From positions 496,001 to 560,000 of the forward strand of contig NZ_PYYB01000002.1 of the NCBI RefSeq assembly GCF_003044185.1: DNA of 64,000 nt, read 5' to 3'. Below, piece after piece: positions 1 to 64,000 of this stretch. Each line of letters begins with the position of its first letter. Positions within the stretch are counted from its first letter, which is position 1. The position numbers and the translations under genes were made by a program. Below the pieces are notes generated by a model. The model was given only the letters and a program-made list of their open reading frames with translations, was not told where the DNA came from and did no database searches. Origin of the DNA: Paraconexibacter algicola (GTDB lineage: Bacteria > Actinomycetota > Thermoleophilia > Solirubrobacterales > Solirubrobacteraceae).

Positions 1-1
1 C

Positions 2-505
2 GGCGTCCTGTTCGTCGACGAGGCGTACAGCCTCGTGTCCGGCGGCCAGGAGGACTTCGGGCGCGAGGCGCTCGCCGAGCTCGTCAAGCGCATGGAGGAC
101 GACCGCGACCGGCTCGTCGTCATCCTCGCCGGCTACCGGGACGAGATGGAGACGCTGATCGCCGCCAACACCGGCCTGCGCTCGCGGCTGCAGGCGACGC
201 TCGAGTTCGCCGACTACGACGCCGCCGAGCTCGCCGCGATCTTCGACCGGGTCGTGGAGCGCGACCACTGGACGCTCACCGCCGGCGCCCGCGAGCGCGC
301 GCACGCCGCCCTCGCCGCCCTGCACGCCGACCGTGGCGCCGACTGGGCCAACGCGCGCACCGCGCGGAGCTTCTACGAGCGCTGTCTCGCGCACCAGGCG
401 CTGCGCGTGACCGCCGACGGCGTCGTCGCGGGCCCGGACCTGGACACGATCGACGAGCAGGACGTGCCCGACGGTCCCGGGTGGGCGACCGGGCCGGGTC
501 GGTAG
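2..505 (+). CDS. CbxX/CfqX-type AAA ATPase, C-terminal part
   Basis: The gene enters from the left edge; about 167 residues of its C-terminal part are visible. The fragment opens with a Walker B segment (LFVDEAYSL), followed by a sensor strand ending ILAGY and then NTGLRSR, which fits the arginine-finger region of the CbxX/CfqX family (rubisco-activase-like hexameric AAA proteins). The C-terminal lid is rich in Arg and Ala and contains NARTARSFYE, the usual small-domain pattern of the family. Walker A lies outside the window. In non-photosynthetic actinobacteria these proteins occur in many contexts, including type VII secretion (EccA-like), so the substrate is unknown. Family assignment is firm; function is not. 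Confidence 0.85.
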   Translation, partial: GVLFVDEAYSLVSGGQEDFGREALAELVKRMEDDRDRLVVILAGYRDEMETLIAANTGLRSRLQATLEFADYDAAELAAIFDRVVERDHWTLTAGARERAHAALAALHADRGADWANARTARSFYERCLAHQALRVTADGVVAGPDLDTIDEQDVPDGPGWATGPGR

Positions 506-508
506 CCT
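503..508 (+). promoter_or_regulatory. TAGCCT -10-like box for leaderless start
   Basis: TAGCCT ends 8 bp before the GTG at 517 and its TAG is the stop codon of the AAA gene. It belongs to the recurrent TANNNT class described in the findings. It supports 517 rather than the more upstream GTG at 481 as the true start. Confidence 0.5.
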
Positions 509-516
509 TCGCGTCC

Positions 517-855
517 GTGCCGACGTTCCAGGGCCTCGAGTTCGACTACGCGCTGCACCTGCTCCCGCCCGGCCGCATGGGCTTCAGCCGCTGGCGCTGG
601 GAGCTGTGGCACGGCAGCACGCTGCTGGCCACGGGCTGGCGCACAGACCGCGGCGCCGCCGTGCGCGCCCTCCAGGGCCACGGGGCGCGCGTCGCGCTGC
701 GGATGTTCGGCCTGCGGCGCGAGCCGCCCGCGCCCGCGACGCTCACGCGCGACCTCGCGCCCGGCCGGGCGCTGAAGGTCGAGCTCGGTGCCGTCAGCTT
801 CACGCTGATGCCGCGCGGCCTGGACCGGGACCTCGTCCCGGTCGCCGCCGGCTGA
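517..855 (+). CDS. Hypothetical protein, 112 aa
   Basis: I do not recognise this small soluble protein. It has no signal peptide or membrane segment. It begins with aromatic-rich strands (LEFDYALHLL, then RWRWELWHG) and ends with alternating strands (LKVELGAVSF), suggesting a small beta-rich fold. The frame is open from GTG 481, but GTG 517 is preferred because a TAGCCT box lies just upstream and the first twelve codons would otherwise overlap the AAA gene. It converges on folK, with a shared hairpin between the two stop codons. Confidence 0.6.
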   Translation: MPTFQGLEFDYALHLLPPGRMGFSRWRWELWHGSTLLATGWRTDRGAAVRALQGHGARVALRMFGLRREPPAPATLTRDLAPGRALKVELGAVSFTLMPRGLDRDLVPVAAG

Positions 856-867
856 CGCTCAGCCGGC
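847..867. terminator. Bidirectional hairpin made of two stop codons
   Basis: A perfect 9-bp stem (847-855 with 859-867) has a 3-nt loop. The TGA stop of the plus-strand gene (853-855) pairs with the TCA that is the folK stop on the minus strand (859-861). No T-tract follows. It is well placed to terminate both convergent genes. Confidence 0.55.
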
Positions 868-1380
868 CGGCGGGACCTGCAGCGGCGCGCCCTCGCGGCG
901 CACGCCCTCGTCCAGCGGCAGCGCGGCGAGCGCCTGCGCCAGCGACGCCCCGTCCGGGGTGCGCAGCTCGAGGTCGAGCTCCAGCAGCGGCACGAGCACG
1001 AAGCGGCGCGAGGTCACCTGCTCGTGCGGCAGCGTCAGCCGCTCGCTGCGGTACGGGGCGTCCCCGAGCAGCAGCAGGTCGACGTCGATCGGGCGCGGCC
1101 CGTGACGCACGTAGCCGTCCTCCCCGGCGAGGATGCGACCGAGCTCCCGCTCGACGGCCTTGCACGCGTCGAGCAGCGCCTCGGGCGCGAGATCGGTCTC
1201 GATCCGCACGCACGCGTTGAGGAACGACGGCTGGTCGAGGACCTCGCCGACCGGATCGGTGTCGTAGGTCGAGCTCGCCGCCGTGACCGTGACGCCCTGT
1301 GCGGGCAGCAGGTCGACCGCCCGCTGCAGGTTGCCGCGCCGGTCGCCGACGTTGGAGCCCAGGCCGAGGTAGCCGGTCAC
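859..1380 (-). CDS. folK: 6-hydroxymethyl-dihydropterin pyrophosphokinase (HPPK)
   Basis: This enzyme transfers pyrophosphate from ATP to 6-hydroxymethyl-7,8-dihydropterin, the step before dihydropteroate synthase. At 173 aa it matches the family length. Visible motifs are GLGSNVGDR near the N terminus, the signature RPIDVDLLLL around residue 97 with its two metal-binding Asp residues, and LPHEQVTSRRFVLVPLLEL. The GTG start overlaps the TGA of the upstream SnoaL-like gene (GTGA), indicating translational coupling. It is the last gene of the minus-strand folate cluster that also holds folP and folB. Confidence 0.95.
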   Translation of the reverse strand: MTGYLGLGSNVGDRRGNLQRAVDLLPAQGVTVTAASSTYDTDPVGEVLDQPSFLNACVRIETDLAPEALLDACKAVERELGRILAGEDGYVRHGPRPIDVDLLLLGDAPYRSERLTLPHEQVTSRRFVLVPLLELDLELRTPDGASLAQALAALPLDEGVRREGAPLQVPPAG

Positions 1381-1769
1381 GCGCCGGTCCCCTGCTCCTG
1401 GAGCGCGGCGAGCGCGCGGCCCATGCCCTCGACGACGGCCTGCAGGCCGCTCAGCGGGCGGATCATCACCGTCAGTTCCGTGACGAGGCCGTCCGCGCCG
1501 ACGGTCAGCAGGTCGACGCCCTCGATCTCGCGGTCGCCGACGGTGGCGCGGAAGCGGAGCACCGCGCGGTCGCCGTCGTGCAGCTCGTCGACGTAGCGGA
1601 AGTCCTCGAACACCTGCAGCACCCCGGCGAGCACGAACGCGGTCGCGTCGCGGCCCGCGTAGGGCTTGTGGACCGCCGGGGAGCAGAAGACGACGTCGGG
1701 CGCCAGGGTGGCGACCAGCGCCGCGTGGTCGTGGGCCACGACGGCGTCACGGAAGGCGAGCGTGCTCAT
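1377..1769 (-). CDS. SnoaL/NTF2-like protein
   Basis: A 130-aa protein with the NTF2-like cone fold pattern: an N-terminal helix with AHDHAALVATLAPDVVFCSP, the phrase YAGRDATAFVLAGVL, and a strand pair FRYVDELHDGDRAVLRF followed by IEGVDLLTVGADG. Family members are small hydrolases, isomerases or ligand-binding proteins, so the activity cannot be read from sequence. It sits inside the folate cluster between the thioesterase-like gene (19 nt upstream) and folK (4-nt overlap). It is probably a co-transcribed passenger rather than a folate enzyme. Confidence 0.75.
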   Translation of the reverse strand: MSTLAFRDAVVAHDHAALVATLAPDVVFCSPAVHKPYAGRDATAFVLAGVLQVFEDFRYVDELHDGDRAVLRFRATVGDREIEGVDLLTVGADGLVTELTVMIRPLSGLQAVVEGMGRALAALQEQGTGA

Positions 1770-1788
1770 GCGCAGACCCTCTCACGTC

Positions 1789-2613
1789 TCAGCGGTCGCG
1801 TCGCGCCCGCAGCAGCGCCAGCTGCCGGCCCTGCACCAGCAGCGTGCCGTCGGGCGCCCAGATCTCGGCGTCCTCCTCCGACAGTCCGTCCCGGGACGTC
1901 CCGGAGCGGTAGCGGCCGATCAGCGGCGTCGCCGGGTCGAGCGCGAGCGCGACCTCGGGCGCCCGGAAGTGGACGGTGAGGTCGAGGGTCGGCGCGCCCG
2001 CGACCGCGTCCAGGCGGCACCACGGGGCGGGCAGCCAGGCGTCGACGAGCAGTGCCAGGACCCCGGCGTCGTAGGCCACCGGGTTCGCGAGCCGCACGTA
2101 GCCGCCGGTGAGCGCCTCCGGGGCGAGGCTGAACGGCGGGTGCCCGAGGCCGTAGCGGATGTCGAGGCGGTGGGCGATCTCCGGGGCCTGCTCCGGGAGG
2201 TCCCCCGCCGGGAGCGCCGCGTAGGGCGGCAGCGTCGGCGGCGCCGTCGCGTAGTCGGCGGCCGGCGGGAACGGCAGCGAGAGCGCCGCGAGCGCGAGGA
2301 TGCAGAGGTCGTCGTCCTGCACGAGCCGCGCCGTGACCGTCGTGACCGACCGGCCCGACCGCTCGACGGTCACGTGCACCTGGGCGTCGCGGTCGACCGC
2401 CGGGGAGCGCAGGTAGTGCAGCGTGATCGACCGCAGGTGGCGTGCCGGGTCGGCGACCTGCGCCTCGATCGCGTGGATGACGATCGCCGCGATGTAGCCG
2501 CCGTTGGGCCCGACCGGCGCCGACCAGCTGGGCGTCACGAATGCGCGGTAGCGGCCGTCGCCGAGCGGCTCGACCGCGGAGTCGCGGCCGAAGTGCGGGT
2601 CCTCCCCGGCCAT
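1789..2613 (-). CDS. Acyl-CoA thioesterase-like double hot-dog protein
   Basis: This 274-aa protein resembles the TesB-like thioesterase family with two hot-dog domains. The N-terminal half has PNGGYIAAIVIHAIE followed by LRSITLHYLRSP, a typical hot-dog helix and strand. The C-terminal half has TLDLTVHFRAPE and ends with DAEIWAPDGTLLVQGRQLALL, the usual final strands of the second domain. The ATG start lies 5 nt after folB, so it is in the same operon. Substrate is unknown; a catalytic triad could not be confirmed by eye. Confidence 0.75.
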   Translation of the reverse strand: MAGEDPHFGRDSAVEPLGDGRYRAFVTPSWSAPVGPNGGYIAAIVIHAIEAQVADPARHLRSITLHYLRSPAVDRDAQVHVTVERSGRSVTTVTARLVQDDDLCILALAALSLPFPPAADYATAPPTLPPYAALPAGDLPEQAPEIAHRLDIRYGLGHPPFSLAPEALTGGYVRLANPVAYDAGVLALLVDAWLPAPWCRLDAVAGAPTLDLTVHFRAPEVALALDPATPLIGRYRSGTSRDGLSEEDAEIWAPDGTLLVQGRQLALLRARRDR

Positions 2614-2618
2614 CGCGG

Positions 2619-3089
2619 CTAGCGCTCGCGCGCGGTCCGCCAGACCTCGACGCTGACCTCGTCGACGGGCAGCGCGATCGGGGGCTCGGGCTTGGCGGCC
2701 TTGACCGACACCTCGTCGGCGGCGAAGCGGTCGAGGAGCGCGTCGGCGATCGCGGAGCAGAGCCGCTCCAGCGTCTTGTAGGAGCGCTGCTGGGCCACGA
2801 GCGCGCAGACGTTGCAGACCTCGCCGTAGTCGACGGTGTCGTCGACCATGTCGGTGACGGTCGCGTCGCACTCCCCGACCTCCATGCGGATGTCCAGGAC
2901 GAGCCGCTGGCCGATCTCGCGCTCCGCGGCCGTGACCCCGTGGTGGGTGTACAGCGACAGGCCGCTGACCTCGATGGTCACCTCGGTCTGCGGGCCGCCC
3001 TCCTCGTCGAAGTCGTGCTCGTCGAGGTCGTCGTCGTCCAGGTCGTCCTCGAGGTCGTCCTCGTCGGGCCCGTGCTCGTCGCTGATCAC
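2619..3089 (-). CDS. folB: Dihydroneopterin aldolase with acidic N-terminal extension
   Basis: FolB cleaves 7,8-dihydroneopterin to 6-hydroxymethyl-dihydropterin and glycolaldehyde. The core begins around residue 36 with TIEVSGLSLYTHHGVTAAERE, followed by DTVDYGEVCNVC and the C-terminal KPEPPIALPVDEVSVEVWR pattern with the conserved Lys. Core length (about 120 aa) is normal. Ahead of it lie about 35 residues dominated by Asp and Glu, unusual for FolB. The GTG start overlaps the folP stop (GTGA) and no better internal start is visible, so the extension seems to be translated. Confidence 0.92.
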   Translation of the reverse strand: MISDEHGPDEDDLEDDLDDDDLDEHDFDEEGGPQTEVTIEVSGLSLYTHHGVTAAEREIGQRLVLDIRMEVGECDATVTDMVDDTVDYGEVCNVCALVAQQRSYKTLERLCSAIADALLDRFAADEVSVKAAKPEPPIALPVDEVSVEVWRTARER

Positions 3090-3883
3090 CGCGGCAACGT
3101 AGCAGCCGCCACGGTGAGCGCGTCCACGTGCTCGGCGACGTCGTGGACGCGGAAGACCGACGCACCGCGCTCGTACGCCAGGACGTTCGTGGCCAGCGTG
3201 GCGGCCACGCGCCGCGCGGGTTCGTCGCGGCCGGTCAGGCGGCCGAGGAACGACTTGCGCGACGTGCCCACGACCACGGGGAACCCGAGCGTGCAGAACG
3301 CGTCGATGCGTCGCACGAGCTCGAGGTTGTGCTCGATCGTCTTGCCGAAGCCGATGCCGGGGTCGATCTGGATCCGGTGCTCGGCGACCCCCTCGCCGAC
3401 CGCGAAGGTGATGCGCTCCTCCAGGAAGGCGAGGATGTCGTCGACGACGTCGTCGTAGCGGGGGTCGCGCTGCATCGTGCGCGGGTCGCCGAGCATGTGC
3501 ATGAGGCAGCAGTCCACGCCGCGGTCGGCGACGAGCCCGGCGAGCTCGGGCTCGGCGCGGAACGCGGTCACGTCGTTGACGTACACGGCCCCGGCGTCGA
3601 GCGCGGACTGCGCGACGTCGACCTTCGACGTGTCGATCGAGACGCGCGCGACGCCGTCCGCCGCCAGCGCGGCGACGACCGGCCCCACGCGCCGCAGCTC
3701 CTCGCCCGCGTCGACGGCGGCCGCTCCGGGCCGCGTCGACTCGCCGCCGACGTCGAGGATCGCGGCGCCCTCGGCCGCGAGCCGCCGTCCGTGCGCGATC
3801 GCGTCGCGCTCGTCGAGGAACGCGCCGCCGTCGCTGAACGAGTCGGGCGTCACGTTCACGATCCCCATGACGGTGAAGGCCAC
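3086..3883 (-). CDS. folP: Dihydropteroate synthase
   Basis: FolP condenses 6-hydroxymethyl-dihydropterin pyrophosphate with p-aminobenzoate and is the sulfonamide target. The 265-aa protein carries the full signature set: NVTPDSFSDGG (10-20), GGESTRPG (46-53), SIDTSK (82-87), NDVTAF (about 103), DPGIGFGKT (about 173), GTSRKSFLG (about 208) and RVHDVAEH near the C terminus. It leads the cluster folP-folB-thioesterase-SnoaL-folK and is coupled to folB by a 4-bp overlap. Confidence 0.97.
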   Translation of the reverse strand: MAFTVMGIVNVTPDSFSDGGAFLDERDAIAHGRRLAAEGAAILDVGGESTRPGAAAVDAGEELRRVGPVVAALAADGVARVSIDTSKVDVAQSALDAGAVYVNDVTAFRAEPELAGLVADRGVDCCLMHMLGDPRTMQRDPRYDDVVDDILAFLEERITFAVGEGVAEHRIQIDPGIGFGKTIEHNLELVRRIDAFCTLGFPVVVGTSRKSFLGRLTGRDEPARRVAATLATNVLAYERGASVFRVHDVAEHVDALTVAAATLPR

Positions 3884-3910
3884 GGCCGGATCCTGCCACG
3901 TCGCCGCGGC

Positions 3911-3931
3911 GTCCGGATTCCGTCCGGACGG
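3911..3931. promoter_or_regulatory. Palindromic operator-like sequence
   Basis: The 129-bp divergent gap between folP and the plus-strand gene at 4013 holds an inverted repeat GTCCGGA-TTCCG-TCCGGAC (3911-3929), overlapped by a perfect 12-bp palindrome CCGTCCGGACGG (3920-3931). It could be a repressor site for one or both flanking genes. There is no other support. Confidence 0.3.
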
Positions 3932-4012
3932 TCGGAGATGGTGCGGGTCGGAGCCGGTCCCCGTCCGTCCGGTCGCGGCGTGCCGCGACGAGCAGAAAGC
4001 AGATCAGCGCCC

Positions 4013-4297
4013 GTGCACACCGTCGCCCTCGTCCTCGCCACCACCGCCGTGGTCGGCCTGCTCACCGCCGCCTCGCTGGGCGTCGCCCGCGTCGCCGACG
4101 CGCTGGCGCCGTCCGCGCAGGAGCCCGCGGCCGTCCCGGCGGCGCGGGTGGCCTCGGCGACCGGCACGTGGGACGGGATCGAGCGGCGGACGGGCGTGGA
4201 CCGCCGCTGGCGCGCCGACGGCGGGCCGGGCGCGGGCGGCGAGCGTCGTCGCGGCGGGCGCCGAGCGACCGACCACCCGCAGGTGCGGGTGGCCTGA
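4013..4297 (+). CDS. Small single-pass membrane protein, 94 aa
   Basis: Unrecognised. From the GTG at 4013 the protein begins directly with a hydrophobic helix (VALVLATTAVVGLLTAASLGVA, about residues 4-25), followed by an Ala/Pro linker and a strongly basic Arg/Gly-rich cytoplasmic-looking tail with GIERRTGVDRRW and GGERRRGGRR. An ATG at 3938 is an alternative start but would bury the membrane helix in the middle of the protein. Tail composition suggests binding to nucleic acid or acidic lipid, but this is inference only. Confidence 0.5.
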   Translation: MHTVALVLATTAVVGLLTAASLGVARVADALAPSAQEPAAVPAARVASATGTWDGIERRTGVDRRWRADGGPGAGGERRRGGRRATDHPQVRVA

Positions 4298-4321
4298 GCC
4301 GGGCCGGGCGGCCGCCGGACG

Positions 4322-6322
4322 CTAGAGCAGCGGCTTCTCGGGGCTGTCGAGGCCGCGCGCCTCGACGCCGCCACCCGCGAGGCCGGGACGCGGCAGCGAG
4401 CGCGGCGCGTCGCGACGCTCGGGGGTCGAGGACGCGGTCGGCGTGGAGTCCGCCGGCGGCTCGACCTCGTCGGGCCCGAAGACCTCGAGCTCGGACTTGC
4501 CCTCGAGCAGCGCCACGAACTCGTCGCGCTCGATCGTCTCGCGCTTGAGCAGCAGCTCGGAGATCGTCTCGAGCGACTCGCGGTGCTCGTTGAGGAGGTC
4601 CTTGGCGCGCTGGTGCGCGGACTCGACGATCCGGCGGATCTCCGCGTCGATCTCCTTGGCGATGTCGTCGCTGTAGTCGGGCTCGGAGCTGAACTCGCGG
4701 CCGAGGAACGGCTGGCCGTGGTCGTGACCGAACACGCGCGGCCCGAGCTTCTCGCTCATGCCGAAGCGCATGACCATCTGCTTGGCGGTCGCGGTGACCT
4801 TCTGCAGGTCGTTCGACGCACCGGTCGTGATCTCGCCGAAGACGATCTCCTCCGCGGCGCGACCGCCGAGCGTCATCGCCATCGTGTCGAGCAGCTCCGC
4901 ACGGGTGGTGAGGAACTTGTCCTCGCCCGGCATCGAGATCGTGTACCCGAGCGCCTGGCCGCGGCTGACGACCGAGATCTTGTGGACCGGGTCGGCGTGC
5001 TCGAGGAAGTGCCCGACGAGCGCGTGGCCCATCTCGTGGTACGCGGTGACGAGCCGCTCCTTCTCGCCCATCACCCGGGTCTTCTTCTCGGGACCGGCGA
5101 TCACGCGCATGATCCCCTCCTCGAGCTCCACCTGGGTGATCTCGCGCTTGCCGGTGCGGGCGGCGAGCAGGGCGGCCTCGTTGACGAGGTTCGCGAGGTC
5201 GGCGCCGGTGAAGCCCGGGGTCTGGCCCGCGAGCGTGTCGGTGTCGATCTCCTGCGCCAGCGGCTTGCCGCGCGTGTGGACGTCGAGGATCTTCGCGCGG
5301 CCCTTGCGGTCGGGGCGGTCGACCATGATCTGGCGGTCGAAGCGGCCCGGGCGCAGCAGCGCGGGGTCGAGGATGTCGGGACGGTTGGTGGCCGCGATGA
5401 GGATGATGTTGTCCGTCATCGTGAAGCCGTCCATCTCGACGAGCAGCTGGTTGAGCGTCTGCTCGCGCTCGTCGTGACCGCCGCCCATGCCGGCGCCGCG
5501 GTGGCGGCCGACGGCGTCGATCTCGTCCATGAAGATGATGCAGGGCGAGTTCTGCTTGGCCTGCTCGAACAGGTCGCGCACGCGGGACGCGCCGACGCCG
5601 ACGAACATCTCCACGAAGTCCGAGCCGGAGATCGAGAAGAACGGGACCCCGGCCTCGCCGGCGACCGCGCGGGCCAGCAGCGTCTTGCCGGTGCCGGGAG
5701 GGCCGAACAGCAGGACGCCCTTGGGGATCCGGGCGCCGAGCGCCTGGAACTTCTTCGGGTTCTCGAGGAACTCCTTGATCTCGTGCAGCTCCTCGACGGC
5801 CTCGTCGGCGCCGGCGACGTCGCGGAAGGTGATCTTCGGCGAGTCGACCGACATGCGCTTGGCGCGGGACTTGCCGAAGGACATGACCTTCGAGCCGCCA
5901 CCCTGCATCTGGTTCATCAGGAAGATCCAGAAGCCGATGAAGATCAGGAACGGCAGGACGTAGGTCAGCAGCGACAGCCAGCCGTTGCTCTTGCGGCCCT
6001 CGACGTCGAAGCTCTGGAGCTTGCCCTCCTGCACCGCGGCGGTCAGCTGCGCCTCGAGGCGCTCCGCGTTGCCGTCGGTGAAGCCCGTCTCGCCCTTCTT
6101 GGCCTGGTCACGGCCCGGGGACTCGCGCAGCTCGTACTTGAGGACGTTGTCGCGCGTGCGCAGGTCGACCGTCTTGACCTGCCCGGCCTCGATCTTCGTG
6201 ATCAGCTCGGAGTACTGGAGCTTCGCGGGCTCCTCCCCCGGGCTGATCAGGCGCTGGGCGAAGAACGCCAGCACCACCACGATCAGGATCGGGAATGCAG
6301 CGCTCTTGAAGAACCGGCTCAT
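4322..6322 (-). CDS. ftsH: Membrane AAA zinc protease FtsH
   Basis: FtsH degrades misfolded membrane proteins and short-lived regulators as a membrane-anchored hexamer. The 666-aa protein has two membrane helices (about 9-26 and 114-136) flanking an extracytoplasmic domain, Walker A GPPGTGKT (207-214), Walker B with DEID (266-269), the second region of homology [19 protein letters not shown] and the zinc site HEMGH (429-433). The C terminus is a Pro/Ser/Thr-rich tail. The ATG at 6322 is preceded by a good GGAGG ribosome site, and a TAGGAT box (6387-6392) implies a leader of about 60 nt. This is the downstream end of the tilS-hpt-ftsH series. Confidence 0.98.
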
Positions 6323-6477
6323 ACGGCGAGAACCTCCGCCGCGAAGGCGGCGTGTGGACGTCGTGCGTGGTGACGCAAGGTCCCCGATCCTACCACGGTG
6401 CTCTCGGGGCCAAGCCGGGTGGGGCGGGTCTCGGGGCTGCGCATCTTCAGGGAATACGCGGCCCGGCGCCCCGTGGC

Positions 6478-7005
6478 CTACACGTTCAGCGAGGCGACGT
6501 ACGGGAGGTTGCGGTACCGCTCGGCGTGGTCGAGCCCGTAGCCGATGGCGAAGCGGTCCGGGATCTCGAAGCCGACGTAGCGGGCCTCGAGCTCGACCTT
6601 GCGGCGCTCCGGCTTGGTCAGCAGCGCGCACACCTCCAGCGAGGCGGGCTCGCGCGCACCGAGGTTGCGCAGCAGGTACTGCAGCGTCAGGCCCGAGTCG
6701 ACGATGTCCTCGACGATCAGGACGTGACGGCCGTCGATCGCGCGGTCGAGGTCCTTGATGATCCGCACGACGCCGCTGGAGTCCGTCGCGCTGCCGTAGC
6801 TGGCGACCGCCATGAAGTCGACCTCGCAGGGGATGTCGATCCGGCGCATCAGGTCGGCGAGGAAGAACACCGCGCCCTTCAGGACGCCGACGAGGAGCGG
6901 GTCGCGGCCCTCGTAGTCCCGCGAGATCTCCGCCCCGAGGTCCCGCACGCGCTGCGCGAGGGCGTCGGGCTGGACGAGGATCTCGCCGATCTGGGGGTCG
7001 CGCAT
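6478..7005 (-). CDS. hpt: Hypoxanthine(-guanine) phosphoribosyltransferase
   Basis: This purine salvage enzyme converts hypoxanthine or guanine to IMP or GMP using PRPP. At 175 aa it has the usual length. The conserved segments LVGVLKGAVFFLADL, the PRPP loop VEDIVDSGLTLQYLL and the C-terminal VGFEIPDRFAIGYGLDHAERYRNL are all present. A TATCCT box (7013-7018) lies 7 bp upstream of the ATG, so it can be transcribed separately from tilS even though tilS ends only 26 nt away. The tilS-hpt-ftsH order is a classic conserved neighbourhood in Gram-positive bacteria. Confidence 0.97.
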   Translation of the reverse strand: MRDPQIGEILVQPDALAQRVRDLGAEISRDYEGRDPLLVGVLKGAVFFLADLMRRIDIPCEVDFMAVASYGSATDSSGVVRIIKDLDRAIDGRHVLIVEDIVDSGLTLQYLLRNLGAREPASLEVCALLTKPERRKVELEARYVGFEIPDRFAIGYGLDHAERYRNLPYVASLNV

Positions 7006-7012
7006 GGCGCGG

Positions 7013-7018
7013 AGGATA
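7013..7018 (-). promoter_or_regulatory. TATCCT -10-like box for hpt
   Basis: TATCCT on the minus strand ends 7 bp before the hpt ATG. It falls between tilS and hpt and suggests a leaderless internal promoter. Confidence 0.45.
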
Positions 7019-7031
7019 GGGCGGCGGGCGG

Positions 7032-7973
7032 TCAGCGGGGCGGGAGCGGCGGCGTGCGGCCGATCCGCAGCACCCCGTCACGGACCTCGGCGCGCGCCCC
7101 GTCGCCGAGGTCCAGCGCGCCGTCCCGCAGCGCCAGCAGCTCGTCCAGGCGCCCGGGCGCGCGGGCGCACAGGCCGCCGGTGGCCGCCTCGGCCAGGTGG
7201 CGCACGACGAGCCGCGCCAGCGCCGGAGGGGCGGCGGTCAGCCGCGAGACGGCCACCGCGTCCTGCCCGTCCAGCAGGCCGGCGACGGCCGCGTCGAGGA
7301 CCGCGGCCTCGTCGCGCAGCAGCTCCACGGTCCGCAGGACGTTCTGCTCCGCGGCCGGATGGACGGCGCGCAGCGCCGGCACCAGCCCGTGGCGCACGCG
7401 GCTGCGCGCGAACCGCGGGTCGTCGTTGCCCGGGTCGTCGCGGACGGCGAGCCCGCGGGCGGCGCAGTACTCGCCGGTCTGCTCGCGGGTGACCGCCAGC
7501 AGCGGGCGCGCGACGACGGTCCCGCGGGCGGGCATCCCCAGCAGCGCGCGCCGGCCGGGCGAGGCGGCGAGCCGGTAGAGCACGGTCTCGACCTGGTCGG
7601 AGGCGGTGTGGGCGGTCACGGCCGCGAGCGCGCGGACCGCCGCCTCCCGGCCCGCGGCGGCGTACCGCTCCTCGCGCGCCCAGGCCTGGACGTTGCCCGC
7701 CCCGGTCCCGGGCGGGGTGAGGCGGTGCACGGTCAGCCCGACCCCGAGGGTCCCGCACAGGTCCGCGCAGTGCTCGGCGTCGGCGGCGCTGTCGGGCCGC
7801 AGCCCGTGGTCGACGTGCAGCGCCCGGACCCGGTCCGGGCCCGCGAGCGCGACCGCGACGTCGAGCAGGCAGACCGAGTCGCGGCCGCCGCTGAGCAGCA
7901 CCAGCGCGCCGTCGGCCAGGAGCCCCGTCGCGTCGGCGAGCCGGCGGACCCGGTCGACGACCGTCGCGGCCAT
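7032..7973 (-). CDS. tilS: tRNA(Ile)-lysidine synthase
   Basis: TilS attaches lysine to C34 of the CAU-anticodon tRNA-Ile, converting it to an AUA reader. The PP-loop ATP pyrophosphatase motif SGGRDS is at residues 28-33, followed by VDHGLRPDSAADAEHC and AWAREERY. At 313 aa it is the short form with the N-terminal catalytic domain and part of the central domain, as is common in actinobacteria. The start codon is immediately adjacent to the stop of the upstream lipoprotein-like gene, so the two are co-translated. Confidence 0.94.
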   Translation of the reverse strand: MAATVVDRVRRLADATGLLADGALVLLSGGRDSVCLLDVAVALAGPDRVRALHVDHGLRPDSAADAEHCADLCGTLGVGLTVHRLTPPGTGAGNVQAWAREERYAAAGREAAVRALAAVTAHTASDQVETVLYRLAASPGRRALLGMPARGTVVARPLLAVTREQTGEYCAARGLAVRDDPGNDDPRFARSRVRHGLVPALRAVHPAAEQNVLRTVELLRDEAAVLDAAVAGLLDGQDAVAVSRLTAAPPALARLVVRHLAEAATGGLCARAPGRLDELLALRDGALDLGDGARAEVRDGVLRIGRTPPLPPR

Positions 7974-8831
7974 CTAGGGCGCGCCGACCCCGAACGCCCC
8001 GCGCACCCGCGGCGGCACGGCGCCGCGCATCGGCCCGGGCAGCCGCCGCAGCGGCGCGCCCGCGGTGGCGCGGACCCCGGTGAGGTCGCGGCCGGTCGGG
8101 CGCGCACGCAGCTGCACGCTGCCGCGCCCGCCCCCGGCGATCCGCACCCGCGCGACGAGCAGCTCGACGCGCCCGTCCGGACCGATGTCGACGCCCATCT
8201 CGGCGCTCTCGGGCCCGCGCCCGCGCCGGGCGGGATCGCCACCGGTGACGCTGCCCACGAACGACCGCAGGTCCTGCAGGAGCGCGACCGCGTCGGCCTC
8301 GCCCTCCAGCCGGTCGGTGTCGGCGTCCGGGCCCGCGACGCGGGAGAGCTCGCGCGGCCACACCGTCGGGTTCAGCGTGTCGCGGTCGTAGGGCGCCAGG
8401 ACGAACGGGCTGTCGAGGACCCGGCGCGGGAGGCGCGACGCGAAGGTCACGCGCCGGCCGACCTCGGCGGGAATCGGCTGCGTCGCCGTGCGGCCGACCC
8501 CGACCGAGACGACGTCGTCGCGGGCCGCGCTCTCCACGACGTACGGGTCGCGCCCGGCGATGTCGACCTCGTAGGTCGCCCGCCACGCCCCGGACGGCCG
8601 CGGGGTCGTGCGGGCGTCGACGACGAGCTTGACGATCCGCCGCCGGCCGCCGGGCTCGCGCAGCGCGACCCGCAGGTCGTAGGCGTCGGCGATCGGGACG
8701 CGGGCCAGCGCCTCGGTCAGGCGCGCCTGGTCGTCCGCGCCGGCCCCACCGCAGCCCAGCACCGCCCCCGCGGCCCCGACGGTCAGGACCACGCCGCCCA
8801 GGACGAGCCGTGAACGTGCGGTCTCAGTCAT
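7974..8831 (-). CDS. Predicted lipoprotein, 285 aa
   Basis: No family was recognised. The N terminus has a positive stretch, a hydrophobic segment (LVLGGVVLTVGAAGAVLG) and a Cys at about residue 27 in GAVLGC, an imperfect lipobox. The mature part consists of predicted beta strands with paired acidic and basic residues, ending in an Arg/Pro-rich tail. It is about the size of secreted or lipid-binding lipoproteins. It overlaps the cyclase gene upstream by 8 bp and abuts tilS downstream, so it is co-expressed with them; no functional link to tRNA modification is evident. Confidence 0.7.
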   Translation of the reverse strand: MTETARSRLVLGGVVLTVGAAGAVLGCGGAGADDQARLTEALARVPIADAYDLRVALREPGGRRRIVKLVVDARTTPRPSGAWRATYEVDIAGRDPYVVESAARDDVVSVGVGRTATQPIPAEVGRRVTFASRLPRRVLDSPFVLAPYDRDTLNPTVWPRELSRVAGPDADTDRLEGEADAVALLQDLRSFVGSVTGGDPARRGRGPESAEMGVDIGPDGRVELLVARVRIAGGGRGSVQLRARPTGRDLTGVRATAGAPLRRLPGPMRGAVPPRVRGAFGVGAP

Positions 8832-10020
8832 CGTCGGCCACCCGGGCCAGGAACAGCTCGGTCGGCTCCTTGAAGCCCTTGAGGCGGACCTCGCCGATCA
8901 GCTCGAACTCCAGGTGCGAGCCGGCCTGCTCGACGACCGAGCGGGTGACGATCACCTCGCCGCCCGCGGAGCGCGCGGCGACACGGGCGGCGAGGTTGAC
9001 CTCCCGCCCGTAGTAGTCGCCGTCGCGGTAGAGCGTCTCGCCGTAGTGGATGCCGATCCGCGGCAGCGGCCGCTCGGCCACGAGCGTCTGGAAGCCGACC
9101 GCCCAGTCGGTGAGGGCCGCCGGGTCGCTGCCGACGACCATGACCTCGTCGCCGATCGTCTTGATGACGCGCGCGTCGTCCGGGAGCGTGTGCTCGACGT
9201 TCTCGACGAACCGCTCGACCGCGCTGACGGCCTCCTCCTCCCCCTCCTCCTCGGTCAGGCGGGTGTACCCGGCGAGGTCCGCGAACGCGATCGCGACGCG
9301 CAGCCGCCCGAGGTCCAGCGGCTCGCTGTCGCCGAAGTCGCTCTCCAGGTGGCCGATGACGTCCTGCTCGACGAAGTGCTGCAGGAAGCGGCGGTGGACG
9401 TGGTCCATCATCGGCGAGGCGAGCGGCAGCAGCTCGCGCGCGAGCCCCTCCATCTCCTCGGCCATCTCCAGGCCGGGCACGCCGTCGCGCATCAGCGGCT
9501 CGTGCACGTAGAGGTGGAACAGCCGCACCTCGGCGTCCGCGACCTGGGCGAGCGCCTGACCGTAGACGCGCGACATCTGCAGGAACGCGACGAGCGGGAA
9601 GCCGGCCGCGAGCACCGCGGCGCAGTAGCGCAGGAACTGGAGGTCGTCGGCGCTGATCTGGCGCAGCGCGTGGGCGTTGAAGCCGACGGTCGAGTAGATC
9701 CGCTCGATGAGGGCGGGCTCCAGGCCGGTCTCGCGCGCGGCCTCCTCGAGCGTGTGGTCGGAGGTGGCCGGCGGCAGCAGGTCCTCGATGTAGCCGAACG
9801 CGAGACGTCCCTGGGCGGTGGCCTCGCGCAACTGGGCGAGGCTGTGCCCGCGCTCCCGCATGCGGGCGACGAGCCGGGCGTGCGAGATCGCGGCGGCCGT
9901 CCAGACGCCGTCGGTCGGGCCCGGGACGACGCCGGTCTGCACCCAGCGGCGCAGGGTGGCGGCCTTGACGCCCGCCCGCCGGGCGACCTCGGCCAGGGTG
10001 ATCCGCTCGGGCTCGCTCAC
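8824..10020 (-). CDS. MerR-type HTH fused to class III adenylate cyclase
   Basis: This 398-aa protein joins an N-terminal MerR-like winged helix (residues about 7-75; ITLAEVARRAGVKAATLRRW) to a C-terminal class III nucleotide cyclase domain (about 240-395). The cyclase keeps both metal-binding Asp residues (FADLAGYT and IGDEVMV), the Lys before the second Asp (VIKTIGDE), expected in adenine-specific enzymes, and the transition-state pattern NLAARV. cAMP production is therefore likely, possibly tied to DNA or ligand binding. The GTG start overlaps the stop of the SCP2-like gene (GTGA). A helical middle region (about 100-230) may be the sensor. Confidence 0.9.
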   Translation of the reverse strand: MSEPERITLAEVARRAGVKAATLRRWVQTGVVPGPTDGVWTAAAISHARLVARMRERGHSLAQLREATAQGRLAFGYIEDLLPPATSDHTLEEAARETGLEPALIERIYSTVGFNAHALRQISADDLQFLRYCAAVLAAGFPLVAFLQMSRVYGQALAQVADAEVRLFHLYVHEPLMRDGVPGLEMAEEMEGLARELLPLASPMMDHVHRRFLQHFVEQDVIGHLESDFGDSEPLDLGRLRVAIAFADLAGYTRLTEEEGEEEAVSAVERFVENVEHTLPDDARVIKTIGDEVMVVGSDPAALTDWAVGFQTLVAERPLPRIGIHYGETLYRDGDYYGREVNLAARVAARSAGGEVIVTRSVVEQAGSHLEFELIGEVRLKGFKEPTELFLARVADDD

Positions 10021-10439
10021 GCGACCAGGTGCGGGTACTCGGCGGCCAGGATGTCGCGGTAGCGGGCGTGCACCGGCTTGGTCAGCGGCACGAGCGCGAG
10101 CGCCGCCCGGAGGTCGCCCGCGGTGCGGATGCGCCGCCGGGCGATGGCGACCGCGATGTTCTCCTTGCCCTGGAAGTAGCGGTTGGCGATCTCGGAGTCC
10201 ATCGCCATCTCCACGCGCGGCGTCCAGTCGACGTCGTCGGACCACTCCCACACGAGGTGGTGGTCCTCGTCCGGCCGGCCGGCGCGGATGTTCACGACGA
10301 GGCCCAGATCGGCGTACTCGTGACGCTGCGGCACGTCCGCCGCACGCAGCCGTGGTCCCATCTCGGGGTCGTCGCGCATCAGCGCGAAGACCCGGTCCAT
10401 GACCGCGCGGAACTCCTCGGTCGAGGCGAACGCGCCCAC
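10017..10439 (-). CDS. SCP2-like sterol/lipid carrier-type protein
   Basis: A 140-aa soluble protein. It contains a strand segment LGLVVNIRAG, the aromatic stretch HHLVWEWSDDVDW, and then the helix and strand order ANRYFQGKENIAVAIARRRIRTAGDL seen in SCP2-like lipid-binding domains. In SCP2 proteins the domain is a hydrophobic pocket for acyl chains or sterols. The family call is by pattern only and moderately secure. It is translationally coupled to the MerR-cyclase gene, so the lipid-binding protein could supply or sense a ligand for that regulator. Confidence 0.6.
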   Translation of the reverse strand: MGAFASTEEFRAVMDRVFALMRDDPEMGPRLRAADVPQRHEYADLGLVVNIRAGRPDEDHHLVWEWSDDVDWTPRVEMAMDSEIANRYFQGKENIAVAIARRRIRTAGDLRAALALVPLTKPVHARYRDILAAEYPHLVA

Positions 10440-10459
10440 CGTCGCGTGAACCCCCGGGA

Positions 10460-11053
10460 CTACGAGCTGCTCGTCGACGCGGGCGGCGTGGTGCCGCCGT
10501 CGGTCTTCGTGGCGGTCGACGTGCGGGCGGCGGGCTTGGCCGCCGGCTTGGCGGGCGCGCGCCGGGCGGCGGGCTTGCTCGCGGCGGGCTTGGTCGCGGC
10601 GGGCTTGCTCGCCGCAGGCTTCGCGGCGGCGCGCTTGGTCGCGGCAGGCTTCGCGGCGGCGGGCTTGATCGCGGCAGGCTTCGCGGCGGCGGCACGGCGC
10701 GGCGCGGGCTTCGCCGCGGCCGGCTTCGCGGCGGCCGCCGGCTTGCGCGCCGGCGCGCGACGGGCGGGCGCCGGCTTGGCCGCGGCGGCCTCGAGCGCGG
10801 CGACCTTCTCCTCCAGCGCGGCCACGCGCTCGGTCAGGCGCTTGACCTCGTCGCCCGCGGCCGGACGCAGCTCCTCGAGCGCCTCGCGGACCCGGGTGGC
10901 GGCGTTGGCCAGCTCGTCGGCGAGCGCGTGGGCGCGCTCGCGGGTCTCCTGCGCGCCCTCGGCGGTCACCTGCGCGGTGGCCTGGAACGCCTGGTCGACC
11001 GCGGTCCGGACCTGCTCGGCGCGGCTCTTGCTCTTCTTGTTCTTCTTGGCCAC
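10460..11053 (-). CDS. Histone H1-like / phasin-like protein with Lys-Pro-Ala tail
   Basis: The 197-aa protein has a short basic start (KKNKKSKSR), an amphipathic coiled-coil half (about 15-90) including VKRLTERVAALEEKVAALEAAAA, and a tail of about 100 residues made of repeated KPAA, KPAP, RRAP and TKRA units. This resembles PHA-granule phasins of the PhaF type and bacterial histone H1-like proteins, which bind DNA through such tails. The GTG start has a TAGTCT box 7 bp upstream on the minus strand. It leads the long minus-strand series down to ftsH. Function as a nucleoid or granule protein is inferred. Confidence 0.75.
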   Translation of the reverse strand: MAKKNKKSKSRAEQVRTAVDQAFQATAQVTAEGAQETRERAHALADELANAATRVREALEELRPAAGDEVKRLTERVAALEEKVAALEAAAAKPAPARRAPARKPAAAAKPAAAKPAPRRAAAAKPAAIKPAAAKPAATKRAAAKPAASKPAATKPAASKPAARRAPAKPAAKPAARTSTATKTDGGTTPPASTSSS

Positions 11054-11060
11054 GCCCCGC

Positions 11061-11070
11061 AGACTATCCT
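11061..11070. promoter_or_regulatory. Overlapping back-to-back -10 boxes (AGACTATCCT)
   Basis: The 10-bp AGACTATCCT contains TATCCT on the plus strand (8 bp before GTG 11079) and TAGTCT on the minus strand (7 bp before GTG 11053). The two boxes share the central TA. This gives divergent leaderless transcription from one melted site. Confidence 0.55.
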
Positions 11071-11078
11071 CCCTCGCC

Positions 11079-11873
11079 GTGCCGGTGCCAGGGATCCACG
11101 TCCACCCGACCACGGAGCTCGCGCCGCGCGTCCTGCTCCCGGGGGACCCGGGCCGCGCGCTCGCGCTCGCGCAGCTGCTGCTCGACGGGCCGAAGATGTT
11201 CAACCACCACCGCGGCCTGTGGGGCTACACCGGCCCCGCGGCGGACGGCGAGCTGCTCACCGTCCAGGCCACCGGGATGGGCGGACCGAGCGCCGCGATC
11301 GTGCTCGAGGAGCTGATCGACATGGGCGTCACCGAGGCGATCCGGGTCGGCACGTGCGGGGCGCTCGTGCCCGAGCTGGCGCTCGGCGAGCTGGTCGTCG
11401 CCGCGGGCGCGCTCGCCGCGGACGGGACCAGCCGCGCGCTGGGCGCCGACGGCGTCCTGCCCGCCGACCCCGGGTACGTCGCCGCGCTCGCGCAGGCCAC
11501 CGGCACGACCCCGCGCGTGGCGGTCAGCACCGACGTCTTCTACGAGCGCGACAGCTCGACGACGCCCCGCTGGCGCGCCGCCGGGGCCGACGTCGTCGAG
11601 ATGGAGGCCGCCGCGCTGCTGCGCGTCGGGGAGCTGCGCGGCATCCGCGTCGGCTGCGTGCTCGCGGTCAGCGACCGGCTCGCCGACGGTGGCCGCGAGC
11701 GGCTCGACGCCGACGGACTCGTCGCCGCCGGCGCCGCGCTCGGGCACGCCGCCGTCGCCGGGCTCGGCATCCCGCCCCTCGAAGGCGCGCCCGCCCGCGG
11801 CCTCGTCGACCCCGAGCTCGAGGCGCAGAAGGCCCGCCGCGAGCGCGCCGCCGCGACGGACGGCGCCGGGTGA
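11079..11873 (+). CDS. Purine/uridine phosphorylase family protein
   Basis: A 264-aa member of the PNP/UDP (DeoD/Udp) family, which cleaves nucleosides with phosphate. Visible signatures are LLPGDPGRA near the start (phosphate-binding loop), GMGGPSAAIVLEELI, VGTCGAL, the ribose-binding VVEMEAAALL and the late Asp in VSDRLADGG. The spacing fits hexameric DeoD/Udp enzymes. Whether purine or uridine is preferred cannot be decided. The GTG start is supported by a TATCCT box 8 bp upstream; the 3' end overlaps the DMT transporter gene (GTGA). Confidence 0.9.
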   Translation: MPVPGIHVHPTTELAPRVLLPGDPGRALALAQLLLDGPKMFNHHRGLWGYTGPAADGELLTVQATGMGGPSAAIVLEELIDMGVTEAIRVGTCGALVPELALGELVVAAGALAADGTSRALGADGVLPADPGYVAALAQATGTTPRVAVSTDVFYERDSSTTPRWRAAGADVVEMEAAALLRVGELRGIRVGCVLAVSDRLADGGRERLDADGLVAAGAALGHAAVAGLGIPPLEGAPARGLVDPELEAQKARRERAAATDGAG

Positions 11874-12751
11874 GCCTCTCCGTCCAGCTCGGGCTCGTCC
11901 TGTCGGTCGCCACGGCGTTCGTCTCGATCCTCGGCTTCCTCTTCAAGCACCGCGGCGCGATCCACGCGCCCGAGGTGCAGTGGCGCACCCCGATCGCCTC
12001 CACCCGGGCGCTGTTCGCCAACCGCTGGTGGACGATCGGGATCCTCGTAGCCATGGGCTCGTGGGTCTTCCACGTCGCCGCGCTCGCGCTCGCCCCCATC
12101 ACCCTGGTGCAGACCGTCATCGCCGGGGGTCTCGTCCTGCTGACCGTCGTCGCGGACCGCCTCTTCGGCCTCGAGGTCCGCCGGCGCGAGTGGATCGGGG
12201 TCGCGCTCACCGCGGCGGGCCTCGCGATCCTCGCCGCCACCCTCGGCGGCGAGGCCGCCGATAGCGCCCACAGCGACTACGAGGGCGCGACGCTCGCCCT
12301 GTACGTCGGTGGGCTGACCGTGACGTCCGGTGTCGCGATGGTGCTCGCCTCCCGCATCCCCCGCCACGCCGGCGTGATCCTCGCGGCGGCCGCCGGGCTG
12401 CAGTGGGGCGGCTCGGACGTGTCGATCAAGGCGCTCACCGGCCACCTCGAGGACGACGGCCTGCTCGTGCTCGTCCACCCGCTCGCGCTGGTCATCCTCG
12501 TGCTGTCGCTGATCGGGCTCGTCGTCTCCGCCCGGTCGCTGCAGATCGGCGACCCGGTGCCGGTCATCGCGGTGACCTCGGCGGCGGCGAACCTCAGCAC
12601 GATCACCTCCGGCCTCGTGGTCTTCGGCGAGCCGCTGCCGGAGGGGACGCTCGGCGTCGTCCTGCGGCTCGCGGCGTTCGCGCTCGTCATCGGTGCCGCG
12701 GCGCTCACGCCCGCGCCGATGCCCGTGCACGAGGAACGCGCGGCCACCTGA
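11870..12751 (+). CDS. DMT-superfamily (EamA/NIPA-like) membrane transporter
   Basis: The 293-aa protein has about nine to ten hydrophobic helices beginning with LGLVLSVATAFVSILGFLFK. The repeated two-half layout, ALALAPITLVQTVIAGGLVLLTV in the first half and IAVTSAAANLSTITSGLVVFGEPL in the second, is typical of drug/metabolite transporters. The early KHRGA pattern recalls the NIPA Mg2+ branch. Substrate is unknown. The start GTG overlaps the stop of the nucleoside phosphorylase, so nucleobase or nucleoside-related transport is a reasonable but unproven idea. Confidence 0.8.
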   Translation: MSLSVQLGLVLSVATAFVSILGFLFKHRGAIHAPEVQWRTPIASTRALFANRWWTIGILVAMGSWVFHVAALALAPITLVQTVIAGGLVLLTVVADRLFGLEVRRREWIGVALTAAGLAILAATLGGEAADSAHSDYEGATLALYVGGLTVTSGVAMVLASRIPRHAGVILAAAAGLQWGGSDVSIKALTGHLEDDGLLVLVHPLALVILVLSLIGLVVSARSLQIGDPVPVIAVTSAAANLSTITSGLVVFGEPLPEGTLGVVLRLAAFALVIGAAALTPAPMPVHEERAAT

Positions 12752-12753
12752 CC

Positions 12754-12772
12754 GTCCGCGGCCGCCGCGGAC
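12754..12772. terminator. Hairpin between convergent genes
   Basis: A perfect 8-bp stem (GTCCGCGG with CCGCGGAC) and 3-nt loop lie 2 bp after the DMT transporter stop and 16 bp before the end of the minus-strand gene at 12789. No T-tract is present. Confidence 0.45.
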
Positions 12773-12788
12773 CCGCCACCCCGTCGCG

Positions 12789-13667
12789 TCAGCCGAAGCC
12801 GAACGACGTCCGCAGCCGGACGATCCCCTCGACGAGCCCGACGACGCGCCGGACGTCCTCGACGGTCTCCTCGTCCAGCCCGCCCTCCAGGGCGCGGTTG
12901 GCGGCGGCGCCGACGGCGCGGCGCTCCGCCCGCAGCGCCTCGAGCCGGTCGGCGATCTGGGCCCGGTCGGCCCACGGGGCCAGCTCGGCGATCGCCGCCT
13001 CCAGCGCGACGCGCAGCTGCAGGGCCGCCTCGCGCGTGCGGTCCCCGTCGAGGTCCAGCCGGGCGCGCAGGATCAGCTCCTCGCACGCCAGGGCGACGTC
13101 CCGCCCGCCCAGCAGCGCCGCGAGACGCTCCTGCGGACGCAGCGCCGCCTCGCGACCGGTCTGCCGCCGGCGCGCCTGCGGCGGCAGCTCGACCGCCTCC
13201 GCCCAACGGCTGTGCGCGAGCTGCTCGCCCTCCCCGGTGCCGACGCGGACGACCAGCGCCTGCGGACGCGAGACCTCGCGGACCGTCGGATCCGCCGTCG
13301 CGGTGCGGTGCAGGTGCAGCATCCGGTTGAGGACCCGGATCGCCTCGGCGGCCTCCTCCTCGCCGTCGACCTCACGGCGCCAGCGGGCGGCATCGTCCAG
13401 CGACGGGAACGGCTTCGGGCCGACGACCGTCACGCGGCTCACGGGCACCGGCGTGGCGGGCGGCTCGGACGGCACGTCCCTCGCCCGCCGGTTGCGGACC
13501 AGGCCGCGACGCTCGGGAGCCCCGAGCGTCTGGAGCACGACGACCTGGTCGACCTCACCGGCGTGGCCACGGACGACGTAGCGCCCCTCCTCCGGCCCGA
13601 GCTCCCAGGGGAACTCGAGCTGGACGAACTTGAAGTGCGGCAGCGGCGCGCCGGCCGGCTCGGACAC
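12789..13667 (-). CDS. Conserved-looking hypothetical protein, 292 aa
   Basis: No known family was recognised. The N-terminal third has beta-strand segments (HFKFVQLEFPWELGPEEGRYVV, VDQVVVLQTLG) resembling a small beta barrel. The rest is helical and charged (EEEAAEAIRVLNRMLHLH, RLEALRAERRAVGAA), with a long region of Arg/Glu heptads. There is no signal peptide. The GTG start shares one base with the TAG stop of the murein hydrolase gene just upstream, so the two are co-transcribed; it may be an accessory or regulator of that enzyme, which is inference from position only. Confidence 0.6.
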   Translation of the reverse strand: MSEPAGAPLPHFKFVQLEFPWELGPEEGRYVVRGHAGEVDQVVVLQTLGAPERRGLVRNRRARDVPSEPPATPVPVSRVTVVGPKPFPSLDDAARWRREVDGEEEAAEAIRVLNRMLHLHRTATADPTVREVSRPQALVVRVGTGEGEQLAHSRWAEAVELPPQARRRQTGREAALRPQERLAALLGGRDVALACEELILRARLDLDGDRTREAALQLRVALEAAIAELAPWADRAQIADRLEALRAERRAVGAAANRALEGGLDEETVEDVRRVVGLVEGIVRLRTSFGFG

Positions 13668-16126
13668 TACTTCCCGCGTCGTGCGCTGTTCGCGCGCTCC
13701 GCGGCGGTCGGCACGTCCTTGCCCGCGGGGATCGCGTACTTCGACGGCTCCGTCGCGACGGTCGGGTTGTCGATGTTGCCGATCCGGTCGATGAGCTTCA
13801 TCCACTGCGACGGCTTGAGCGTGCTGTTCAGCTGCTTGGCGAGCTTGCCGTTCTCGCTGTAGAGCGGGCTGAAGCCGACGTGGATGTGGTCCGCGTGGTC
13901 GGGCAGCGCGATCGTGTTGTCCGCGCCGTCGAAGGTCATCAGGCTGATGATCTGGTTCGGCCGCATCGTGCCCTGGAGCGTGAGCAGCCGGCGGATCGTC
14001 AGCTCCGTGACCGAGCCCGCGCCCTGGTTGCCGATGATCGGGATGCCGTTGATCTTCGCGATGTCGAGCGCCGACCCGGACGGGTGGGCCGACAGGTTGC
14101 CCGAGGCCGTGAAGATCGACGAGCGGCCGCAGCGCAGCGACGTGACCGTCGGCTTCAGACCGGACGCCGAGAGGAACGCCATCGTCGCGAGCACGCGGCG
14201 GTCGACGAGGCCCGCCTTGATGTCACGACGGCCGCACTCGTAGATCTCGATGCGCGGGTCGTCCAGGACGCTCTTCTGCAGCGCCTCCTTGGACATCAGG
14301 AGGATCTGGCCGATCGTCGGGTTCTTCGAGTCGGGGCCGAAGAACGGGTTCTTGCCGGCGGCGCGGTAGACCGCGGTCGACTCGAGCAGCTTCCAGCCGT
14401 CGAGGATCGGCTTCGGGTCGATGCGCGGCGCGCCGCGCCCGGCCGGGCGGATCTCGAACTTCACGTGCGAGGCCGTGCGCGAGGTGCCCTTGCCGATGCG
14501 GCCGAGGACGGTGCCCGCGATGACCTTCGAGCCGACCTTGAGGTCCTTGAGGACGACGTCGTCCTTCTTCAGGCCGTAGACGTCGGTGAAGTACGTGTCG
14601 AAGGTCGACGAGTCGGTGAGGGCCTCGCCCTGGTCGGCGACCTGCTTGTCGCCCCCGGCCTCGTAGGCCTGCGGACGCGCGGGGTTCGCGAACAGGCGCT
14701 CCTTGCCGGCCTTGACCGAGTCGGTCGCGGTCTTGGCGACCCGCTCGACGACCTCGGCGGCCTTCTGCGTCCCGGCGGACGCGGGAGCCTTCGGCGCCTT
14801 GTCCTTCGGGAGCTCGAGCTCCTTGGCGACGGCGGACTCGGAGACGCTCGCGGCCTTCGGCACCGGGTGCTTGCGCGCGACGCTGCCGAGCTCCGCGTAC
14901 GTGTACGTGTTGCCGTAGGCGTCCTCGAGCTGGAGGAAGCGGCCGAGCCGCTTGCTCTTGCCGATCTTCACGATCTTGCCGTCCTGGACGGCGATGACCG
15001 AGCTGCCGGCCTTCGCGAAGATGTCGATGCCGCGACGGGCGGTCGACTCGACGACGTTCGCGGCGTTCTGGCCCTTGGCGACGCGCTTGACCGCATCGGC
15101 CTCGGAGAGGTCGTCGGCGTAGGTGGCCTTCGCGTGGACCGGGAACTGGCCCTGGGTCAGGCCGGTCAGCGAGCCGACGAGGTCGGCGGGCAGGCCGCCG
15201 ATCAGCCGGGCGCGCATGAGCACGCTGTCGACGTACCAGTCGGCGTGGTTGTAGGCGAAGATCGCCTTGCGGATGTCCTCGTCGGCGCCGGCGGCCTTGA
15301 GGTACCGGGCGGCGGCGAAGATCGCGTCGACCGGGTTGTACGGGTCCTTCTTGCCGTCGCGGTTGGCGTCGACGCCGTAGGCCTTCCACGAGGACGGGAT
15401 GAACTGCATCCAGCCCAGCGCGCCCGCGGAGGACACGTTGAGGTTGCGGCCGTAGTCGGTCTCGATCTCGTTGATCGCCGCGAGGATCTCCCAGCGCACC
15501 CCGTACTCGATCCCGGCCGCCTGGTAGATCGGCAGCAGGAACGGCGGGATCCGGAACTTCTCGATGAAGAAGTTGGGGACGCCGATCGGCGCGACGCCGG
15601 GCAGCGACATCGCGAAGCCCGGGTTGACCTCGGTCGGCGACCCGTCGCTGTTGCGCAGCTTCGTGGCCTGCCGGCGCTCGGCCGCGTCCTTCTTGGCGGC
15701 GGCGAGCTGCTCGGCGGCCTGCTGGACGGCCTTCGTGCTCTTCGACGGGGTGCGGGTCTTCGTGCCCGAGGTCTCCTGCTCGGCGGAGCCGGCCTCCTGC
15801 ACGACCTGCGGGGCACCCTCGATCGTCGTGACCTCGCCACCCGGAGCGGGCTCGGGGGTTGGCGCCGGCGTCGCGGTCGGCGACGGGGCGGCCGGCGTCC
15901 CGCCGACCTCCTGGATGCCGAGGATGGGCAGCTCGATCCCGGGGATCTTGATCTGGCCCACCGGCGTGCCGGGAGGCACGTCCAGCGTGACCGTGATCAC
16001 CGCGCCTCCGAGCAGGGTGACCTGGAATGTCCGAGGGTCCGCGCTCGCCGAGCCGACGGTCGAGCCGAAGCCCGCCGCGACGACGCCAGCAGAAGTGAGA
16101 CCCAGAAGCAGCTTGCGCTTGTTCAT
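13667..16126 (-). CDS. Secreted multidomain murein hydrolase (transglycosylase, M23-like, M15-like)
   Basis: The 819-aa protein has a signal peptide (1-29, cut near SASAD) and a Pro/Thr-rich linker. Next is a lytic transglycosylase domain (about 195-315) with catalytic Glu 222 in EIETDYG and the family motifs GALGWMQFIPSSW and AYNHADWY. An M23/LytM-like domain (about 360-560) follows, then a C-terminal M15-like carboxypeptidase domain with SAHPSGSALD (679-688) and DHADHIHVGF (743-752). In the M23-like domain two of three zinc ligands are changed: HxGxD reads RRGID (Arg 364) and HLH reads HVK (Lys 556), so it is probably a non-catalytic binding domain. It is expected to cut glycan strands and peptide stems outside the membrane. 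Confidence 0.88.
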   Translation of the reverse strand: MNKRKLLLGLTSAGVVAAGFGSTVGSASADPRTFQVTLLGGAVITVTLDVPPGTPVGQIKIPGIELPILGIQEVGGTPAAPSPTATPAPTPEPAPGGEVTTIEGAPQVVQEAGSAEQETSGTKTRTPSKSTKAVQQAAEQLAAAKKDAAERRQATKLRNSDGSPTEVNPGFAMSLPGVAPIGVPNFFIEKFRIPPFLLPIYQAAGIEYGVRWEILAAINEIETDYGRNLNVSSAGALGWMQFIPSSWKAYGVDANRDGKKDPYNPVDAIFAAARYLKAAGADEDIRKAIFAYNHADWYVDSVLMRARLIGGLPADLVGSLTGLTQGQFPVHAKATYADDLSEADAVKRVAKGQNAANVVESTARRGIDIFAKAGSSVIAVQDGKIVKIGKSKRLGRFLQLEDAYGNTYTYAELGSVARKHPVPKAASVSESAVAKELELPKDKAPKAPASAGTQKAAEVVERVAKTATDSVKAGKERLFANPARPQAYEAGGDKQVADQGEALTDSSTFDTYFTDVYGLKKDDVVLKDLKVGSKVIAGTVLGRIGKGTSRTASHVKFEIRPAGRGAPRIDPKPILDGWKLLESTAVYRAAGKNPFFGPDSKNPTIGQILLMSKEALQKSVLDDPRIEIYECGRRDIKAGLVDRRVLATMAFLSASGLKPTVTSLRCGRSSIFTASGNLSAHPSGSALDIAKINGIPIIGNQGAGSVTELTIRRLLTLQGTMRPNQIISLMTFDGADNTIALPDHADHIHVGFSPLYSENGKLAKQLNSTLKPSQWMKLIDRIGNIDNPTVATEPSKYAIPAGKDVPTAAERANSARRGK

Positions 16127-16385
16127 GCGTGTTTGCGGGCTCCTCCCCCCGCTGTGCCGGTCACGTCCGTCATCCGCCGCCCGGCGCGGCGGACCCTACC
16201 ACGGACCCCTCGACCGGAATGCAGGCACGCTACCCGGCCGCTCAGCCGGAATGCAACGCCCAACCGGCGCCGTCCCTCGCCCGAAAGGGGGTAATCCACC
16301 CCCCATCCGGGTCGAGCGGTCGGGAGCAGCCGGTTTTCCCGGCCGTTTCCAGCTGCTTCGGGCCGCCCGCTACGCTCGGAGGACG
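16127..16385. promoter_or_regulatory. Divergent regulatory region with CCGGAATGCA repeats
   Basis: This 259-bp gap separates the murein hydrolase (minus) and the phasin-like gene (plus). CCGGAATGCA occurs twice, at 16214-16223 and 16246-16255, in direct orientation 32 bp apart, about three helical turns. A GGAGG ribosome site lies ahead of the murein hydrolase ATG, and TACGCT (16371-16376) lies 9 bp before the plus-strand ATG. The repeats are candidate regulator sites. I looked for a ydaO-type (c-di-AMP) riboswitch here, common before cell-wall hydrolases, and could not see its conserved core. Confidence 0.4.
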
Positions 16386-16769
16386 ATGAGCGAGCACCCG
16401 TCCGACGACCGCGACGACGTCCCGCGCAAGGGCGAGGACCCGCTCGGGCGGATCGCCCAGGAGCTGCTCGGCAGCCCGCTGGTCAGCGGCGCGCTCTCGC
16501 GCGCCTTCGAGGCCCGCGAGCGCGCGGTGCACGCGCAGGAGGCGGCGATGGGCGCGCTGAACATCCCGTCCGCCGCCGACGTCGACCGGCTGTCACGCCG
16601 GGTGCGGTCGCTGTCCCAGCGGCTGGAGGGCATCGAGGACGGCGTCGACCGGCTCGACGACCGGCTCGCCGCGCTCCAGGGGACGGCCGACCTCGACGCG
16701 CGCCTCACCCGCATGGAGGCGACGCTCGAGGAGCTGCTGCGGCGCCTGCCGCCCCCCGCGACGGACTAG
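16386..16769 (+). CDS. Phasin-like coiled-coil protein, 127 aa
   Basis: The protein has an acidic start and a helix with GRIAQELLGSPLVSGALSRAFEAR. NIPSAADVDRLSRRVRSLSQ follows, then a coiled coil with regular Leu/Ile heptads. This matches the actinobacterial phasin/PHA-granule-associated pattern, where N(I/V)PS(A/K)ADV introduces the coiled coil. No Lys-rich tail is present, unlike the protein at 10460. The ATG is preceded by both TACGCT and a GGAGG. It overlaps the sirtuin gene end to end by 4 bp. Confidence 0.7.
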   Translation: MSEHPSDDRDDVPRKGEDPLGRIAQELLGSPLVSGALSRAFEARERAVHAQEAAMGALNIPSAADVDRLSRRVRSLSQRLEGIEDGVDRLDDRLAALQGTADLDARLTRMEATLEELLRRLPPPATD

Positions 16770-17515
16770 GCGATCCCGAGCGCGGCCACGACCGCCTCGA
16801 GCTCGGCGACCACGTCGCCGTCGAGCTTCAGCGCCGCCCGGCCGTCCCAGGGCGTCGGGCCCTGCGTCACCACCACGACGGTGCCGCCCGCCGCCTGGGT
16901 GACGCCGGGCAGCTGCGCGACCGGGTGGACCTCCAGCGACGTGCCGATGCACAGCAGCACGTCCGCCCCCGCCGCCAGCGACGCCGCCCGCTCGAGCGCG
17001 CCCTCCGGCAGGAACTCGCCGAAGAGCACGACGTCCGGCTTCAGCGGGCGGCCGCAGTCGCAGCCGGGCACGCCGTCCGCGGCGGCCGCGAGTCGCTCGC
17101 GCACGACGTCGACCGGGTAGCGGCGCAGGCACGACAGGCACGAGGAGTGCTCGATCGTCCCGTGGACCTCGACCAGCTCGGCCGTGCCCGCGCGCCGGTG
17201 CAGCATGTCGATGTTCTGCGTGACGACGGCGTCGAGATGGCCCGCCCGCTCGAGCGCCACCAGTGCCCGGTGGGCGCCGTTGGGCTGCTTCTCGCGCAGG
17301 GTCGTGAAGCGGTCCCCGTAGAAGTGCCAGAACCGCGCGGGGTCGGCGCGCCACGCGTCGATGTGCGCGACCTCCATCGGGTCGACGTTCTCCCACAGCC
17401 CCGTCCCGGGGGAGCGGAAGTCCGGGATGCCCGACGGGACGGAGATCCCCGCGCCCGTGAGCGCGACGACGGAGCCGGCCCCGCGGACGAGGTCGGCGAG
17501 CGCGGCGGCGCTCAC
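16766..17515 (-). CDS. cobB: NAD-dependent protein deacylase (sirtuin)
   Basis: Sirtuins remove acetyl or acyl groups from lysines using NAD. The 249-aa protein has the NAD-binding GAGISVPSGIPDFRS near residue 20, TQNIDMLH, the catalytic His in EVHGT, four zinc Cys residues (SSCLSC and GCDC) and the GTSLEVHP segment. These support an active class III-like bacterial sirtuin. It starts with GTG, 25 nt after the PadR gene, and may be co-transcribed with it. Confidence 0.95.
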   Translation of the reverse strand: MSAAALADLVRGAGSVVALTGAGISVPSGIPDFRSPGTGLWENVDPMEVAHIDAWRADPARFWHFYGDRFTTLREKQPNGAHRALVALERAGHLDAVVTQNIDMLHRRAGTAELVEVHGTIEHSSCLSCLRRYPVDVVRERLAAAADGVPGCDCGRPLKPDVVLFGEFLPEGALERAASLAAGADVLLCIGTSLEVHPVAQLPGVTQAAGGTVVVVTQGPTPWDGRAALKLDGDVVAELEAVVAALGIA

Positions 17516-17540
17516 CGGACGGGACGCGAGCGGCGGACGG

Positions 17541-18026
17541 TCATGGGCGCGATGGTGGCAGACCGGGTCCGGGCTCGAGGTCGAGCTCGGCCTGCAGCCG
17601 GGTGACCGCGGCGGCGACCGCGGCCAGCCGCGGCTCCAGCGCCGCGCGCAGCCGCTCGTGCTCCTGCGCGCCGGCCGCGGTGCGGCGGTAGAACCGGCGC
17701 GAGCGCCGCTCCGGGTGCTCCCACTCCCCGGCGATCAGCCCGCGTGCCTCGAGGTCGCGCAGCAGCGGGTACATCGTGTTCGGGTTGACCGTCACGAGCC
17801 CGGCGGTCACCTCCGTGACGCGATCCATCAGCTGGTTGCCGTAGGAGCGGTCGTCGGCGAGCAGGTGCAGGACCAGGGCGGGCAGCAGCCCGGCGCGCCG
17901 CAGCTCGCCGACCAGCGGGTCGCCCCCGCCCGCCGCCCGGCCGCCACCGCGGGCCCCGGCGGCCGCCTGGGCCTCGGGCAGGGGCGCCGCCTGGGCGACG
18001 GCGTCGCGGGTGGAGCGGTCCGGCAT
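17541..18026 (-). CDS. PadR-family transcriptional regulator
   Basis: The 161-aa protein has a 35-residue Ala/Gly-rich leader and then the PadR winged helix: GLLPALVLHLLADDRSYGNQLMDRV, NPNTMYPLLRDLEARGLI and RRSRRFYRRTAAGAQEHERL. Its C terminus has a short dimerisation helix. PadR proteins usually repress a neighbouring efflux or stress gene. Nearby candidates are the sirtuin downstream or the small membrane proteins upstream. No operator could be assigned. Confidence 0.9.
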   Translation of the reverse strand: MPDRSTRDAVAQAAPLPEAQAAAGARGGGRAAGGGDPLVGELRRAGLLPALVLHLLADDRSYGNQLMDRVTEVTAGLVTVNPNTMYPLLRDLEARGLIAGEWEHPERRSRRFYRRTAAGAQEHERLRAALEPRLAAVAAAVTRLQAELDLEPGPGLPPSRP

Positions 18027-18050
18027 CCCCCCAAGGATCGCAGCGGGCGC

Positions 18051-18075
18051 CCGCGGACGGCGCGCCGTCCCGCGG
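18051..18075. terminator. Palindrome/hairpin between small membrane gene and padR
   Basis: A perfect 16-bp palindrome (18055-18070) sits inside an imperfect longer one with CCGC/GCGG outer arms. It lies between the stop of the 46-aa gene and the start of the PadR gene, both on the minus strand. It may end the short transcript or serve as the PadR site. Confidence 0.35.
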
Positions 18076-18080
18076 TCGTC

Positions 18081-18221
18081 TCAGCCGTCGAGGACGACGG
18101 TCAGGACGAACACGACGCTGCCGACCAGCGCGACCAGCGTGACGGCGAGCAGCGGCCACTGGTCGCCGTGGACCGCGGGCCGGCTCGGACCCATCGTGCG
18201 CCGTCTCAGCCGTCGCCACAT
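18081..18221 (-). CDS. 46-aa single-pass membrane protein
   Basis: This reading frame encodes a very basic N terminus (WRRLRRR), the phrase VHGDQWPLL and then one clean membrane helix (LAVTLVALVGSVVFVLTVVL) ending four residues from the stop. The positive-inside rule predicts a cytoplasmic N terminus. The ATG has a TAGGCT box 6 bp upstream on the minus strand that overlaps the box of the divergent gene. I have no family name for it. Small size and clear topology make it a credible real gene. Confidence 0.6.
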   Translation of the reverse strand: MWRRLRRRTMGPSRPAVHGDQWPLLAVTLVALVGSVVFVLTVVLDG

Positions 18222-18227
18222 GCGCAG

Positions 18228-18237
18228 AGCCTAAGCT
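18228..18237. promoter_or_regulatory. Overlapping back-to-back -10 boxes (AGCCTAAGCT)
   Basis: TAGGCT on the minus strand (18228-18233) and TAAGCT on the plus strand (18232-18237) share the central TA. Each ends 6 bp before its start codon (18221 and 18244). The layout matches 11061-11070. Confidence 0.55.
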
Positions 18238-18243
18238 GGGACG

Positions 18244-18657
18244 GTGCAGGAGGTCTTCGGGATCGTGCTGTTCGCCGTCGTCGGCGTGGGGATCGTCATC
18301 GCGGTCCTGACGCTCGCGACGAGCGACCGCAGCTACGACCAGATCGGCCAGGGTGGCTTCCACGAGGAGCGTCCCCGGCCCGCCGCGGCCCAGGGCGCGG
18401 CGCTCGCGCGTGAGCGCGACGAGGAGATCCGGCAGATGCTCGAGGCCCGCAACGTGCGGCGCGTCCGCCGCGGCGAGGCGCCACTGGACGTCGAGGAGGA
18501 GCTCGCCGCGCTCACCGCGACGCGGATCGACCCGGAGCTGCTGGACGAGATCCGCACGCTCGTGGAGGCACGCAACCGCCGCCGCGTGAAGGCCGGGCAG
18601 GAGCCGCTGGACGTCGAGGCGGAGATCGCCCGGCAGGTCCGCGAGCTCGAGGCCTGA
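18244..18657 (+). CDS. Membrane-anchored protein with duplicated motif, 137 aa
   Basis: One N-terminal membrane helix (FGIVLFAVVGVGIVIAVLTLA) is followed by a charged cytoplasmic region. This region holds two copies of a roughly 28-residue unit: EEIRQMLEARNVRRVRRG then APLDVEEELA, and LDEIRTLVEARNRRRVKAG then EPLDVEAEIA. The shared core is EARNxRRxxxGxxPLDVExE. The duplication implies a repeated binding surface or internal dimer. No named family was recognised. GTG start with TAAGCT 6 bp upstream. Confidence 0.7.
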   Translation: MQEVFGIVLFAVVGVGIVIAVLTLATSDRSYDQIGQGGFHEERPRPAAAQGAALARERDEEIRQMLEARNVRRVRRGEAPLDVEEELAALTATRIDPELLDEIRTLVEARNRRRVKAGQEPLDVEAEIARQVRELEA

Positions 18658-18666
18658 GCGACGCGA

Positions 18667-19212
18667 TCAGCGCGCGTCGTCCTCGGGGGCCTCGAGGCCG
18701 CCGCCGTCGCCCGTGACGTCCGGGTCCTGGACCGTCGCGGTGGTGGTCGTGGTCGTCGGCGCGACGGTGGTCGCGGCGGGCGTGGCCGCGACCGACGGGT
18801 CGGCCGGCGTGGGAGCGGCGGGGTCGCGTGTCGCGCGCCGGATCTCGACGATCCGCCGGTCGGCGCCCTCGCCGTACACGTGGAACGTCCGCCCGCCGCG
18901 CTCGACGAGCGCGAACGCCTCGCCGTGCCGGGCGTTGCCGCTGGTGTTGACGTAGCTGCCCTCGCGCACGCCCGCGGTCACCCGCACGTAGTGGTGCCCG
19001 GCGACCTGCTCGTGGCGCTCGGCCGCGGTCACGCCCGCGGCGACCCCGGAGCGGGCCCGGCCCTCGGCGGCCGCCTCGAGGACGGTCTTGAACGAGGTGC
19101 TCGTCGGCGAGACGCCGCCGGTGCGGGCGGACAGCTCGTCGCTCGTCACCCGGTCCGCGCGCGCGACACCGGTGGTGTCGCGCGCGGCGGTGGTGGCGGT
19201 GACCGGGTCCAT
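18667..19212 (-). CDS. Hypothetical protein, 181 aa
   Basis: Unrecognised. The N-terminal part (about 25-125) has FKTVLEAAAEGRARSG, then alternating strands HYVRVTAGVREGSYVNTSGN, AFALVERGGRTFHVYG and RIVEIRRA. The C-terminal 50 residues are Pro/Ala/Thr-rich with a run of seven Thr and an acidic end. No signal peptide is seen from the ATG at 19212. The FKTVLE segment recalls flagellar or cell-wall-linked actinobacterial proteins, but this is too weak for a call. Confidence 0.5.
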   Translation of the reverse strand: MDPVTATTAARDTTGVARADRVTSDELSARTGGVSPTSTSFKTVLEAAAEGRARSGVAAGVTAAERHEQVAGHHYVRVTAGVREGSYVNTSGNARHGEAFALVERGGRTFHVYGEGADRRIVEIRRATRDPAAPTPADPSVAATPAATTVAPTTTTTTATVQDPDVTGDGGGLEAPEDDAR

Positions 19213-19351
19213 GACACCCCGGTCGTCGGCCGACGCGGCCCGCGCTTGACCCGGCGGCGCTCCCGTTCCCCGAACGGTCACACCGACCGGTCCGCGGGCA
19301 AGGACCCTGCACAGCGGCAGATTCCCGTCCGTCCGACCGCCCAGGAGCGCC

Positions 19352-20269
19352 GTGACCGCCGCCGTCCGCCTCGCCGCCGCCACCGTCCCGCTGCCCGACG
19401 GCCGCCGCCTCGCCTGCACCGCCCTCGGCCCGTCCGACGGCCTGCCGCTGGTGCAGCTGCACGGCGCGATCGGCACGCGCCCCGCGCGCTGCCCATGGAC
19501 CGAGCAGGCGCTCGAGGACGCCGGTGTGCGGCTGCTGCTGCCCCAGCGGCCCGGCTTCGGCGGCTCGGACCCGCACCCCGGACGGACGCTGCGCTCGTTC
19601 GCCGAGGACCTGGGCGCGCTCGCGGACGCGCTCGGGCTCGCGCGCTTCGCGGTCCTCGGCGTCAGCGCCGGCGGCCCCTACGCGGCGGCGTGCGCCCACC
19701 GCCTCGGCGAGCGCGTCGCCGTCACCGCCCTGATCTCGACGACCGTGCCGCTGCGCGGACCGGGGGCCGCGCCCGCGGCGACGCCGCTGCTGGCGCTCGG
19801 CGCGCGGACCGTGCGCCATCCGCGCGCGGCGCGTGCCGCGGCCCGCGCGCTGGTCGCCGCCGTGCGCGCGCGGCCGGACGCGCTCATCGGCCTGATCGAG
19901 CGTCGCGGCGCCGCGGCCGACCGGGCCCATCTGACGCCCGAGCGTCGCGAGCAGATGACCGCCGCGATCCTCGACGCCGTCGCCGGCGGGCCGGACTGCG
20001 TGCTGGAGGACCTGCGGCTCGCGCTCGGCCCCTGGGGCTTCTCCCCCGCCGCCGTGCCGGGACCCGTGCTCGTCTGGCACGGCCGCGACGACGCGACGGT
20101 CCCGGTCGGGCACGCGCTCGCCCACACCGCCACGATCAGGGACCGGCGCACGACGGTGCTGCCGGGCGACGGGCACTTCTTCCTACGCGCGCGGCTGCCC
20201 GCCGTGCTGGCGGCCGTCCGTGCGGCGTGGTCGCCCGTGGCGGCGGCGCCGGCGCGGGAGGCGGCCTGA
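19352..20269 (+). CDS. Alpha/beta-hydrolase
   Basis: A 305-aa alpha/beta-hydrolase. The fold is evident from LVQLHGAIGTRP (oxyanion loop), LLPQRPGFGGSD, the nucleophile elbow GVSAGGPY (Ser about 103), WHGRDDATVP with the acid Asp, and GDGHFF with the catalytic His. Substrate is not predictable. The GTG start has an AGGAG ribosome site just upstream. It converges on the cation antiporter gene with a stop-codon hairpin between them. Confidence 0.88.
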   Translation: MTAAVRLAAATVPLPDGRRLACTALGPSDGLPLVQLHGAIGTRPARCPWTEQALEDAGVRLLLPQRPGFGGSDPHPGRTLRSFAEDLGALADALGLARFAVLGVSAGGPYAAACAHRLGERVAVTALISTTVPLRGPGAAPAATPLLALGARTVRHPRAARAAARALVAAVRARPDALIGLIERRGAAADRAHLTPERREQMTAAILDAVAGGPDCVLEDLRLALGPWGFSPAAVPGPVLVWHGRDDATVPVGHALAHTATIRDRRTTVLPGDGHFFLRARLPAVLAAVRAAWSPVAAAPAREAA

Positions 20270-20292
20270 CCGACGCGGCGACCGGGTCAGGC
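20264..20292. terminator. Stop-codon hairpin between convergent genes
   Basis: A perfect 8-bp stem (GCCTGACC with GGTCAGGC) has a 13-nt loop. The TGA stop of the hydrolase (20267-20269) pairs with the TCA stop of the antiporter gene (20287-20289), the same design as at 847-867. Confidence 0.5.
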
Positions 20293-21396
20293 GAACGCGA
20301 ACGCCAGCGCGATCACGAGGTACACGAGCAGCAGCTGCAGGCCCATGAACCAGGTGCTCTCGCCCTCGCGCGCGACCTGCCCGGCGATGAGCACGGCCAT
20401 GAGGATCGCCCCGAGCTCGAACCCGTTGAGCACGAGCGCCATCGGGTGCGGGCCGAGCACGAAGCTCGCGATCACCAGGACCGGCGCGACGAACAGCGCG
20501 ACCTGCGCGCTGGAGCCGATCGCGATGTTCACCGCGAGGTCCATCTTGTTCTTCATCGCGACGAGCACCGCGACCCAGTGCTCGGCGGCGTTGCCGACGA
20601 TCGCGACGACGATCGCCCCGACGAAGAACTCGCTGAGCCCGATCGAGCCCGCCGCCTCGGTGATCGACCCGACGAGGATCTCGCTCATCGCCCCCACGGC
20701 GACACCCGCGACGAGCAGCGCGAGCACGCTGCGGCGGACCGTCCACGGCTCCTCCAGGTCCCCGTCCTCGTCGTCGTCGGGGTTGAACAGGTCGCGGTGG
20801 GTGACGAGCGAGAAGACGAGGCCCGCGGCGTAGCTGACGATCAGCACGAGCGCGACGAGCAGCGACAGCGTCTCGACGTCGCCGCCGAAGTTCACGCGCT
20901 CGTCGCCGGGGCGCGGGAGCCCGTCGGCGTCGACGAGCTGGAAGATCGCCGGCATCACGAGCGCGACGATCGCCAGCAGCAGCATCGAGGACTGCGCGGA
21001 GGCCGCGGCGGCGCTGAAGTACTGCCGGTCGCGGCGCAGGCCGCCCGCGAACATCGCCGCGCCGAGCACGAACAGGGTGTTGCCGATGATCGAGCCGACG
21101 ATCGACGCCTTGACGACCTCGTGCAGGCCGGCGTTGAGCGCGAACAGCGCGATGATGAGCTCGGGCGCGTTGCCGAACGTGACGTTCAGCAGGCCGCCGA
21201 TCCCCGGCCCGCTGCGCGCCGCGAGCTCCTCGGTCGCGCGGCCCATCAGCGCCGCGGTCGGGATGACCCCGGCCGCGGAGGCGAAGAAGACGAGGACCGG
21301 GTCGAGCCCGGCGAGCTCGAACGCGACGGCCGCCGGGATGAACGGGACGAGGAGGTAGGGCCACCCCTGCGGGGTCAGCAGTGCGCGCGGATCCAC
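20287..21396 (-). CDS. cax: Ca2+/H+ antiporter (CaCA family)
   Basis: The 369-aa inner-membrane protein has about eleven hydrophobic helices in two related halves. Each half carries the ion-binding alpha repeat: GNAPELI (75-81) in the first and GNAAEHW (about residue 268) in the second. A central acidic loop NPDDDEDGDLEEP separates them, as in VCX/CaxA exchangers. It probably extrudes Ca2+ in exchange for protons. The GTG start has TAGGTT 7 bp upstream, overlapping the stop codon of the lipoprotein gene before it. Confidence 0.92.
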   Translation of the reverse strand: MDPRALLTPQGWPYLLVPFIPAAVAFELAGLDPVLVFFASAAGVIPTAALMGRATEELAARSGPGIGGLLNVTFGNAPELIIALFALNAGLHEVVKASIVGSIIGNTLFVLGAAMFAGGLRRDRQYFSAAAASAQSSMLLLAIVALVMPAIFQLVDADGLPRPGDERVNFGGDVETLSLLVALVLIVSYAAGLVFSLVTHRDLFNPDDDEDGDLEEPWTVRRSVLALLVAGVAVGAMSEILVGSITEAAGSIGLSEFFVGAIVVAIVGNAAEHWVAVLVAMKNKMDLAVNIAIGSSAQVALFVAPVLVIASFVLGPHPMALVLNGFELGAILMAVLIAGQVAREGESTWFMGLQLLLVYLVIALAFAFA

Positions 21397-21403
21397 CGCG
21401 CCG

Positions 21404-21409
21404 AACCTA
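21404..21409 (-). promoter_or_regulatory. TAGGTT -10-like box for cax
   Basis: TAGGTT on the minus strand begins with the TAG stop codon of the upstream lipoprotein gene and ends 7 bp before the cax GTG. This implies independent leaderless transcription of cax. Confidence 0.45.
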
Positions 21410-22516
21410 CCCGGTCAGCGCCCCGGCACACTCCTGGACCTTGCGCAGGTCCGTCCCGGCCCGGTCCAGGCACTCCAGGTACTCCGGGTTGGCGGCCGGC
21501 GCCCCGCCCGCCTCGCTCGCCGCGCCGCCCGCACCGGTGGTGCCGGACGCGCCCGCCGCACCGGTGGTCGCGCCGCCGCCGAGCTGGCCGGTGAGCTCCT
21601 CCAGCGGCCGCGCGTTCGCGGGCGCGGAGATCTTCTGCTCCTCGTTGAGGTCGGCGATCGTGAGGTCGAGCTTCAGCGTGCCGCCCTCGAGGCCGCCGAC
21701 GCCGGCGCGCTCGGCCTGCGGCACGTCGAACTGGACCGCGACGACCATCCGGCGCAGCAGCTGGTCGTCCTGGCCGGAGTAGACGTCGACCTTGGCGCTC
21801 TTGACCGCCTCGGCGATCTGCGTGCGCTGGGCCTGGGTCAGCGTGGCGGGCACCTCGGCGGGCGCCTGCTGCGCGACGCCGAGGTCGTCGGCCTTCTCCA
21901 GCAGCGTGTTGATGTCCAGGAGGAACTTCGGGACGTCGACGGTCGCGGTGATGTGCGTCGTGCCGGTCCCGCCCGTCTCGGCGGTGCCGGCCTTCTTCGC
22001 GCCGCTCAGCCAGCGCAGCGGGTCGATGCCGAGCGCCTTGAAGGTCGGGCCGTCCTCCTGGCTGCCCGCCTCCTTCTGGGCCTGCTGGTAGCCGGTCTTG
22101 AAGCTCTGGAAGAGCTCGTCGCCGACCGCGAAGTTCTGGTTCTGGAAGGTCAGGAAGCCCTTGTCGCCCGTGCTCACGGCCCCGGCGGTGAACGACTGGC
22201 CGGACGCGTCGAGCGACAGGTCGAAGTCGAACGCGGGGAGCTTCTCGCTGCCGTTGCTCTGGAACGGGCCGGTGAGCTTCAGCGCCACCGGACCGGTGAG
22301 GCTCGGCAGGCCCTGCGCGTCGAGCGAGACCGCGACGTCGAGCTTGCCGCTGCGGATCGGCTTGTCCGAGCCGAAGGTCGAGGTGAGGATGCCCGAGACG
22401 CTGTCGTCCCCTCCGCCGCCGCCGTCGTCGCCGCCGCACGCGGCGAGCGTGAGCCCGCCCGCGACCAGCGCGAGCAGGGTGAACAGGACCTGGACGGCAC
22501 GACGGGTGGACGGCAC
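21407..22516 (-). CDS. LppX/LprG-like lipoprotein
   Basis: A 369-aa lipoprotein: hydrophobic signal ending LTLAAC with the lipidated Cys near residue 27, then a Gly/Asp-rich linker. The mature part has long strands of the sort seen in LppX/LprG half-barrel lipid carriers (KLDVAVSLDAQG, ALKLTGPF, AFDFDLSLDASG, HITATVDVPKFLLDI). Near the C terminus a Gly/Ala/Thr linker leads to a tail with two Cys residues. A role in moving or holding lipids at the outer face of the membrane is inferred from fold type. A GAGGGAG ribosome site precedes the GTG start. Confidence 0.65.
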   Translation of the reverse strand: MPSTRRAVQVLFTLLALVAGGLTLAACGGDDGGGGGDDSVSGILTSTFGSDKPIRSGKLDVAVSLDAQGLPSLTGPVALKLTGPFQSNGSEKLPAFDFDLSLDASGQSFTAGAVSTGDKGFLTFQNQNFAVGDELFQSFKTGYQQAQKEAGSQEDGPTFKALGIDPLRWLSGAKKAGTAETGGTGTTHITATVDVPKFLLDINTLLEKADDLGVAQQAPAEVPATLTQAQRTQIAEAVKSAKVDVYSGQDDQLLRRMVVAVQFDVPQAERAGVGGLEGGTLKLDLTIADLNEEQKISAPANARPLEELTGQLGGGATTGAAGASGTTGAGGAASEAGGAPAANPEYLECLDRAGTDLRKVQECAGALTG

Positions 22517-22581
22517 GGTCGGACTACTCCCTCAAGAATCGGACGTGCAACGCAGGCTGCGGCCCGCGGCGGCGGCGAGCG

Positions 22582-22587
22582 TAGCAT
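22582..22587 (+). promoter_or_regulatory. TAGCAT -10-like box
   Basis: TAGCAT ends 7 bp before the GTG of the C5-epimerase-like gene. No ribosome site is present between them, consistent with a leaderless transcript. Confidence 0.45.
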
Positions 22588-22594
22588 CGGTCCC

Positions 22595-24139
22595 GTGCGC
22601 GCCACGCCGATCGCCCTGCTCGCGGCCGCGCTCGTCGCCCTGGCCCTCGCCGGCCCCGCGGCCGCGGCCCCGCTGCTCGTGCTGGAGCCCGACGGCCGGG
22701 TGACCGCCCGCGACGACCGCTTCCTCCCCGCTCCCGACCGACCGGTCGGTCGGACCGCCGCCCCGGCCCCCGCGATGGCGCCGGACGGGCCGGCGGGTCG
22801 CGCGGCGCGCTCCCGGCGGACGGTGCGCGGCGAGCTCGCACGGCTGCGCGACGCGGGCGCGATCGACGCGGCGACCCACGACCGCCACCGCGAGACGTGG
22901 GACGCCGCGCAGCGGACGCTGCGGCGGCTGACCGGCCGCCGCGCGGTGGAGCTGCGCGGGGTGCTGCGCACGGTCGACGAGGTCGCCGCGGCCGGCGCGC
23001 TCACGGCCGCGCGGCTGCCGGCCGTCTTCCAGACCGTCGCCCGCAACCGCCAGTGGTGGGCGGCCGGACGGCTCGTCGGGTACGGGCAGCGGGTCGCGTT
23101 CTCCGGCAGCCGGCTCGTCTGGCAGAGCTACCCCGGCCAGGGCATCCAGCTGCAGTGGCTCGGCACGTTCGGCAAGGCCAACGGCCTGTTCCTCTCGGGC
23201 GACCACGATCCCGAGCTGCGCGCCCTGCTCGACGAGGCGGGCGCCCTCGCCACCCCGCGGGCCGGCGGCCTGGCCTGGGAGTCCTGGTTCCGCTTCGACG
23301 GCGGCCGGCCGCCATGGGTCAGCGCGCTGTCGCAGGGGACCGCGGTCCAGGCGCTGTCGCGCGCCGCGATCCGCCTCGGGCACGGCCCGTACTTCGACAC
23401 CGCGCGGGCCGCACTGGGGATCTTCCGCACGCCCCCGCCCACCGGCGTCCGGGTCGCGACCGACGCCGGAGCGCACTACCTCATCTACTCGTTCGCCCCG
23501 CGGCTGCGGGTGCTCAACGGGTTCGTGCAGTCACTCATCGGCCTGCGCGACTTCGCGACCTTCGCCAACGACGACGGGGGCCGCGCGCTGTTCGCCGACG
23601 GCGAGGCGCAGCTGCGGCGCGAGGTGCCCGCCTACGACACGGGTGCCTGGTCGATGTACTCGCAGGCGCGCGAGTCGGACCTCGGGTACCACACGCTGCT
23701 CCGGGACTTCCTGCGCAACCTCTGCGGCCGCCTGACCGACGACACCGCGCGGGCCGCCGCCGCCCAGGCCGCGGGCGGCGCGACGGCGACGCCCGCCGTC
23801 CCCGACCCGGCGCTCTACTGCGGGACCGCCGAGCGCTTCACCGGCTACCTGCGGACACGGCCGGTGGTGACGCTGCGGGCCGCCCGCCCGGCGCGCCCTC
23901 GCGCCCGGCGTGGGGTGACGGTGCCGTACGTGCTGTCGAAGATCTCGACGGTCACCACGCGCGTCACGCGCGCCGGCCGCCCGGTCGCGGGCCGGACCGT
24001 CCGCCTGGGGCGCGGCACGCAGGCCCTGCGCTTCACCCCGAAGGCTCCCGGGTCCTACGCGATCAGCGTCCGGGCGGTCGACCTCGCGGGCAACGCGACG
24101 ATCGTCTCGGGCGCAGTGAAGGTGGCGTCCGCGAAGTAG
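22595..24139 (+). CDS. Secreted D-glucuronyl C5-epimerase-like protein
   Basis: The 514-aa protein has a signal peptide (1-25, AAA-type cleavage) and a helical region (about 60-180). The catalytic-type domain (about 185-400) matches the C-terminal domain of glucuronyl C5-epimerases: WVSALSQGTAVQALSRA, then YLIYSF, RLRVLNGFVQSLIGLRDF and the late YDTGAWSMYSQ motif. Such enzymes invert C5 of uronic acids in polysaccharides. The last 90 residues form an Arg-rich beta module like those on two other secreted enzymes here. It lies directly before arsA (13 nt), but a TAGCCT box at the junction suggests separate transcription. Confidence 0.75.
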   Translation: MRATPIALLAAALVALALAGPAAAAPLLVLEPDGRVTARDDRFLPAPDRPVGRTAAPAPAMAPDGPAGRAARSRRTVRGELARLRDAGAIDAATHDRHRETWDAAQRTLRRLTGRRAVELRGVLRTVDEVAAAGALTAARLPAVFQTVARNRQWWAAGRLVGYGQRVAFSGSRLVWQSYPGQGIQLQWLGTFGKANGLFLSGDHDPELRALLDEAGALATPRAGGLAWESWFRFDGGRPPWVSALSQGTAVQALSRAAIRLGHGPYFDTARAALGIFRTPPPTGVRVATDAGAHYLIYSFAPRLRVLNGFVQSLIGLRDFATFANDDGGRALFADGEAQLRREVPAYDTGAWSMYSQARESDLGYHTLLRDFLRNLCGRLTDDTARAAAAQAAGGATATPAVPDPALYCGTAERFTGYLRTRPVVTLRAARPARPRARRGVTVPYVLSKISTVTTRVTRAGRPVAGRTVRLGRGTQALRFTPKAPGSYAISVRAVDLAGNATIVSGAVKVASAK

Positions 24140-24142
24140 CCT
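24137..24142 (+). promoter_or_regulatory. TAGCCT -10-like box for arsA
   Basis: TAGCCT starts with the TAG stop codon of the epimerase gene and ends 10 bp before the arsA ATG. Confidence 0.4.
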
Positions 24143-24152
24143 TGCGGGCTCG

Positions 24153-25322
24153 ATGCCGCCGCGCACCATCCTCTACACGGGCAAGGGCGGGGTCGGGAAG
24201 ACGTCGGTCGCCGCGGCCACGGCGCGCGCGTGCGCGGCCGCCGGCCGACGCACGATCGTGCTCTCGACCGACCCCGCGCACAGCCTCGCCGACAGCCTCG
24301 GGCAGGACGTCGGCGGCGAGCCGACCCCGGTCGGGCCGCTGCTGGACGCCCAGCAGGTCGGCGCGCAGGAGGAGATGGAGCGCAACTGGGCGGCGGTGCA
24401 GGCCTGGCTCGGGCAGATCCTCGTGGAGCGCGGGGTCGACCGGATCAGCGCCGAGGAGCTGACCGTCCCGCCGGGCCTGGACGAGCTGTTCAGCCTGCTG
24501 GCGCTCAAGCGCCACTACGAGGAGGGCGCCTACGACGTCGTGATCGTGGACTGCGCGCCGACCGGGGAGACGCTGCGCCTGCTGTCGTTCCCCGACGTCG
24601 CCCGATGGTGGCTGGAGAAGGTCTTCCCGCAGCAGTCGCGCCTGATGGACGCCGCCCGGCCGTTCGCGCGCGCCGTCCTGGACGTCGCACTGCCCGGCGA
24701 GGCGGTGATGGAGGACGTCCAGCGGCTGATCCGCAACCTCATCGCGATGAACGAGATCCTCCGCGACCACGAGCACGTCTCGCTGCGGCTGGTCATGAAC
24801 CCGGACCGGATGGTCATCGACGAGGCACGCCGGACGTTCACCTACCTGAACCTCTACGGCTTCCTCACCGACGCGGTCGTCGTCAACCGGGTCTTCCCGC
24901 AGGACGTCGGGGCGTACTTCGGCGCCTGGCGCGACCGCCAGCAGGAGCAGCTCGTCGAGGTGCAGGAGGCCTTCTCCCCCGTTCCGGTGCTGCGCGCCCC
25001 GTACTTCGACCGCGAGGTCGTCGGGCCCGCGATGCTCGACGAGCTCGGCGGGGCGCTGTTCGGCGACCACGCCGCGGACGGCGTGCTGCACGGGTCCGTC
25101 TCGCAGGAGCTGACGGTGCGCCGCGACTCGGCGACGCTGCGGCTCGACCTGCCGTTCGCCGAGAAGGGCGACATCTCGCTGAAGAAGATCGGGCTCGAGC
25201 TGGTGGTGCGCGTCGACGGCCACAAGCGCACCCTCCTGCTGCCGCCGGCGCTCGCGGACTATCGTCCGTCGGGGGCGTCGTTCGCCGACGGCGCCCTGCA
25301 CGTGACGTTCGCCCATGACTGA
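24153..25322 (+). CDS. arsA: ArsA/GET3-family ATPase
   Basis: A 389-aa single-domain ArsA/GET3 ATPase. The deviant Walker A GKGGVGKT is at 10-17, followed by STDPAHSLADSL, DCAPTGETLRLLSFP (switch II) and VMNPDRMVIDEARRTFTYLNLYG. The C terminus carries the small HSP20-like domain often found in these proteins (LRLDLPFAEKGDISLKK). There is no arsR, arsB or arsC nearby, so a role in targeting tail-anchored or membrane proteins is as likely as arsenic export. The 3' end overlaps the following gene by 8 bp. Confidence 0.9.
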   Translation: MPPRTILYTGKGGVGKTSVAAATARACAAAGRRTIVLSTDPAHSLADSLGQDVGGEPTPVGPLLDAQQVGAQEEMERNWAAVQAWLGQILVERGVDRISAEELTVPPGLDELFSLLALKRHYEEGAYDVVIVDCAPTGETLRLLSFPDVARWWLEKVFPQQSRLMDAARPFARAVLDVALPGEAVMEDVQRLIRNLIAMNEILRDHEHVSLRLVMNPDRMVIDEARRTFTYLNLYGFLTDAVVVNRVFPQDVGAYFGAWRDRQQEQLVEVQEAFSPVPVLRAPYFDREVVGPAMLDELGGALFGDHAADGVLHGSVSQELTVRRDSATLRLDLPFAEKGDISLKKIGLELVVRVDGHKRTLLLPPALADYRPSGASFADGALHVTFAHD

Positions 25323-25698
25323 CCGCCCCGACGACGACCCGCTCGACGAGCTCCGCCGCCGCATCCAGGACACCCAGGAGGCGGCCGAGCGCCTCGCGGG
25401 CGAGGCCGCGGACGCGCGGGCGGCGCACGAGCAGGGGCGCACCCCGCCGGCCGGCTGGCGCACCGGCGGCGACCGCGAGGCCCGCGCCGGGGAGCTGCAG
25501 GCGCTCGTCGCCCTGCTGGAGTCGCTGCGCGCGCTCGTCCCCGCGGAGCTGCAGGAGCAGCTCACCGAGGTCGTGCGTCAGGTCCTGCTGCTGGTGCGCG
25601 CCCTGATCGACTGGCTCGTGGAGCGCATGGGTCCGGCGTCGGCGACGCCGCGACCGGCGGGCGCCGGGCCGGACGTGCAGGACATCCCGATCGTCTGA
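25315..25698 (+). CDS. Small helical protein coupled to arsA, 127 aa
   Basis: Unrecognised. An acidic N terminus is followed by a charged helix (LDELRRRIQDTQEAAERLAGEA) and a central helix pair LQALVALLESLRALVPAELQEQLTEV. A hydrophobic amphipathic segment (VRQVLLLVRALIDWLVERM) and a Pro/Ala tail complete it. The 8-bp overlap with arsA implies coupled translation and a partner role for the ATPase. The amphipathic segment could be a membrane or client contact; this is inference. Confidence 0.65.
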   Translation: MTDRPDDDPLDELRRRIQDTQEAAERLAGEAADARAAHEQGRTPPAGWRTGGDREARAGELQALVALLESLRALVPAELQEQLTEVVRQVLLLVRALIDWLVERMGPASATPRPAGAGPDVQDIPIV

Positions 25699-25719
25699 GC
25701 GACGGCCGGCGGTCCCACG

Positions 25720-26367
25720 TCAGGTACGGGGCGCGATCCAGGCGTCGTAGATCATCGCGGCGAACGTCTCGTCGCTCGGCCACGGGAACTTCGGGTCGTC
25801 CTCGATCGTGCAGAGCATCGCGAAGCCGTGCATCGAGGACCAGACGCCGATGCCGAGGGCGGCGGGGTCCCCGGGGCGGCCGAGCCCGGCGGCCTGGCAG
25901 GCGGCGATCGCGCCGACGAGGTCCTCGAAGGCCGCGCTGCCCGAGCTCGACTTGTGCTCCGGGCGCTCGGCGTGCTGGCGCTCGTGCTCGTCGCCGAAGA
26001 TCACGCTGTAGATCGCGGGCTCCTCGCGCGCGAACCGCAGGTAGGCGATGCCGAGGGCCTGCAGGCGCCCGACCGCGTCGTCGGCGGGCACCCGCTCGGC
26101 GGCGTCGTGCAGGGCGGTGCGGAAGCGGACGAAGCCGTGCTCGATCAGCTCGTCGATTAGCGCGGGGAGCGACTCGAAGTGCAGGTAGAGCGCCATCGGC
26201 GAGACGCCGGCGCGCTTGGTGACCTGGCGGATCGAGAGCTTCGCCGCCGTGCCCTGCTCGTGGACGAGCTCGCTCGCGGCGTCGAGCAGGTGCTCGCGCA
26301 GGAGCTCGCCGTCGCCGCGGGCGGCGCGGGGCCGGGCGGCTGCGGTGGGACGGTCGGACGGGGCCAC
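25720..26367 (-). CDS. TetR-family repressor
   Basis: The 215-aa protein has an N-terminal HTH: LLDAASELVHEQGTAAKLSIRQVTKRAGVSPMALYLHF. The C-terminal domain is of the WHG type (YLRFAREEPAIYSVIFGDE). The GTG at 26367 is chosen because TATAGT lies 6 bp before it. It is divergent from an MMPL exporter, with an inverted/direct-repeat operator between them, the standard arrangement for a local repressor of an efflux pump. Confidence 0.93.
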   Translation of the reverse strand: MAPSDRPTAAARPRAARGDGELLREHLLDAASELVHEQGTAAKLSIRQVTKRAGVSPMALYLHFESLPALIDELIEHGFVRFRTALHDAAERVPADDAVGRLQALGIAYLRFAREEPAIYSVIFGDEHERQHAERPEHKSSSGSAAFEDLVGAIAACQAAGLGRPGDPAALGIGVWSSMHGFAMLCTIEDDPKFPWPSDETFAAMIYDAWIAPRT

Positions 26368-26373
26368 GGGTCG

Positions 26374-26431
26374 ACTATACCCGCAACCCGGACAACTTGA
26401 CACCTGTATATCTACGTCTGTATATGTACAG
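26374..26431. promoter_or_regulatory. Divergent promoter with TetR operator
   Basis: On the plus strand TTGACA (26397-26402) and TATATG (26421-26426) form a -35/-10 pair with an 18-bp spacer. The 12-mer CTGTATATCTAC (26404-26415) recurs as CTGTATATGTAC (26418-26429), 14 bp apart, and the second copy extends into an inverted repeat CTGTA-TATG-TACAG (26418-26431). The operator covers the -10. On the minus strand TATAGT (26374-26379) serves the repressor gene. Confidence 0.7.
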
Positions 26432-26465
26432 CCGTCCAGTCGCCCCTCCTCCTTCAAGGACCGCC

Positions 26466-28595
26466 ATGTCACGCCTGCTCGACCTGCTCATCACCCGACC
26501 CCGCCGCGCCCTCGTGGGCGTCTTCCTGCTCATCGCGTTCGCCGGCGCGCTGGGCGGCCCCGTCTTCGGCGCGCTCCAGGACGACGGGGGCTTCGTCGCC
26601 CCCGACGCCGAGTCCGTCGCCGCCGTCGAGCGGATCGAGCGGGCGACGCAGACCGAGGTCTCCCCCTCGGTGATCGTGCTCCAGGAGACCCGAGACCGTG
26701 CCGCGGTCGCCGCCCTGGACCGCGAGCTGCGCACCGTGCCCGGCGTCGCCGCCGTCAGCTCGTTCGCCACCTCCGGCGACCGCGCGCTCCTCTCCCGCGA
26801 CGGCGGCACCGCCGCGCACGCGGTGCTGCTGCGCGCCGACGCCGACGACGACCTCGTCGTCTCCACGCTCGAGTCCCGCTTCGGGGACCGCGAGGGCGTG
26901 CTGCTCGGCGGCAGCCTCGTCGCCCAGACGCAGATGGGCGACCAGATCTCCGAGGACCTCGGCCGCGCCGAGACGATCGCCTTCCCGATCCTCGTCCTCC
27001 TCTCGCTGCTGTTCTTCCGCGGCCGTCGCGCCGCCGTCATGCCGCTCGTCGTCGGCATCGCCACCGTGCTCTCGACGTTCCTCGTGCTGCGGCTCGTCAA
27101 CGCGGCGACCGAGCTGTCGATCTTCGCCCTCAACCTCGTCATCGGCCTCGGGCTCGGCCTGGCGATCGACTACACCCTGCTGCTGCTCACCCGCTACCGC
27201 GAGGAGCTCGCCGAGCACGGTCCCGGCCGGGCCGCGATCGCCGCGACGCTCGCGACCGCCGGCCGCACCGTCGCGTTCAGCGCCGCCACCGTGGCGATCG
27301 CCCTCGCCGCGCTGATCGTGTTCCCGCTGAACTTCCTGCAGTCGATGGGCATCGGCGGCGCCGCCGTCGCGATCGTCGCCGCCGTGCTCTCCCTGCTCGT
27401 CACCCCGGTCTTCCTCGCGCTGTGGGGCGAGAAGCTCGCCGTGCGCGACACCGGCGAGGAGGCCGCCACCCGCTGGTACCGCATCTCCCACGGGGTCATG
27501 CGCCGCCCCGGGCTGGTCGCGCTCGCCACGGCCGCGGTCATGGTCGTCCTGACCCTCCCGTCGCTCGGTGCGCAGTGGGCGCCGGTCGACCAGACCAGCG
27601 TCCCGACGTCGCTCAGCTCCCGGCAGGTCGCCGACACGCTGCAGCGCGACTTCACCGCCACCGACAACGACCCGATCACCGTCGCGATCGGCGGCACCGA
27701 CCGCCAGGCCGTCGGGGCGCTGGCCCGCACCGTCGCCGACCTGCCCGGCGTCGTCCGCGCGCAGGCCCCGGTGCAGCTGGCGCCCGACACCTGGCAGCTG
27801 ACGGTCACCGCCCGTGACGGCCGCGCCAGCGACACCGCGCAGCAGGTCGTGCGCGAGATCCGCGAGCTGCCGACCGCGCTGGAGGTGCAGGTCGGTGGCG
27901 TCGCCGCCGAGTTCCTGGACCAGCAGGCCTCGATCGGCGACCGGCTGCCGCTCGCGCTCGGCATCCTCGCCGTCCTGACGTTCGTCGTGCTGTGGCTGAT
28001 GACCGGCTCGGTGATTCTGCCGCTGAAGGCGCTGGTGATGAACGCGCTGACCGTCGGCACGACCCTCGGCGTCCTCGCCTGGATCTTCCAGGACGGTCGC
28101 CTGGAGGGCCTGCTGGGCTACACGAGCAACGGCGGGATCGAGGCCACCGACTTCGTCGTGACCGCGACGCTCGTGTTCGCCCTCTCCACCGACTACGGCG
28201 TGTTCCTGCTCGGCCGCATCAAGGAGCTGCGCGACCGGGCGCTGGCCTCCGGCGAGCCGGTGGACGAGCGCGAGGTCGTCGCGATGGGCGTCGCGCGGAC
28301 CGGTGCCGTCGTCACCGCCGCGGCGATCCTCCTCGCCGTCGCGATCGGCGCGTTCAGCACCTCCTCGGTGCTGTTCATCAAGCAGATCGGCGTCGGGGCC
28401 GCGGTCGGCGTGCTCGTCGACGCGTTCATCGTCCGCACCCTGCTCGTGCCGTCGCTGATGGCGCTGCTGGGCCGCTGGAACTGGTGGTCGCCCGCCCCGC
28501 TCGCGCGCCTGCACGAGCGGATCGGGTTCTCCGAGGAGGGCCCGGCGCGCAGCGCCGTCCGGCCCACCGCGACGCCGAGCCCGACGAACGCCTAG
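26466..28595 (+). CDS. MMPL-family RND exporter
   Basis: A 709-aa MMPL transporter with two halves, each a membrane helix, an extracytoplasmic domain and five helices. The first half has NLVIGLGLGLAIDYTLLLLTRYREEL, the second ATLVFALSTDYGVFLLGRIKELRD; the DY pairs in the middle helices are the proton-relay residues of MmpL3-like proteins. The ATG at 26466 has an AAGGA ribosome site 6 bp upstream. Divergent TetR control suggests induction by a lipid, drug or detergent-like ligand. It meets the CocE-like gene end to end with a 4-bp overlap. Confidence 0.93.
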   Translation: MSRLLDLLITRPRRALVGVFLLIAFAGALGGPVFGALQDDGGFVAPDAESVAAVERIERATQTEVSPSVIVLQETRDRAAVAALDRELRTVPGVAAVSSFATSGDRALLSRDGGTAAHAVLLRADADDDLVVSTLESRFGDREGVLLGGSLVAQTQMGDQISEDLGRAETIAFPILVLLSLLFFRGRRAAVMPLVVGIATVLSTFLVLRLVNAATELSIFALNLVIGLGLGLAIDYTLLLLTRYREELAEHGPGRAAIAATLATAGRTVAFSAATVAIALAALIVFPLNFLQSMGIGGAAVAIVAAVLSLLVTPVFLALWGEKLAVRDTGEEAATRWYRISHGVMRRPGLVALATAAVMVVLTLPSLGAQWAPVDQTSVPTSLSSRQVADTLQRDFTATDNDPITVAIGGTDRQAVGALARTVADLPGVVRAQAPVQLAPDTWQLTVTARDGRASDTAQQVVREIRELPTALEVQVGGVAAEFLDQQASIGDRLPLALGILAVLTFVVLWLMTGSVILPLKALVMNALTVGTTLGVLAWIFQDGRLEGLLGYTSNGGIEATDFVVTATLVFALSTDYGVFLLGRIKELRDRALASGEPVDEREVVAMGVARTGAVVTAAAILLAVAIGAFSTSSVLFIKQIGVGAAVGVLVDAFIVRTLLVPSLMALLGRWNWWSPAPLARLHERIGFSEEGPARSAVRPTATPSPTNA

Positions 28596-30658
28596 CGGCG
28601 CGCGCAGAGACGGTAGGTCCCCGTGCGGGTGATCGTCCGGTCCCGGGAGGTGCGCAGGCGCACCCGGACCCGGACGGTCCCGCGTGGGAGACCCGCCAGG
28701 ACGACCGTCGCGCGCAGCGACCGGCCGCGACGGACCGCGCGCCGCCGCCCGTCGACGGTCGTCTCGACCCGCGTGATCCGCTCGCCGCGGCGCAGCGGCA
28801 CGCGGAACGTGACGGTCCGGCGGCTCGTGCAGGTCCGCGCCGCCGCCCGCTCGGCCTCCAGGCCGGTCGGCAGGCCCCGGTCCCCCTCGACGGGGAGCAC
28901 GAGCGTCCCCGGTGTGGTCGCGTCGGTGAGGACGCGGACCGCCATCGGGACGGTCCCGCCACGGTAGGCGGCGTCGCCGCCGGCGAGCACGAGGCGGATC
29001 GTGTGGCCGCGCCGGTAGCGGTGCACGACCCCCGGCAGCTCGATCTCGACCGGCTGCGACGGGTCCGCGATCCGCACCGGGGAGATGAGGCGGTGGGTGA
29101 GCTCGACGGTGCCGTCGGGCGCGACGTCGTAGAGCTTGGCGAACAGGACCGGCATGAACGCCGGGTCGGCGGAGCGCGGGGCCTGCACGCGCACGGTCAG
29201 CCGCGGGACGCCGACCGAGGTGACGTCGTCCGGTAGCGGCGCGGTCGACCACGCCGCGAAGGTCCCGTCGAGGTCGCGGACCGGCGGCGACTGGGTGAGC
29301 GCGCTGAGCTCGGTGAAGCTCGTCGGCAGGCTCGCCACGGTGGTCGTGAAGGCGGCGGCCCCGGCCCGCACCGGCTCGCCGTCGGGCACGAGCGCGTCCG
29401 TGCCGCTGAGCCGCAGCGTGCGCGTGGCGCCGACCGGATAGGCGGGCGCGGCGGCGTAGGCGGCGCCCGCGTCGCCCTCGTAGTCGACCCAGTCGCGGAA
29501 GAACTGGAAGTCCTGCGGCGGCCGGGGACCGCGGTCCTTCAGGTAGTGCTCGAACCAGGCCAGCGACTGCCGCGTCTCGTAGCCGCGCTCGGGCTCGGCG
29601 GGGTCGATCTCCCCCGGGGCGGCGCCGCCGCTGTGGCCCCAGCGGTGCCAGAACAGGCGCACCGGCACGCCGCGCGCCCGGAGCCCGCGGTAGGTCGCCA
29701 GCGACTCCTGGAGGTTGAAGAGGGTGTCGGCCTGGCCCTGCTGCAGGAACGTCGGGATGCGGACGCGGTCGAGGTACGTGGCGACCGAGGCGTGTCGCGC
29801 GAACGCGACGGTCGCCGGGCTGGGGTGGCCGGTGGCGTCCATCTCGAGCTTCGCGCGGCAGGCCTGGTCGGCGAAGTTCGGGCACGGCAGCAGCCGGGCC
29901 GGATCGTCGAGCGCGTACTCGACGCCGCGCAGGAGGCCGACCGAGAAGAACAGCGTGGTCCAGAGCGTCTTGTGGACGCCCGGCGTCGCGGCGCTCACGC
30001 CCTCGGTGAGGCTCGTGTTGTTCGGGGCCAGCGCGTAGGAGAGGTCGTTCCAGGTGATCTGCGGGACGATCGTGTCCAGCCGCGGGTCGACGCCCGCGAC
30101 GGCGAACTGCACCTGCCCGCCGTAGGAGCCGCCGATCATCCCGACGCGCGGGTCGTGCTCGTGCGGCCGGCCGTCGCTGCCGCGCGTGTCGCGGCGCACG
30201 ACGTCGATGCGGGTCCCGTCGGTCGCGGCGCTGCCGCCGCCGAGGAAGGTGATGAGCTGCTGGCCCGCGCGCCCGTCGAAGTCCGGATCGTCCAGCGTGA
30301 TGCGGCAGCGGGAGCCGCCGAAGCCCAGGCCGGAGTAGGACAGCACGACGTAGCCGCGGCGGGCGAACGCGCGTGCCGCCGGCGCCTGATCGTCCTTGGA
30401 CCCGCCGAAGCCGTTCGTGGTGAGGATCGCCGGGGCCGGGGTCGCCGCGGTCGCCGACCGGGGCACGTAGAGGTCCCCGACGACCTCGCAGCGCTGGTCC
30501 CGCTGGGGGCCGACGCGGGTGTCGAAGCGCAGCGTCTTGACCGTGAACGGCTCGTCCTGCGCGCAGGCGGGGGCGGGCGCGCAGGCGGCGACGAGCGCGG
30601 CCGACAGCAGCGACAGGGCCGCGCGGCGCGGTGCAGGACGGGACCAGGGGGTGCGCAT
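28592..30658 (-). CDS. Secreted CocE/NonD (S15-like) hydrolase
   Basis: A 688-aa exported hydrolase of the X-Pro dipeptidyl-peptidase/cocaine-esterase type. The N terminus is a signal with VAAC at Cys 26, possibly a lipobox. The alpha/beta core has TNGFGGSKDD, the nucleophile in GMIGGSYGGQ (Ser 178), QGQADTLF with the Asp and HRWGHSGG with the His. The jelly-roll domain follows (PRLTVRVQAP, RRGHTIRLVLAGGD). The final 80 residues are an extra Arg-rich beta module shared with two other secreted enzymes here. TAGCGT lies 8 bp before the ATG. Confidence 0.85.
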   Translation of the reverse strand: MRTPWSRPAPRRAALSLLSAALVAACAPAPACAQDEPFTVKTLRFDTRVGPQRDQRCEVVGDLYVPRSATAATPAPAILTTNGFGGSKDDQAPAARAFARRGYVVLSYSGLGFGGSRCRITLDDPDFDGRAGQQLITFLGGGSAATDGTRIDVVRRDTRGSDGRPHEHDPRVGMIGGSYGGQVQFAVAGVDPRLDTIVPQITWNDLSYALAPNNTSLTEGVSAATPGVHKTLWTTLFFSVGLLRGVEYALDDPARLLPCPNFADQACRAKLEMDATGHPSPATVAFARHASVATYLDRVRIPTFLQQGQADTLFNLQESLATYRGLRARGVPVRLFWHRWGHSGGAAPGEIDPAEPERGYETRQSLAWFEHYLKDRGPRPPQDFQFFRDWVDYEGDAGAAYAAAPAYPVGATRTLRLSGTDALVPDGEPVRAGAAAFTTTVASLPTSFTELSALTQSPPVRDLDGTFAAWSTAPLPDDVTSVGVPRLTVRVQAPRSADPAFMPVLFAKLYDVAPDGTVELTHRLISPVRIADPSQPVEIELPGVVHRYRRGHTIRLVLAGGDAAYRGGTVPMAVRVLTDATTPGTLVLPVEGDRGLPTGLEAERAAARTCTSRRTVTFRVPLRRGERITRVETTVDGRRRAVRRGRSLRATVVLAGLPRGTVRVRVRLRTSRDRTITRTGTYRLCARR

Positions 30659-30664
30659 GGTGGT

Positions 30665-30678
30665 GAACGCTAACGTTC
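30665..30678. promoter_or_regulatory. Inverted repeat over TAGCGT box
   Basis: GAACG-CTAA-CGTTC forms an inverted repeat directly upstream of the CocE-like gene. It overlaps that gene's minus-strand TAGCGT box (30667-30672), which ends 8 bp before the ATG. It is a candidate operator. Confidence 0.35.
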
Positions 30679-30749
30679 AGACGGGGTGCCCGTGCGGGCG
30701 ACGTCGCGCACCGCTGCAACGACGCGTTCGTGCCGCCGAGGCCCCGCGC

Positions 30750-30755
30750 TACGAT
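30750..30755 (+). promoter_or_regulatory. TACGAT -10-like box
   Basis: TACGAT ends 6 bp before the GTG at 30762, supporting a leaderless start for the two-gene unit 30762-31857. Confidence 0.45.
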
Positions 30756-30761
30756 CGAGCC

Positions 30762-30992
30762 GTGTCCGCCGCGCCCGCAGATCGCCTCCGCACCCTGCTG
30801 CTGCGCGCCGACAACCTGCTGAAGAACACGCCCGACGCCACCGTCGCCGACGACCGGGCCGAGCGCGCCCGCGAGGCGCTGCTCGAGGCCCGCGAGGTCG
30901 CCCGCGACCCGTCCGTCGACGACCGCGTGCGCGACCTCGTCGAGCGGCGGCTCGCCGCCCTGTCCGCCCTGACCGCCGACGCCGATGGCTGA
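30762..30992 (+). CDS. Small helical protein, 76 aa
   Basis: Unrecognised. It is a short soluble protein rich in Ala, Arg and Asp, predicted to be almost all helix: DRLRTLLLRADNLLKNT, RAERAREALLEAREVA and RVRDLVERRLAALSAL. The spacing of three helices suggests a small bundle. The GTG start has a TACGAT box 6 bp upstream, and the end overlaps the next gene by 8 bp, so both are translated together. Confidence 0.65.
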   Translation: MSAAPADRLRTLLLRADNLLKNTPDATVADDRAERAREALLEAREVARDPSVDDRVRDLVERRLAALSALTADADG

Positions 30993-31857
30993 GCCGGGAC
31001 CCGCCAGGACGTCGGGCGCCGGCGGGGCGGCACAGCGCGCCGGGCGCTTCGCCGCCGGGCTCGCCGGGCGGATCGCGCGGTCGTTCGCGCAGCTCGAGCC
31101 CGCGCAGCGCCTGGCGGTCTACGGCGCGCTCGCGATGGTCGTGACGATGTTCCTGCCCTGGTACTCGAAGTCGGTCACCGCGATCGTCACGCAGGGCCGC
31201 GACCAGGCGCTGGCCAAGAGCACCGACACGCTCTCGGCGTGGACCGCGTTCTCGTTCGTCGAGGCGGCGACGCTGCTGGTGGCGGGCTCGGTGCTGCTGC
31301 TGCTCTTCCGCCGCGGCGAGGGCCGCGCCTTCCACCTGCCCGGCGGCGACGGGACCGTCATCGCGGCCGCGGGCGGCTGGGCGGCGTTCCTCATCTTCTA
31401 CCGGCTGCTCGACCAGCCCGACGAGGAGACGACGCGCACGCTCGTCACGACCTACGGGCTGCGCTGGGGCATCTTCCTGGCGCTGGGCGCCGCGATCTTC
31501 CTCGCCTCCGCGGGCGTCCGGCTGCGTGCCGCGCGCGTGCTCGAGCCGCCGCTGCCCGCCGCGGTGCGCACGCCGCGACGCCCGGTGCCGCCGGTGATCG
31601 ACGCCGACCCCGTGCCCGCCGCGGCCCCCGCGCCCGCCCCGGCCGCGCCGCCTGCGGCACCGGTGGCGGAGGACCCACCGACCGGGGCCACCCGCGTGGA
31701 CAGCTCGCTGCAGCCGACGCGGGTCGCCCCCGACGGGCGGCCGCGCGCCCGTGCCACGGCACCCGCCCCGCCCGCGCGCCCGCCCGCCGCCCGCCGCGAT
31801 CCCGCCGATCCGGGCGACGCCGGCGGTCAGCTGAGCTTCGACGAGCGCGAGATGTGA
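30985..31857 (+). CDS. Four-helix membrane protein with Pro/Ala-rich tail
   Basis: A 290-aa protein with four predicted membrane helices: about 43-60 (LAVYGALAMVVTMFLPW), 93-112 (AATLLVAGSVLLLLF), 125-142 (VIAAAGGWAAFLIFYRLL) and 158-178 (WGIFLALGAAIFLASAGV). About 110 residues of Pro/Ala/Arg-rich disordered tail follow, ending GQLSFDEREM. The motif FLPWY in the first helix is common in uncharacterised actinobacterial membrane proteins. No function assigned. Confidence 0.7.
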   Translation: MAEPGPARTSGAGGAAQRAGRFAAGLAGRIARSFAQLEPAQRLAVYGALAMVVTMFLPWYSKSVTAIVTQGRDQALAKSTDTLSAWTAFSFVEAATLLVAGSVLLLLFRRGEGRAFHLPGGDGTVIAAAGGWAAFLIFYRLLDQPDEETTRTLVTTYGLRWGIFLALGAAIFLASAGVRLRAARVLEPPLPAAVRTPRRPVPPVIDADPVPAAAPAPAPAAPPAAPVAEDPPTGATRVDSSLQPTRVAPDGRPRARATAPAPPARPPAARRDPADPGDAGGQLSFDEREM

Positions 31858-31886
31858 GCGGCGGCGCCCGCCGGCCCGCGGGCGCC

Positions 31887-31892
31887 TATCGT
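31887..31892 (+). promoter_or_regulatory. TATCGT -10-like box
   Basis: TATCGT ends 6 bp before the ATG of the trypsin-like protease gene. Confidence 0.45.
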
Positions 31893-31898
31893 GCAGGC

Positions 31899-33047
31899 AT
31901 GCGCCGCCCGCTGCTCCTCGCGCTCGCCGCGACCGCCCTGCTGGCCCCGGCGACGCCGGCGCACGCGATCGTCGGCGGCGGCCCGCCGACCCGCGCCTAT
32001 CCGGCGATGGCGGCGATGGAGCAGGAGGGCCGCTTCATCTGCGGCGGCTCGCTCGTGCGGCCGACCTGGATCCTCACCGCGGCGCACTGCGTCGACGACG
32101 GCTCGCGCGTGACCCCGGCGGCCGATCTCGCGTTCGTCCTCGGGACCGCCGACCGCACCGACCTGCGCACCGGCGAGCGGATCCCGGCCCGGCGCGTGAT
32201 CCGCCACGAGTCCTACGGGACCCCGGTGGGCGCCAGCAACGACGTCGCGCTCGTCGAGCTCGAGCGCGCCCCTCGCGGCGCGCCGATCCGCGTCGTCCAG
32301 CCGGGACAGGAGTCCCGGTGGTCCGCCGGCACGACCGCGACGGTGATCGGCTGGGGCAGCGCGAGCTTCCAGGCGCCCGCCACCAACCCGAACCTGCAGC
32401 AGGTCGAGGTGCCGATCCAGAGCGACCGGACCTGCAACGCGACGTACCAGAACACCTTCGGCTACGACCCGGCGACGATGCTCTGCGCGGGCAACGGCCT
32501 GGGCGGCCGCGACTCCTGCCAGGGTGACTCGGGCGGCCCGCTGATGGTGGAGGACGGCGGCGCTCCGCTGCTCGTCGGGGTGGTCTCGTTCGGCCTGGGC
32601 TGCGGCTTCCCGACGCAGTACGGGGTCTACGCGCGGATCGGTGCCCCCGACCTCGCCGCCTGGATCGTGCGCAACGCGGGCCCCGATCCGTCGGCCGTCC
32701 CGACGGCCCCGGCGCCCGCCCCCTCCCCCGCGCCCGCCAGCCCGACGCTGGCGGCGGAACGCGTGCTCGGCCTGCGCCGCGCGAACCGCTCCCGCACCGG
32801 CGCGCTGCGGCTGAGCCTCGCGGTCCGCCTGCCGGTCACCGACCTGCGGATCACCGTCCGCCGGGTGCGGGGCGGGGCCGCCACGACGATCGCCACCGCC
32901 CGCCGCAGCCGGGCCACGCGGTCCTTCACCGCCGCCGTGGCGCTGCCGCGCGCGACGCGGCCCGGCCCGCTGCGCGTCACCGTCCGCGCCCGCGACCTGA
33001 CCGGCCGCGTGGTCGGCTTCACGCGGACGCTGCGCACCCGCGGCTGA
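31899..33047 (+). CDS. Secreted trypsin-like serine protease (S1)
   Basis: A 382-aa S1 protease: signal peptide (1-23) running directly into the mature start IVGG (24-27), so activation may need only signal cleavage. The triad is His 63 (TAAHC), Asp 115 (NDVALVEL) and Ser 211 (GDSGGP). Asp 205, six residues before the Ser, is the trypsin S1-pocket Asp, predicting cleavage after Arg or Lys. After a Pro/Ala linker (about 265-285) comes an Arg-rich beta module of about 90 residues. That module would itself be rich in Arg cleavage sites. Confidence 0.93.
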   Translation: MRRPLLLALAATALLAPATPAHAIVGGGPPTRAYPAMAAMEQEGRFICGGSLVRPTWILTAAHCVDDGSRVTPAADLAFVLGTADRTDLRTGERIPARRVIRHESYGTPVGASNDVALVELERAPRGAPIRVVQPGQESRWSAGTTATVIGWGSASFQAPATNPNLQQVEVPIQSDRTCNATYQNTFGYDPATMLCAGNGLGGRDSCQGDSGGPLMVEDGGAPLLVGVVSFGLGCGFPTQYGVYARIGAPDLAAWIVRNAGPDPSAVPTAPAPAPSPAPASPTLAAERVLGLRRANRSRTGALRLSLAVRLPVTDLRITVRRVRGGAATTIATARRSRATRSFTAAVALPRATRPGPLRVTVRARDLTGRVVGFTRTLRTRG

Positions 33048-33067
33048 GCGGCCGCCGCGCGCTCAGC
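33043..33067. terminator. Stop-codon hairpin between convergent genes
   Basis: A perfect 8-bp stem (GCTGAGCG with CGCTCAGC) and 9-nt loop. The protease TGA (33045-33047) pairs with the TCA that is the stop of the minus-strand membrane gene (33063-33065). Confidence 0.5.
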
Positions 33068-33317
33068 GCTTGCAGAACTGCGCGTAGTCCGGCTCGTCGC
33101 TGCACTTGCGCGGGTCGCGCTTGTCGTCCTGGTAGGACGCGAACCCGAGCACCATCATCAGGCCGGTCGCCAGGAACAGCGCCCCGATCCCGAGCGCGGC
33201 GACGCGCATGTTGCGCGCCATGTGACCGGCGATGGCGAGGACGACCCCGAACGCCATCAGACCCAGCACGGGGGCCGCCGAGATGGCGGCCGTCACGACC
33301 ACGGCGCTCGGGGACAC
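33063..33317 (-). CDS. Small two-helix membrane protein, 84 aa
   Basis: Starting at GTG 33317 the protein has two membrane helices, about 5-30 (VVVTAAISAAPVLGLMAFGVVLAIAG) and 38-58 (VAALGIGALFLATGLMMVLGF). A short hydrophilic end with two Cys residues (RKCSDEPDYAQFCKR) follows. Longer in-frame starts up to 33413 would overlap the divergent MoxR gene and are less likely. No family recognised. Confidence 0.6.
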   Translation of the reverse strand: MSPSAVVVTAAISAAPVLGLMAFGVVLAIAGHMARNMRVAALGIGALFLATGLMMVLGFASYQDDKRDPRKCSDEPDYAQFCKR

Positions 33318-33338
33318 GGTCCGAGGATCGCACACCGA

Positions 33339-33344
33339 TATCGT
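33339..33344 (+). promoter_or_regulatory. TATCGT -10-like box for moxR-like gene
   Basis: TATCGT ends 10 bp before the ATG at 33355, within the short divergent gap between 33317 and 33355. Confidence 0.4.
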
Positions 33345-33354
33345 GTCGCGTCTC

Positions 33355-34248
33355 ATGCCGACTCCCGTCACCCCTGAGTCCGTCGAAGCGCTGTCCGCAG
33401 GCCTGCTGGCCACCGGCTACCTGCCGGGCGAGTCGACCGCGCTCGTCTCCTACCTGGCCGCGCAGCTCGGCAAGCCGATCCTCGTCGAGGGTCCGGCGGG
33501 GGTCGGGAAGACGCAGCTCGCGAAGGCGCTCGCGCAGTACACGGGACGCGAGCTCGTGCGCCTGCAGTGCTACGAGGGCCTGGACGAGTCCAAGGCGCTG
33601 TACGAGTGGAACTACCGCAAGCAGCTGCTGCGTATCCAGGCCGAGGGCCGCGACGAGTCCGGCTGGTCGACGGTCCAGGACGACATCTTCGGCGAGGAGT
33701 TCCTGCTCACCCGCCCGCTGCTGCAGGCGATCTCCAGCGAGCAGCCGGTCGTGCTGCTGATCGACGAGATCGACAAGACCGACCAGGAGTTCGAGGCGAT
33801 GCTGCTCGAGATCCTGTCGGACTTCCAGGTGTCGATCCCGGAGCTCGGGACCGTCACCGCGAGCTCGCAGCCGATCGTGCTGCTGACGTCCAACAACTCG
33901 CGCGAGCTCACCGAGGCGCTCAAGCGGCGCTGCCTGTACCTCTGGCTCGACTACCCCGAGCTCGAGCACGAGCTCGAGATCGTGAAGCTCCACACGCCGG
34001 AGCTGCCCGACGCGGTCGGCCGCCGGCTCGTCGAGATCGTCCAGCTCGTGCGCGACCTCGACATCAAGAAGCCGCCGAGCATCGCCGAGTCGATCGACTG
34101 GGCCCGCGCGCTGCTGCTGCTCGGGGCCACCGACATCGACGCCGAGACGTTCAAGAACACGATGTCGATCATCGTCAAGCACCGCACCGACCTCGACGTC
34201 GTCAGCGAGCGCGTCGGCGTGAAGCTCACGCCCGGGCTCGCCTCGTAG
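33355..34248 (+). CDS. MoxR-type AAA+ ATPase
   Basis: A 297-aa MoxR-family AAA protein with Walker A EGPAGVGKTQ (about residue 45), Walker B VVLLIDEIDK, sensor 1 LTSNNSRE and the arginine-finger segment ALKRRCLYLWLDYP. The phrase LVRLQCYEGLDESKALYEWNY is characteristic of the CoxD/MoxR branch paired with CoxE-type VWA proteins. These pairs act as metal-cofactor insertion or remodelling chaperones. The partner VWA gene follows after 9 nt. Confidence 0.92.
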   Translation: MPTPVTPESVEALSAGLLATGYLPGESTALVSYLAAQLGKPILVEGPAGVGKTQLAKALAQYTGRELVRLQCYEGLDESKALYEWNYRKQLLRIQAEGRDESGWSTVQDDIFGEEFLLTRPLLQAISSEQPVVLLIDEIDKTDQEFEAMLLEILSDFQVSIPELGTVTASSQPIVLLTSNNSRELTEALKRRCLYLWLDYPELEHELEIVKLHTPELPDAVGRRLVEIVQLVRDLDIKKPPSIAESIDWARALLLLGATDIDAETFKNTMSIIVKHRTDLDVVSERVGVKLTPGLAS

Positions 34249-34257
34249 GCGGCGACC

Positions 34258-35706
34258 GTGCCCGCGCCCCCCGCCCCCGGTCCCGGCAAGCGGACGCCGA
34301 ACCCGCGCCAGGCCGCCCTGTACGCCCGCAGCGCCGAGCGCCAGGACGGGATGGCGGCACGGCTGCTGGAGTTCGGCGAGGAGCTGCGCGGCGAGGGCGT
34401 CGCGGTCGGCACGTCCGAGCTGCTCGACGCGTTCTCGGTGCTCGACCATGTCAGCTGGACCGAGCGCGACGTGTTCCGCGAGGCGCTGTCGACGACGATC
34501 GCGAAGTCCCCCGAGGACCGGCGGATCTTCGGCCAGGTCTTCGACCGCTTCTTCTTCCGCGCGGCCGAGGTCGCCGCGATCGAGGAGGGGGTGCGCGAGG
34601 AGGGCGGCATCGACTTCGAGGGCGCCGGCGAGTTCGACATGGAGGAGCTGCGCAAGCTCATCGCGCAGGCCATCCAGGACGGCGACGGCGACGCGATGTC
34701 CGACCTCGCGCGGGTGGCGATCGCCGCGTTCGGCCAGCAGGGCGAGGGCTCGGGCGTGGTCGGGGTCGACGTCCAGCGGATCCGCCGCCAGCTCGGCCTG
34801 CGCGCCGAGCCGCAGCCGGAGCTGCCACAGGACGACCCGCGCCACGAGGGGCTCCCGCGCGACGAGATCCGCCGCTTCGAGCAGCTGCTGCGCCGCGAGC
34901 TCGAGCGCAGCCAGATCGAGCGGACCGAGCAGCTGCCGCCCGCCCGGCCGCTGAACGAGATCGACCGCGCGCTGCCGTCCGGCCCGCTCCAGGACCTCGC
35001 CGCGGTGCACCGCACGGTGATGCAGCTCAAGCGCCGGCTCAAGACCCAGGGCCAGGAGCAGCGCGGCTCGCGCCGCCACGCCCAGGTCGACGTGCGCAAG
35101 ACGATGCGCGCGTCGCTGCAGACCGGCGGCGTGCCGGTCGAGCTGAAGTACAAGCCCAAGCGGCCGCGCCGCCCGGAGATCTACGTCGTCTGCGACGTCT
35201 CCACCTCGGTCGCGAGCGCCTCCGTGTTCTTCCTCAGCGTGCTGCACGCGCTGCACGACTCGTTCCGCAAGATGCGCTCGTTCGTCTTCATCGAGCGGAT
35301 CAGCGAGGTCACCGAGGTCTTCGAGAAGGAGCGGAACTTCCGCGCCGTCAGCGAGGCGATCGGCCGCGACGCCGGGGTCGCCGACGTCTCCGGCTACACC
35401 GACTACGGGCGCGTCTGGCGCGAGTTCCGCGAGCAGGTCGAGGGCGACCTGCACCCGCGGTCGACCGTGATCGTGCTCGGGGACGCCCGCACGAACGGCC
35501 GCGACCCGGCGGCCGACACGTTCGGGCAGATCGCGGCGAAGGCCGGCCGGACGTTCTGGCTGAACCCCGAGCCGCGGCTGTACTGGAACTACGGCGACTC
35601 GGTGATCGCGACCTACGAGCAGCACTGCGAGGCGTTCGAGTGCTGGACGACGGCGCACCTCGAGGAGTTCGTCAAGGCGCTGACGCGCCCCGTGCACAGC
35701 GCCTGA
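34258..35706 (+). CDS. CoxE-like VWA-domain protein
   Basis: The 482-aa partner of the MoxR ATPase. The N-terminal half is helical. The C-terminal VWA domain begins near residue 300 (RRPEIYVVCDVSTSVAS) with a MIDAS DxSxS and continues with FVFIERISEVTEVFEKE and STVIVLGDARTNG. It ends YWNYGDSVIATYEQHCEAFECW, a CoxE signature. In carbon-monoxide dehydrogenase systems CoxD/CoxE mature the Cu-Mo site, but no molybdenum hydroxylase genes are in this window. The client here is unknown. Confidence 0.88.
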   Translation: MPAPPAPGPGKRTPNPRQAALYARSAERQDGMAARLLEFGEELRGEGVAVGTSELLDAFSVLDHVSWTERDVFREALSTTIAKSPEDRRIFGQVFDRFFFRAAEVAAIEEGVREEGGIDFEGAGEFDMEELRKLIAQAIQDGDGDAMSDLARVAIAAFGQQGEGSGVVGVDVQRIRRQLGLRAEPQPELPQDDPRHEGLPRDEIRRFEQLLRRELERSQIERTEQLPPARPLNEIDRALPSGPLQDLAAVHRTVMQLKRRLKTQGQEQRGSRRHAQVDVRKTMRASLQTGGVPVELKYKPKRPRRPEIYVVCDVSTSVASASVFFLSVLHALHDSFRKMRSFVFIERISEVTEVFEKERNFRAVSEAIGRDAGVADVSGYTDYGRVWREFREQVEGDLHPRSTVIVLGDARTNGRDPAADTFGQIAAKAGRTFWLNPEPRLYWNYGDSVIATYEQHCEAFECWTTAHLEEFVKALTRPVHSA

Positions 35707-35765
35707 CGGGCGCCGTCACCACCTGATCACATGCGCGTCCTGTCGCACTTGACAGGCTCGCGGGC

Positions 35766-37328
35766 ATGTCGATCACCGGAACCTGGGACCACCGCCCCAT
35801 CAACCGCCGCCAGCTGCTCGGTCGCGCCGCGCTCGGCGCCGGCGCCCTCCTCGCCGCCCGCCCGCTGAGCGCCGGCGCGCTGACCCGCGGCCCGTTCTCC
35901 GACCCGCTGTTCACCCTCGGCGTCGCGTCCGGCGACCCGCTGCCCGACGGCGTGGTCCTGTGGACGCGCCTGGCGCCCGTGCCGCTGGCCCCGGACGGCA
36001 GCGGCGGCCTGCCCGCCCGCCGCGTGCCGGTCCGCTGGGAGGTCGCGCACGACGACCGCTTCCGCCGCGTCGCCCGGCGCGGCGTGACGCTCACCGGTCC
36101 CGAGGTCGGGCACAGCGTCCACGTCGAGGTCGAGGGACTCGACCCCGCCCGCGAGTACTTCTACCGCTTCCTCGTCGGGCCCCAGGAGAGCCCGACCGGC
36201 CGGACCCGGACCGCGCCCCGCCCGGGCCGCGGCGACCGCGTGCGGTTCGCCGTCGCCTCCTGCCAGCACTACCAGGACGGCTACTTCACCGCCTACGGCC
36301 ACATGGCCCGGGAGGACCTCGACCTCGTCGTGCACCTCGGCGACTACATCTACGAGGGCGGCCCGGCGCCGACGAAGCCGCGCCAGCACGACGGCCCCGA
36401 GCCCGAGACGCTCGCCGGCTACCGCAACCGCCACGCGCTGTACCGCACCGACGCCGACCTGCGCGCCGCGCACGCCGCCGCCCCCTGGGTCGTGACCTTC
36501 GACGACCACGAGGTCGACAACGACTGGGCGGGCCTCTCCCCCCAGGACCGCATCGGCGTCAACGCGACGACCGAGTCGTGGCTGGCCCGCCGCGCGGTCG
36601 CGTTCCAGGCGTACTACGAGCACCTGCCGCTCCGTCGCGCGCAGGTCCCGCGCGGGTCCGACATGCTGCTCTACCGCCGCGTCGGGTACAGCGACCTGCT
36701 GACGCTGAACGTGCTCGACACCCGTCAGTACCGCGACGACCAGGACGGTGCGCGCCGCCTCGACCCGGCCCGCACGCTCACCGGCCCGCAGCAGGAGCGG
36801 TGGGTGATCGACGGCCTGCAGCGCTCGCGCAGCCGCTGGAACGTGCTCGCCCAGCAGGTGTTCTTCGCCCAGCGCGACCTCACCGCCGGTCCCGCGCAGG
36901 GGTTCAGCGCCGACAGCTGGGACGGCTACGTCCCCGCCCGCGAGCGGATCACGCGTGCCGTCCAGGACGGCCGCGTCGAGAACTTCGTCGTGCTCACCGG
37001 GGACGTGCACAAGCACTACTGCGCCGACGTCCACGCGGTACCGGGCGACGTCGCGAGCCCGACCCTCGGCAGCGAGTTCGTCACGACCTCGATCGCCACC
37101 GGCGGCGACGGGCAGGACATCAGCGCGGGCGGCCGCGCCGTGCTGGCCGAGAACCCGCACATCCTGTTCACCAACGAGCAGCGCGGCTACCTGCGCTGCG
37201 AGGTCGACCGCCAGACCTGGCGCGGGGACTTCCGCGTGGTGCCGTACGTGCAGACGCCCGGGGCGCCGATCACCACCCGCGCGTCCTACGTCGTGCAGGC
37301 CGGCCGGCCGGGGGCGGCCGCCGCCTGA
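35766..37328 (+). CDS. phoD: PhoD-type alkaline phosphatase/phosphodiesterase
   Basis: A 520-aa exported phosphatase. The N terminus has a Tat-like signal (NRRQLLGRAALGAGALLAARP). The PhoD N-terminal domain is FTLGVASGDPLPDGVVLWTRL. Metal-binding segments are ASCQHYQDGYFTAY, LGDYIYEGG, VVTFDDHEVDND and TGDVHKHY. PhoD enzymes release phosphate from phosphodiesters and teichoic acids using Ca2+ and Fe3+ and are often Pho-regulated; no PHO box was identified. No TANNNT box or ribosome site is obvious, so the start is less certain than the family. Confidence 0.93.
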   Translation: MSITGTWDHRPINRRQLLGRAALGAGALLAARPLSAGALTRGPFSDPLFTLGVASGDPLPDGVVLWTRLAPVPLAPDGSGGLPARRVPVRWEVAHDDRFRRVARRGVTLTGPEVGHSVHVEVEGLDPAREYFYRFLVGPQESPTGRTRTAPRPGRGDRVRFAVASCQHYQDGYFTAYGHMAREDLDLVVHLGDYIYEGGPAPTKPRQHDGPEPETLAGYRNRHALYRTDADLRAAHAAAPWVVTFDDHEVDNDWAGLSPQDRIGVNATTESWLARRAVAFQAYYEHLPLRRAQVPRGSDMLLYRRVGYSDLLTLNVLDTRQYRDDQDGARRLDPARTLTGPQQERWVIDGLQRSRSRWNVLAQQVFFAQRDLTAGPAQGFSADSWDGYVPARERITRAVQDGRVENFVVLTGDVHKHYCADVHAVPGDVASPTLGSEFVTTSIATGGDGQDISAGGRAVLAENPHILFTNEQRGYLRCEVDRQTWRGDFRVVPYVQTPGAPITTRASYVVQAGRPGAAAA

Positions 37329-37344
37329 CAGCGGACCCCCGTAG

Positions 37345-37350
37345 TACGCT
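37345..37350 (+). promoter_or_regulatory. TACGCT -10-like box for thiamin-transport operon
   Basis: TACGCT lies about a dozen bases before the first conserved element of the TPP riboswitch, placing the transcription start at roughly 37357. Confidence 0.45.
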
Positions 37351-37361
37351 GACGGCGCATG

Positions 37362-37455
37362 TACACAGGGGTGCTGGGAAGATCGCCCGGCTGAGATCGA
37401 CCCGCGCTGGGTCCGGACCCTTCGAACCTGTGGGGTAATGCCCGCGGAGGGAGCC
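37362..37455 (+). ncRNA. TPP riboswitch (THI element)
   Basis: All core elements of the thiamin pyrophosphate riboswitch appear in order: AGGGGTGC near the 5' end, GGCTGAGA (37389-37396), GACCC, GAACCTG (37424-37430), GGTAATGCC (37434-37442) and CGGAGGGA. The last element holds the ribosome-binding site (GGAGGG, 37446-37451) just 5 bp before the ATPase ATG, so ligand binding should hide it and block translation. The controlled genes form an ABC importer for a thiamin precursor. Confidence 0.95.
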
Positions 37456-37456
37456 G

Positions 37457-38233
37457 ATGACCACACGCAGCGACGCCGGGGCGCAGACGCCGACGGCCAC
37501 GGGCGCCCCGGGCGGCCCCGGGGCGGTCCGGCTGGACGGCGTCGCGTTCGCGCACCGGCCGCGTCGCGGCGGGCCGGTGCCGGCGGTCGACGGGCTGTCG
37601 CTGCACGCCGCCCCCGGTGAGGTCGTGGCGCTCGTCGGCCCCTCCGGCTGCGGCAAGACGACGCTGCTGGAGCTCGTCTGCGGCCTCGTCGCCCCCGACG
37701 CGGGGACGGTCGCCGCCGACCCGGCGGTGCTGATGCCCCAGCGCGACCAGCTGCTGCCCTGGCTGACCGCGCTGGACAACGCGGCGCTCGGCCCGCGGCT
37801 GGCGGGCGTCGGCCGGGACGCGGCGCGGACCGCCGCCCGGCCGCTGTTCGAGCGCTTCGGCCTCGCCGGCTTCGAGCAGGCCCGCCCGGACGAGCTGTCC
37901 GGCGGCATGCGCCAGCGCGTCGCGTTCCTGCGCACGCTGCTCGCCGGCCGGCCGGTGCTGTGCCTCGACGAGCCGTTCGCCGCCCTGGACGCCCTGACCC
38001 GCGAGGAGCTGCGCGCCTGGCTCGCCGGTGCGCTGGCCACGGAGCCGCGCACCGTCCTGCTCGTCACGCACGACGTCGAGGAGGCGGCCGTGCTCGCCGA
38101 CCGCGTGCTCGTCCTCTCCCCCCGGCCCGCGCGCGTGATCGCCGAGGTCGCGGTCGACGCGCCGCGCCCCCGGACCGGCACCGACCCCGCGGTGCTCGAG
38201 GTCCGCTCCGCCGTCCTGGAGGCCCTGCGCTGA
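37457..38233 (+). CDS. thiZ: ABC transporter ATPase, thiamin-precursor uptake
   Basis: A 258-aa ABC ATPase of the nitrate/sulfonate/taurine type. It has Walker A GPSGCGKTTL (about residue 61), the Q-loop MPQRDQLLPWLT, signature LSGGMRQR, Walker B VLCLDEPFAALD and the switch His in THDVEEA. TPP riboswitch control and the THI5/NMT1-like binding protein two genes on identify it as the ThiZ component of a ThiXYZ hydroxymethylpyrimidine importer. Its stop overlaps the permease start (TGATG). Confidence 0.9.
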   Translation: MTTRSDAGAQTPTATGAPGGPGAVRLDGVAFAHRPRRGGPVPAVDGLSLHAAPGEVVALVGPSGCGKTTLLELVCGLVAPDAGTVAADPAVLMPQRDQLLPWLTALDNAALGPRLAGVGRDAARTAARPLFERFGLAGFEQARPDELSGGMRQRVAFLRTLLAGRPVLCLDEPFAALDALTREELRAWLAGALATEPRTVLLVTHDVEEAAVLADRVLVLSPRPARVIAEVAVDAPRPRTGTDPAVLEVRSAVLEALR

Positions 38234-38979
38234 TGCTCGCCGCGCTGCTCGTGCTCGCGTTCCTCGGCGTCTGGCAGGCCTACACGTCGATCGGCGGGCC
38301 CGGCGAGCTGATCCTGCCCTCGCCGCTGCAGATCGGCGAGGCGCTCATCGACGACCGCGACCTGCTGTGGGACGACTTCCTCGTCACCGCGACCGAGGTC
38401 GGCCTCGGCGTCCTCTGCGCCCTCGTCGTCGGCTTCGTCGCCGCGGTCGCGCTGCACCGCAGCCCGCTGCTGCGCCGCGCCACCTACCCGCTGCTCGTCG
38501 GCTCGCAGGCGGTCCCGATCGTCGTGCTGGCGCCACTGCTGGTCTTCTGGCTGGGGTTCGGCCTGGGCCCGAAGCTCGCCATCATCACGATCATCTGCTT
38601 CTTCCCCGTGGCCGTCACGACCCTCGACGCGCTCGACCGGACCGACCCGGACCGGCGCAAGCTCCTGCGCACGCTCGGCGCCAGCCCGCGCCAGGTGTTC
38701 TGGTGGGCGGAGGCGCCGGCCGCCGCGCCGGCGGCGCTCTCCGGCGCCCGGATCGCCGTCGCGATCGCGGTCATCGGCGCCGTGCTCGCAGAGGACTCCG
38801 GGTCCAACTCGGGCCTCGGCCACCTGCTCAAGCAGTCCAACGGCCAGCTCGAGACCGCCCGCGCCTGGGCCGCGGTCGTCGTGCTGGCCGCGTTCGCCGT
38901 CACCCTCTTCTACGCCCTGGTCCTCGCGGAGCGCCGTCTCCTGCCGTGGGCCGCCCGACCCGGAGGATCCCCTCGATGA
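38233..38979 (+). CDS. thiX: ABC transporter permease, thiamin-precursor uptake
   Basis: A 248-aa permease of the SsuC/ThiX type with about six membrane helices and a binding-protein-dependent transport loop (LDALDRTDPDRRKLLRTLGASPRQVFWWAEAPAAAP) that contacts the ATPase. It begins with the first membrane helix LAALLVLAFLGVWQAY. The start overlaps thiZ by one base and the end overlaps the binding-protein gene by four (ATGA), so the three are translated as a unit under the TPP riboswitch. Confidence 0.9.
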   Translation: MLAALLVLAFLGVWQAYTSIGGPGELILPSPLQIGEALIDDRDLLWDDFLVTATEVGLGVLCALVVGFVAAVALHRSPLLRRATYPLLVGSQAVPIVVLAPLLVFWLGFGLGPKLAIITIICFFPVAVTTLDALDRTDPDRRKLLRTLGASPRQVFWWAEAPAAAPAALSGARIAVAIAVIGAVLAEDSGSNSGLGHLLKQSNGQLETARAWAAVVVLAAFAVTLFYALVLAERRLLPWAARPGGSPR

Positions 38980-40019
38980 CCCGCCGCTCCCCCGCCGCGC
39001 TGCTGTGCCTGCTGCTCCTGCCCGTCGCCCTCCTGCTGTCGGCCTGCGGGTCCAAGGAGGACGACATCGCGGGCACGCCGCAGACGCAGAAGCTGACGCT
39101 GATGCTCGACTACTTCCCCAACGCCGACCACGCGGGGATCTACGCCGCGCAGGCGTCGGGCGCGTTCGCGAAGGTCGGCCTCGACGTCGACATCCAGACC
39201 CCGTCGGACCCGTCGGCCCCGCTGAAGCTCGTCGAGGCGGGCCGCGCCGACCTGGCGATCTCCTACGAGCCCGAGCTGCTGCTCGCCCGGGACAAGGGCG
39301 CGAAGCTCGTGGCGGTCGGGGCGATCGTCAACAAGCCCCTGACCTCGCTGATGGCGCTGGGCAAGGAGAAGATCACGCGCGTGGAGGACCTGCGCGGCAA
39401 GACGGTCGGCACCGCCGGCATCCCCTACCAGGCCGCGTACCTGAAGACGATCCTCGAGGAGGCGGGCGTGCCGCCCGAGGACGTGAAGACCGTCGACGTC
39501 GGCTTCAACCTCGTGCCCGCGATGATCTCCGGAAAGGTCGACGCGACGCTCGGCGCGTTCTGGAACTACGAGGGCACGCAGCTGCAGCGGGAGAAGAAGG
39601 ACCCGGACATCATCCGCATGGAGACCGTCGGGGTCCCGACCTACGACGAGCTCGTCGTCGTCGCCTCCGAGGAGACGACGAAGGACCGCGGCGCGCTGGT
39701 GCGCCGGTTCTTCCAGGCGCTGCGCCAGGGCACCGAGCAGGTCCGGGCCGACCCGGCGGCGGGCGTCACGCCGCTGCTGAAGGCCAACCCGGACCTCGAC
39801 CGCGGCCTCCAGGAGGCGGTCGTGCGCAAGACGCTGCCGGTGTTCTTCCCGGCCGACGACGAGGACCCGTTCGGCTACATGGATCCGTCGCAGTGGCGCG
39901 CCTACGGGCGCTGGATGCTCGACCGCGGGCTGATCACCAAGGAGATCGACCCGACGTCGCTGACGAACGAGTTCCTGCCGGGCGCCCCGATCGGCAACGA
40001 GCGCGAGGGCCTGGACTGA
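38976..40019 (+). CDS. thiY: THI5/NMT1-like substrate-binding lipoprotein
   Basis: A 347-aa lipoprotein (signal ending LLLSAC, Cys near residue 24). The mature part starts with KLTLMLDYFPNADHAGIYAAQASGAF, the hallmark of ThiY and the yeast THI5 family, followed by LRGKTVGTAGIPYQAAYL and DATLGAFWNYEG. ThiY proteins bind formylaminopyrimidine or hydroxymethylpyrimidine for thiamin salvage. Substrate is inferred from family plus riboswitch. A hairpin follows the gene. Confidence 0.9.
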   Translation: MTRRSPAALLCLLLLPVALLLSACGSKEDDIAGTPQTQKLTLMLDYFPNADHAGIYAAQASGAFAKVGLDVDIQTPSDPSAPLKLVEAGRADLAISYEPELLLARDKGAKLVAVGAIVNKPLTSLMALGKEKITRVEDLRGKTVGTAGIPYQAAYLKTILEEAGVPPEDVKTVDVGFNLVPAMISGKVDATLGAFWNYEGTQLQREKKDPDIIRMETVGVPTYDELVVVASEETTKDRGALVRRFFQALRQGTEQVRADPAAGVTPLLKANPDLDRGLQEAVVRKTLPVFFPADDEDPFGYMDPSQWRAYGRWMLDRGLITKEIDPTSLTNEFLPGAPIGNEREGLD

Positions 40020-40037
40020 GCGACGGGACCGTCGCAC

Positions 40038-40065
40038 CGCTCGCGGCCGGCTCAGGCCGCGAGCG
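40038..40065. terminator. Bidirectional hairpin with alkA stop codon in the loop
   Basis: A perfect 11-bp stem (40038-40048 with 40055-40065) has a 6-nt loop. The last four coding codons of the minus-strand glycosylase lie in one arm and its stop (40052-40054) in the loop. It can end both thiY and the glycosylase transcript. Confidence 0.6.
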
Positions 40066-40960
40066 CCTTCGGGCCGCTGGTCAGGACGTGCAGCAGGTGC
40101 ACGCCGGCGAGGCCCGCCCACGGGTCGTAGCGCGCCATGTGCGCCCGCACCTCCTCCTCGGTGACGCGGGCGCGCGGGTCGCCGCCGGAGGTCAGGGCGC
40201 CGAGCGCCTTGAGGAAGCCGAGGTCCCCGGCCGGCACGACGTCGTCGCGGCCCTGCCCCAGCAGCGCGAGCACCTCGACGGTCCAGGCGCCGATCCCCGG
40301 GATCGCGCGCAGCCGCGCCCAGCCGCGCTCGTGGTCGGGGTCGTCGAGGTCGACGCGCCCGTCGGCGACCTCGCGCGCGACGCGGACGAGCGCCAGCGCG
40401 CGGCCCGCCGCGAGGTCGTAGGACTGCAGCCGCGCCGGGGAGAGCCCCGCGACCGTCCGGGCCGACGGGGCGTCGCGCAGCCCGGGCCACGCCCACGCCG
40501 GGGCGGGGCGGCCGTGCGCGCGGACGATGCGCCGCTGGATGCGCACGGCGCGGTCGTACTCGATGAGCTGCTCGGTGACCGCCCACGCGAGTGCCTCGAA
40601 GGCCACGGGACGGCGCCGGGCGCGCAGCCACGGGCGGCGCCGCACGCTCGCGCCGATCACGGGGTCGTCGCGAAAGCGGGCGTGGAAGTCGGCGAGGTCG
40701 TCGTCGACGCCGAGTGCGAAGCGCAGCCGCTCCAGCCCGTGCTCGGCGTCGGCGCGGCGCCGCGCGCGGGCGCCGAGGACGAGGCGCCCGGGCTCGGGCT
40801 GCGCGGCCCGCAGCTCGACCGCCGACGGGCCGACGTGCACGAGGCGCAGCCAGACGTCGCCGCGGCGCAGCGCGAGCCCGTCCATGCCGCCACCGGGGAG
40901 CCGGACCGGCCAGGCCGGCCGGACCTCGGCGCGGACCTCGACCGGGACGGCCGCGCTCAC
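40052..40960 (-). CDS. AlkA-like DNA-3-methyladenine glycosylase
   Basis: A 302-aa HhH-superfamily DNA glycosylase. The C-terminal half has FEALAWAVTEQLIEYDRAVRIQRR, the helix-hairpin-helix IPGIGAWTVEVLALLGQG and, after it, DVVPAGDLGFLKALG with the catalytic Asp. The N-terminal half is the AlkA-type beta domain. It should excise alkylated purines. There is no Ada or AlkB partner here. The GTG start overlaps the stop of the preceding small gene (GTGA). Confidence 0.85.
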   Translation of the reverse strand: MSAAVPVEVRAEVRPAWPVRLPGGGMDGLALRRGDVWLRLVHVGPSAVELRAAQPEPGRLVLGARARRRADAEHGLERLRFALGVDDDLADFHARFRDDPVIGASVRRRPWLRARRRPVAFEALAWAVTEQLIEYDRAVRIQRRIVRAHGRPAPAWAWPGLRDAPSARTVAGLSPARLQSYDLAAGRALALVRVAREVADGRVDLDDPDHERGWARLRAIPGIGAWTVEVLALLGQGRDDVVPAGDLGFLKALGALTSGGDPRARVTEEEVRAHMARYDPWAGLAGVHLLHVLTSGPKALAA

Positions 40961-41322
40961 CGCCGCCCGAGGACGTGCACGTCGACGACGTAGGTGCGCG
41001 TCTCGAGCACCTCGACGCCGTCCTGCCGCGCGCGGCCACGAGCCCGGCCGGCGGCGCGACCGCCGCCCCGGGCGGCGCGCACGAGCGCGGTGGTGGCGGC
41101 GCCGGCGACCACGGCGGTCGCGGCGACGGCGGCGGCCTGCACCGCGAGCTGGCGGGTGGTCGCGGGCGCGCCCACGGCACGGCCGGAGGCCGGGTCGACC
41201 GCGGCCGGGGTGCCGGGCCGCCGGACGGCGGGGCGGGCGTCCCCGAGCACGGGCTCGGCGGTGACCTCCTCGGCCTCGTCGAGCGTGTCCTCGTCGGTCC
41301 CCGTCGGCGGCTGCGGCGGCAT
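40957..41322 (-). CDS. Hypothetical protein with hydrophobic segment, 121 aa
   Basis: Unrecognised. An acidic N-terminal third (TDEDTLDEAEEVTAEP) is followed by a hydrophobic Ala/Val segment (LAVQAAAVAATAVVAGAATTALV, about 58-80) that could be one membrane helix. Next come a Gly/Arg-rich basic stretch (RAARGGGRAAGRARGRARQ) and a short C-terminal strand pair (VEVLETRTYVVDVHVLGRR). It is co-translated with the glycosylase gene. Topology and composition are all that can be said. Confidence 0.55.
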   Translation of the reverse strand: MPPQPPTGTDEDTLDEAEEVTAEPVLGDARPAVRRPGTPAAVDPASGRAVGAPATTRQLAVQAAAVAATAVVAGAATTALVRAARGGGRAAGRARGRARQDGVEVLETRTYVVDVHVLGRR

Positions 41323-41403
41323 GCTCGCCCGAGTGTAGTCCCCGCGGCAGACCGCACGGGCCGGGTGACGCGCCCGGCCACGGAGGGCCGCCGCAGCGGT
41401 CGG

Positions 41404-41409
41404 TATTCT
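41404..41409 (+). promoter_or_regulatory. TATTCT -10-like box for hydroxylase gene
   Basis: TATTCT ends 11 bp before the ATG of the fatty-acid hydroxylase gene, in the divergent gap with the 121-aa gene. Confidence 0.4.
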
Positions 41410-41420
41410 CCCGTACATCG

Positions 41421-42119
41421 ATGCCTGAGCCGGAGCGGACATCGGTCACGTACGCCACCAGGGCCGAGGAGCTTCGCGCCTCGCCGCCCATGTTCCGCTC
41501 GCCGCTGCTCGACAAGGTCACGCGGGTGCACCCGGCGGTCGTGCCCACCCTCTTCGTCCCGATCATCGGGGCGTTCCTGTACTTCGCGGTCGACCGCGGT
41601 CTCGGCTCGCCGCTCGGGCTCGTGCTGTGGGTGGCGATCGGCTACGTCGCCTGGACGCTCACCGAGTACTGGCTGCACCGGATCGTCTTCCACTTCGAGC
41701 CCGAGAAGGGCATCGGGGCGCGGCTGCACTGGATGATCCACGGGGTCCACCACGATCATCCCAACGACCCGATGCGGCTGGTCATGCCGCCGTCGGCGAG
41801 CCTCCCGCTCGGGGCGCTGTTCGTCGGGCTCTACCACCTGCTGCTGCCCGCCGGCCAGGCCAACGCGCTGTGCGCCGGCTTCTTCGCCGGCTACCTCGCG
41901 TACGACATGACGCACTACCTGCTGCACCACCGGGTGCCGCGGTCGCGGCTCGGGCGGCGCCTGCGCGAGCACCACATGCGCCACCACTTCCAGGACGACA
42001 CCGTCGCGTTCGGGATCAGCGCCCCCTGGTGGGACACGGTGTTCGGCACCGCGCCCGCGTCGCGTCGTGCTCAGGCGTCCTCGCCGGTCTCCGAGCCGGC
42101 GCCCCAGACGCGCTCGTAG
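41421..42119 (+). CDS. Scs7/FA2H-like fatty-acid (sphingolipid) hydroxylase
   Basis: A 232-aa di-iron membrane hydroxylase of the sterol desaturase/fatty-acid hydroxylase superfamily. The histidine boxes are HRIVFHFEP, HWMIHGVHHDHPNDPMRLVM, YDMTHYLLHHRVP and EHHMRHHFQ. The HGVHH(x)nP(x)D(x)nRLVMPP form is that of yeast Scs7 and human FA2H, which 2-hydroxylate the N-acyl chain of ceramides. Two hydrophobic segments lie on each side of the first boxes. Its last 17 codons overlap the end of the convergent GNAT gene by 49 bp. The neighbouring genes make a sphingolipid role plausible. Confidence 0.85.
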   Translation: MPEPERTSVTYATRAEELRASPPMFRSPLLDKVTRVHPAVVPTLFVPIIGAFLYFAVDRGLGSPLGLVLWVAIGYVAWTLTEYWLHRIVFHFEPEKGIGARLHWMIHGVHHDHPNDPMRLVMPPSASLPLGALFVGLYHLLLPAGQANALCAGFFAGYLAYDMTHYLLHHRVPRSRLGRRLREHHMRHHFQDDTVAFGISAPWWDTVFGTAPASRRAQASSPVSEPAPQTRS

Positions 42120-43231
42120 ACCCGGTAGCGCTTGACGATCGTCCCGCCCATGGCCTCCATGGCGCGGTTCATCGCCTTGTTCGTCTCGAGGATCCAGCCC
42201 ATCTCGCCGCCCTTCTGCGGCCGCACCTCGGCCATGTCGAAGTGCTCGACGTACATCTTCGCGGCGACACCGGTGTGCTGGAACTCGGGCTTGACGCCGA
42301 GGAAGCCGACGCGCACGCGATCGATCCGCCGCCCCTTGGTGAGGAACTTCCACCAGCCCAGCGGCAGCAGGCGGCCGTTCATCTGCCGCAGCACCTGGTT
42401 GACGTCCGGGACGGTGATGGCGACGCCGACGGTCTCGCCCTCGGCGGTCTCGGTGACCATGAACCAGTGCTTGTCGAAGACGAGCTGGAGCTCCTGCGCG
42501 TACTGGTCGAGGTCCTTGTCGTCGTAGGGCGAGAAGCCCCAGTTGCGCGACCAGGCGCTGTTGTAGACCTCCTTGAAGCGGTCCACGTCCTTGCGCAGCG
42601 AGCGGCGCGACATCTTGCGCAGGCGGATCCCGTGCTTGGTCTCGACCTGGTCGGCGAGCTCGAACAGGATCGGCATCATCTTCGAGCGGTCGGAGACCTC
42701 GAGGTTCCACATCCAGAGGTCCATCGCCTTGTCGAGGCCCGCCGCCTCCTCGCAGCGCGCGAAGACGTACGGCGGGTGCCACGGCTGCTTGATCATCGGG
42801 TCGAGGTCGTAGCCCTCGTACAGGACCCCGGACTCGTCGTTCATCGTGAAGTCGGCGGGCCCGACCATGCGGTCGCAGCCCTTCCCGCGCAGCCACGCCT
42901 CGGCGGCGTCGAGCAGCGCCGGGAGGACCTCCGGGTCGTCCTCGATCTCGAGGAAGCCGAACCAGCCCCAGGACGTGTCGTGGTAGCGGTTGTAGGCGTG
43001 GTCGACGTGGGCGCTGAGGCGCCCGACGACGCGGTCGCCGCGGACGGCGAGCAGGTACTCGGCGTCGCCGTGCTTGAAGAAGGCGTTGAGCCGGCGGCTC
43101 AGGAACAGCCGCCGCTCCAGCCGCAGCGGGGGCACCCAGCGCGGCGAAGTAGCATGGAGGCGGTACGGGAGCTCGACGAACTCCCGCAGGTCCCGACGCG
43201 AGCGGACGGGACGGATCTCGACGGTGCTCAT
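42071..43231 (-). CDS. GNAT-fold acyltransferase resembling bacterial ceramide synthase
   Basis: A 386-aa protein of the large GNAT-like group whose characterised member is Caulobacter bCerS (bacterial ceramide synthase). Features I associate with that group are the early FVELPYRLHATSPRWVPPLRLERR, FFKHGDAEYLLAVRGDRVVGRLSAHVD, GWFGFLEIEDD, VGPADFTMNDESGVLYEGYD and a C-terminal GNAT core with VGFLGVKPEFQHTGVAAKMY. Catalysis would be N-acylation of a sphingoid base. It is divergent from the serine palmitoyltransferase-like gene with only 16 bp between start codons. Homology to bCerS is from memory and should be tested by search. Confidence 0.7.
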   Translation of the reverse strand: MSTVEIRPVRSRRDLREFVELPYRLHATSPRWVPPLRLERRLFLSRRLNAFFKHGDAEYLLAVRGDRVVGRLSAHVDHAYNRYHDTSWGWFGFLEIEDDPEVLPALLDAAEAWLRGKGCDRMVGPADFTMNDESGVLYEGYDLDPMIKQPWHPPYVFARCEEAAGLDKAMDLWMWNLEVSDRSKMMPILFELADQVETKHGIRLRKMSRRSLRKDVDRFKEVYNSAWSRNWGFSPYDDKDLDQYAQELQLVFDKHWFMVTETAEGETVGVAITVPDVNQVLRQMNGRLLPLGWWKFLTKGRRIDRVRVGFLGVKPEFQHTGVAAKMYVEHFDMAEVRPQKGGEMGWILETNKAMNRAMEAMGGTIVKRYRVYERVWGAGSETGEDA

Positions 43232-43247
43232 CGAAAGAGGACCCTAT

Positions 43248-44519
43248 ATGTCGCACACCGCCATCGACGTCTTCGCCAAGGTCCGGGGTCACGAGCGTGA
43301 GGCGCAGCTGCGCGCCGCCCGCGACGCCGACCTGCTCCCCTACTTCCGCACGCTCGACGGCCCGGCGCGGCCGGTCGTGCGGATGGAGGGTGCGGAGCGG
43401 ATCATGCTCGGCTCCAACAACTACCTGGGCCTGACCGAGGACGCCCGCGTCCTGCAGGGCGCCCGGGACGCGCTGGAGCAGTACGGGACGGGCCTGACGG
43501 GCTCACGGCTGCTGAACGGCACGATCCCGCTGCACACGCAGCTCGAGGAGGAGATCGCCGACTGGATGGGCACGGAGGACGCGATCGTCTTCACGACCGG
43601 CCACCAGGCGAACGTCGGCACGCTGGGGACGCTGCTGGCCCCGGGCGACACCGTCGTGGCGGACTCCGGCGACCACGCGTCGATCCTCGACGGCTGCCTG
43701 CTGTCGAAGGCGAAGCTCCGACCGTTCCGCCACAACCGGCTGGACAAGCTCGAGCGGACGCTCGAGAAGGCCGCGGGCGACGGCGGCGGCGTCCTGGTCG
43801 TCGTCGACGGCGTGTTCTCGATGGAGGGCGACATCGCCCAGGTCCCCGCGATCTGCGACCTCTGCGAGCGCTTCGGCGCGCGGCTGATGGTCGACGAGGC
43901 GCACGGCGCCGGGGTGCTCGGGCCGACCGGGGCCGGGACGGCCGAGCTGTTCGGGGTCGCCGACCGGGTCGACCTGCGGATGGGCACGTTCTCGAAGTCG
44001 CTGGCGTCGTGCGGGGGCTTCATCGCGGGCTCGCGCGAGGTCGTCGACTACCTGCGCGTGTCCTCGCGCGCGTTCCTCTTCACGGCCGCCGCGGTGCCGG
44101 CCGCGGTCGGGGCGGCGCTCGCCGCGCTGCGGGTCCTGCGCTCCCCCGACGGGCCGCCGCTGCTGGCCGCGGTGCTCGACAACGCCCGCTACCTGCGTGA
44201 CGGGCTGCAGGAGCGCGGCTTCGCGGTCGTGCAGCCCCAGCCGCTCGGGGACGGCCGTGACGTCGTCACGCCGATCGTCCCCGTGCTGGTCGGGGACGAC
44301 TGGAAGGCCGTGCTGCTGTGGAAGGCCCTGTACGACGCCGGCGTGTTCGTCAACACGGCGCTGCACCCGGCGGTGCCGCCCGGTGGGGCGCTGCTGCGCA
44401 CGAGCGTCATGGCCTCCCACGACCGGGCGACGCTCGACCGCGCGCTCGACGCGTTCTCGTCGGTGAAGGCCGCGTTCGAGGCCGAGCACGGGCCGCTGCC
44501 GACGTCGTTCCACGGCTGA
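43248..44519 (+). CDS. Serine palmitoyltransferase-like alpha-oxoamine synthase
   Basis: A 423-aa PLP enzyme of the alpha-oxoamine synthase family (SPT, KBL, BioF). Active-site elements are GSNNYLGL, His 143 in DHAS, VDEAHGAG with Asp 216 and His 219, and the PLP Lys 250 in GTFSKSLASCGGF. The GTFSKS form, FRHN (about 160) and the C-terminal WKALYDAGVFVNTALHPAVPPGGALLRTS resemble bacterial serine palmitoyltransferase more than glycine C-acetyltransferase (GTLGKA) or BioF. It would condense serine with an acyl thioester to 3-ketosphinganine. No tdh or bio genes are adjacent. AAAGAGG precedes the ATG. Confidence 0.8.
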   Translation: MSHTAIDVFAKVRGHEREAQLRAARDADLLPYFRTLDGPARPVVRMEGAERIMLGSNNYLGLTEDARVLQGARDALEQYGTGLTGSRLLNGTIPLHTQLEEEIADWMGTEDAIVFTTGHQANVGTLGTLLAPGDTVVADSGDHASILDGCLLSKAKLRPFRHNRLDKLERTLEKAAGDGGGVLVVVDGVFSMEGDIAQVPAICDLCERFGARLMVDEAHGAGVLGPTGAGTAELFGVADRVDLRMGTFSKSLASCGGFIAGSREVVDYLRVSSRAFLFTAAAVPAAVGAALAALRVLRSPDGPPLLAAVLDNARYLRDGLQERGFAVVQPQPLGDGRDVVTPIVPVLVGDDWKAVLLWKALYDAGVFVNTALHPAVPPGGALLRTSVMASHDRATLDRALDAFSSVKAAFEAEHGPLPTSFHG

Positions 44520-44537
44520 ACCCCGCCGTTCATCTGA

Positions 44538-44558
44538 CCCTCGACCCGAGGTCGAGGG
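44538..44558 (+). terminator. Hairpin after SPT-like gene
   Basis: A perfect 9-bp stem (CCCTCGACC with GGTCGAGGG) with a 3-nt loop begins 18 bp after the stop codon. No T-tract follows. Confidence 0.5.
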
Positions 44559-44874
44559 CGGTCACGACCGGTCGGTTCGGACGGGCGTACCAACCGGATC
44601 ACGGGGCGTCACGCGTCGGTCACGAAAAAGGCGCTCTGAGCGGATGTTGTCGAGGTTCACACGTTGACCCGGCCCGGCGACCTGACGTAGTTTCGAGGGG
44701 CGTTGCCGACGCGTCGACGGGGCGGGCACCGCGCAGAGGCCGGGTCTCGTGGGACGACCTGCCGCCGCCACCTGCGCGATCCGCCGAGGGACCCGACGCC
44801 GCTGGTGCACGCGGACGCCCAACACGAGGATTTCCCGTCGTGCCACCCCGACGGGAGGGAGGACATCTCACCCC
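44559..44874 (+). promoter_or_regulatory. Long upstream region of mIHF gene: promoter and ribosome-site hairpin
   Basis: This gene-free stretch has TTGACC (44664-44669) and TAGTTT (44688-44693) with an 18-bp spacer, giving a leader of about 175 nt. That is exceptional here, where most leaders are absent. Near its end an 8-bp stem (44833-44840 with 44849-44856) runs into the ribosome site GGGAGGGAGG (44853-44862), so the hairpin could occlude it. The rest shows no coding bias or recognised RNA family. Confidence 0.5.
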
Positions 44875-45252
44875 ATGCAGCATTCGACGACCCCTGGGCC
44901 GCAGCATCTGCGCGCCCTCGCCAAGGCCAACGAGGTCCGCCTCGCCCGGGCCGAGCTCAAGCGCCGCGTCCTCGCGGGCGAGCTCCGCGCCGCGGAGGTG
45001 ATCCTCGAGTGCTCGTGGGAGGCGGAGTCGATGACCGTCGCCGACCTCCTGATGGCCCAGAAGCGCTGGGGTCGCACGCGCTGCCGCACGTTCCTGCAGC
45101 GCGTCCCGCTCTCGGAGACGAAGACGATCGGCTCGATGACCGAGCGCCAGCGCCGCGCGGTCGCCGCGATGCTCGACGGCTCCGCCCCCACCTCCGGCAC
45201 GCCGGACCGCAGCGGGCGCTTCGACCGCTCCCGCGAGGCCGCGCTGGTCTAG
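44875..45252 (+). CDS. mihF: Integration host factor, actinobacterial type (mIHF)
   Basis: A 125-aa nucleoid protein. The mIHF pattern is clear: HLRALAKANEVRLARAELKRRVLAGELRAAEVI, a middle MTVADLLMAQKRWGRTRCRTFLQRV (the helix-two-turn-helix DNA contact), then IGSMTERQRRAVAAML. The characterised mycobacterial and Streptomyces proteins bend DNA and are essential or pleiotropic. An Asp/Ser/Arg-rich tail of about 20 residues is added. The ATG at 44875 follows a strong GGGAGGGAGG site; longer in-frame starts give only Arg/Thr-rich junk. Confidence 0.88.
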   Translation: MQHSTTPGPQHLRALAKANEVRLARAELKRRVLAGELRAAEVILECSWEAESMTVADLLMAQKRWGRTRCRTFLQRVPLSETKTIGSMTERQRRAVAAMLDGSAPTSGTPDRSGRFDRSREAALV

Positions 45253-45265
45253 TCGATCGGGGACG

Positions 45266-45288
45266 CGCCGCGGCCTCAGGCCGCGGCG
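45266..45288. terminator. Bidirectional hairpin with VOC stop codon as loop
   Basis: A perfect 10-bp stem (CGCCGCGGCC with GGCCGCGGCG) has a 3-nt loop, TCA, which is exactly the stop codon of the minus-strand VOC gene. The terminal Ala-Ala-Ala of that protein is encoded by the stem. Confidence 0.6.
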
Positions 45289-45713
45289 ATCTCCAGCAGG
45301 TGCCCGTCGGGGTCGCGGAAGTACACCGACCGCAGCCCGGAGCGCTCGAGCGCGTCGCTGCAGGGCACCCCGGCACCCACGAGGTACTCGCGCCACGCGT
45401 CGAGCTCCTCGCGCGAGGACACGTGGAAGGCGAGGTGGTGCGTGCTGCCGCGCCCGACGCGGCCCTCGTCCATCTGCGGGTACTCCAGGAACGTCACGAG
45501 CGTCCCCGGGCTCCCGCCCGCGTCACCGAACCAGACGTGCTGCGCGCCCGGGTCGTCGTCGTTGTCGCCCTCGCGGACGACCCCGAGGCCGAGCAGGTCG
45601 CGGTAGAACGCGCGCGTGCGCTGCAGGTCCGCGCAGATCATCGTGACGTGGTGGATGCCGCGCAGCTGCATGCGGCGCGGCGCGGGAGCGGCGCCGGTGG
45701 ACGGGTCGGTCAT
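45276..45713 (-). CDS. VOC-superfamily (glyoxalase/dioxygenase-like) protein
   Basis: A 145-aa single VOC module. Two beta-alpha-beta-beta-beta units are seen: IHHVTMICADLQRTRAFYRDLLGL and then STHHLAFHVSSREELDAWREYL. The C-terminal FRDPDGHLLEIAAA is typical. Probable metal ligands are the His of IHHV, the His of HHLAF and the final Glu of LLEI. It could be a glyoxalase, ring-cleaving dioxygenase or resistance protein. A GGAG ribosome site precedes the ATG. Confidence 0.9.
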   Translation of the reverse strand: MTDPSTGAAPAPRRMQLRGIHHVTMICADLQRTRAFYRDLLGLGVVREGDNDDDPGAQHVWFGDAGGSPGTLVTFLEYPQMDEGRVGRGSTHHLAFHVSSREELDAWREYLVGAGVPCSDALERSGLRSVYFRDPDGHLLEIAAA

Positions 45714-45750
45714 GGGTCTCCTGCCGGGTCTCGGGTGGGGATCGCGGAGG

Positions 45751-46224
45751 TCACGCGCGGAACGTGAGCCCGCCGGCCTGCCGCGCGAAGGCGGTGCGCA
45801 GGACCTGGAACGCGCCGGCGCCGACGAGCGCGGCGACGACGAGCAGCGCCTCGCCCGGGAGCGAGGTGAAGTAGAGCGGCAGGGCCACCAGCACGCCCGC
45901 GAGCGCGGCGAGCAGCGAGCTGTGCGAGCGGTAGCCCGCGAAGTGCTCGCGGATGGCGAGCTCGACCGCGGCGACGGACACGAGGCCGATGCCGACGAAC
46001 AGCGCCGGCGGGGTCTGCGTGAAGAAGCCGTAGAGGACGCCGACGAGCCCGAGGAAGATCAGCGTCTCGGTCACCGGCAGCGGGTGCCAGAGCGCGTCGG
46101 GCGCCTCGGTCGGCCGAGCCTTGCGCGACACCGGACGGCCGCGCTCGGGCGTGCCTGGCGCCACCGTCGGTGCGGCGGGCCGGGGGGCGCCGGGCGCCGC
46201 TCGCTTGCGTGACCGCTTCCCCAT
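45751..46224 (-). CDS. Four-helix membrane protein, 157 aa
   Basis: An N-terminal basic, Pro-rich 50 residues precede four predicted membrane helices: about 51-67 (VTETLIFLGLVGVLYGFF), 73-90 (ALFVGIGLVSVAAVELAI), 103-118 (LLAALAGVLVALPLYF) and 124-141 (GEALLVVAALVGAGAFQV). No family recognised. The ATG is supported by TAGCAT (46234-46239, minus strand) ending 9 bp upstream. Its first 154 bp overlap the tail of the gene before it on the same strand. Confidence 0.7.
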   Translation of the reverse strand: MGKRSRKRAAPGAPRPAAPTVAPGTPERGRPVSRKARPTEAPDALWHPLPVTETLIFLGLVGVLYGFFTQTPPALFVGIGLVSVAAVELAIREHFAGYRSHSSLLAALAGVLVALPLYFTSLPGEALLVVAALVGAGAFQVLRTAFARQAGGLTFRA

Positions 46225-46787
46225 CGCCGTCGGATGCTAGACGAGCGTCCGGCCGGGCGACGCGGCGCGCAGCGGGGTAACGGGCACCCGCTGGAGAGCT
46301 TGACGTGCCACCAGCCCGCGAGCATGCCGATGAGGCCGAGCCGCGGACGGACCTGCCAGACGCCGCACCCGGACTCGCCGAGGTCGCGGTTGGGCAGGCG
46401 CGCGAACTTGTAGCGCTTGGGGTCGCGCAGCATGCGCTCGAGGAGGTCGCGGTTGCGCTCCTCCTCCTCCCCACGCTCGTGGACGACGCGGCGCGCCTCG
46501 CGGAGCTTCTCGGCGAGGTTGTCGCGGAGGGCCTCGAGCTCGGCGATGCCGAGCAGCTGCGGTCCGCGGTGCACGGCCGGGACGCGGACGTCGACCGCGG
46601 TGCGCGGGAACGCGGCGATCAGCGCGTCGCCGAGCTCGCGCTCGAGCCGCTTGACCTGCGCCCGCAGCGTGCGACGCGCCGCATGGTCGTCGCCACCGCC
46701 GTGACCGGGCGTGCCCTCACCGGGACCGGCCGGCGGACGGCCGGGTGCGTGACGCGGGATCTGCTCGATGTCCTCGATGACGACCAC
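46071..46787 (-). CDS. Coiled-coil hypothetical protein with run-on C terminus
   Basis: A 238-aa frame from GTG 46787, with GGAGGAG upstream. The first 170 residues look real: a charged coiled coil (RTLRAQVKRLERELGDALIAAFPR), HRGPQLLGIAELEALRDNLAEKLREARRVV and a compact end (YKFARLPNRDLGESGCGVWQVRPRLGLIGMLAGWWHVKLSSGCPL). The remaining 65 residues are Arg/Pro/Ser-rich and read through the promoter and first 154 bp of the next gene. I infer that a natural stop near 46280 was lost or that this copy is frameshifted. Function unknown; the GWWxVKLSSGCP end looks like a conserved motif. Confidence 0.6.
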   Translation of the reverse strand: MVVIEDIEQIPRHAPGRPPAGPGEGTPGHGGGDDHAARRTLRAQVKRLERELGDALIAAFPRTAVDVRVPAVHRGPQLLGIAELEALRDNLAEKLREARRVVHERGEEEERNRDLLERMLRDPKRYKFARLPNRDLGESGCGVWQVRPRLGLIGMLAGWWHVKLSSGCPLPRCAPRRPAGRSSSIRRRWGSGHASERRPAPPGPPHRRWRQARPSAAVRCRARLGRPRRPTRSGTRCR

Positions 46788-46833
46788 GGTGCGGTGCTCC
46801 TCCGCGGGTGAGCCTAGCAGCGTGTGCCGACTG

Positions 46834-47487
46834 TCACGACCGGTTGGTCATCGCGTTGGCGCACGCCCACAACGACTCCTCGACGTGGATCGAGGGCACC
46901 CCCGCGACCTGCACCGTGAACAGGCGCAGGACAGCGGTCTCCGGGGTCGGCGCGCGGTCGTGCGCCAGATCGCCGAACAGCACCGCGACGGGCGCGTCGG
47001 CGTCCGCGACGACGAGCCGGCCCGCCGGCAGGTCGGTCCCCAGGTCGCCGCCGCCCAGGCGCTCCCCGTCGCGCGCCGGACGGATCCCCAGCGGCCCGTC
47101 GAGGCGGTCCGCGTCGAGCGCCCAGACCGGCACGCCGGTCTCCACGAGCGCGAGCAGCATCGCGTCGTGCGCCCACGAGCGCGACTCGAAGCCGCCGAGC
47201 ATCAGCCGCTCCATCGCGGCCGCCTCGATCGGCGTCCGGGTGGTGTCCGGGTCCAGGCCGATGTGGCGGAAGAACACCCGGTAGGCGTGCGGGATCGGCT
47301 GGCGGCGCATCGTGATCGCCGCCGCCCCGTTGAAGCGCGAGCTGAGGGTGCGCAGCTGGCCGCGCAGCGCGGGCGGGCTCTTGCGCGGCGGGGCGAGCAC
47401 CTCCATCGTGAAGACGCCGAGCTCGGGGAACTCCGCCAGCAGCTCGGCGTCGACCCACCCTTCGCGGCTGAGCTCCTCGTGCGTCAC
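46834..47487 (-). CDS. B3/B4 (tRNA-binding/editing-like) domain protein
   Basis: A 217-aa stand-alone B3/B4-domain protein, the fold found in the beta subunit of phenylalanyl-tRNA synthetase. Matching segments are AYRVFFRHIGLDPDTTRTPIEAA, VETGVPVWALDADRLDGPLGIRPARDGE and the final strands AVLRLFTVQVAGV. Free-standing members may edit or deacylate mischarged amino acids, but most are uncharacterised. Its ATG overlaps the redoxin stop (ATGA), making it the last gene of the mce-MMPL series. Confidence 0.75.
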   Translation of the reverse strand: MTHEELSREGWVDAELLAEFPELGVFTMEVLAPPRKSPPALRGQLRTLSSRFNGAAAITMRRQPIPHAYRVFFRHIGLDPDTTRTPIEAAAMERLMLGGFESRSWAHDAMLLALVETGVPVWALDADRLDGPLGIRPARDGERLGGGDLGTDLPAGRLVVADADAPVAVLFGDLAHDRAPTPETAVLRLFTVQVAGVPSIHVEESLWACANAMTNRS

Positions 47488-48347
47488 GGCGTCGCCCCGG
47501 AAGCCCCGGACGTCCCCGTGGGCGTCTCGCCGAAGCGGGCGCCGCCGCGCTCCAGGGCGGTCACGTACCCCTCGAGGTCACGCTCGCGCAGCGTCCCCAG
47601 GGAGGTGTCGAAGGTCCGGCCGCCGCGGCGCAGGTAGGCGATCTGCGGGCACACGGCCACACCGTAGAGGTTCGCGAGCACCCCGTCGCGGTCGTAGGCG
47701 ATCGGGAACGTCCAGCCGCGGCGGCGGATCAGGTCGCGCAGGTCCCCGCGGTCGCCGCGGATCGACACGCCCACGAACGCGACGCGGGGATGGCGGCGGC
47801 TGACCGCCTCGACGGCGTCGAGCTGGTCGACGCAGTCCCCTCCCCGGGTCGCGAAGAACGCGAGGACGACCGGGCGGCGCTCGGTCAGGGCGCACAGCGT
47901 CACGACGTCGGGGCGGCGGATCGAGCAGGCCGGCACGTCGCCCGCGTCGCCCTGGTCGGCCTTCGTCGCGACGTTCACGTCGCCGTCGAGGTCGCCGAGC
48001 GCGAGCGGCGCCGCGAAGGTCGGGGCCTCGCTCTCGCGTTCCAGTCCGCGCGAGGACACGCCGTCGCTGCCGATCGAGTTCAGGGTCACCAGGCCGAGCA
48101 GCAGCACGAGCACCACCCCGACGAACCAGCCGTAGCGGCCGCGGCCGCCCGGCAGCGACGGGCGTCGCTCGCGCCGGCCGGGCCGGGGCAGGTCGGGGTC
48201 GGACGCGTCACCGGCGGCGAGCCGCTCGGCGGCGGTCGGCCGGTCGGGGTCACGGTCCCGGGCCGGCGGCGGCACCGACGGGCGCGCCGGCTCCTCGTCG
48301 GCCGGGCCGAAGCCCAGCGGCCCGTCGTCGCGTCCGTCCTCGCTCAC
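47484..48347 (-). CDS. Membrane-anchored thioredoxin-fold protein lacking CxxC
   Basis: A 287-aa protein: a cytoplasmic Pro/Asp/Arg-rich N terminus of about 75 residues, one membrane helix (YGWFVGVVLVLLLGLVTL), then an extracytoplasmic TlpA/redoxin-like domain. Where redoxins have ASWCxxC, this protein reads FFATRGGDC, so the first Cys is Gly and only the second is kept. Other Cys residues (PACSI, VTLCAL, VAVCPQIAYL with the cis-Pro) remain. It may be a binding or scaffold version of the fold, or use a different Cys pair. It overlaps the MMPL gene (GTGA) and the B3/B4 gene (ATGA). Confidence 0.75.
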   Translation of the reverse strand: MSEDGRDDGPLGFGPADEEPARPSVPPPARDRDPDRPTAAERLAAGDASDPDLPRPGRRERRPSLPGGRGRYGWFVGVVLVLLLGLVTLNSIGSDGVSSRGLERESEAPTFAAPLALGDLDGDVNVATKADQGDAGDVPACSIRRPDVVTLCALTERRPVVLAFFATRGGDCVDQLDAVEAVSRRHPRVAFVGVSIRGDRGDLRDLIRRRGWTFPIAYDRDGVLANLYGVAVCPQIAYLRRGGRTFDTSLGTLRERDLEGYVTALERGGARFGETPTGTSGASGATP

Positions 48348-51064
48348 GTGCCCTCCCCGGGGGTCGCCGTCGCCACCTGCTGCTTGCGGCGCGGCAGCGG
48401 GATCCGCGGCCGGCCGGTCGACCCGGCGCCGGCCCGCGTGCCGCGGCGCAGCCGGGCGGGGACGAGCTCGCCGCGCTCGGCCAGCAGCAGGACCGCGGGC
48501 AGCACGAGCAGCACGCCCAGCAGCGAGACGGTCAGGTCGATCACGGTGACGGCGCCGAAGTCGCGCAGCATCCGGATGTCCGACAGCACGAGGACGGCGA
48601 ACCCGGCGATGGCGGTGATGCCGCTGGCGCGGACCGCGGCGCCCGTCGAGGCGTAGGTCCGTCGCAGCGCCTCCTCGGGCGGGTGTCCCGCGAGGCGCTC
48701 CTGGCGGTAGCGCTCGGACAGCAGGACGCTGAACTCGGTCGAGATCGCGATCACGAGCGCGCCGAGCGTCACCGACATCGGGTTCAGCGGGATCCGCGTC
48801 AGGAACAGGATCAGGGCGGACCAGCCGGTCGCGAAGGCGATCGGGACGAGCGGGACCAGCGCCCGGCGGCGGTCGCGGAACGCGACGAGCAGCACGAGCG
48901 CGACCGCGACGAGCCCGGCGATCAGCGTGCCGGCGCGGCGCCACGGCGAGGCGACGGCCGCGTTGGCCTCCGCGGCGAGGACCGGCAGCCCGGCGAGCTC
49001 GGCGCGGACCCCGGCGGGCGGGTCGAGCGTGTCGCGCATGAGGTCGATGACCTCCTGCTGGCGCTCCAGCGACATCAGCCGGATCCCGAACGCGAGGCTC
49101 GCGGTGCGCTTGTCGGCGGTGATGACGCCCTGCGAGAAGTAGGGCGGCACGGCGTCGAGCAGCGCCTCGATCTGGGCGCGGCTGCGGTTCGCGGTCCCGG
49201 AGCGGAAGAGGTCGGGCAGCGAGAACGCCGGACACAGCTCGGCCTTGCCGCAGCCCCGCTTGGCGCTGTAGCCGAACCGCTTCAGCAGCGTGTCCTGGTA
49301 GCTCGTCATCCAGCGCACGACCGCCGGGTCGGTCAGCCGGTCGCTGGTGATGACGACGTCGATCTCCCCGCCCACGCCCGTGGACTCCTGCAGGGCCTGC
49401 AGGTCGGTGATCGCGGGCAGGTCGCGCGGCACGAGCTTCTGGATGTCGGACTCGACCTCGGCGCCCGTGTCGATCGCCCACCCGGCGACCGCGACGGCGA
49501 GCGCGACCGCCACGACGCGTCCGGGCCGGGCGGTGGCCAGGGCGAGGCCCCGGCGACCGATCCGGGCGGCACGCGCCCGCAGCGCCCCGCCGCCGCGCCG
49601 CACGCCCCGGCCGACCGGGTTGTCGACGACGAGCTCCCCGGCGCCGCGCAGCGCGGCGCCGAGCGGGCCGCCGTCGGGCAGCCGGCGCCCGTCGGTCCCG
49701 GCGAGCACCGCGGTGCCCAGCACGAGGGCCGCGAGCAGCGCGAGCGCGATGCCGAGCACGAGCAGGATGCCGAAGCCCCGCACCATCGGCACGGGGCTGA
49801 GCACGAGGACGAGGAAGCCGGCGGCGGTCGCGACCGCGGCGGTGACGACGGTCGGGGCGCCCGCGGCGGCGACGCGGTCGATCGCGCGATCGAGGTCGCC
49901 TGCGGCGGCCCGGCGCTCCTCCTCCAGGCGCGCGTGCAGCTGGATCGCGTAGTCGACCGCGAGCCCGATGAGGATCGGCAGCACCGCGATCGAGGCCATC
50001 GTCAGGCTCGCCCCCACGAGCGAGAGGACCCCGAAGGTCACGGCGGTCGCCGCGAGCGCCACGACGAGCGGCAGCAGCCGCAGGCGGGCGCGGAAGACGA
50101 GCGCGAGCGTGAGGGCCATCACCGCGAGCGCGCCGACGATCAGCCAGATGATCGAGTCGGTGATCGCGTCGGTGAGGTCGGCCACGACGACCGGGGCGCC
50201 CGTCACGACGTAGGTGCCCTTGCCGTTCTCCAGCCGCCAGTCGGGCATCGCGACCGCGGCGCGGATGTCGGCGATCGCCCGCTGCTTGTCGCCCTCGGAG
50301 AGCCCGGGGTTCAGCCGCACGGTGATCAGCGCCGTGGTGCAGCTCGGCAGGATGTAGGCGAAGCGGGCCTTCGGGCAGCCGACGGGCCGGCTGTCGTCGA
50401 AGATGATGTTCGAGACGAAGTCCGGGTTGTTCAGCTGCGGCAGCGACGTGACGCCGTACTTCGTGGCGAGCAGCAGGAGGTTGCGGGTGAACTCGGCGTT
50501 CACGAGCTCGCGGGCCTGCTCGCCGAGGCGTCGCGCCTCCGCGGTGCTCTTGCCCTGCGACCGCGCGAGCCGTCGCGCGGCCTCGGCCGCACTCGCCCCC
50601 CGCTCGGCGGCCCGCTGCTGCTCGCGCCCGAACTCCTCGGCGATCTGCGTCACGGCCGTGTTGAGGAACGTGCCGGGCCCGAAGACGACCTTCGTCGGCT
50701 TCGTCCGCGCCAGCCGCGCGCACGGCCCGTTCTCGCCCCCGCGCGGCACGACGCCCGCGGGCCGGTTGCCCGACAGGCAGCCCTCGAGGCCGAGCACCCG
50801 CTGCAGGTCGGCGGTGAGCGCCAGGTACTTCAGGTCCTCCCGGACGAGGACGAACACGGCGTCGTCGCCGAACCGCTCGTAGAACCGCTGGGTCGCCTCG
50901 TAGCTGTCGGAGCTCTTGCCGACGAGCGTCTCGGTCGCCGCGGTGGGCCGCAGCTGCAGCGCGAGCACGGTGCCGGCCGCGACGAGCACGGCGACCAGGA
51001 CCGAGGCGGCCAGCGGGCGACGCGCCGCGCCGCGCATCAGCGCGGTCAGCCCTCGCACGACCAT
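48344..51064 (-). CDS. MMPL-family lipid exporter of the mce operon
   Basis: A 906-aa MMPL/RND-type transporter, close in layout to HpnN and MmpL proteins. It has two halves of one plus five membrane helices with large extracytoplasmic loops. The first loop is long (about 40-290), contains several Cys residues and a helical Arg/Ala/Glu-rich insertion (about 135-190). Intramembrane segments include ILIGLAVDYAIQLHARLEEERR in half one and LVIAISTEFSVLLSERYRQERL in half two, where the second Asp-Tyr becomes Glu-Phe. Lying 77 nt after the last mce gene, it is probably the exporter or membrane partner of the Mce machine. Confidence 0.9.
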   Translation of the reverse strand: MVVRGLTALMRGAARRPLAASVLVAVLVAAGTVLALQLRPTAATETLVGKSSDSYEATQRFYERFGDDAVFVLVREDLKYLALTADLQRVLGLEGCLSGNRPAGVVPRGGENGPCARLARTKPTKVVFGPGTFLNTAVTQIAEEFGREQQRAAERGASAAEAARRLARSQGKSTAEARRLGEQARELVNAEFTRNLLLLATKYGVTSLPQLNNPDFVSNIIFDDSRPVGCPKARFAYILPSCTTALITVRLNPGLSEGDKQRAIADIRAAVAMPDWRLENGKGTYVVTGAPVVVADLTDAITDSIIWLIVGALAVMALTLALVFRARLRLLPLVVALAATAVTFGVLSLVGASLTMASIAVLPILIGLAVDYAIQLHARLEEERRAAAGDLDRAIDRVAAAGAPTVVTAAVATAAGFLVLVLSPVPMVRGFGILLVLGIALALLAALVLGTAVLAGTDGRRLPDGGPLGAALRGAGELVVDNPVGRGVRRGGGALRARAARIGRRGLALATARPGRVVAVALAVAVAGWAIDTGAEVESDIQKLVPRDLPAITDLQALQESTGVGGEIDVVITSDRLTDPAVVRWMTSYQDTLLKRFGYSAKRGCGKAELCPAFSLPDLFRSGTANRSRAQIEALLDAVPPYFSQGVITADKRTASLAFGIRLMSLERQQEVIDLMRDTLDPPAGVRAELAGLPVLAAEANAAVASPWRRAGTLIAGLVAVALVLLVAFRDRRRALVPLVPIAFATGWSALILFLTRIPLNPMSVTLGALVIAISTEFSVLLSERYRQERLAGHPPEEALRRTYASTGAAVRASGITAIAGFAVLVLSDIRMLRDFGAVTVIDLTVSLLGVLLVLPAVLLLAERGELVPARLRRGTRAGAGSTGRPRIPLPRRKQQVATATPGEGT

Positions 51065-51141
51065 CAGCCCGACGTCTCCCTCACGGCCCCGTCACCGTAC
51101 CGACGCGACGGGACGTGGGCGCCGCCCCTCGACGGCACGGG

Positions 51142-52683
51142 CTACTTCGTGGTGGCGCGCGACGCGCCCGCGGTGGCCGACGTCGACGCCCCGATCTGCG
51201 GGAAGTCGGTGGTCTTGCCGCCGATCGTGAACTGGCCCTGCTTCGTGCAGGGTGGCGCGACGACGTCGGCGATCGCGCCGCCGAAGACGAACTTCACGAT
51301 GTTCGCGCGCAGCGCGGGCGGCACGAGACCGGAGAGCGTGTCCCCGAGCCCGCCGAGCGTCGGCACGAGGCCGTTGCGGCAGTGGCGGTCCTCGAAGACC
51401 TTCAGGCCGTCCTTGATGTCGTTGAACGCGCCCGGGAGCGGGTACGGGTTGGACCGGTTGGTGCTGAGCCGGCGCGGATACACGGCGAGCACCTCGGGGT
51501 TCAGCGGGTTCGTCGTGCGGAGGTAGTGGACCTTCGTGGTGACGTCGCCGCCGGGCGGGATGTTCGACGCCTGCGTCGCGGCGACCGTGTTGGCGAAGAA
51601 CGCGCCGACCTCGTTGCGGTACATGCCGAGGAAGTCGAGGATCGGGTTCAGCTGCCGCGTCACGGGGTCGGACTCGCCCAGGAACGGCTTGAGGTCGTCG
51701 AGGAACCGCTCGGTGGCGGGCAGGCCGCGACGCGACGCGGTGATCAGCGGGTCGAGGTCGCGGAACAGCGCCTTGAGGTCCGGGGCGAGCGCCGACAGGT
51801 CGACCAGCGTCGGGCTGAGCTGCCGGGCGGCGGGCCGCAGCTGGTCGATCAGCGGGTCGGTGTCGTCGGCGAAGGTCGTCAGGCGGCGGACCGTCCGCGT
51901 CGCCTCGCGCTGGAAGGTCGGCAGGATCCGGAACGTGTCGGCGAGCTCCGCGTCACGACGCGCGGTGGTCTCGAAGACGCGGTTGCCGTTGGTGATCAGG
52001 CCGGCGAGCTGGCCGCGGCGCTCGCTCAGCGCGTCGAACACCTCGCCGCCGTTGCGCACGAGGCGCCGGACGGTCGCGGACTGCGAGTTCAGGATCCGCA
52101 GCAGCTCGTTGGTGTCCTGCGAGAACGGCGCGAGGTTGCCGAGCGCGTCGGAGATGTCGCGGCCCCGCCCGTCGCTGGCGACGGCGAGCGTCTGGATCCA
52201 GTTCTGGAACGCGGTCCGCGTCCTGGGGTCGAACGCGCGGAAGATCTCGTCGAGCTCGACGGTCGGCGAGACCTGCCCGGCGGGCAGCCGCCCGCCCTCG
52301 GGGACCGTGCCCGCCCCGCGGGTGCCCGGGGTCAGCTCGACGTAGGTCTCGCCCAGCAGCGTCTTCTGGCGCAGGATCGCCTTCGTGTCGCGCTTCAGCG
52401 GCGCGTAGCGGGGCTCGAGCTCGATGACCGTGTCGGAGCGGCCGGTGGACTTGTTCGGCGTGATCTCCTTGACCTTGCCGACGGAGACGCCCGAGATCCG
52501 GACGTCCGCCTCGACCGCCAGCTGCGTCGCCTCGCCGAACGAGGTCGTGAAGCGGTAGCCCTGCGGCTTGAGCGGCGTCGGGCCGCCGAACGCGACCCAG
52601 AGGAACAGCAGCAGGCCGAAGCAGGACAGCGCGAAGCCGACCATGACGAGGAGCCGCCCGACGGTGGGTGCCTGCTTGACCAT
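51142..52683 (-). CDS. Mce/MlaD-family protein (sixth of six)
   Basis: A 513-aa Mce protein: N-terminal membrane helix (about 10-33), MlaD domain (about 38-120) with the strand pattern YRFTTSFGEATQLAVEADVRISGVSVGKV and then TLLGETYVELTPG. A long helical region (about 150-400) with repeated heptads and an Ala/Thr/Ser-rich end follow. Mce proteins form hexameric tunnels or needles that move lipids between membranes. Being last of six, it corresponds by position to MceF. It abuts the preceding mce gene with no gap. Confidence 0.95.
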   Translation of the reverse strand: MVKQAPTVGRLLVMVGFALSCFGLLLFLWVAFGGPTPLKPQGYRFTTSFGEATQLAVEADVRISGVSVGKVKEITPNKSTGRSDTVIELEPRYAPLKRDTKAILRQKTLLGETYVELTPGTRGAGTVPEGGRLPAGQVSPTVELDEIFRAFDPRTRTAFQNWIQTLAVASDGRGRDISDALGNLAPFSQDTNELLRILNSQSATVRRLVRNGGEVFDALSERRGQLAGLITNGNRVFETTARRDAELADTFRILPTFQREATRTVRRLTTFADDTDPLIDQLRPAARQLSPTLVDLSALAPDLKALFRDLDPLITASRRGLPATERFLDDLKPFLGESDPVTRQLNPILDFLGMYRNEVGAFFANTVAATQASNIPPGGDVTTKVHYLRTTNPLNPEVLAVYPRRLSTNRSNPYPLPGAFNDIKDGLKVFEDRHCRNGLVPTLGGLGDTLSGLVPPALRANIVKFVFGGAIADVVAPPCTKQGQFTIGGKTTDFPQIGASTSATAGASRATTK

Positions 52684-54138
52684 CTAGCGCCCCTCCCCCG
52701 CGGTCGCGGTCCCACGGGAGGCGGCGACCGGCTCGGTCGTCAGCTCCTGCGTCGGCGTCTGCGGGACGACGGCGTCGGCGCCCCGCGCCCGCGTGGTCGT
52801 CGTCCCGGTGCCGGCCTGGCTGGTCGTCGGGCAGACGTCGCTGGTCAGCGGCACGCCGGCGAGGTCGACGAGCGTCCCGAGCTGCGGGTTGACCGGCTTG
52901 AGCGAGTCGAGCGTCGCGAGGGTCGAGCAGGACAGCTGCAGCAGGCCGCGGCGGATCGGGCCGTGCGCGTCCTGGGTGCCGAACACCGTGCCGGCGGCGT
53001 GGTTGGCCCACGCGGTCCAGAACAGGTAGCCCTCCTCGGCGTCCCCGGGCGGGTTGTAGGCGAGCGTGTTGAGCAGGTAGTTGACCGTGGTGAGCGCGCT
53101 GGAGAGCTTCGGCGTGACGACCGCGAGGTCGCGGGCGGTCGGCCGCAGGACCCGCACGACGGGCCGCACGTCACGCGCGAACGGCCGCAGCTGGTCGCGG
53201 ATGACCGGGGTCGTGGTGCGCAGGAACGGGCGGGTCTGGCGCAGTGCCGGACCGAGGTTGCGGGCGGCGGGCCGCAGCGCGCCGAGCGTCGGCCCGAGCT
53301 GGCGGGCGAGCCGGTCGGCCTTGTCGAGGGCGGTGCGGGTCTCGCCGAGCGTGTCGGGCAGCAGCTGCAGCGTCTCGCGCAGGCGGGCGTCCTGCCGGGC
53401 GAACGCGGTGAAGACGGCGTTGGAGCTCGAGACGAGGTCGCCGAGCTGCTCGTCCTTCTCGCCGAGCGCCTCGCTGACGAGCCGGAAGTTGTGGACGACG
53501 CGGCGGATGTTCTCGCGGCGCTTGGCGAGCTCGGTGGCGATCCGGTCGGTGTCGCGCGCGGTCGGCTCGAAGCGGCGGATCGTCGAGGACAGGCGCTCGC
53601 CGTTGCCGCGCAGGCCCTCCCCCGCCCCGCCGAGCAGCAGCTGCAGGTAGGACCGCGTGTCGCCGTCCAGCGACGCGAGGATCTCGTCGGCGTTGATGTT
53701 CGGCAGCGTGCTGCGGACGTCGATCGGCTCGTCGCGCGGCAGCTCCCCGGCGGCCTTCGTGCCGGGCGACAGCTCGACGATCATGTCGTTGAGGCCGGTC
53801 TTCGGCCGCACGAGCGCGCTGGCGTCCTTGTAGAGCGGCGCGTACCGGCGGCGGATCTTCAGCGTGACGATCGCGCGGCCGTTCTTCAGCTGCACGTCGG
53901 AGAGCTCGCCGACCGGGACGCCCGCGATGTTCACGGTCTGGCCCTGGCCGGGGGTGATCGACTGCGCGGTCTGGATCTCGGCCTTGTAGTCGACGAAGTC
54001 GCTGCCGAGGACCGGCACCCACTTCGGGAGGTAGAAGCGCTGGTTGGAGAGGATGTAGCCGCCGACGACGCTCGCGATGAGCGCGAGGCCGGCGATCGCC
54101 CCGATCCAGCGGAGGTTCTTGCTGATCGCGCGCCTCAC
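52684..54138 (-). CDS. Mce/MlaD-family protein (fifth of six)
   Basis: A 484-aa Mce protein. The membrane helix is at about 11-30 and the MlaD domain about 45-130 (VDYKAEIQTAQSITPGQG, VNIAGVPVGELSDVQLKNGRAIV). The helical region contains a run of LRPxAR-type repeats between residues 290 and 350 (LGALRPAARNLGPAL, QLRPFARDVRPVVRVLRPTARDL), a likely elongated needle. A Thr/Ala-rich tail follows. No lipobox is seen, so lipid anchoring is not indicated. Four nt separate it from the gene before. Confidence 0.95.
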   Translation of the reverse strand: MRRAISKNLRWIGAIAGLALIASVVGGYILSNQRFYLPKWVPVLGSDFVDYKAEIQTAQSITPGQGQTVNIAGVPVGELSDVQLKNGRAIVTLKIRRRYAPLYKDASALVRPKTGLNDMIVELSPGTKAAGELPRDEPIDVRSTLPNINADEILASLDGDTRSYLQLLLGGAGEGLRGNGERLSSTIRRFEPTARDTDRIATELAKRRENIRRVVHNFRLVSEALGEKDEQLGDLVSSSNAVFTAFARQDARLRETLQLLPDTLGETRTALDKADRLARQLGPTLGALRPAARNLGPALRQTRPFLRTTTPVIRDQLRPFARDVRPVVRVLRPTARDLAVVTPKLSSALTTVNYLLNTLAYNPPGDAEEGYLFWTAWANHAAGTVFGTQDAHGPIRRGLLQLSCSTLATLDSLKPVNPQLGTLVDLAGVPLTSDVCPTTSQAGTGTTTTRARGADAVVPQTPTQELTTEPVAASRGTATAGEGR

Positions 54139-54142
54139 GACG

Positions 54143-55765
54143 TCACTTCCCCACCGTGGCGCCGCGGAACGGGTTCAGGCGCTCGGCGAGCGCCCCGGCG
54201 ACGGAGTCACCGGTCGACGGCGCGGCGTCGCGCTTGCGGGACTGCGCGGCGCGCAGCTGCTCGCCGATCGCCGACCGGGCAGCGCCGGCGGAGACGCCGC
54301 CCTCGGCGCCGCCGACCTTCGCGCCGTTGAGGTCGGGGATCTTCTGCTCGAAGCAGGGGGCCGTGGAGTTGTACGGCGGGCGCTTGCCCGGGAACGCGGG
54401 CCGGGTGCCCAGCGGCTTGGAGGCGGCGTTGGCGAACAGCACGTCGCCGGCGGCGCCGCCGACCTTGCCGGTCGACACGGTCTGGCTGCCGCCACCGGTC
54501 TGGAAGCGGACGTAGCCGCCGTTGCCGTCGAAGTTCTGGCCCTCGCCGGCGAGCCCGACCATCGCGTACCAGAACTCCTTGTAGTTCTCGCGGTCGGTGG
54601 ACAGCGTGCCGTCCTGGATCTTGATGTCCCCGGTCGGCAGGATCACGCGGGTCGCGCACTTGGCGACGAGGTCGGCCTGCGGGAACAGGGTCAGCGAGGT
54701 GTCGACGACCTTCGACAGCGCCGCGGTCGTCGGGCGCAGGTCACGGGCGAGGCCCTGCAGCTCGGCGGGCCCGAGCAGCCGTCGCGTCTGGGCGATCCAC
54801 GGGAACGAGGCGGTGATCGTGCCGGGGGTGGCGCGGACGCCGGGCAGGATCTCGCGGGCGAACGCGCGGGTGTTCGGGAACGCGGCGTTGAGGCTCGCGA
54901 AGGCGCGGTTGGCGCTCGCGAGCGTCGGCGCGAGCGTGCGGACCGTGGCCCGCAGGTTCGTCTGCTCGGCGGCCAGCGCGCCCATCGTCGTGTTGAAGCT
55001 CGTGACGAGCCCCTTGAGGTCGTCCTCGCGGGACGCGAGCGCGGTGGTGACGCGCCCGAGCCCGGCGATGAGCTTGGAGAGGTCGCGCGGCTCGGTCCCG
55101 AGGGTCGCCTCGTTGACGATCGCGAGGTTCTTCAGCGCGCGACCGCCGCGGTCGTAGGTGTCGTTGAAGGCCTCGGCGGCGGTCTCGCCGCGCACGTCGG
55201 GGTCCTGGTCGGCGTCGTCCTCGGCGGTCGGCTCGTACGTGAGCGCGGTCCCGAAGCCGTCGAGCGCCGCCTTGAGGTCCTCGCGCGTGTCCGACTGCAG
55301 GGCCGTCAGGACCTCGTCGAGCTGCACCGGGGTCGCGGTCTGCGTGATCGGGAGCGTGTCCCCGTCCCCGATCGTCGGGGTGCCGGGGGTGCCGGGCTGC
55401 AGGTCGAGGAAGAAGTTGCCCTCGAGGAAGATGCGCGGCCGGATCTTGGCGGTGGCGTCCTTGTGGACGGGCAGGCCCTTGTCCTTCAGCTCGAACGTGA
55501 CGACCGCGGCGTCGGTGCCGTCCTGGCGCTGGACGTCGACGACCTTGCCGACGTTGACGCCCGCGATGCGCACCGGCGAGTTCTTGCGGATCGAGTTCGC
55601 GGACTCGAACACCGCCTTCATCCGGAAGTCCGAGGTGAACGGCAGGTCCTTGGCGAAGCCCAGGTAGGTGCCGACGCCGACGAGCAGCAGCACGAGCGCC
55701 CCGACCGCGAAGGCGGAGGGTCCGGAGGTGCCGCGGCGGCGACCGGAGGATGCGCGACGGGCCAC
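54143..55765 (-). CDS. Mce/MlaD-family protein (fourth of six)
   Basis: A 540-aa Mce protein, the longest of the six. The basic N terminus (RRASSGRRRG) leads into a helix (AVGALVLLLVGVGTYLGFA), then the MlaD domain (about 45-130) with FRMKAVFESANSIRKNSPVRIAGVNVG and VFLEG-type strands. The helical region has DNA-sequence-level Leu heptads. The C-terminal third includes GGSQTVSTGKVGGAAG and a Pro-rich segment with a Cys pair region. One nt separates it from the gene before it. Confidence 0.95.
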   Translation of the reverse strand: MARRASSGRRRGTSGPSAFAVGALVLLLVGVGTYLGFAKDLPFTSDFRMKAVFESANSIRKNSPVRIAGVNVGKVVDVQRQDGTDAAVVTFELKDKGLPVHKDATAKIRPRIFLEGNFFLDLQPGTPGTPTIGDGDTLPITQTATPVQLDEVLTALQSDTREDLKAALDGFGTALTYEPTAEDDADQDPDVRGETAAEAFNDTYDRGGRALKNLAIVNEATLGTEPRDLSKLIAGLGRVTTALASREDDLKGLVTSFNTTMGALAAEQTNLRATVRTLAPTLASANRAFASLNAAFPNTRAFAREILPGVRATPGTITASFPWIAQTRRLLGPAELQGLARDLRPTTAALSKVVDTSLTLFPQADLVAKCATRVILPTGDIKIQDGTLSTDRENYKEFWYAMVGLAGEGQNFDGNGGYVRFQTGGGSQTVSTGKVGGAAGDVLFANAASKPLGTRPAFPGKRPPYNSTAPCFEQKIPDLNGAKVGGAEGGVSAGAARSAIGEQLRAAQSRKRDAAPSTGDSVAGALAERLNPFRGATVGK

Positions 55766-55766
55766 G

Positions 55767-57182
55767 TCAGTTGTCCTTCTGGATGGTCGTCTTCTCGGTC
55801 GACGTGCCCTGGTTGCCGGGCACGTTGCCGATGACCTGGCGGCCGGCGGCGTAGCGCTCGTTCCCGGCCTCGCACTCGAGCGTCTGGCCGGGCGAGGCCG
55901 TGTTCGGGTACGGGTTGGTGTGCAGGTAGTTGTCGCGCAGCGGGCCGTTGGCGGGACCGCTGGAGGGCGCGCCCTCGGCGTTGGGCCCCTGCGGCGTCGC
56001 GATGATGATGAACCGCTGGCCGGTGCCGTTGTTGTCGCCGACGCTCAGGAGGCTCGCGACGTTGCGGAACCACAGCGTCACGTAGTTGCAGACCGTCTGG
56101 ACGGGCGTGAGGTGCGCGATCGTCGGGTTGGCGATCTTCGCGAGGTTCGTGAGGTCGGCGACGCCGAGCTTGACCGCGGGGTCGGCGGCGAACTCCTGCA
56201 GCGCGGTGAACGTCGGCTTCAGGCGGCGGTTGAGGTCCAGGGAGCGGCGCAGGACCGGGGTGCCGATCTGCAGCGCGTCGGCGAGGTCGGGCGCGGCCCC
56301 GGACAGCGCGCGGATGCCGGGGCGCAGCTCGCGCGCGAAGCTCGCGGTGTTCGCCAGGAACGGGCGCTGGCGCGGGAACCCCTGGATGCCGGCGTCGAGC
56401 GCGGCGGGCCCGCCGGAGATCGTGTCCTGGATGAACGGGCGGGCGACGCCGGCGAGCGCGACGAACGTCGTGTCGAGGTTCGCGAACAGCGCGGCCTGCG
56501 TCTGCGCGACGGGGGCGACCTCCGCGGAGGTGCGGCCGAGCACGCGGACGAAGCGGCCCAGGCGCGTGCGGCGGTCGGCGAGGTTGTCCATCACCGGCGC
56601 GAGGTTGCGCAGCAGCGGCTGCAGCTCCTGCAGCGCGATGTTCAGGTCGCCGCCGCGGCCGGCGAACGCGGTGCCGAACTCCTCGATGTTCGTCCGCGAC
56701 GCCTTGCGGGTCGGCAGGTCGAAGGTGTTGATGACGTCGTCGAACTCGACGGGCGTGGGCGTCGCCTGCGAGAACGGGACGGTCGCCCCGTCGGCGAAGC
56801 CGCGCTTGGAGGTGCCGCGCGTGATCTCCACGTACTTGAGGCCCAGCGCGGAGCGCGGGCGCACGAGGATCGTCGAGTCGACGGGCAGCGGCTTGACGGT
56901 CGTCTCGAGCTTCAGGTCGAGCTCGGCGATGACCGACCCGTCGGGCCGCCGGACCGGGGTGATGTCCTGCACGACGCCGACGCGCGCGCCGCCGAGGCGG
57001 ACCTCGTTGCCGGGCACGAGGTTCGCGGCCGACGGCACGAGCGTCTTGACCGAGTAGCTCGGCACGAACGGCAGGCCGCTGTTGGCGTTGTACGCGAGGA
57101 AGACGGCGACGATGACGATCAGGGTCGTCGCGGCGCCGATGAGCACCGGGTTGGCGGCGAGGGACGGGCTGCGACGCTGCAT
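55767..57182 (-). CDS. Mce/MlaD-family protein (third of six)
   Basis: A 471-aa Mce protein: membrane helix (about 11-28), MlaD domain (about 35-120) with YSVKTLVPSAANLVPGNEVRLGGARVG and VRPRSALGLKYVEITRG. The helical region (about 140-330) has the mce-typical DLNIALQELQPLLRNLAPV. A C-terminal globular part has FIIIATPQGPN and SPGQTLECEAGNERY. It shares one base with the stop of the second mce gene (TGATG). Confidence 0.95.
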   Translation of the reverse strand: MQRRSPSLAANPVLIGAATTLIVIVAVFLAYNANSGLPFVPSYSVKTLVPSAANLVPGNEVRLGGARVGVVQDITPVRRPDGSVIAELDLKLETTVKPLPVDSTILVRPRSALGLKYVEITRGTSKRGFADGATVPFSQATPTPVEFDDVINTFDLPTRKASRTNIEEFGTAFAGRGGDLNIALQELQPLLRNLAPVMDNLADRRTRLGRFVRVLGRTSAEVAPVAQTQAALFANLDTTFVALAGVARPFIQDTISGGPAALDAGIQGFPRQRPFLANTASFARELRPGIRALSGAAPDLADALQIGTPVLRRSLDLNRRLKPTFTALQEFAADPAVKLGVADLTNLAKIANPTIAHLTPVQTVCNYVTLWFRNVASLLSVGDNNGTGQRFIIIATPQGPNAEGAPSSGPANGPLRDNYLHTNPYPNTASPGQTLECEAGNERYAAGRQVIGNVPGNQGTSTEKTTIQKDN

Positions 57183-58762
57183 CAGCCACCCCCGCCGAGC
57201 AGGTAGTCGAGGAGGCCCTCGGTGGCGGGCGACGCGCTGCCCGGCGTCGCGGACGGGGCGGGCGCGGGCGTCGTCTTCTGGGGCGTGGCCTCGCCGGTCG
57301 AGGGCAGGAACGCGGGCAGCTGCAGCGGTGCCTCGCCCTTCGCGGGGCGGGCGGGCAGCGGGGCGAGCGCGGGCTTGGCCTCGTCGCGCTGGCGCGCGGT
57401 CGTGGTAGCGGCCCGCACGTCCTCGGGGCTCATGCCGCGCAGCACCGCGTCGGTCTTCGCCAGCAGCGGCGAGCGGCCGTCGTCGATCGCGTCGAGGGCG
57501 CTCTGGGCGGAGCGTGTCGTGACGCTGCGCGACTCGGTGCCGGTGAAGTTCGCGCTGCACGCCGGGTCGTTGGTGACCGCGTACGTGGAGCAGAGGTTTA
57601 CGACGAGCTGTGCGCGCAGGTAGTGCCCGAACTGGTCGAACCCGTTGATCGCGGCCACCTGGTAGAAGAGGTAGTCCATCAGCCGCTCGACGCCGCCGGT
57701 CTCCTTGAAGCTCGTCAGGAGCGCGTCGAGGTTCGTCGACAACGGCTTCGCCTGGATGCCGAACTGGCGCAGGTCGTCGATGATCGGCTTGCTCTTGAGC
57801 AGCGCGTCGCGGCCGACCACGGTCGTGTCGCCCAGCGACGTCAGCGACGTCGTGGCCGAGCGGGTGAACGGTCCGAGCTGGGACACGAAGCGGTTGACGT
57901 CGGGCGCGACCCGGCCGAGGTCCGACAGCACCGGGGTGAACTGGTCGCCGAGCTCGCCGAGCCGGGCCATCGTCGGCCGCAGCTCACGCAGGAAGGCGGG
58001 GAGCCGCTGGAGGTTGCGCTCGAGGTCGACGCGCCGCTCGGCGGTCGCCTGCGCGGTCGTGTCCGCCTGCTGGACGAAGTCGGCGACGCGGCCGCGCTCG
58101 CGCGCCAGCGGCCGCATGACGGTGTCGGAGTCGCGGGCGAGGTCGGCGAGGACGCGGTTCTGCGACGCGAGGATCTTCAGGACCTTGTCGGTCGCCTTCA
58201 GGCCCGGGTCGGCGTCGCGGATGATCGCGTTGAGGTCCTGGCCGCGGCCCGCGAGGCCGGCGCCGAGCTCGTTGAGGATCAGCGAGAGCCGCTGGCGGTA
58301 CGGCAGCCGCAGCGTGTTGTTGACGAGGTCGAGGTCGACCGGGCTGGCCTGCAGGCCGGGAAGGCGGTACTCGCCCTCCCCCTCGCCGGAGGCGATCCGC
58401 TGCAGCTTCGGGGACGGGGCGGCGCCCTGCGCCTTGGGCTGCGTCGGGGTGCACTCGACGAACTTCTCGCCGATCAGCGACTGCGGCCGGATCGTGCAGG
58501 TGGCGTCGGTGCGGAAGTCCTGGAAGCCGGGCTCCTCGATCTTCAGCGTGACGGCCGCGGTCTGCCGGTCGGTGACGTCGAGCGCCTCGATCGAGCCCAC
58601 CCGCACGCCGGCGATCTTGACGTCCTCTCCGGGGATGACCGAGAAGGCGTTGCGGAACTCCGCGCGCACGAGGTACGCGTCGCCGTCGCCGGCGCCGCTG
58701 CCGAAGACGGCGAACGCGGCGGCGAGGACGCCGAGGGCGAGGATGGCGGCGAGGCGCTTCAC
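57182..58762 (-). CDS. Mce/MlaD-family protein (second of six)
   Basis: A 526-aa Mce protein with a short N-terminal hydrophobic segment (AAILALGVLAAAFAVFG) and an MlaD domain (about 30-115; YLVRAEFRNAFSVIPGEDVKIAGVRVG, then SLIGEKFVECTP). The long helical region has QDLNAIIRDADPGLKATDKVLKIL and LPAFLRELRPTMARLGELGDQF. The tail (about 440-526) is Pro/Ala/Thr-rich and probably disordered. It overlaps the first mce gene by 4 bp (ATGA). Confidence 0.95.
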   Translation of the reverse strand: MKRLAAILALGVLAAAFAVFGSGAGDGDAYLVRAEFRNAFSVIPGEDVKIAGVRVGSIEALDVTDRQTAAVTLKIEEPGFQDFRTDATCTIRPQSLIGEKFVECTPTQPKAQGAAPSPKLQRIASGEGEGEYRLPGLQASPVDLDLVNNTLRLPYRQRLSLILNELGAGLAGRGQDLNAIIRDADPGLKATDKVLKILASQNRVLADLARDSDTVMRPLARERGRVADFVQQADTTAQATAERRVDLERNLQRLPAFLRELRPTMARLGELGDQFTPVLSDLGRVAPDVNRFVSQLGPFTRSATTSLTSLGDTTVVGRDALLKSKPIIDDLRQFGIQAKPLSTNLDALLTSFKETGGVERLMDYLFYQVAAINGFDQFGHYLRAQLVVNLCSTYAVTNDPACSANFTGTESRSVTTRSAQSALDAIDDGRSPLLAKTDAVLRGMSPEDVRAATTTARQRDEAKPALAPLPARPAKGEAPLQLPAFLPSTGEATPQKTTPAPAPSATPGSASPATEGLLDYLLGGGG

Positions 58763-60090
58763 GGGCCGGGGAGGGTCAGGGACGGGTCGCAGTCGAGCTT
58801 CCCGTCGGTGTCACGCCAGTTGTTGGACCCGTCGGGACGGGTCTGGCTCGCGGAGCCCGGGCAGCGGCGCACGACGCCGTTCTGGAACCCGTCGAGCGGG
58901 GCGGCGCTCTGCAGCGGGTTGAGGACGTTGTCGGTGAGCGAGTACAGGTTCGCGATCGGCGAGATGCGCGCGTAGTGGCCGTTGGCGTCGTAGTTGGAGG
59001 CGCCCTGGCCGAAGTCGCGGATCCAGCCCGCGAGGTCGGCGGTGTAGGGACGGATGAACTGCAGGACCGGCGTGGTCTTGCGGAACGCCTCGATGCCGTT
59101 GGCGAGCGCGGGCTTGGCGACGCGCTCCAGGCGCGGGGCCTTGCGGACGAGCTCGATGAGGTCGTTCCCGGTCCCGGGCTTGCGGATCAGGGTGCGCAGG
59201 TCCTTGATCGTCGGGCGGGCGTCGGCGACGAGCGGCCGCAGCTCGCGCAGGAAGCGGGCGAGCTCCTTCGTGGCGGGCTTGCTCTCGGCGACGAGCGTGT
59301 CGAGGTCGGTGATCGTCGAGCGGAGGTTCACGAACGTCGTGTTCGCGCGGCGCAGCGTGTCGGGGAGCACGCCGAGCGACGTGTCCAGCGCGACGCGCTC
59401 GTCCCCGATGGCGGCGGCGGTCTGGTTCGTGTTGGCGATCAGCGAGGCGAGCTGCGGGCGGCGCTCGGCCAGCGCGGTGACGACCTTCGAGCTCGAGACG
59501 AGGAAGTCGGTGAAGACCTTCTGATCGCGCGTCAGCTCGTTGACGAGCCGCGCGGTGGTCGAGATCGCGGGGTTGAAGTACTTCGCGCCCTCGTTGGCCT
59601 GCCGCCCCTTGCCGTTGTACTGGACCGAGGATCCGCGGATGACCTCCTGCAGCGAGCGGCGCGCCTTGGGGTCGAGCGTGTTGAAGAGCTGGTCGAGGTC
59701 GACGATCGTCGTCGAGCTCTCCGCGGACAGGGTCGTGCCCTCGGGGATCTCCGGGTTGGAGTTCGCGCCCGGGGAGATCGCGATGTAGCGGTTGGCGATG
59801 CCCGACAGCGAGGTGGCGCGGATGACGGCGGTCGACCCGACGTGCAGCGGCGCGTAGGCGTTCTGGAGCTCGATCCGCACTTCGGCCTGGTTGTCCCCGG
59901 TGAGCGTGATCTCGCGGATCGAGCCGACGCGGCGGCCGCCGATCTGGACGTCGTCGTCCTTCACCAGCTGGCCGGCGTTCTCGAACCGCAGGGTGTAGCT
60001 CGTGACGTCGTCGCCACGCGTGAGCACGACCGCGACGACCGCGAGCGTGATGACGAGCAGGCCGACGATCCCGGCGCGGGCAGCGGTCAT
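58759..60090 (-). CDS. Mce/MlaD-family protein (first of six)
   Basis: A 443-aa Mce protein, shortest of the set. The membrane helix (about 7-24) is followed by the MlaD domain (about 30-110) with YTLRFENAGQLVKDDDVQIGGRRVGSI and SLSGIANRYIAISPG. The helical region follows, with TIVDLDQLFNTLDPKARRSLQEVI, the Mce tail signature. It is separated from the ATPase gene by 221 bp with two hairpins, while the six mce genes themselves are contiguous. Expression of mce genes may thus be set separately from the permease-ATPase part. Confidence 0.95.
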   Translation of the reverse strand: MTAARAGIVGLLVITLAVVAVVLTRGDDVTSYTLRFENAGQLVKDDDVQIGGRRVGSIREITLTGDNQAEVRIELQNAYAPLHVGSTAVIRATSLSGIANRYIAISPGANSNPEIPEGTTLSAESSTTIVDLDQLFNTLDPKARRSLQEVIRGSSVQYNGKGRQANEGAKYFNPAISTTARLVNELTRDQKVFTDFLVSSSKVVTALAERRPQLASLIANTNQTAAAIGDERVALDTSLGVLPDTLRRANTTFVNLRSTITDLDTLVAESKPATKELARFLRELRPLVADARPTIKDLRTLIRKPGTGNDLIELVRKAPRLERVAKPALANGIEAFRKTTPVLQFIRPYTADLAGWIRDFGQGASNYDANGHYARISPIANLYSLTDNVLNPLQSAAPLDGFQNGVVRRCPGSASQTRPDGSNNWRDTDGKLDCDPSLTLPGP

Positions 60091-60241
60091 CGCGCGGTCC
60101 TGGCGGGATCGGCGAACGGGGGAACGACAACGGGTGTGCGGCGCTGGTGCAGAGGTGCCCTCGAAGTGGGACTGGGGCGAGCGAGGCGGGCATCATGCCC
60201 GAACGACTGTTGATCTTGCGTGAAGGTCGTCTGCGGCTTCT

Positions 60242-60289
60242 CGGGCCGGTGACCGGCCGGCCCGATGGATCCGCGGTGGGTGCCGCGGA
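60242..60289. terminator. Two hairpins in the ATPase-mce gap
   Basis: The 221-bp gap 60091-60311 holds two adjacent stems: 60242-60249 with 60257-60264 (8 bp, 7-nt loop) and 60270-60276 with 60283-60289 (7 bp, 6-nt loop). They lie between genes of the same operon, so they may attenuate transcription into the mce genes or stabilise the upstream message. No clear promoter for the first mce gene was found in the rest of the gap. Confidence 0.4.
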
Positions 60290-60311
60290 CCCTGGACGGA
60301 TGGACGATTCG

Positions 60312-61388
60312 TCAGTCCATGGTGAGCGGGCCCATCGACTCGCCCGCGAGGAACTGCCGGATGAACGGGTTGTCGCTGTTGAGCATGTCCTGCGCCGGAC
60401 CCGCCTCCACGATCTTCCCCCGCCACAACACCGAGATGTACTCCGCCACCCGACGGCAGGTCATGATGTCGTGACTGATGATCGCGAACGCCGGCATGTG
60501 CTTGCGCCCATCCGCCCGCGCCTCGTTCATCACCGTCTCGTGGATCTCCTGGATCAACTCCCCCAGGAGCGCCGTGCGCACCGGATCCAGACCCGAGTCC
60601 GGCTCGTCGAACAGCACGATGTCCGGATCCAGCACCAGCGCCCGCGCAAAGCCCGCACGCTTGCGCATGCCACCCGACAGCTCGTTGGGGAACTTGTCCT
60701 TCGCCGCCCCGAGACCGACCTCCTCCATGCGCTGATTGACGATCTGCGCGATCTCGTCCTCGGACTTCTCCGTGTGCTGCCGCAACGGGAACGCCACGTT
60801 GTCGAAGATGTTCATCGACCCGAACAACGCACCGTCCTGGAACAGCACCCCGAACTTCTTGCGCATCTCGAACAGATCGTCGTCGGGCATGTTCGGCACC
60901 GACTCCCCATGCACCAGCACATCACCCTCGTCCGGGTACAGCAACCCGACCATGTGCTTGATGCACACCGACTTCCCCGTCCCCGACGGCCCCAGGATCA
61001 TCGAGATCTTCCCCTCCGGAAGACCCATGTTCAGACCCCGCAGGATCTTGTTCCGCCCAAACGCCTTGTGCACATCGATGAACTCCACCGCATCCGGCGT
61101 CCCCGCCGGGGTCGCGAGGCCGGTGTGCCACTTGTACTCGTCGTCGTCGAGGCGGCCGGCCGGGGGCTCGGGCTCGCTGACGACCTTGACCGGGGCGGGC
61201 TCCGGCGCCGCGGCGGCGGCCGGGGCGGGCGCCGGGACGTCGATCGGCGGGACCTCGACCGGCGGCGCGGGCGGGGTCACGGCCGTGGGCTCGTCGACGC
61301 GCGGCGCGTCGTCGCTGAGCCAGTCGTCGGCCGGCGGCTTGGGGGTGTCGTCTCCGGAGCCTCCGCCCCGTCGAGGAATGCGCGGCAT
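60312..61388 (-). CDS. MlaF/MceG-type ABC ATPase with N-terminal extension
   Basis: A 358-aa ATPase that powers Mce lipid transport. The ABC core (about 100-358) has Walker A GPSGTGKSVC, Q-loop VLFQDGALF, signature LSGGMRKRAG, Walker B VLFDEPDSGLDPV and the switch His in ISHDIMT, all in MlaF/MceG form. Ahead is a disordered Pro/Ala/Asp-rich extension of about 100 residues, unusual for the family. Codon use changes at about 61090: the core has five TTG Leu codons and many T-ending codons, absent from the extension and neighbours, suggesting that the core was acquired or copied from elsewhere. Confidence 0.95.
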   Translation of the reverse strand: MPRIPRRGGGSGDDTPKPPADDWLSDDAPRVDEPTAVTPPAPPVEVPPIDVPAPAPAAAAAPEPAPVKVVSEPEPPAGRLDDDEYKWHTGLATPAGTPDAVEFIDVHKAFGRNKILRGLNMGLPEGKISMILGPSGTGKSVCIKHMVGLLYPDEGDVLVHGESVPNMPDDDLFEMRKKFGVLFQDGALFGSMNIFDNVAFPLRQHTEKSEDEIAQIVNQRMEEVGLGAAKDKFPNELSGGMRKRAGFARALVLDPDIVLFDEPDSGLDPVRTALLGELIQEIHETVMNEARADGRKHMPAFAIISHDIMTCRRVAEYISVLWRGKIVEAGPAQDMLNSDNPFIRQFLAGESMGPLTMD

Positions 61389-61394
61389 GGGGGG

Positions 61395-62195
61395 TCAACC
61401 TCCGATCGGGGCCCGGGGATTCGCACCCCAGAAGAGCTGCGTGCCGAGCATCCCGATGAGATGGACGAGCACGATGTTGAGGACCATGGACTTCGCGGTC
61501 GCGGTGCCGACGCCCACGGGTCCCCCGCTGGCGTGGTAGCCGTAGTAGCACCCGACGAGCACGATGACCGTCGCCATCGTCATCCCCTTGATGACGCTGT
61601 AGAGCAGGTCGGGTGGGTTCTGGAACATCCAGAAGATGAGGAAGAAGCCGCCGGAGCTGACCTCGCCGATCTGCTCGACGACCGCGAGGTAGCTCGCGAA
61701 GAAGCCGGCGCCGACCGCTGCGATGTACATGAACGGCAGCACGAGCCAGGCGGCGAGCAGGCGCGTCGCGCAGAGGAACACCGTGGAGTCGATGCCCATG
61801 ACCTCGAGCGCGTCGATCTCGTCGGAGATCCGCATCGATCCGAGCTCGGCGACGATGCCGGTCCCGACCTTCGCGGCCATCATGTAGCCGAAGGCGTAGG
61901 GCACGAGCTCGCGCAGGTCGCACCAGGCGGAGAAGACGCCCGCGTAGGCCGGGGCGCCGACCGAGCGGTTGAAGTACGCGCCCTCGATCCCGCACTGAAG
62001 GCCGATGATGAAGACGAGGCCCCAGATGACGAGCGTCGAGCTGAGGATGAGGATCCCGCACTGCCGCAGCGCCTCGCCGAAGAAGCGCAGCACGCGCAGG
62101 CTGTAGACCTGCCCGGCGATCTTGCCGCAGAACTTGGCGATCTCGCCGAAGTTCGCGATCCAGTCCCGGGGGACGCTGAGCCAGCCGGTGTTCAT
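61395..62195 (-). CDS. YrbE/MlaE-type permease (YrbEB)
   Basis: A 266-aa MlaE-family permease. About five to six membrane helices surround the conserved EIDALEVMGIDS coupling segment (about 130-141) that docks to the ATPase. The C terminus carries GYHASGGPVGVGTATAKSMV, a family signature. It partners YrbEA and the MlaF-like ATPase to drive Mce-dependent lipid transport. The start overlaps the YrbEA stop (ATGA) and the end is 6 nt from the ATPase start. Confidence 0.95.
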   Translation of the reverse strand: MNTGWLSVPRDWIANFGEIAKFCGKIAGQVYSLRVLRFFGEALRQCGILILSSTLVIWGLVFIIGLQCGIEGAYFNRSVGAPAYAGVFSAWCDLRELVPYAFGYMMAAKVGTGIVAELGSMRISDEIDALEVMGIDSTVFLCATRLLAAWLVLPFMYIAAVGAGFFASYLAVVEQIGEVSSGGFFLIFWMFQNPPDLLYSVIKGMTMATVIVLVGCYYGYHASGGPVGVGTATAKSMVLNIVLVHLIGMLGTQLFWGANPRAPIGG

Positions 62196-63028
62196 CGGAT
62201 CACCGTGATCTCGGGGTGGGTTGCCAGGAGCGTCTGGGTGAACACGTAGTTGAACGCGAACACCCCGAGGAAGGCGATGACGACGGCCTGGTTGACGGCA
62301 CGTCCCACCCCCTCGGCACCGCCGGAGGCGGTCATGCCCTTGTAGCAGCAGACGATCGCGATGATCGCGCCGAACATGGTGCACTTCAGCACCGACCCCC
62401 AGAGGTCGGTCACGGACGCGTTGGTGAAGAAGGTCGCCCAGAACGGGCCGAGCGGCGCGCCGTTGACGAGCGTGGCGAGGATGCCGCCGAAGATGCCGAA
62501 CAGCAGCGCGTAGATGTCGAACAGGCCGGTGACGAGCATCAGCGCGAGGAACCGCGGCACGACGAGGTTCTTCACCGGGTCGACGCCGAGCACCTGGAGC
62601 GCGTCGAGCTCCTCGCGGATCTTGCGGGCGCCGAGGTCCGCCGTGATCGCGGTGCCGGCGACGCCGGCGAGCACGATCGCGGTCACGAACGGCGCGAACT
62701 CGCGGATCGACGCGAGGACGAAGAACCCGCCGAGGCGGTCCAGCGCGCCGAACAGCACGAGGAAGTTCGCCGCCTGCAGACCGGGCGCCCCGTAGCCGAA
62801 GGCGATCGTGGAGACCAGCAGCGGGAACCAGCAGAGCCGCAGCGTGAACAGGAACTGCTGCACGAACTCGCCGCCGTACGGGTACGGCGGGCGGAGGGCC
62901 GACACGATGGTCTTCCCCGTCAGGATCATCATGTCCCCGACCTCTTCGAGGACGTTCTTCGTCGGAAGAAACGCTCGATCGGCGACGTTACGTACCACGG
63001 ACAGCCCCTCCTCAGGGTCATGAGTCAC
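62192..63028 (-). CDS. YrbE/MlaE-type permease (YrbEA)
   Basis: A 278-aa MlaE-family permease and first gene of the lipid-transport series. It carries the coupling segment EELDALQVLGVDPVKNL (about 145-161) and the C-terminal GMTASGGAEGVGRAVNQAVV. The ATG at 63028 is shown; a GTG ten codons later (62998) has a good GGAGG ribosome site 8-10 bp ahead and may be the true start. The promoter lies at 63050-63079. Confidence 0.92.
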   Translation of the reverse strand: MTHDPEEGLSVVRNVADRAFLPTKNVLEEVGDMMILTGKTIVSALRPPYPYGGEFVQQFLFTLRLCWFPLLVSTIAFGYGAPGLQAANFLVLFGALDRLGGFFVLASIREFAPFVTAIVLAGVAGTAITADLGARKIREELDALQVLGVDPVKNLVVPRFLALMLVTGLFDIYALLFGIFGGILATLVNGAPLGPFWATFFTNASVTDLWGSVLKCTMFGAIIAIVCCYKGMTASGGAEGVGRAVNQAVVIAFLGVFAFNYVFTQTLLATHPEITVIR

Positions 63029-63049
63029 CGGACCCAGTGACGACGCCGG

Positions 63050-63079
63050 AGTCTATGCCTTTCGCCGGACCTCTGACAA
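63050..63079 (-). promoter_or_regulatory. Promoter of the yrbE-mce operon
   Basis: On the minus strand TTGTCA (63074-63079) and TAGACT (63050-63055) are separated by 18 bp. The start of transcription would fall near 63043, giving a leader of about 15 nt to the ATG or 45 nt to the GGAGG-led GTG. This is one of few complete -35/-10 pairs in the window. Confidence 0.6.
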
Positions 63080-63163
63080 ACGGGAACGTTCGGCCCGGCG
63101 CGCCGCCGGTGCCGCGCCGTCACACGCGCGCGGAAACCGTCCCGCGGACGCCCCTGCGTCTGG

Positions 63164-63169
63164 TACGTT
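63164..63169 (+). promoter_or_regulatory. TACGTT -10-like box
   Basis: TACGTT ends 10 bp before the GTG of the lipoprotein gene at 63180. Confidence 0.4.
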
Positions 63170-63179
63170 GCGGCGCGCT

Positions 63180-63749
63180 GTGAGAGGGAGCTTCCAGACC
63201 AGCGCGGTGCTCACCGCGGCCACCCTTGCGATCGCCGGCTGTGGCGGTGGCGAGCGACAGGACGCGGACGAGCCCTCGGGCACGTACGCGCTCGAGGTCG
63301 TCTCCGCGTCGTTCCCCGAGCGCCAGTCGCTCGCGTCGGCCAGCGAGATGAAGATCACGGTCCGCAACGCGGACACGAAGGCGGTGCCGGTCGTGGCCGT
63401 CACGGTCGACTCCTTCTCCAAGGACTCCGAGCAGCCCGGCCTGGCCGACCCGTCGCGCCCGGTCTGGGTCATCGACCGTCCCCCCGTCGGCGGCGACACC
63501 GCCTACACCAACACGTGGGCCCTGGGCTCGCTCCCCGCCGGCCAGACGCGCACGTTCTCGTGGCGGGTCACCCCGGTGCAGTCCGGCACCCACACGGTCA
63601 AGTACCGCGTGGCCGCCGGCCTCGACGGCAAGGCGAAGACGGCCAGCGAGCAGGCCGGCGACTTCACCGTCGACATCTCCGACGCGCCCGCCCGGTCGCG
63701 CGTCGACCCGGAGACCGGCAAGGTCGTCCGGGACACCGACGAGCGCTAG
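63180..63749 (+). CDS. Predicted lipoprotein with Ig-like/CARDB-type domain
   Basis: A 189-aa lipoprotein: short signal with lipobox LAIAGC (Cys about 20). One beta-sandwich domain follows (about 38-160), with YALEVVSASFPERQ, SEMKITVRNADTKAVPVVAVTV, AGQTRTFSWRVTPVQSGTHTVKYRV. The pattern NADTKAVP plus the late strand fits CARDB/FN3-like adhesion or scaffold domains. The GTG at 63180 is preferred over TTG 63168. It is divergent from the yrbE-mce operon, so a role at the same envelope is possible. Confidence 0.75.
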   Translation: MRGSFQTSAVLTAATLAIAGCGGGERQDADEPSGTYALEVVSASFPERQSLASASEMKITVRNADTKAVPVVAVTVDSFSKDSEQPGLADPSRPVWVIDRPPVGGDTAYTNTWALGSLPAGQTRTFSWRVTPVQSGTHTVKYRVAAGLDGKAKTASEQAGDFTVDISDAPARSRVDPETGKVVRDTDER

Positions 63750-63770
63750 CCGCGCGCAGCGCTACCGGCT

Positions 63771-63867
63771 GCGGCGGGGGGTGACGGGCGCCCCCGCGAG
63801 CGGCATCCGGTGCGAGGCCGGAGGCCGAGTGCCGGAGCGAGCGGGGGCGCCCGTCACCCCCCGCCGC
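63771..63867. repeat. 97-bp element with 27-bp perfect inverted repeats
   Basis: Positions 63771-63797 are perfectly complementary to 63841-63867, flanking a 43-bp centre that itself holds smaller CGGCA/TGCCG and GGCC repeats. The element lies between a plus-strand lipoprotein gene and a minus-strand PucR-type gene, where a bidirectional terminator would be expected, but the stem is far longer than the other hairpins here. Confidence 0.75.
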
Positions 63868-63877
63868 CCCCCCACCC

Positions 63878-64000
63878 TCACTTGGGCAGCCGTGGCGCGA
63901 TGATCCGGTACGCCTTGAGGCCGAGGCCGAGGCGCTCGCGGTCCTCGGAGAGCATGGGGTCGAGGCCGGTGAGCTCCTTCACGCGCTCGAGCCGGTACGC
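63878..64000 (-). CDS. PucR-type regulator, C-terminal end
   Basis: Only the last 40 codons lie in the window. They read AYRLERVKELTGLDPMLSED then LGLGLKAYRIIAPRLPK, which matches the C-terminal HTH_30 of PucR/CdaR-family regulators (YRLxRIxxLTGxD...LxLALxAxRL). The rest extends beyond the right edge. The regulated pathway cannot be read here. Confidence 0.75.
   Translation of the reverse strand, partial: AYRLERVKELTGLDPMLSEDRERLGLGLKAYRIIAPRLPK

What the first reader, a model, noticed from the sequence alone, without database searches (positions are those of the whole stretch)
13667..16126. Three-domain murein enzyme with an inactivated M23 domain between two active ones
A lytic transglycosylase (Glu 222) and an M15-like carboxypeptidase (His 681, Asp 688, HxH near 747) flank an M23/LytM-like domain whose zinc ligands are changed (His to Arg 364, His to Lys 556). 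Degenerate LytM domains elsewhere activate amidases or bind peptidoglycan. Here the domain may position the two active domains on glycan and stem peptide, making a processive cell-wall cutter.
Basis: partly seen in the sequence, partly recalled or inferred. Interest (0 to 1): 0.55.

Follow-up and report, generated by a model that had tools for sequence, protein, structure and literature searches.

The report
Two-enzyme wall cutter with dead LytM
This looks like a secreted bacterial protein that joins a glycan-cutting enzyme and a peptide-cutting enzyme to a worn-out, zinc-less peptidase domain; its sampled relatives keep that dead domain well preserved, so it probably still serves as a binding or control part.

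Summary
The gene is on the minus strand (13667-16126, 819 aa) and every residue number given is right. Anatomy: signal peptide, lytic transglycosylase (Glu222), LytM/M23 fold without its zinc site, LAS-fold metallopeptidase. In 108 distinct three-domain homologues the transglycosylase Glu is kept in 108, the M23 zinc triad in 0 and the LAS triad in 89. None has His at 364 (82 have Arg), so most simply the M23 site was lost before these lineages split. The dead domain is nevertheless about as conserved as the LAS domain.

Two corrections. The C-terminal domain is not a recognisable M15 carboxypeptidase: its predicted fold and HxDHxH motif match LAS endopeptidases such as VldE and MepA. And 'two active domains' is not general: LAS is dead in 19 of 108, and some paralogues lack the M23 domain.

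New features: an insert splitting the LytM domain carries a conserved motif (ERLFANPxRP), and Arg364 is kept almost only where LAS is intact. An EnvC-type amidase partner is unlikely: Amidase_3 was not found in 49 of 61 genomes, this one included. I read it as a bifunctional hydrolase with a cis-acting dead LytM docking domain. Processivity is untested.

The parts
13667..16126 (-). whole gene, 819 aa, three-domain peptidoglycan hydrolase
16040..16126 (-). probable Sec signal peptide, aa 1-29 (K/R-rich start, hydrophobic core, ASA-DP)
   Evidence: read by eye; no predictor run
15902..16039 (-). small N-terminal beta module, aa 30-75, no named family
   Evidence: mean pLDDT 86-92 in the blocks of aa 31-70, three strands; no Pfam hit
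15137..15577 (-). lytic transglycosylase domain, aa 184-330, catalytic Glu222
   Evidence: Pfam SLT_2/SLT; E222 108 of 108; VIA Z 12.2, rmsd 3.2, 127 aligned to E. coli Slt35 1d0k
14867..15094 (-). LytM/M23 first half, aa 345-420, zinc His replaced by Arg364
14561..14866 (-). insert splitting the LytM domain, aa 421-522, mostly variable
   Evidence: mean pairwise identity 0.23 outside the motif
14639..14704 (-). conserved motif inside the insert, aa 475-496 (KERLFANPxRPxAxxxGGxxQ)
   Evidence: mean pairwise identity 0.56 against 0.23 on either side; A480 and P482 58 of 58; short pattern in 98 of 108 inserts
14366..14560 (-). LytM/M23 second half, aa 523-587, HxH reduced to H554-V-K556
13859..14317 (-). 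LAS-fold metallopeptidase domain, aa 604-756: H681, D688, H744, D746, H747, H749
   Evidence: AlphaFold2 mean pLDDT 86.8; VIA Z 8.8 MepA, 8.2 VldE; triad 89 of 108

Best explanation
A secreted, two-activity peptidoglycan hydrolase. The N-terminal transglycosylase cuts glycan strands. The C-terminal LAS domain is a zinc endopeptidase that cuts stem peptides, most likely a VldE-like L,D-bond (or MepA-like) cleavage. Between them sits a LytM domain that lost its zinc site in a common ancestor and was kept under constraint as a non-catalytic docking domain acting in cis: its dead groove holds a wall peptide, the insert's conserved motif or a neighbouring domain, and so positions or gates the enzyme. 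Shown here: anatomy, absence of the M23 site in all 108 homologues examined, conservation, predicted LAS fold, conserved catalytic residues. Inferred: the enzyme activities, the cleavage site and the docking role.
For: LT Glu 108/108, M23 zinc triad 0/108, LAS triad 89/108. Mean pairwise identity of the dead M23 halves 0.53 and 0.63, against 0.63 for LAS, 0.79 for LT and 0.13-0.23 in linker stretches. LytM fold with best matches that include the regulators EnvC and DipM. DipM's dead LytM domain binds and stimulates the transglycosylase SdpA, and groove mutations abolish binding (PMC10336132, passages). LAS fold and the full residue set H,D,H,D,H,H in 81/108; in VldE, alanine at each equivalent residue abolishes activity (PMC11667670, passages). 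Of 64 conserved M23 columns, position 364 is the one most tied to an intact LAS site: Arg with LAS intact 81, Arg with LAS dead 1, no Arg with LAS intact 8, no Arg with LAS dead 18. C631 and C666 are both present in 42 and both absent in 16 of 58, as for a disulfide of an exported enzyme.
Against: No activity has been measured. M23-less LT-LAS paralogues exist (L143-L145), so the dead domain is dispensable in some. The Arg364-LAS link rests on about 4 changes of LAS state and 2 starred (4 in all) independent pairs, and two other M23 columns (Y404: 81/4/8/15, G565: 82/5/7/14) show a similar pattern, so it may be a clade effect. The insert and the domain arrangement are low-confidence in the model (pTM 0.48). 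LAS matches have middling Z, and no Foldseek E is below 0.001. Zinc geometry was not checked.
Confidence: 0.55

Rival explanations
1. The dead LytM domain is an EnvC/NlpD-type activator in trans: it recruits and switches on a separate amidase or another autolysin, and the fused enzymes only bring it to the wall.
For: EnvC and DipM LytM domains are among the best structural matches; DipM binds several autolysins (passages).
Against: Amidase_3, the amidase family that EnvC and NlpD activate (recalled), was not found in 49 of 61 genomes searched, the window's own among them; 12 had it, and the control of 14 named genomes rang in 8. The window protein itself matches 94 of 101 genomes at E below 1e-50. 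Other amidase families were not searched.
Confidence: 0.15
2. The M23 domain is a spacer or relic: a foldable module that only sets the distance between the two enzymes and is slowly decaying.
For: Zinc ligands vary freely once the site is lost (position 556 has 16 different residues in 108); some paralogues lack the domain; L176 has a badly eroded one.
Against: Conservation of the dead halves is close to that of the LAS domain and far above the linkers; Arg364 is kept in 82 of 108; the insert motif goes with the domain (98 of 108 inserts; not found in the M23-less L143-L147).
Confidence: 0.2
3. The protein is in effect a transglycosylase, and both LAS-superfamily domains are only cell-wall binding modules.
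For: LT Glu is 108/108 while the LAS site is lost in 19/108, needing at least 2 and most simply 4 changes on the tree.
Against: In 81/108 all six VldE-type catalytic residues are kept, and LAS also occurs on a PcsB-type coiled coil without any transglycosylase detected (L170).
Confidence: 0.1

Closest known systems
DipM of Caulobacter crescentus (degenerate LytM regulator)
   Same: LytM fold without a working zinc site; partner of a lytic transglycosylase (SdpA; passages); VIA Z 15.1, rmsd 2.9, 124 aligned
   Different: DipM is a separate protein with LysM and LytM domains acting in trans; here the dead LytM is fused between two enzymes and split by an insert of about 100 residues
EnvC / NlpD amidase activators
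   Same: catalytically inactive LytM groove (PMC9662197 passage); EnvC Z 15.3, rmsd 3.1, 124 aligned
   Different: Amidase_3 was not found in this genome; here the domain is fused to enzymes
VldE (Spr1875), pneumococcal L,D-endopeptidase
   Same: LAS fold (Z 8.2, rmsd 2.6, 91 aligned); His-x6-Asp and HxDHxH catalytic set
   Different: VldE's domain follows a long disordered linker, with no transglycosylase or M23 domain in the passages seen; no curated Pfam model covers the window's domain
CwlP of the B. subtilis SP-beta prophage (muramidase + M23)
   Same: glycan-cutting domain and M23 domain in one protein (reference title and table entry in PMC9662197)
   Different: CwlP's M23 is listed as an active D,D-endopeptidase; no LAS domain named there
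Csd1-Csd2 of Helicobacter pylori
   Same: a LytM with incomplete metal ligands paired with a zinc-bearing one (abstract)
   Different: two separate proteins forming a heterodimer; no transglycosylase in the abstract

Membership tests
Lytic transglycosylase, SLT_2/MltB-like | Pfam model above its cut-off | tested here: met
   SLT_2 57.7 bits (cut-off 24.3), SLT 40.2 (21.3)
Lytic transglycosylase, SLT_2/MltB-like | catalytic Glu and lysozyme-like fold | tested here: met
   E222 108 of 108; Z 12.2 to Slt35
Active M23/LytM endopeptidase | three zinc ligands H..D..HxH | tested here: not met
   R364, D368, K556 here; triad intact in 0 of 108
Degenerate LytM factor (EnvC/NlpD/DipM) | LytM fold without the full zinc site | tested here: met
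Degenerate LytM factor (EnvC/NlpD/DipM) | Amidase_3 partner encoded in the genome (EnvC/NlpD type) | tested here: not met
   no PF01520 match in G000 (about 96% complete); 12 of 61 genomes have one
Degenerate LytM factor (EnvC/NlpD/DipM) | groove binds and stimulates an autolysin | not testable with these tools
   needs binding and digestion assays
M15 D-Ala-D-Ala carboxypeptidase | Pfam M15 model above cut-off for the window's domain | tested here: not met
   window domain: only Extensin-like_C, E 0.33, 11.6 bits (cut-off 25.4); of 27 members scanned 9 hit Peptidase_M15_4 (best E 0.0033) and 16 Extensin-like_C (best E 0.0008)
LAS metallopeptidase, VldE/MepA-type | LAS fold | tested here: met
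   mean pLDDT 86.8; the first 44 VIA rows are all MepA, VldE, hedgehog, ChiX, Ply500, VanXY and similar folds, Z 8.8 falling to 4.5; best Foldseek E 0.013
LAS metallopeptidase, VldE/MepA-type | zinc residues H..D..HxH and VldE's extra H and D | tested here: met
   H681, D688, H744, D746, H747, H749; this set in 81 of 108; VldE residues
LAS metallopeptidase, VldE/MepA-type | cleaves a stem-peptide bond | not testable with these tools
   needs muropeptide assay

The most novel reading that the evidence does not exclude
A self-regulated bifunctional autolysin. The conserved ERLFANPxRP motif in the loop that splits the dead LytM domain docks into that domain's own groove (at or near Arg364), or into an adjacent active site, as a built-in latch. 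This would be the cis counterpart of EnvC's restraining arm. Release of the latch would couple glycan and peptide cutting by the flanking domains.
Probability: 0.18. Interest if true: 0.65.

Novelty: new variant of a known kind. Interest (0 to 1): 0.42.

Why it matters
Dead LytM domains are known as separate regulators. Here one is fused between two peptidoglycan-cutting domains and is dead in all 108 three-domain homologues examined, next to natural relatives that lack it (LT-LAS) and a distant protein with an intact-looking M23. That set of natural variants gives a ready experiment on what a dead peptidase domain does for an autolysin. The LAS domain is also found in 35 of 296 genomes drawn from the phylum, yet no Pfam or NCBIfam model covers it in the window protein, and Pfam at E 0.01 covers it in none of the seven LAS-bearing proteins scanned.

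Tried and rejected
Phage or plasmid origin: no phage match for the LAS domain at E 0.01. Plasmids gave 6 weak matches: 4 Rhodococcus, and 2 Thermoanaerobacterium annotated as transglycosylases, one of which (L183) lies three genes after a DUF87 gene. IMG/VR gave 6 weak loci, not pursued. Homologues of neighbouring window genes lie within many fetched stretches, which speaks for a chromosomal core locus.

M15 carboxypeptidase: rejected by sequence models. The A3 profile found no true PDB relative (best E 1.3, a sodium channel subunit); only the fold search did. That a family is not listed in the fold search does not exclude it.

Arg364-motif co-loss: the table looks linked (Arg and motif 80, Arg only 2, motif only 18, neither 8), but on starred branches there are only one or two independent pairs, so nothing is claimed.

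Arg364-LAS link: the Fisher p of 2e-13 ignores relatedness; 2 starred pairs (4 on all branches), so it is suggestive only.

Dropped or limited rows: 26 near-duplicates of 134 proteins before the 108-row counts; the three-domain test accepted domain hits up to E 1, and all 134 passed. The 134 are the window protein, L001-L130, L150, L157 and L176. Position 364 is read off a MAFFT alignment that is gappy around 358-370 in divergent rows. In the LAS tree L150 and the LAS-dead rows were left out on purpose and only 39 three-domain proteins were used; long branches (L175, L147) make their places unsure.

Literature: nothing on this architecture was seen in seven searches, judged from titles and starts of abstracts: 20 of 52 papers listed; 8 each; 1; none. 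One search was for CwlP.
Full report
Observation. The ORF at 13667-16126 lies on the minus strand, starts with ATG and encodes 819 aa. Residues E222, R364, D368, H554, K556, H681, D688, H747 and H749 are in the translation, and so is E412, the third change of the M23 site. Pfam gives SLT_2, SLT and a two-part Peptidase_M23, all above cut-off, and nothing for the C-terminal domain. NCBIfam gives six matches to MltB-type, SpoIIQ, EmtA and MepM models, all below their cut-offs.

Distribution. Of 101 genomes (own included), 97 match, 94 of them below 1e-50; four have no match. Several genomes carry more than one copy. The window's genome has a second three-domain protein on another contig (L043) and further proteins with an LT or a LAS domain. 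In a class-wide draw of 199 genomes the matches listed outside the order were partial, to the transglycosylase or to the later part with LAS (not all matches were listed). One three-domain protein (L157, G432) came from a genome coded only 'same phylum' with 3% contamination; I cannot tell transfer from contamination.

Catalytic sites. From three-domain proteins were collected and 26 near-duplicates removed, leaving 108. LT Glu: 108 of 108. M23 zinc triad: 0 of 108; none has His at 364 (82 Arg); 79 keep none of the three ligands, 23 keep one, 6 keep two. LAS triad H681/D688/H749: 89 of 108. The 19 LAS-dead proteins need four changes on a tree of the LT and M23 columns, at least two of them forced by starred branches.

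Constraint. In the 58-row alignment A2 the mean pairwise identity is LT 0.79, M23 halves 0.53 and 0.63, LAS 0.63, N-terminal module 0.24, and linker and insert stretches 0.13 to 0.23; the stretch joining M23 to LAS has 0.55 and the C-terminus 0.48. The dead domain is therefore held about as tightly as the LAS domain. It is split by an insert of roughly 100 residues. Inside that variable insert, aa 475-496 reach 0.56 identity, with A480 and P482 in 58 of 58 rows. A short pattern for the motif core is found in 98 of 108 inserts. A slightly stricter pattern is found in none of 108 over the first 150 residues and beyond residue 430 of the same cores, and in none of the M23-less L143-L147 over their parts after residue 380.

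Structure. AlphaFold2 on A2 gave mean pLDDT 71.3 and pTM 0.48. The M23 halves and LAS are confident (most ten-residue blocks above 90), the transglycosylase is mixed (43-90), and the insert and domain arrangement are not confident. VIA-align: LytM at about residues 325-587, Z 16.8 to StM23 (rmsd 4.8, 132 aligned), 15.3 to EnvC, 15.1 to DipM; LT at 186-315, Z 12.2 to Slt35. The LAS domain alone gave pLDDT 86.8. Its first 44 VIA rows are all LAS-type folds: MepA 8.8, VldE 8.2, sonic hedgehog 7.9, ChiX 7.1, Ply500 6.9, VanXYc 4.6. Foldseek's best E is only 0.013, to MepA. No coordinates were available, so the zinc geometry was not checked.

Which LAS enzyme. In VldE the metal residues are H301, D308 and H375, and alanine at these or at H370, D372 or H373 abolishes activity (passages of PMC11667670). 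The same spacing and the HxDHxH string are present here: H681, D688, H744, D746, H747, H749; all six are kept in 81 of 108. VldE cuts the L-Ala-D-Glu bond in cross-linked peptides. I take this as a lead to the cleavage site, not as proof. M15 models match only weakly. Two cysteines, C631 and C666, the only ones in the window protein, are both present in 42 and both absent in 16 of 58 rows, which points to a disulfide in this domain.

Relatives with other layouts. I fetched 20 loci picked mostly from the class-wide list and 20 picked from the phylum-wide list, so the counts below describe the picks, not frequencies. LT followed by LAS without a detected M23 occurs in the same order (L143-L147; L147 has a second lysozyme-like stretch between, and L146 has one by eye) and in 9 of the 20 phylum-wide picks (L158-L164, L171, L173). 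Of the other 11, eight have LAS without a detected LT, two are three-domain (L157, L176), and L175 is LT-CAP-M23-LAS. In L175 the M23 motif is intact by eye and its Pfam hit is 3.9e-13. LT plus an M23 with intact motif (by eye), without a detected LAS, occurs in the class (L139, L141, L142). Eight loci of other orders (L131-L138) have LAS at the very end of the open frame, after a stretch that looks, by eye, like a worn lysozyme-like domain. In the LAS tree the three-domain proteins group together with M23-less L143-L145 inside them, on branches of 84-91 without a star, which suggests secondary loss of M23; L175 stands apart on a long branch, which suggests a separate origin of its layout.

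Mechanism. The best-supported reading is a bifunctional hydrolase with a cis-acting, non-catalytic LytM domain. DipM is the precedent: its dead LytM domain binds and stimulates a lytic transglycosylase (passages of PMC10336132). The EnvC/NlpD version needs Amidase_3 (recalled), which was not found in 49 of 61 genomes, this one included. A hint that the dead site serves the LAS partner: of 64 well conserved M23 columns, position 364 is the one most associated with an intact LAS site (81/1/8/18), followed by Y404 and G565. The events behind this are few, and the test ignores descent.

Novelty. Every piece is of a known kind. The conserved fusion of a dead LytM between a transglycosylase and a VldE-like LAS domain, with a conserved motif in a LytM-splitting loop, was not seen described in the searches. 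I rate it a new variant of a known kind.

Noticed in passing
window 14639-14704 (-): Conserved motif KERLFANPxRPxAxxxGGxxQ in an otherwise variable loop that splits the LytM domain.
   Followed up: partly
window 14234-14236 and 14129-14131 (-), Cys631 and Cys666: Perfectly covarying cysteine pair in the LAS domain: 42 both, 16 neither, 0 single of 58.
   Followed up: yes
window 12789-13580 (-) and 16389-16769 (+): A gene just downstream on the same strand, without Pfam hit at E 0.01, has homologues within 54 of 80 fetched stretches, and a divergent coiled-coil gene upstream within 55 of 80; Sir2 at 16766-17515 within 40 of 80 (adjacency not checked). Conserved neighbourhood of unknown meaning.
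   Followed up: partly
L149 (G000:C1:2482000-2484200): Another transglycosylase of the window's genome; by eye its C-terminal part also carries a LAS-like His..Asp..HxH set, of a different kind (sequence).
   Followed up: no
L170, L169: Coiled coil fused to the LAS domain in another family of the phylum; in L170 the coiled coil matches Pfam CC_PcsB above cut-off.
   Followed up: no
L131-L138: In other orders of the class the LAS domain ends the protein and follows what looks like a worn lysozyme-like domain, the mirror image of the window protein (by eye).
   Followed up: partly
L175: Four-domain LT-CAP-M23-LAS protein with an intact-looking M23 site.
   Followed up: partly
L073: Record CAMCUD010000003.1 is titled Bifidobacterium breve but holds a Solirubrobacterales-type three-domain protein, probably a mislabelled MAG.
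   Followed up: no
L183 (Thermoanaerobacterium plasmid pMU3262): Transglycosylase with a weak LAS match in the same gene, three genes after a DUF87 gene on a plasmid typed MPF_T, so the pair may also occur in Bacillota, perhaps for conjugation.
   Followed up: no

What the first reader, a model, noticed from the sequence alone, without database searches (positions are those of the whole stretch)
41421..44519. Compact sphingolipid-type module: FA2H/Scs7 hydroxylase, bCerS-like GNAT and SPT-like enzyme
Three adjacent genes encode what looks like three steps of ceramide chemistry. The SPT-like protein has the GTFSKS lysine loop, the FRHN segment and the FVN...PPG end typical of bacterial serine palmitoyltransferase. 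The 386-aa GNAT protein resembles the Caulobacter bacterial ceramide synthase group. The third protein has the exact HGxHHxxPxDxxRLVxPP box of Scs7/FA2H ceramide 2-hydroxylases. Sphingolipids are well known from Bacteroidetes and alpha-proteobacteria, not from Thermoleophilia. No ceramide reductase or dedicated ACP gene is visible, so the route may be incomplete here or use unlinked genes.
Basis: partly seen in the sequence, partly recalled or inferred. Interest (0 to 1): 0.88.

Follow-up and report, generated by a model that had tools for sequence, protein, structure and literature searches.

The report
Ceramide-type lipid genes in Solirubrobacterales
A soil actinobacterium, like every well-assembled member of its order sampled here, carries a paired set of genes that look like the first and N-acylating enzymes of sphingolipid synthesis plus a ceramide-type hydroxylase, so a whole Gram-positive order may make sphingolipids, which a simple lipid extraction could check.

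Summary
Window 41421-44519 encodes an Scs7/FA2H-type hydroxylase (41421-42119 +), a tandem-GNAT protein of the YghO/CC_1154 (bacterial ceramide synthase) family (42071-43231 -) and an SPT-type alpha-oxoamine synthase (43248-44519 +). In a maximum-likelihood tree the PLP enzyme lies in a 100/100-supported clade with all three solved bacterial SPTs and outside KBL, BioF and ALAS. Relatives of the GNAT sit beside SPT genes and a ceramide reductase (CerR) in Rubrobacter, Streptomyces, Nonomuraea and E. coli. SPT and GNAT occur in 83 of 83 good genomes of the order, head to head in 85 of 114 genomes, with start codons a median 16 bp apart around a conserved -10-like element. The hydroxylase keeps all ten Scs7 metal histidines. 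It is in 75 of 83 genomes, usually unlinked; next to the GNAT in seven sampled genomes, in tandem in five. No CerR-grade homologue was found in this genome: best 142 bits, against 229-245 for independent CerRs. The 3-keto reduction is therefore unassigned, and no product is known. Best reading: a reduced, order-wide core of a ceramide-type pathway. Sphingolipid genes in some Gram-positives are already reported; order-wide universality, the missing CerR and the regulatory layout look new.

The parts
41421..42119 (+). Scs7/FA2H-type fatty-acid 2-hydroxylase homologue (232 aa), convergent with and overlapping the 3' end of the GNAT gene by 49 bp
   Evidence: Pfam PF04116 E 3e-20; only PDB match Scs7 4zr1/4zr0 E 8e-31; all ten Scs7 metal-ligand histidines (244,249,268,271,272,326,330,345,348,349) kept; orthologues in 75/83 good genomes of the order
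42071..43231 (-). bCerS-like tandem GNAT N-acyltransferase of the YghO/CC_1154 family (386 aa)
   Evidence: tblastn to E. coli YghO 32% over 96%, E 2e-51, and to GNATs beside SPT in Rubrobacter, Streptomyces, Roseomonas, Sphingomonas; AlphaFold2 model pLDDT 79.5 matches tandem-GNAT folds; 83/83 good genomes of the order
43248..44519 (+). SPT-type alpha-oxoamine synthase (423 aa), PLP lysine in GTFSKS
   Evidence: best PDB match Sphingobacterium SPT 314 bits, KBL 265; inside SPT clade 100/100, outside KBL/BioF/ALAS; motif table; 83/83 good genomes of the order
43232..43247 (.). 16-bp gap between the two divergent start codons
   Evidence: median gap 16 bp in 46 loci of the order
43241..43246 (-). 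conserved -10-like element TAGGGT, 9 nt before the GNAT start codon (suggests leaderless GNAT transcription)
   Evidence: TANNNT 6-10 nt before the GNAT start in 37 of 40 loci, shuffled mean 2.1, maximum 8

Best explanation
The SPT-type enzyme condenses an acyl thioester with an amino acid (most likely L-serine) to a 3-keto long-chain base. The head-to-head GNAT N-acylates it, as bCerS does, to a (3-keto)ceramide-type lipid. The Scs7-type di-metal hydroxylase adds a 2-hydroxyl to the N-acyl chain, either on the lipid or on the fatty acid before transfer. Reduction of the 3-keto group must be done by an unlinked, non-CerR reductase (as BT_0972 does in Bacteroides) or not at all. Shown by sequence: family membership of the three proteins, order-wide conservation and pairing of SPT and GNAT, and the absence of a CerR-grade homologue. 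Inferred: substrates, order of steps, product, and the hydroxylase's place in the same pathway.
For: SPT clade with solved SPTs at 100/100; SPT-clade motifs; nearest solved structure is an SPT; GNAT homologous to YghO/CC_1154 and its relatives lie in SPT-GNAT-CerR operons of Rubrobacteria and a Streptomyces plasmid, and divergently beside SPT in Nonomuraea; SPT and GNAT in 83/83 good genomes each, adjacent and divergent in 85/114, and 10 more within 6 kb, with an ABC-2 exporter set between them where checked; the hydroxylase is Scs7-like with all metal histidines, strong orthologues in the phylum sample occur only in this order, it lies next to the GNAT in seven sampled genomes, and an Acidisoma plasmid clusters a relative with SPT, SDR and GNAT. 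Myxobacterial FA2H homologues tied to sphingolipids are cited in PMC10002949.
Against: No CerR: own best 142 bits against 229-245 for independent CerRs, no better than HpnA. No dedicated ACP or acyl-ACP synthetase is in the locus. SPT scores are below the NCBIfam equivalog cut-offs. YghO-type GNATs also occur without a nearby SPT. The hydroxylase is unlinked in most genomes and absent from some. No sphingolipid report for these bacteria was found in the library.
Confidence: 0.68

Rival explanations
1. The SPT-GNAT pair makes a related N-acyl amino-lipid from another amino acid: 1-deoxyceramide from alanine or glycine, or a capnine-type sulfonolipid from cysteate.
For: Alpha-oxoamine synthases switch amino acid easily (general knowledge); a cysteate acyltransferase is also a PDB match (28eh, 217 bits); the enzyme is below the SPT equivalog cut-offs.
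Against: Solved SPTs match far better (314 and 267 bits) and the tree groups it with SPTs; the cysteate enzyme could not be placed in the tree because its sequence was not at hand.
Confidence: 0.15
2. The pair makes long-chain 1,2-diol lipids of the kind reported from thermophilic bacteria, rather than ceramides.
For: Thermomicrobium roseum membranes are made of 1,2-diols whose biosynthesis was unexplained when its genome was published (PMC2615216). A report of such diols in Thermoleophilum and of an SPT homologue in their synthesis is recalled from memory only and could not be verified.
Against: A diol has no amine, so it would not explain the close pairing with an N-acyltransferase of the bCerS family.
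Confidence: 0.08
3. The PLP enzyme is a KBL- or BioF-type housekeeping enzyme and the GNAT neighbour is incidental.
For: KBL and BioF profiles score close behind SPT (362 and 353 against 389 bits).
Against: The tree excludes it from KBL, BioF and ALAS at 100/100; the genome has a separate BioF-like paralogue; the pairing with GNAT is kept across the order.
Confidence: 0.04
4. SPT and GNAT form a ceramide core, but the hydroxylase acts on other lipids (free or phospholipid fatty acids) and is only locally adjacent.
For: Unlinked in most genomes, in varied neighbourhoods; absent from several genomes that keep SPT and GNAT.
Against: Directly follows the GNAT in tandem in five sampled genomes of three genera and in locus L100; Scs7 is its only solved relative; clustered with SPT and GNAT in Acidisoma.
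Confidence: 0.3

Closest known systems
Caulobacter-type bacterial ceramide pathway (SPT CC_1162, bCerS CC_1154, CerR CC_1164, AcpR, AasR) and its E. coli yghO counterpart
   Same: SPT-clade PLP enzyme and a homologous YghO/CC_1154 GNAT
   Different: No CerR-grade homologue in the genome, no dedicated ACP or acyl-ACP synthetase in the locus, divergent gene pair, Gram-positive lineage
Rubrobacter radiotolerans plasmid SPT-GNAT-CerR operon and similar Rubrobacteria, Streptomyces and Nonomuraea loci
   Same: Same phylum, same two enzyme families side by side
   Different: They keep a CerR next to the pair; no Scs7-type gene was seen in the annotated Rubrobacter and Streptomyces stretches
Yeast Scs7 / animal FA2H
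   Same: HGxHHxxPxDxxRLVxPP box and all ten metal histidines
   Different: Stand-alone, without the N-terminal cytochrome b5 domain known from Scs7
Acidisoma sp. PAMC 29798 plasmid cluster (sterol desaturase family, AOS, SDR, divergent YghO-type gene)
   Same: Hydroxylase relative, SPT-type enzyme and GNAT together, GNAT divergent
   Different: Includes a classical SDR; hydroxylase and GNAT are only about 35% identical to those here
Sphingobacterium and Bacteroides SPT
   Same: Best-scoring solved SPT, same tree clade
   Different: In the Bacteroides and Parabacteroides records read, the SPT is beside a diacylglycerol-kinase-family gene, not a GNAT

Membership tests
Serine palmitoyltransferase (SPT) | Falls with characterised SPTs, not with KBL, BioF or ALAS | tested here: met
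   40-row SPT clade with three solved SPTs, support 100/100
Serine palmitoyltransferase (SPT) | Passes a curated SPT model cut-off | tested here: not met
   389 bits against a cut-off of 640 (SerpalmtaseCFB), 366 against 500 (SerpalmtaseBetaP); by their names these models were built for other lineages
Serine palmitoyltransferase (SPT) | PLP lysine loop GTFSKS and [FY].N near the acyl-chain end | tested here: met
   Motif table
Serine palmitoyltransferase (SPT) | Uses L-serine and a long-chain acyl thioester | not testable with these tools
   Needs enzyme assay
Bacterial ceramide synthase (bCerS, CC_1154/YghO family) | Full-length homology to the family | tested here: met
   32% to E. coli YghO over 96%; YghO listed as counterpart of CC_1154 in PMC9386255; CC_1154 itself was not compared
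Bacterial ceramide synthase (bCerS, CC_1154/YghO family) | Genomic linkage to SPT | tested here: met
   85 of 114 adjacent and divergent, 10 more within 6 kb
Bacterial ceramide synthase (bCerS, CC_1154/YghO family) | N-acylates a sphingoid base | not testable with these tools
   Needs assay
FA2H/Scs7 2-hydroxylase | Ten metal-binding histidines and signature box | tested here: met
   (ligand numbers of Scs7 recalled from memory)
FA2H/Scs7 2-hydroxylase | 2-hydroxylates ceramide or fatty acyl chains | not testable with these tools
   Needs lipid analysis
Caulobacter-type ceramide pathway | CerR (epimerase-type reductase) | tested here: not met
   Genome best 142 bits; independent CerRs 229-245 and leave-one-out 175-212
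Caulobacter-type ceramide pathway | Dedicated AcpR and AasR | tested here: inconclusive
   None in the locus or among its conserved neighbours; genome-wide not tested

The most novel reading that the evidence does not exclude
A whole order of Gram-positive Actinomycetota makes ceramide-type lipids as a constitutive, near-universal membrane component through a two-gene SPT-bCerS core without CerR, so that the end product is either an unreduced 3-keto-ceramide or is reduced by an unknown enzyme, commonly with Scs7-type 2-hydroxylation.
Probability: 0.35. Interest if true: 0.75.

Novelty: new variant of a known kind. Interest (0 to 1): 0.6.

Why it matters
Sphingolipids are thought of as mainly a eukaryotic, Bacteroidota and proteobacterial trait. 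Universal conservation of SPT and bCerS homologues in Solirubrobacterales, common soil bacteria, would make them a large overlooked source of sphingolipids in soil and would place a FA2H-type hydroxylase in a Gram-positive pathway. It makes the question directly testable, since cultured members of the order exist, and it raises a clear gap: which enzyme, if any, reduces the 3-keto group.

Tried and rejected
CerR search: a profile of four CerRs from SPT-GNAT clusters found only generic epimerase-type SDRs in the genome; the best (C2:288399, L138) is in a minority of the order, and calibration put it at the level of HpnA. A group of SDRs 30-80 kb from SPT in some relatives (G027, G005, G010, G032) was rejected as HpnA-like, on the model match of its member from G045, and because G000 has no clear orthologue. 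Class-III aminotransferase + CerR-like SDR fusions in six genomes were noted but are not universal. A classical SDR from the Acidisoma cluster gave only about 30% generic matches. Neighbourhoods of unlinked hydroxylase genes gave no lipid context. The PDB sequence search for the GNAT found nothing. Literature on long-chain diols and SPT was not held, nor the Nat Chem Biol paper on bacterial ceramide synthesis.

Full report
Observation. The hydroxylase and GNAT genes overlap tail to tail by 49 bp; GNAT and PLP enzyme are head to head with 16 bp between their start codons. The window lies in a 4.7-Mb, 95.6% complete genome; named relatives of the locus come from Solirubrobacterales, Thermoleophilaceae and Svornostia abyssi.

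The PLP enzyme. Best NCBIfam models are two SPT equivalogs, but below cut-off, with KBL and BioF close behind. The best solved relative is Sphingobacterium SPT (314 bits), then S. wittichii SPT 267, KBL 265, S. paucimobilis SPT 260, cysteate acyltransferase 217. Because scores alone do not decide, a tree of 50 sequences was built. All 22 order members form one clade (100/99), nested in a 40-row clade (100/100) that holds the three solved SPTs and every AOS found in GNAT/CerR clusters, and excludes KBL, BioF and ALAS. The genome's second AOS, at C2:633261, groups with a BioF. SPT-clade features are the GTFSKS loop, GSR..NG, and [FY].N before PA.P; FRHN is weakly informative.

The GNAT. It has no PDB sequence match, but an AlphaFold2 model (pLDDT 79.5, pTM 0.78) matches tandem-GNAT folds. 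tblastn shows it is of the YghO family: 32% to E. coli YghO over 96% of its length, and 35-41% to proteins in Rubrobacter, Streptomyces, Roseomonas and Nonomuraea. PMC9386255 lists yghO as the counterpart of Caulobacter CC_1154, the N-acyltransferase (bCerS) gene needed for dihydroceramide. The relatives sit beside SPT-type genes: SPT-GNAT-CerR operons in Rubrobacter radiotolerans and further members of its group and on a Streptomyces plasmid; SPT, ACP, CerR, acyl-AMP ligase and YghO in E. coli; SPT divergent to GNAT with CerR downstream in Nonomuraea. The family also has members with no SPT nearby, so the GNAT alone is not diagnostic.

The hydroxylase. Its only PDB sequence match is Scs7 (E 8e-31), and all ten Scs7 metal-ligand histidines are conserved. 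Strong orthologues (48% or more) in a 397-genome phylum sample are confined to this order. Within the order it is in 75 of 83 good genomes but mostly unlinked, in unrelated neighbourhoods. It lies next to the GNAT in seven sampled genomes: convergent here and in G027, in tandem in G005, G063, G117, G111 and G073 (coordinates), and in tandem also in locus L100. An Acidisoma plasmid has a hydroxylase relative, an SPT-type gene, an SDR and a divergent GNAT in one cluster, and functional FA2H-like enzymes linked to sphingolipids are cited for myxobacteria (PMC10002949).

Conservation and layout. SPT and GNAT are each present in 83 of 83 genomes at least 90% complete. In 85 of 114 genomes they are adjacent and divergent; in 10 more, within 6 kb; an ABC-2-type exporter set lies in between in the three of these examined, L103, L104 and L111. 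The start codons are a median 16 bp apart (46 loci). In 37 of 40 loci with a printed gap a TANNNT element, mostly TAGGGT, lies 6-10 nt before the GNAT start, against a mean of 2.1 in shuffles: a probable -10 element giving a leaderless GNAT transcript. The loci are related, so the shuffle comparison overstates independence, and this is inferred from sequence only.

What is missing. A CerR profile finds nothing convincing. The best hit in this genome scores 142 bits, against 229-245 for CerRs not used to build the profile and 175-212 in leave-one-out tests; HpnA-type SDRs score the same as the hit. Eight relatives also show nothing at CerR level, and the best-hit gene occurs in a minority of the order. 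Bacteroides uses an unrelated SDR, BT_0972, for 3-ketosphinganine (PMC9278070), so the step may be filled by another SDR; a classical SDR from the Acidisoma cluster found only generic matches. No ACP or acyl-ACP synthetase is in the locus.

Verdict. The best-supported reading is a reduced ceramide-type core (SPT + bCerS-like acyltransferase), order-wide in Solirubrobacterales, with a commonly co-occurring FA2H-type hydroxylase. Substrate, product and the keto-reduction step are not shown. Prior literature reports sphingolipid genes in a wide range of Gram-negatives and smaller groups of Gram-positives (PMC11087976) and SPT-like proteins in 40 phyla (PMC11334938), so the kind is known; the order-wide universality, the missing CerR and the regulatory layout are the new part as far as the held literature shows.

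Noticed in passing
window 43229-43250: GNAT and SPT start codons are only 16 bp apart; a TAGGGT -10-like element 9 nt before the GNAT start is conserved across the order, suggesting a leaderless GNAT mRNA and a shared bidirectional control region.
   Followed up: partly
L130-L135 (G087, G105, G051, G048, G070, G022): About 825-aa fusions of a class-III aminotransferase with a CerR-like epimerase domain (about 192 bits with the CerR profile in G051) in six genomes of the order; function unknown.
   Followed up: partly
L103, L104, L111: An ABC-2-type ATPase and two permeases are inserted between SPT and GNAT in one genus, a possible lipid exporter.
   Followed up: partly
L122 10227-12296; L304 3892-5247; L305 6566-8068: An LTA-synthase-family gene lies near the SPT or hydroxylase genes in Rubrobacter, Acidisoma and Novosphingobium; possibly a phosphoglycerol head-group transferase for ceramide.
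   Followed up: no
L099 (CAMCUD010000018.1): A contig labelled Bifidobacterium breve MAG carries a Solirubrobacterales-type locus; the label is probably wrong.
   Followed up: no
window 37457-40019 and 44749-45252: The locus is syntenic across the order: an NMT1/THI5-type ABC transporter upstream, and downstream a small protein that looks by eye like an actinobacterial integration host factor.
   Followed up: partly
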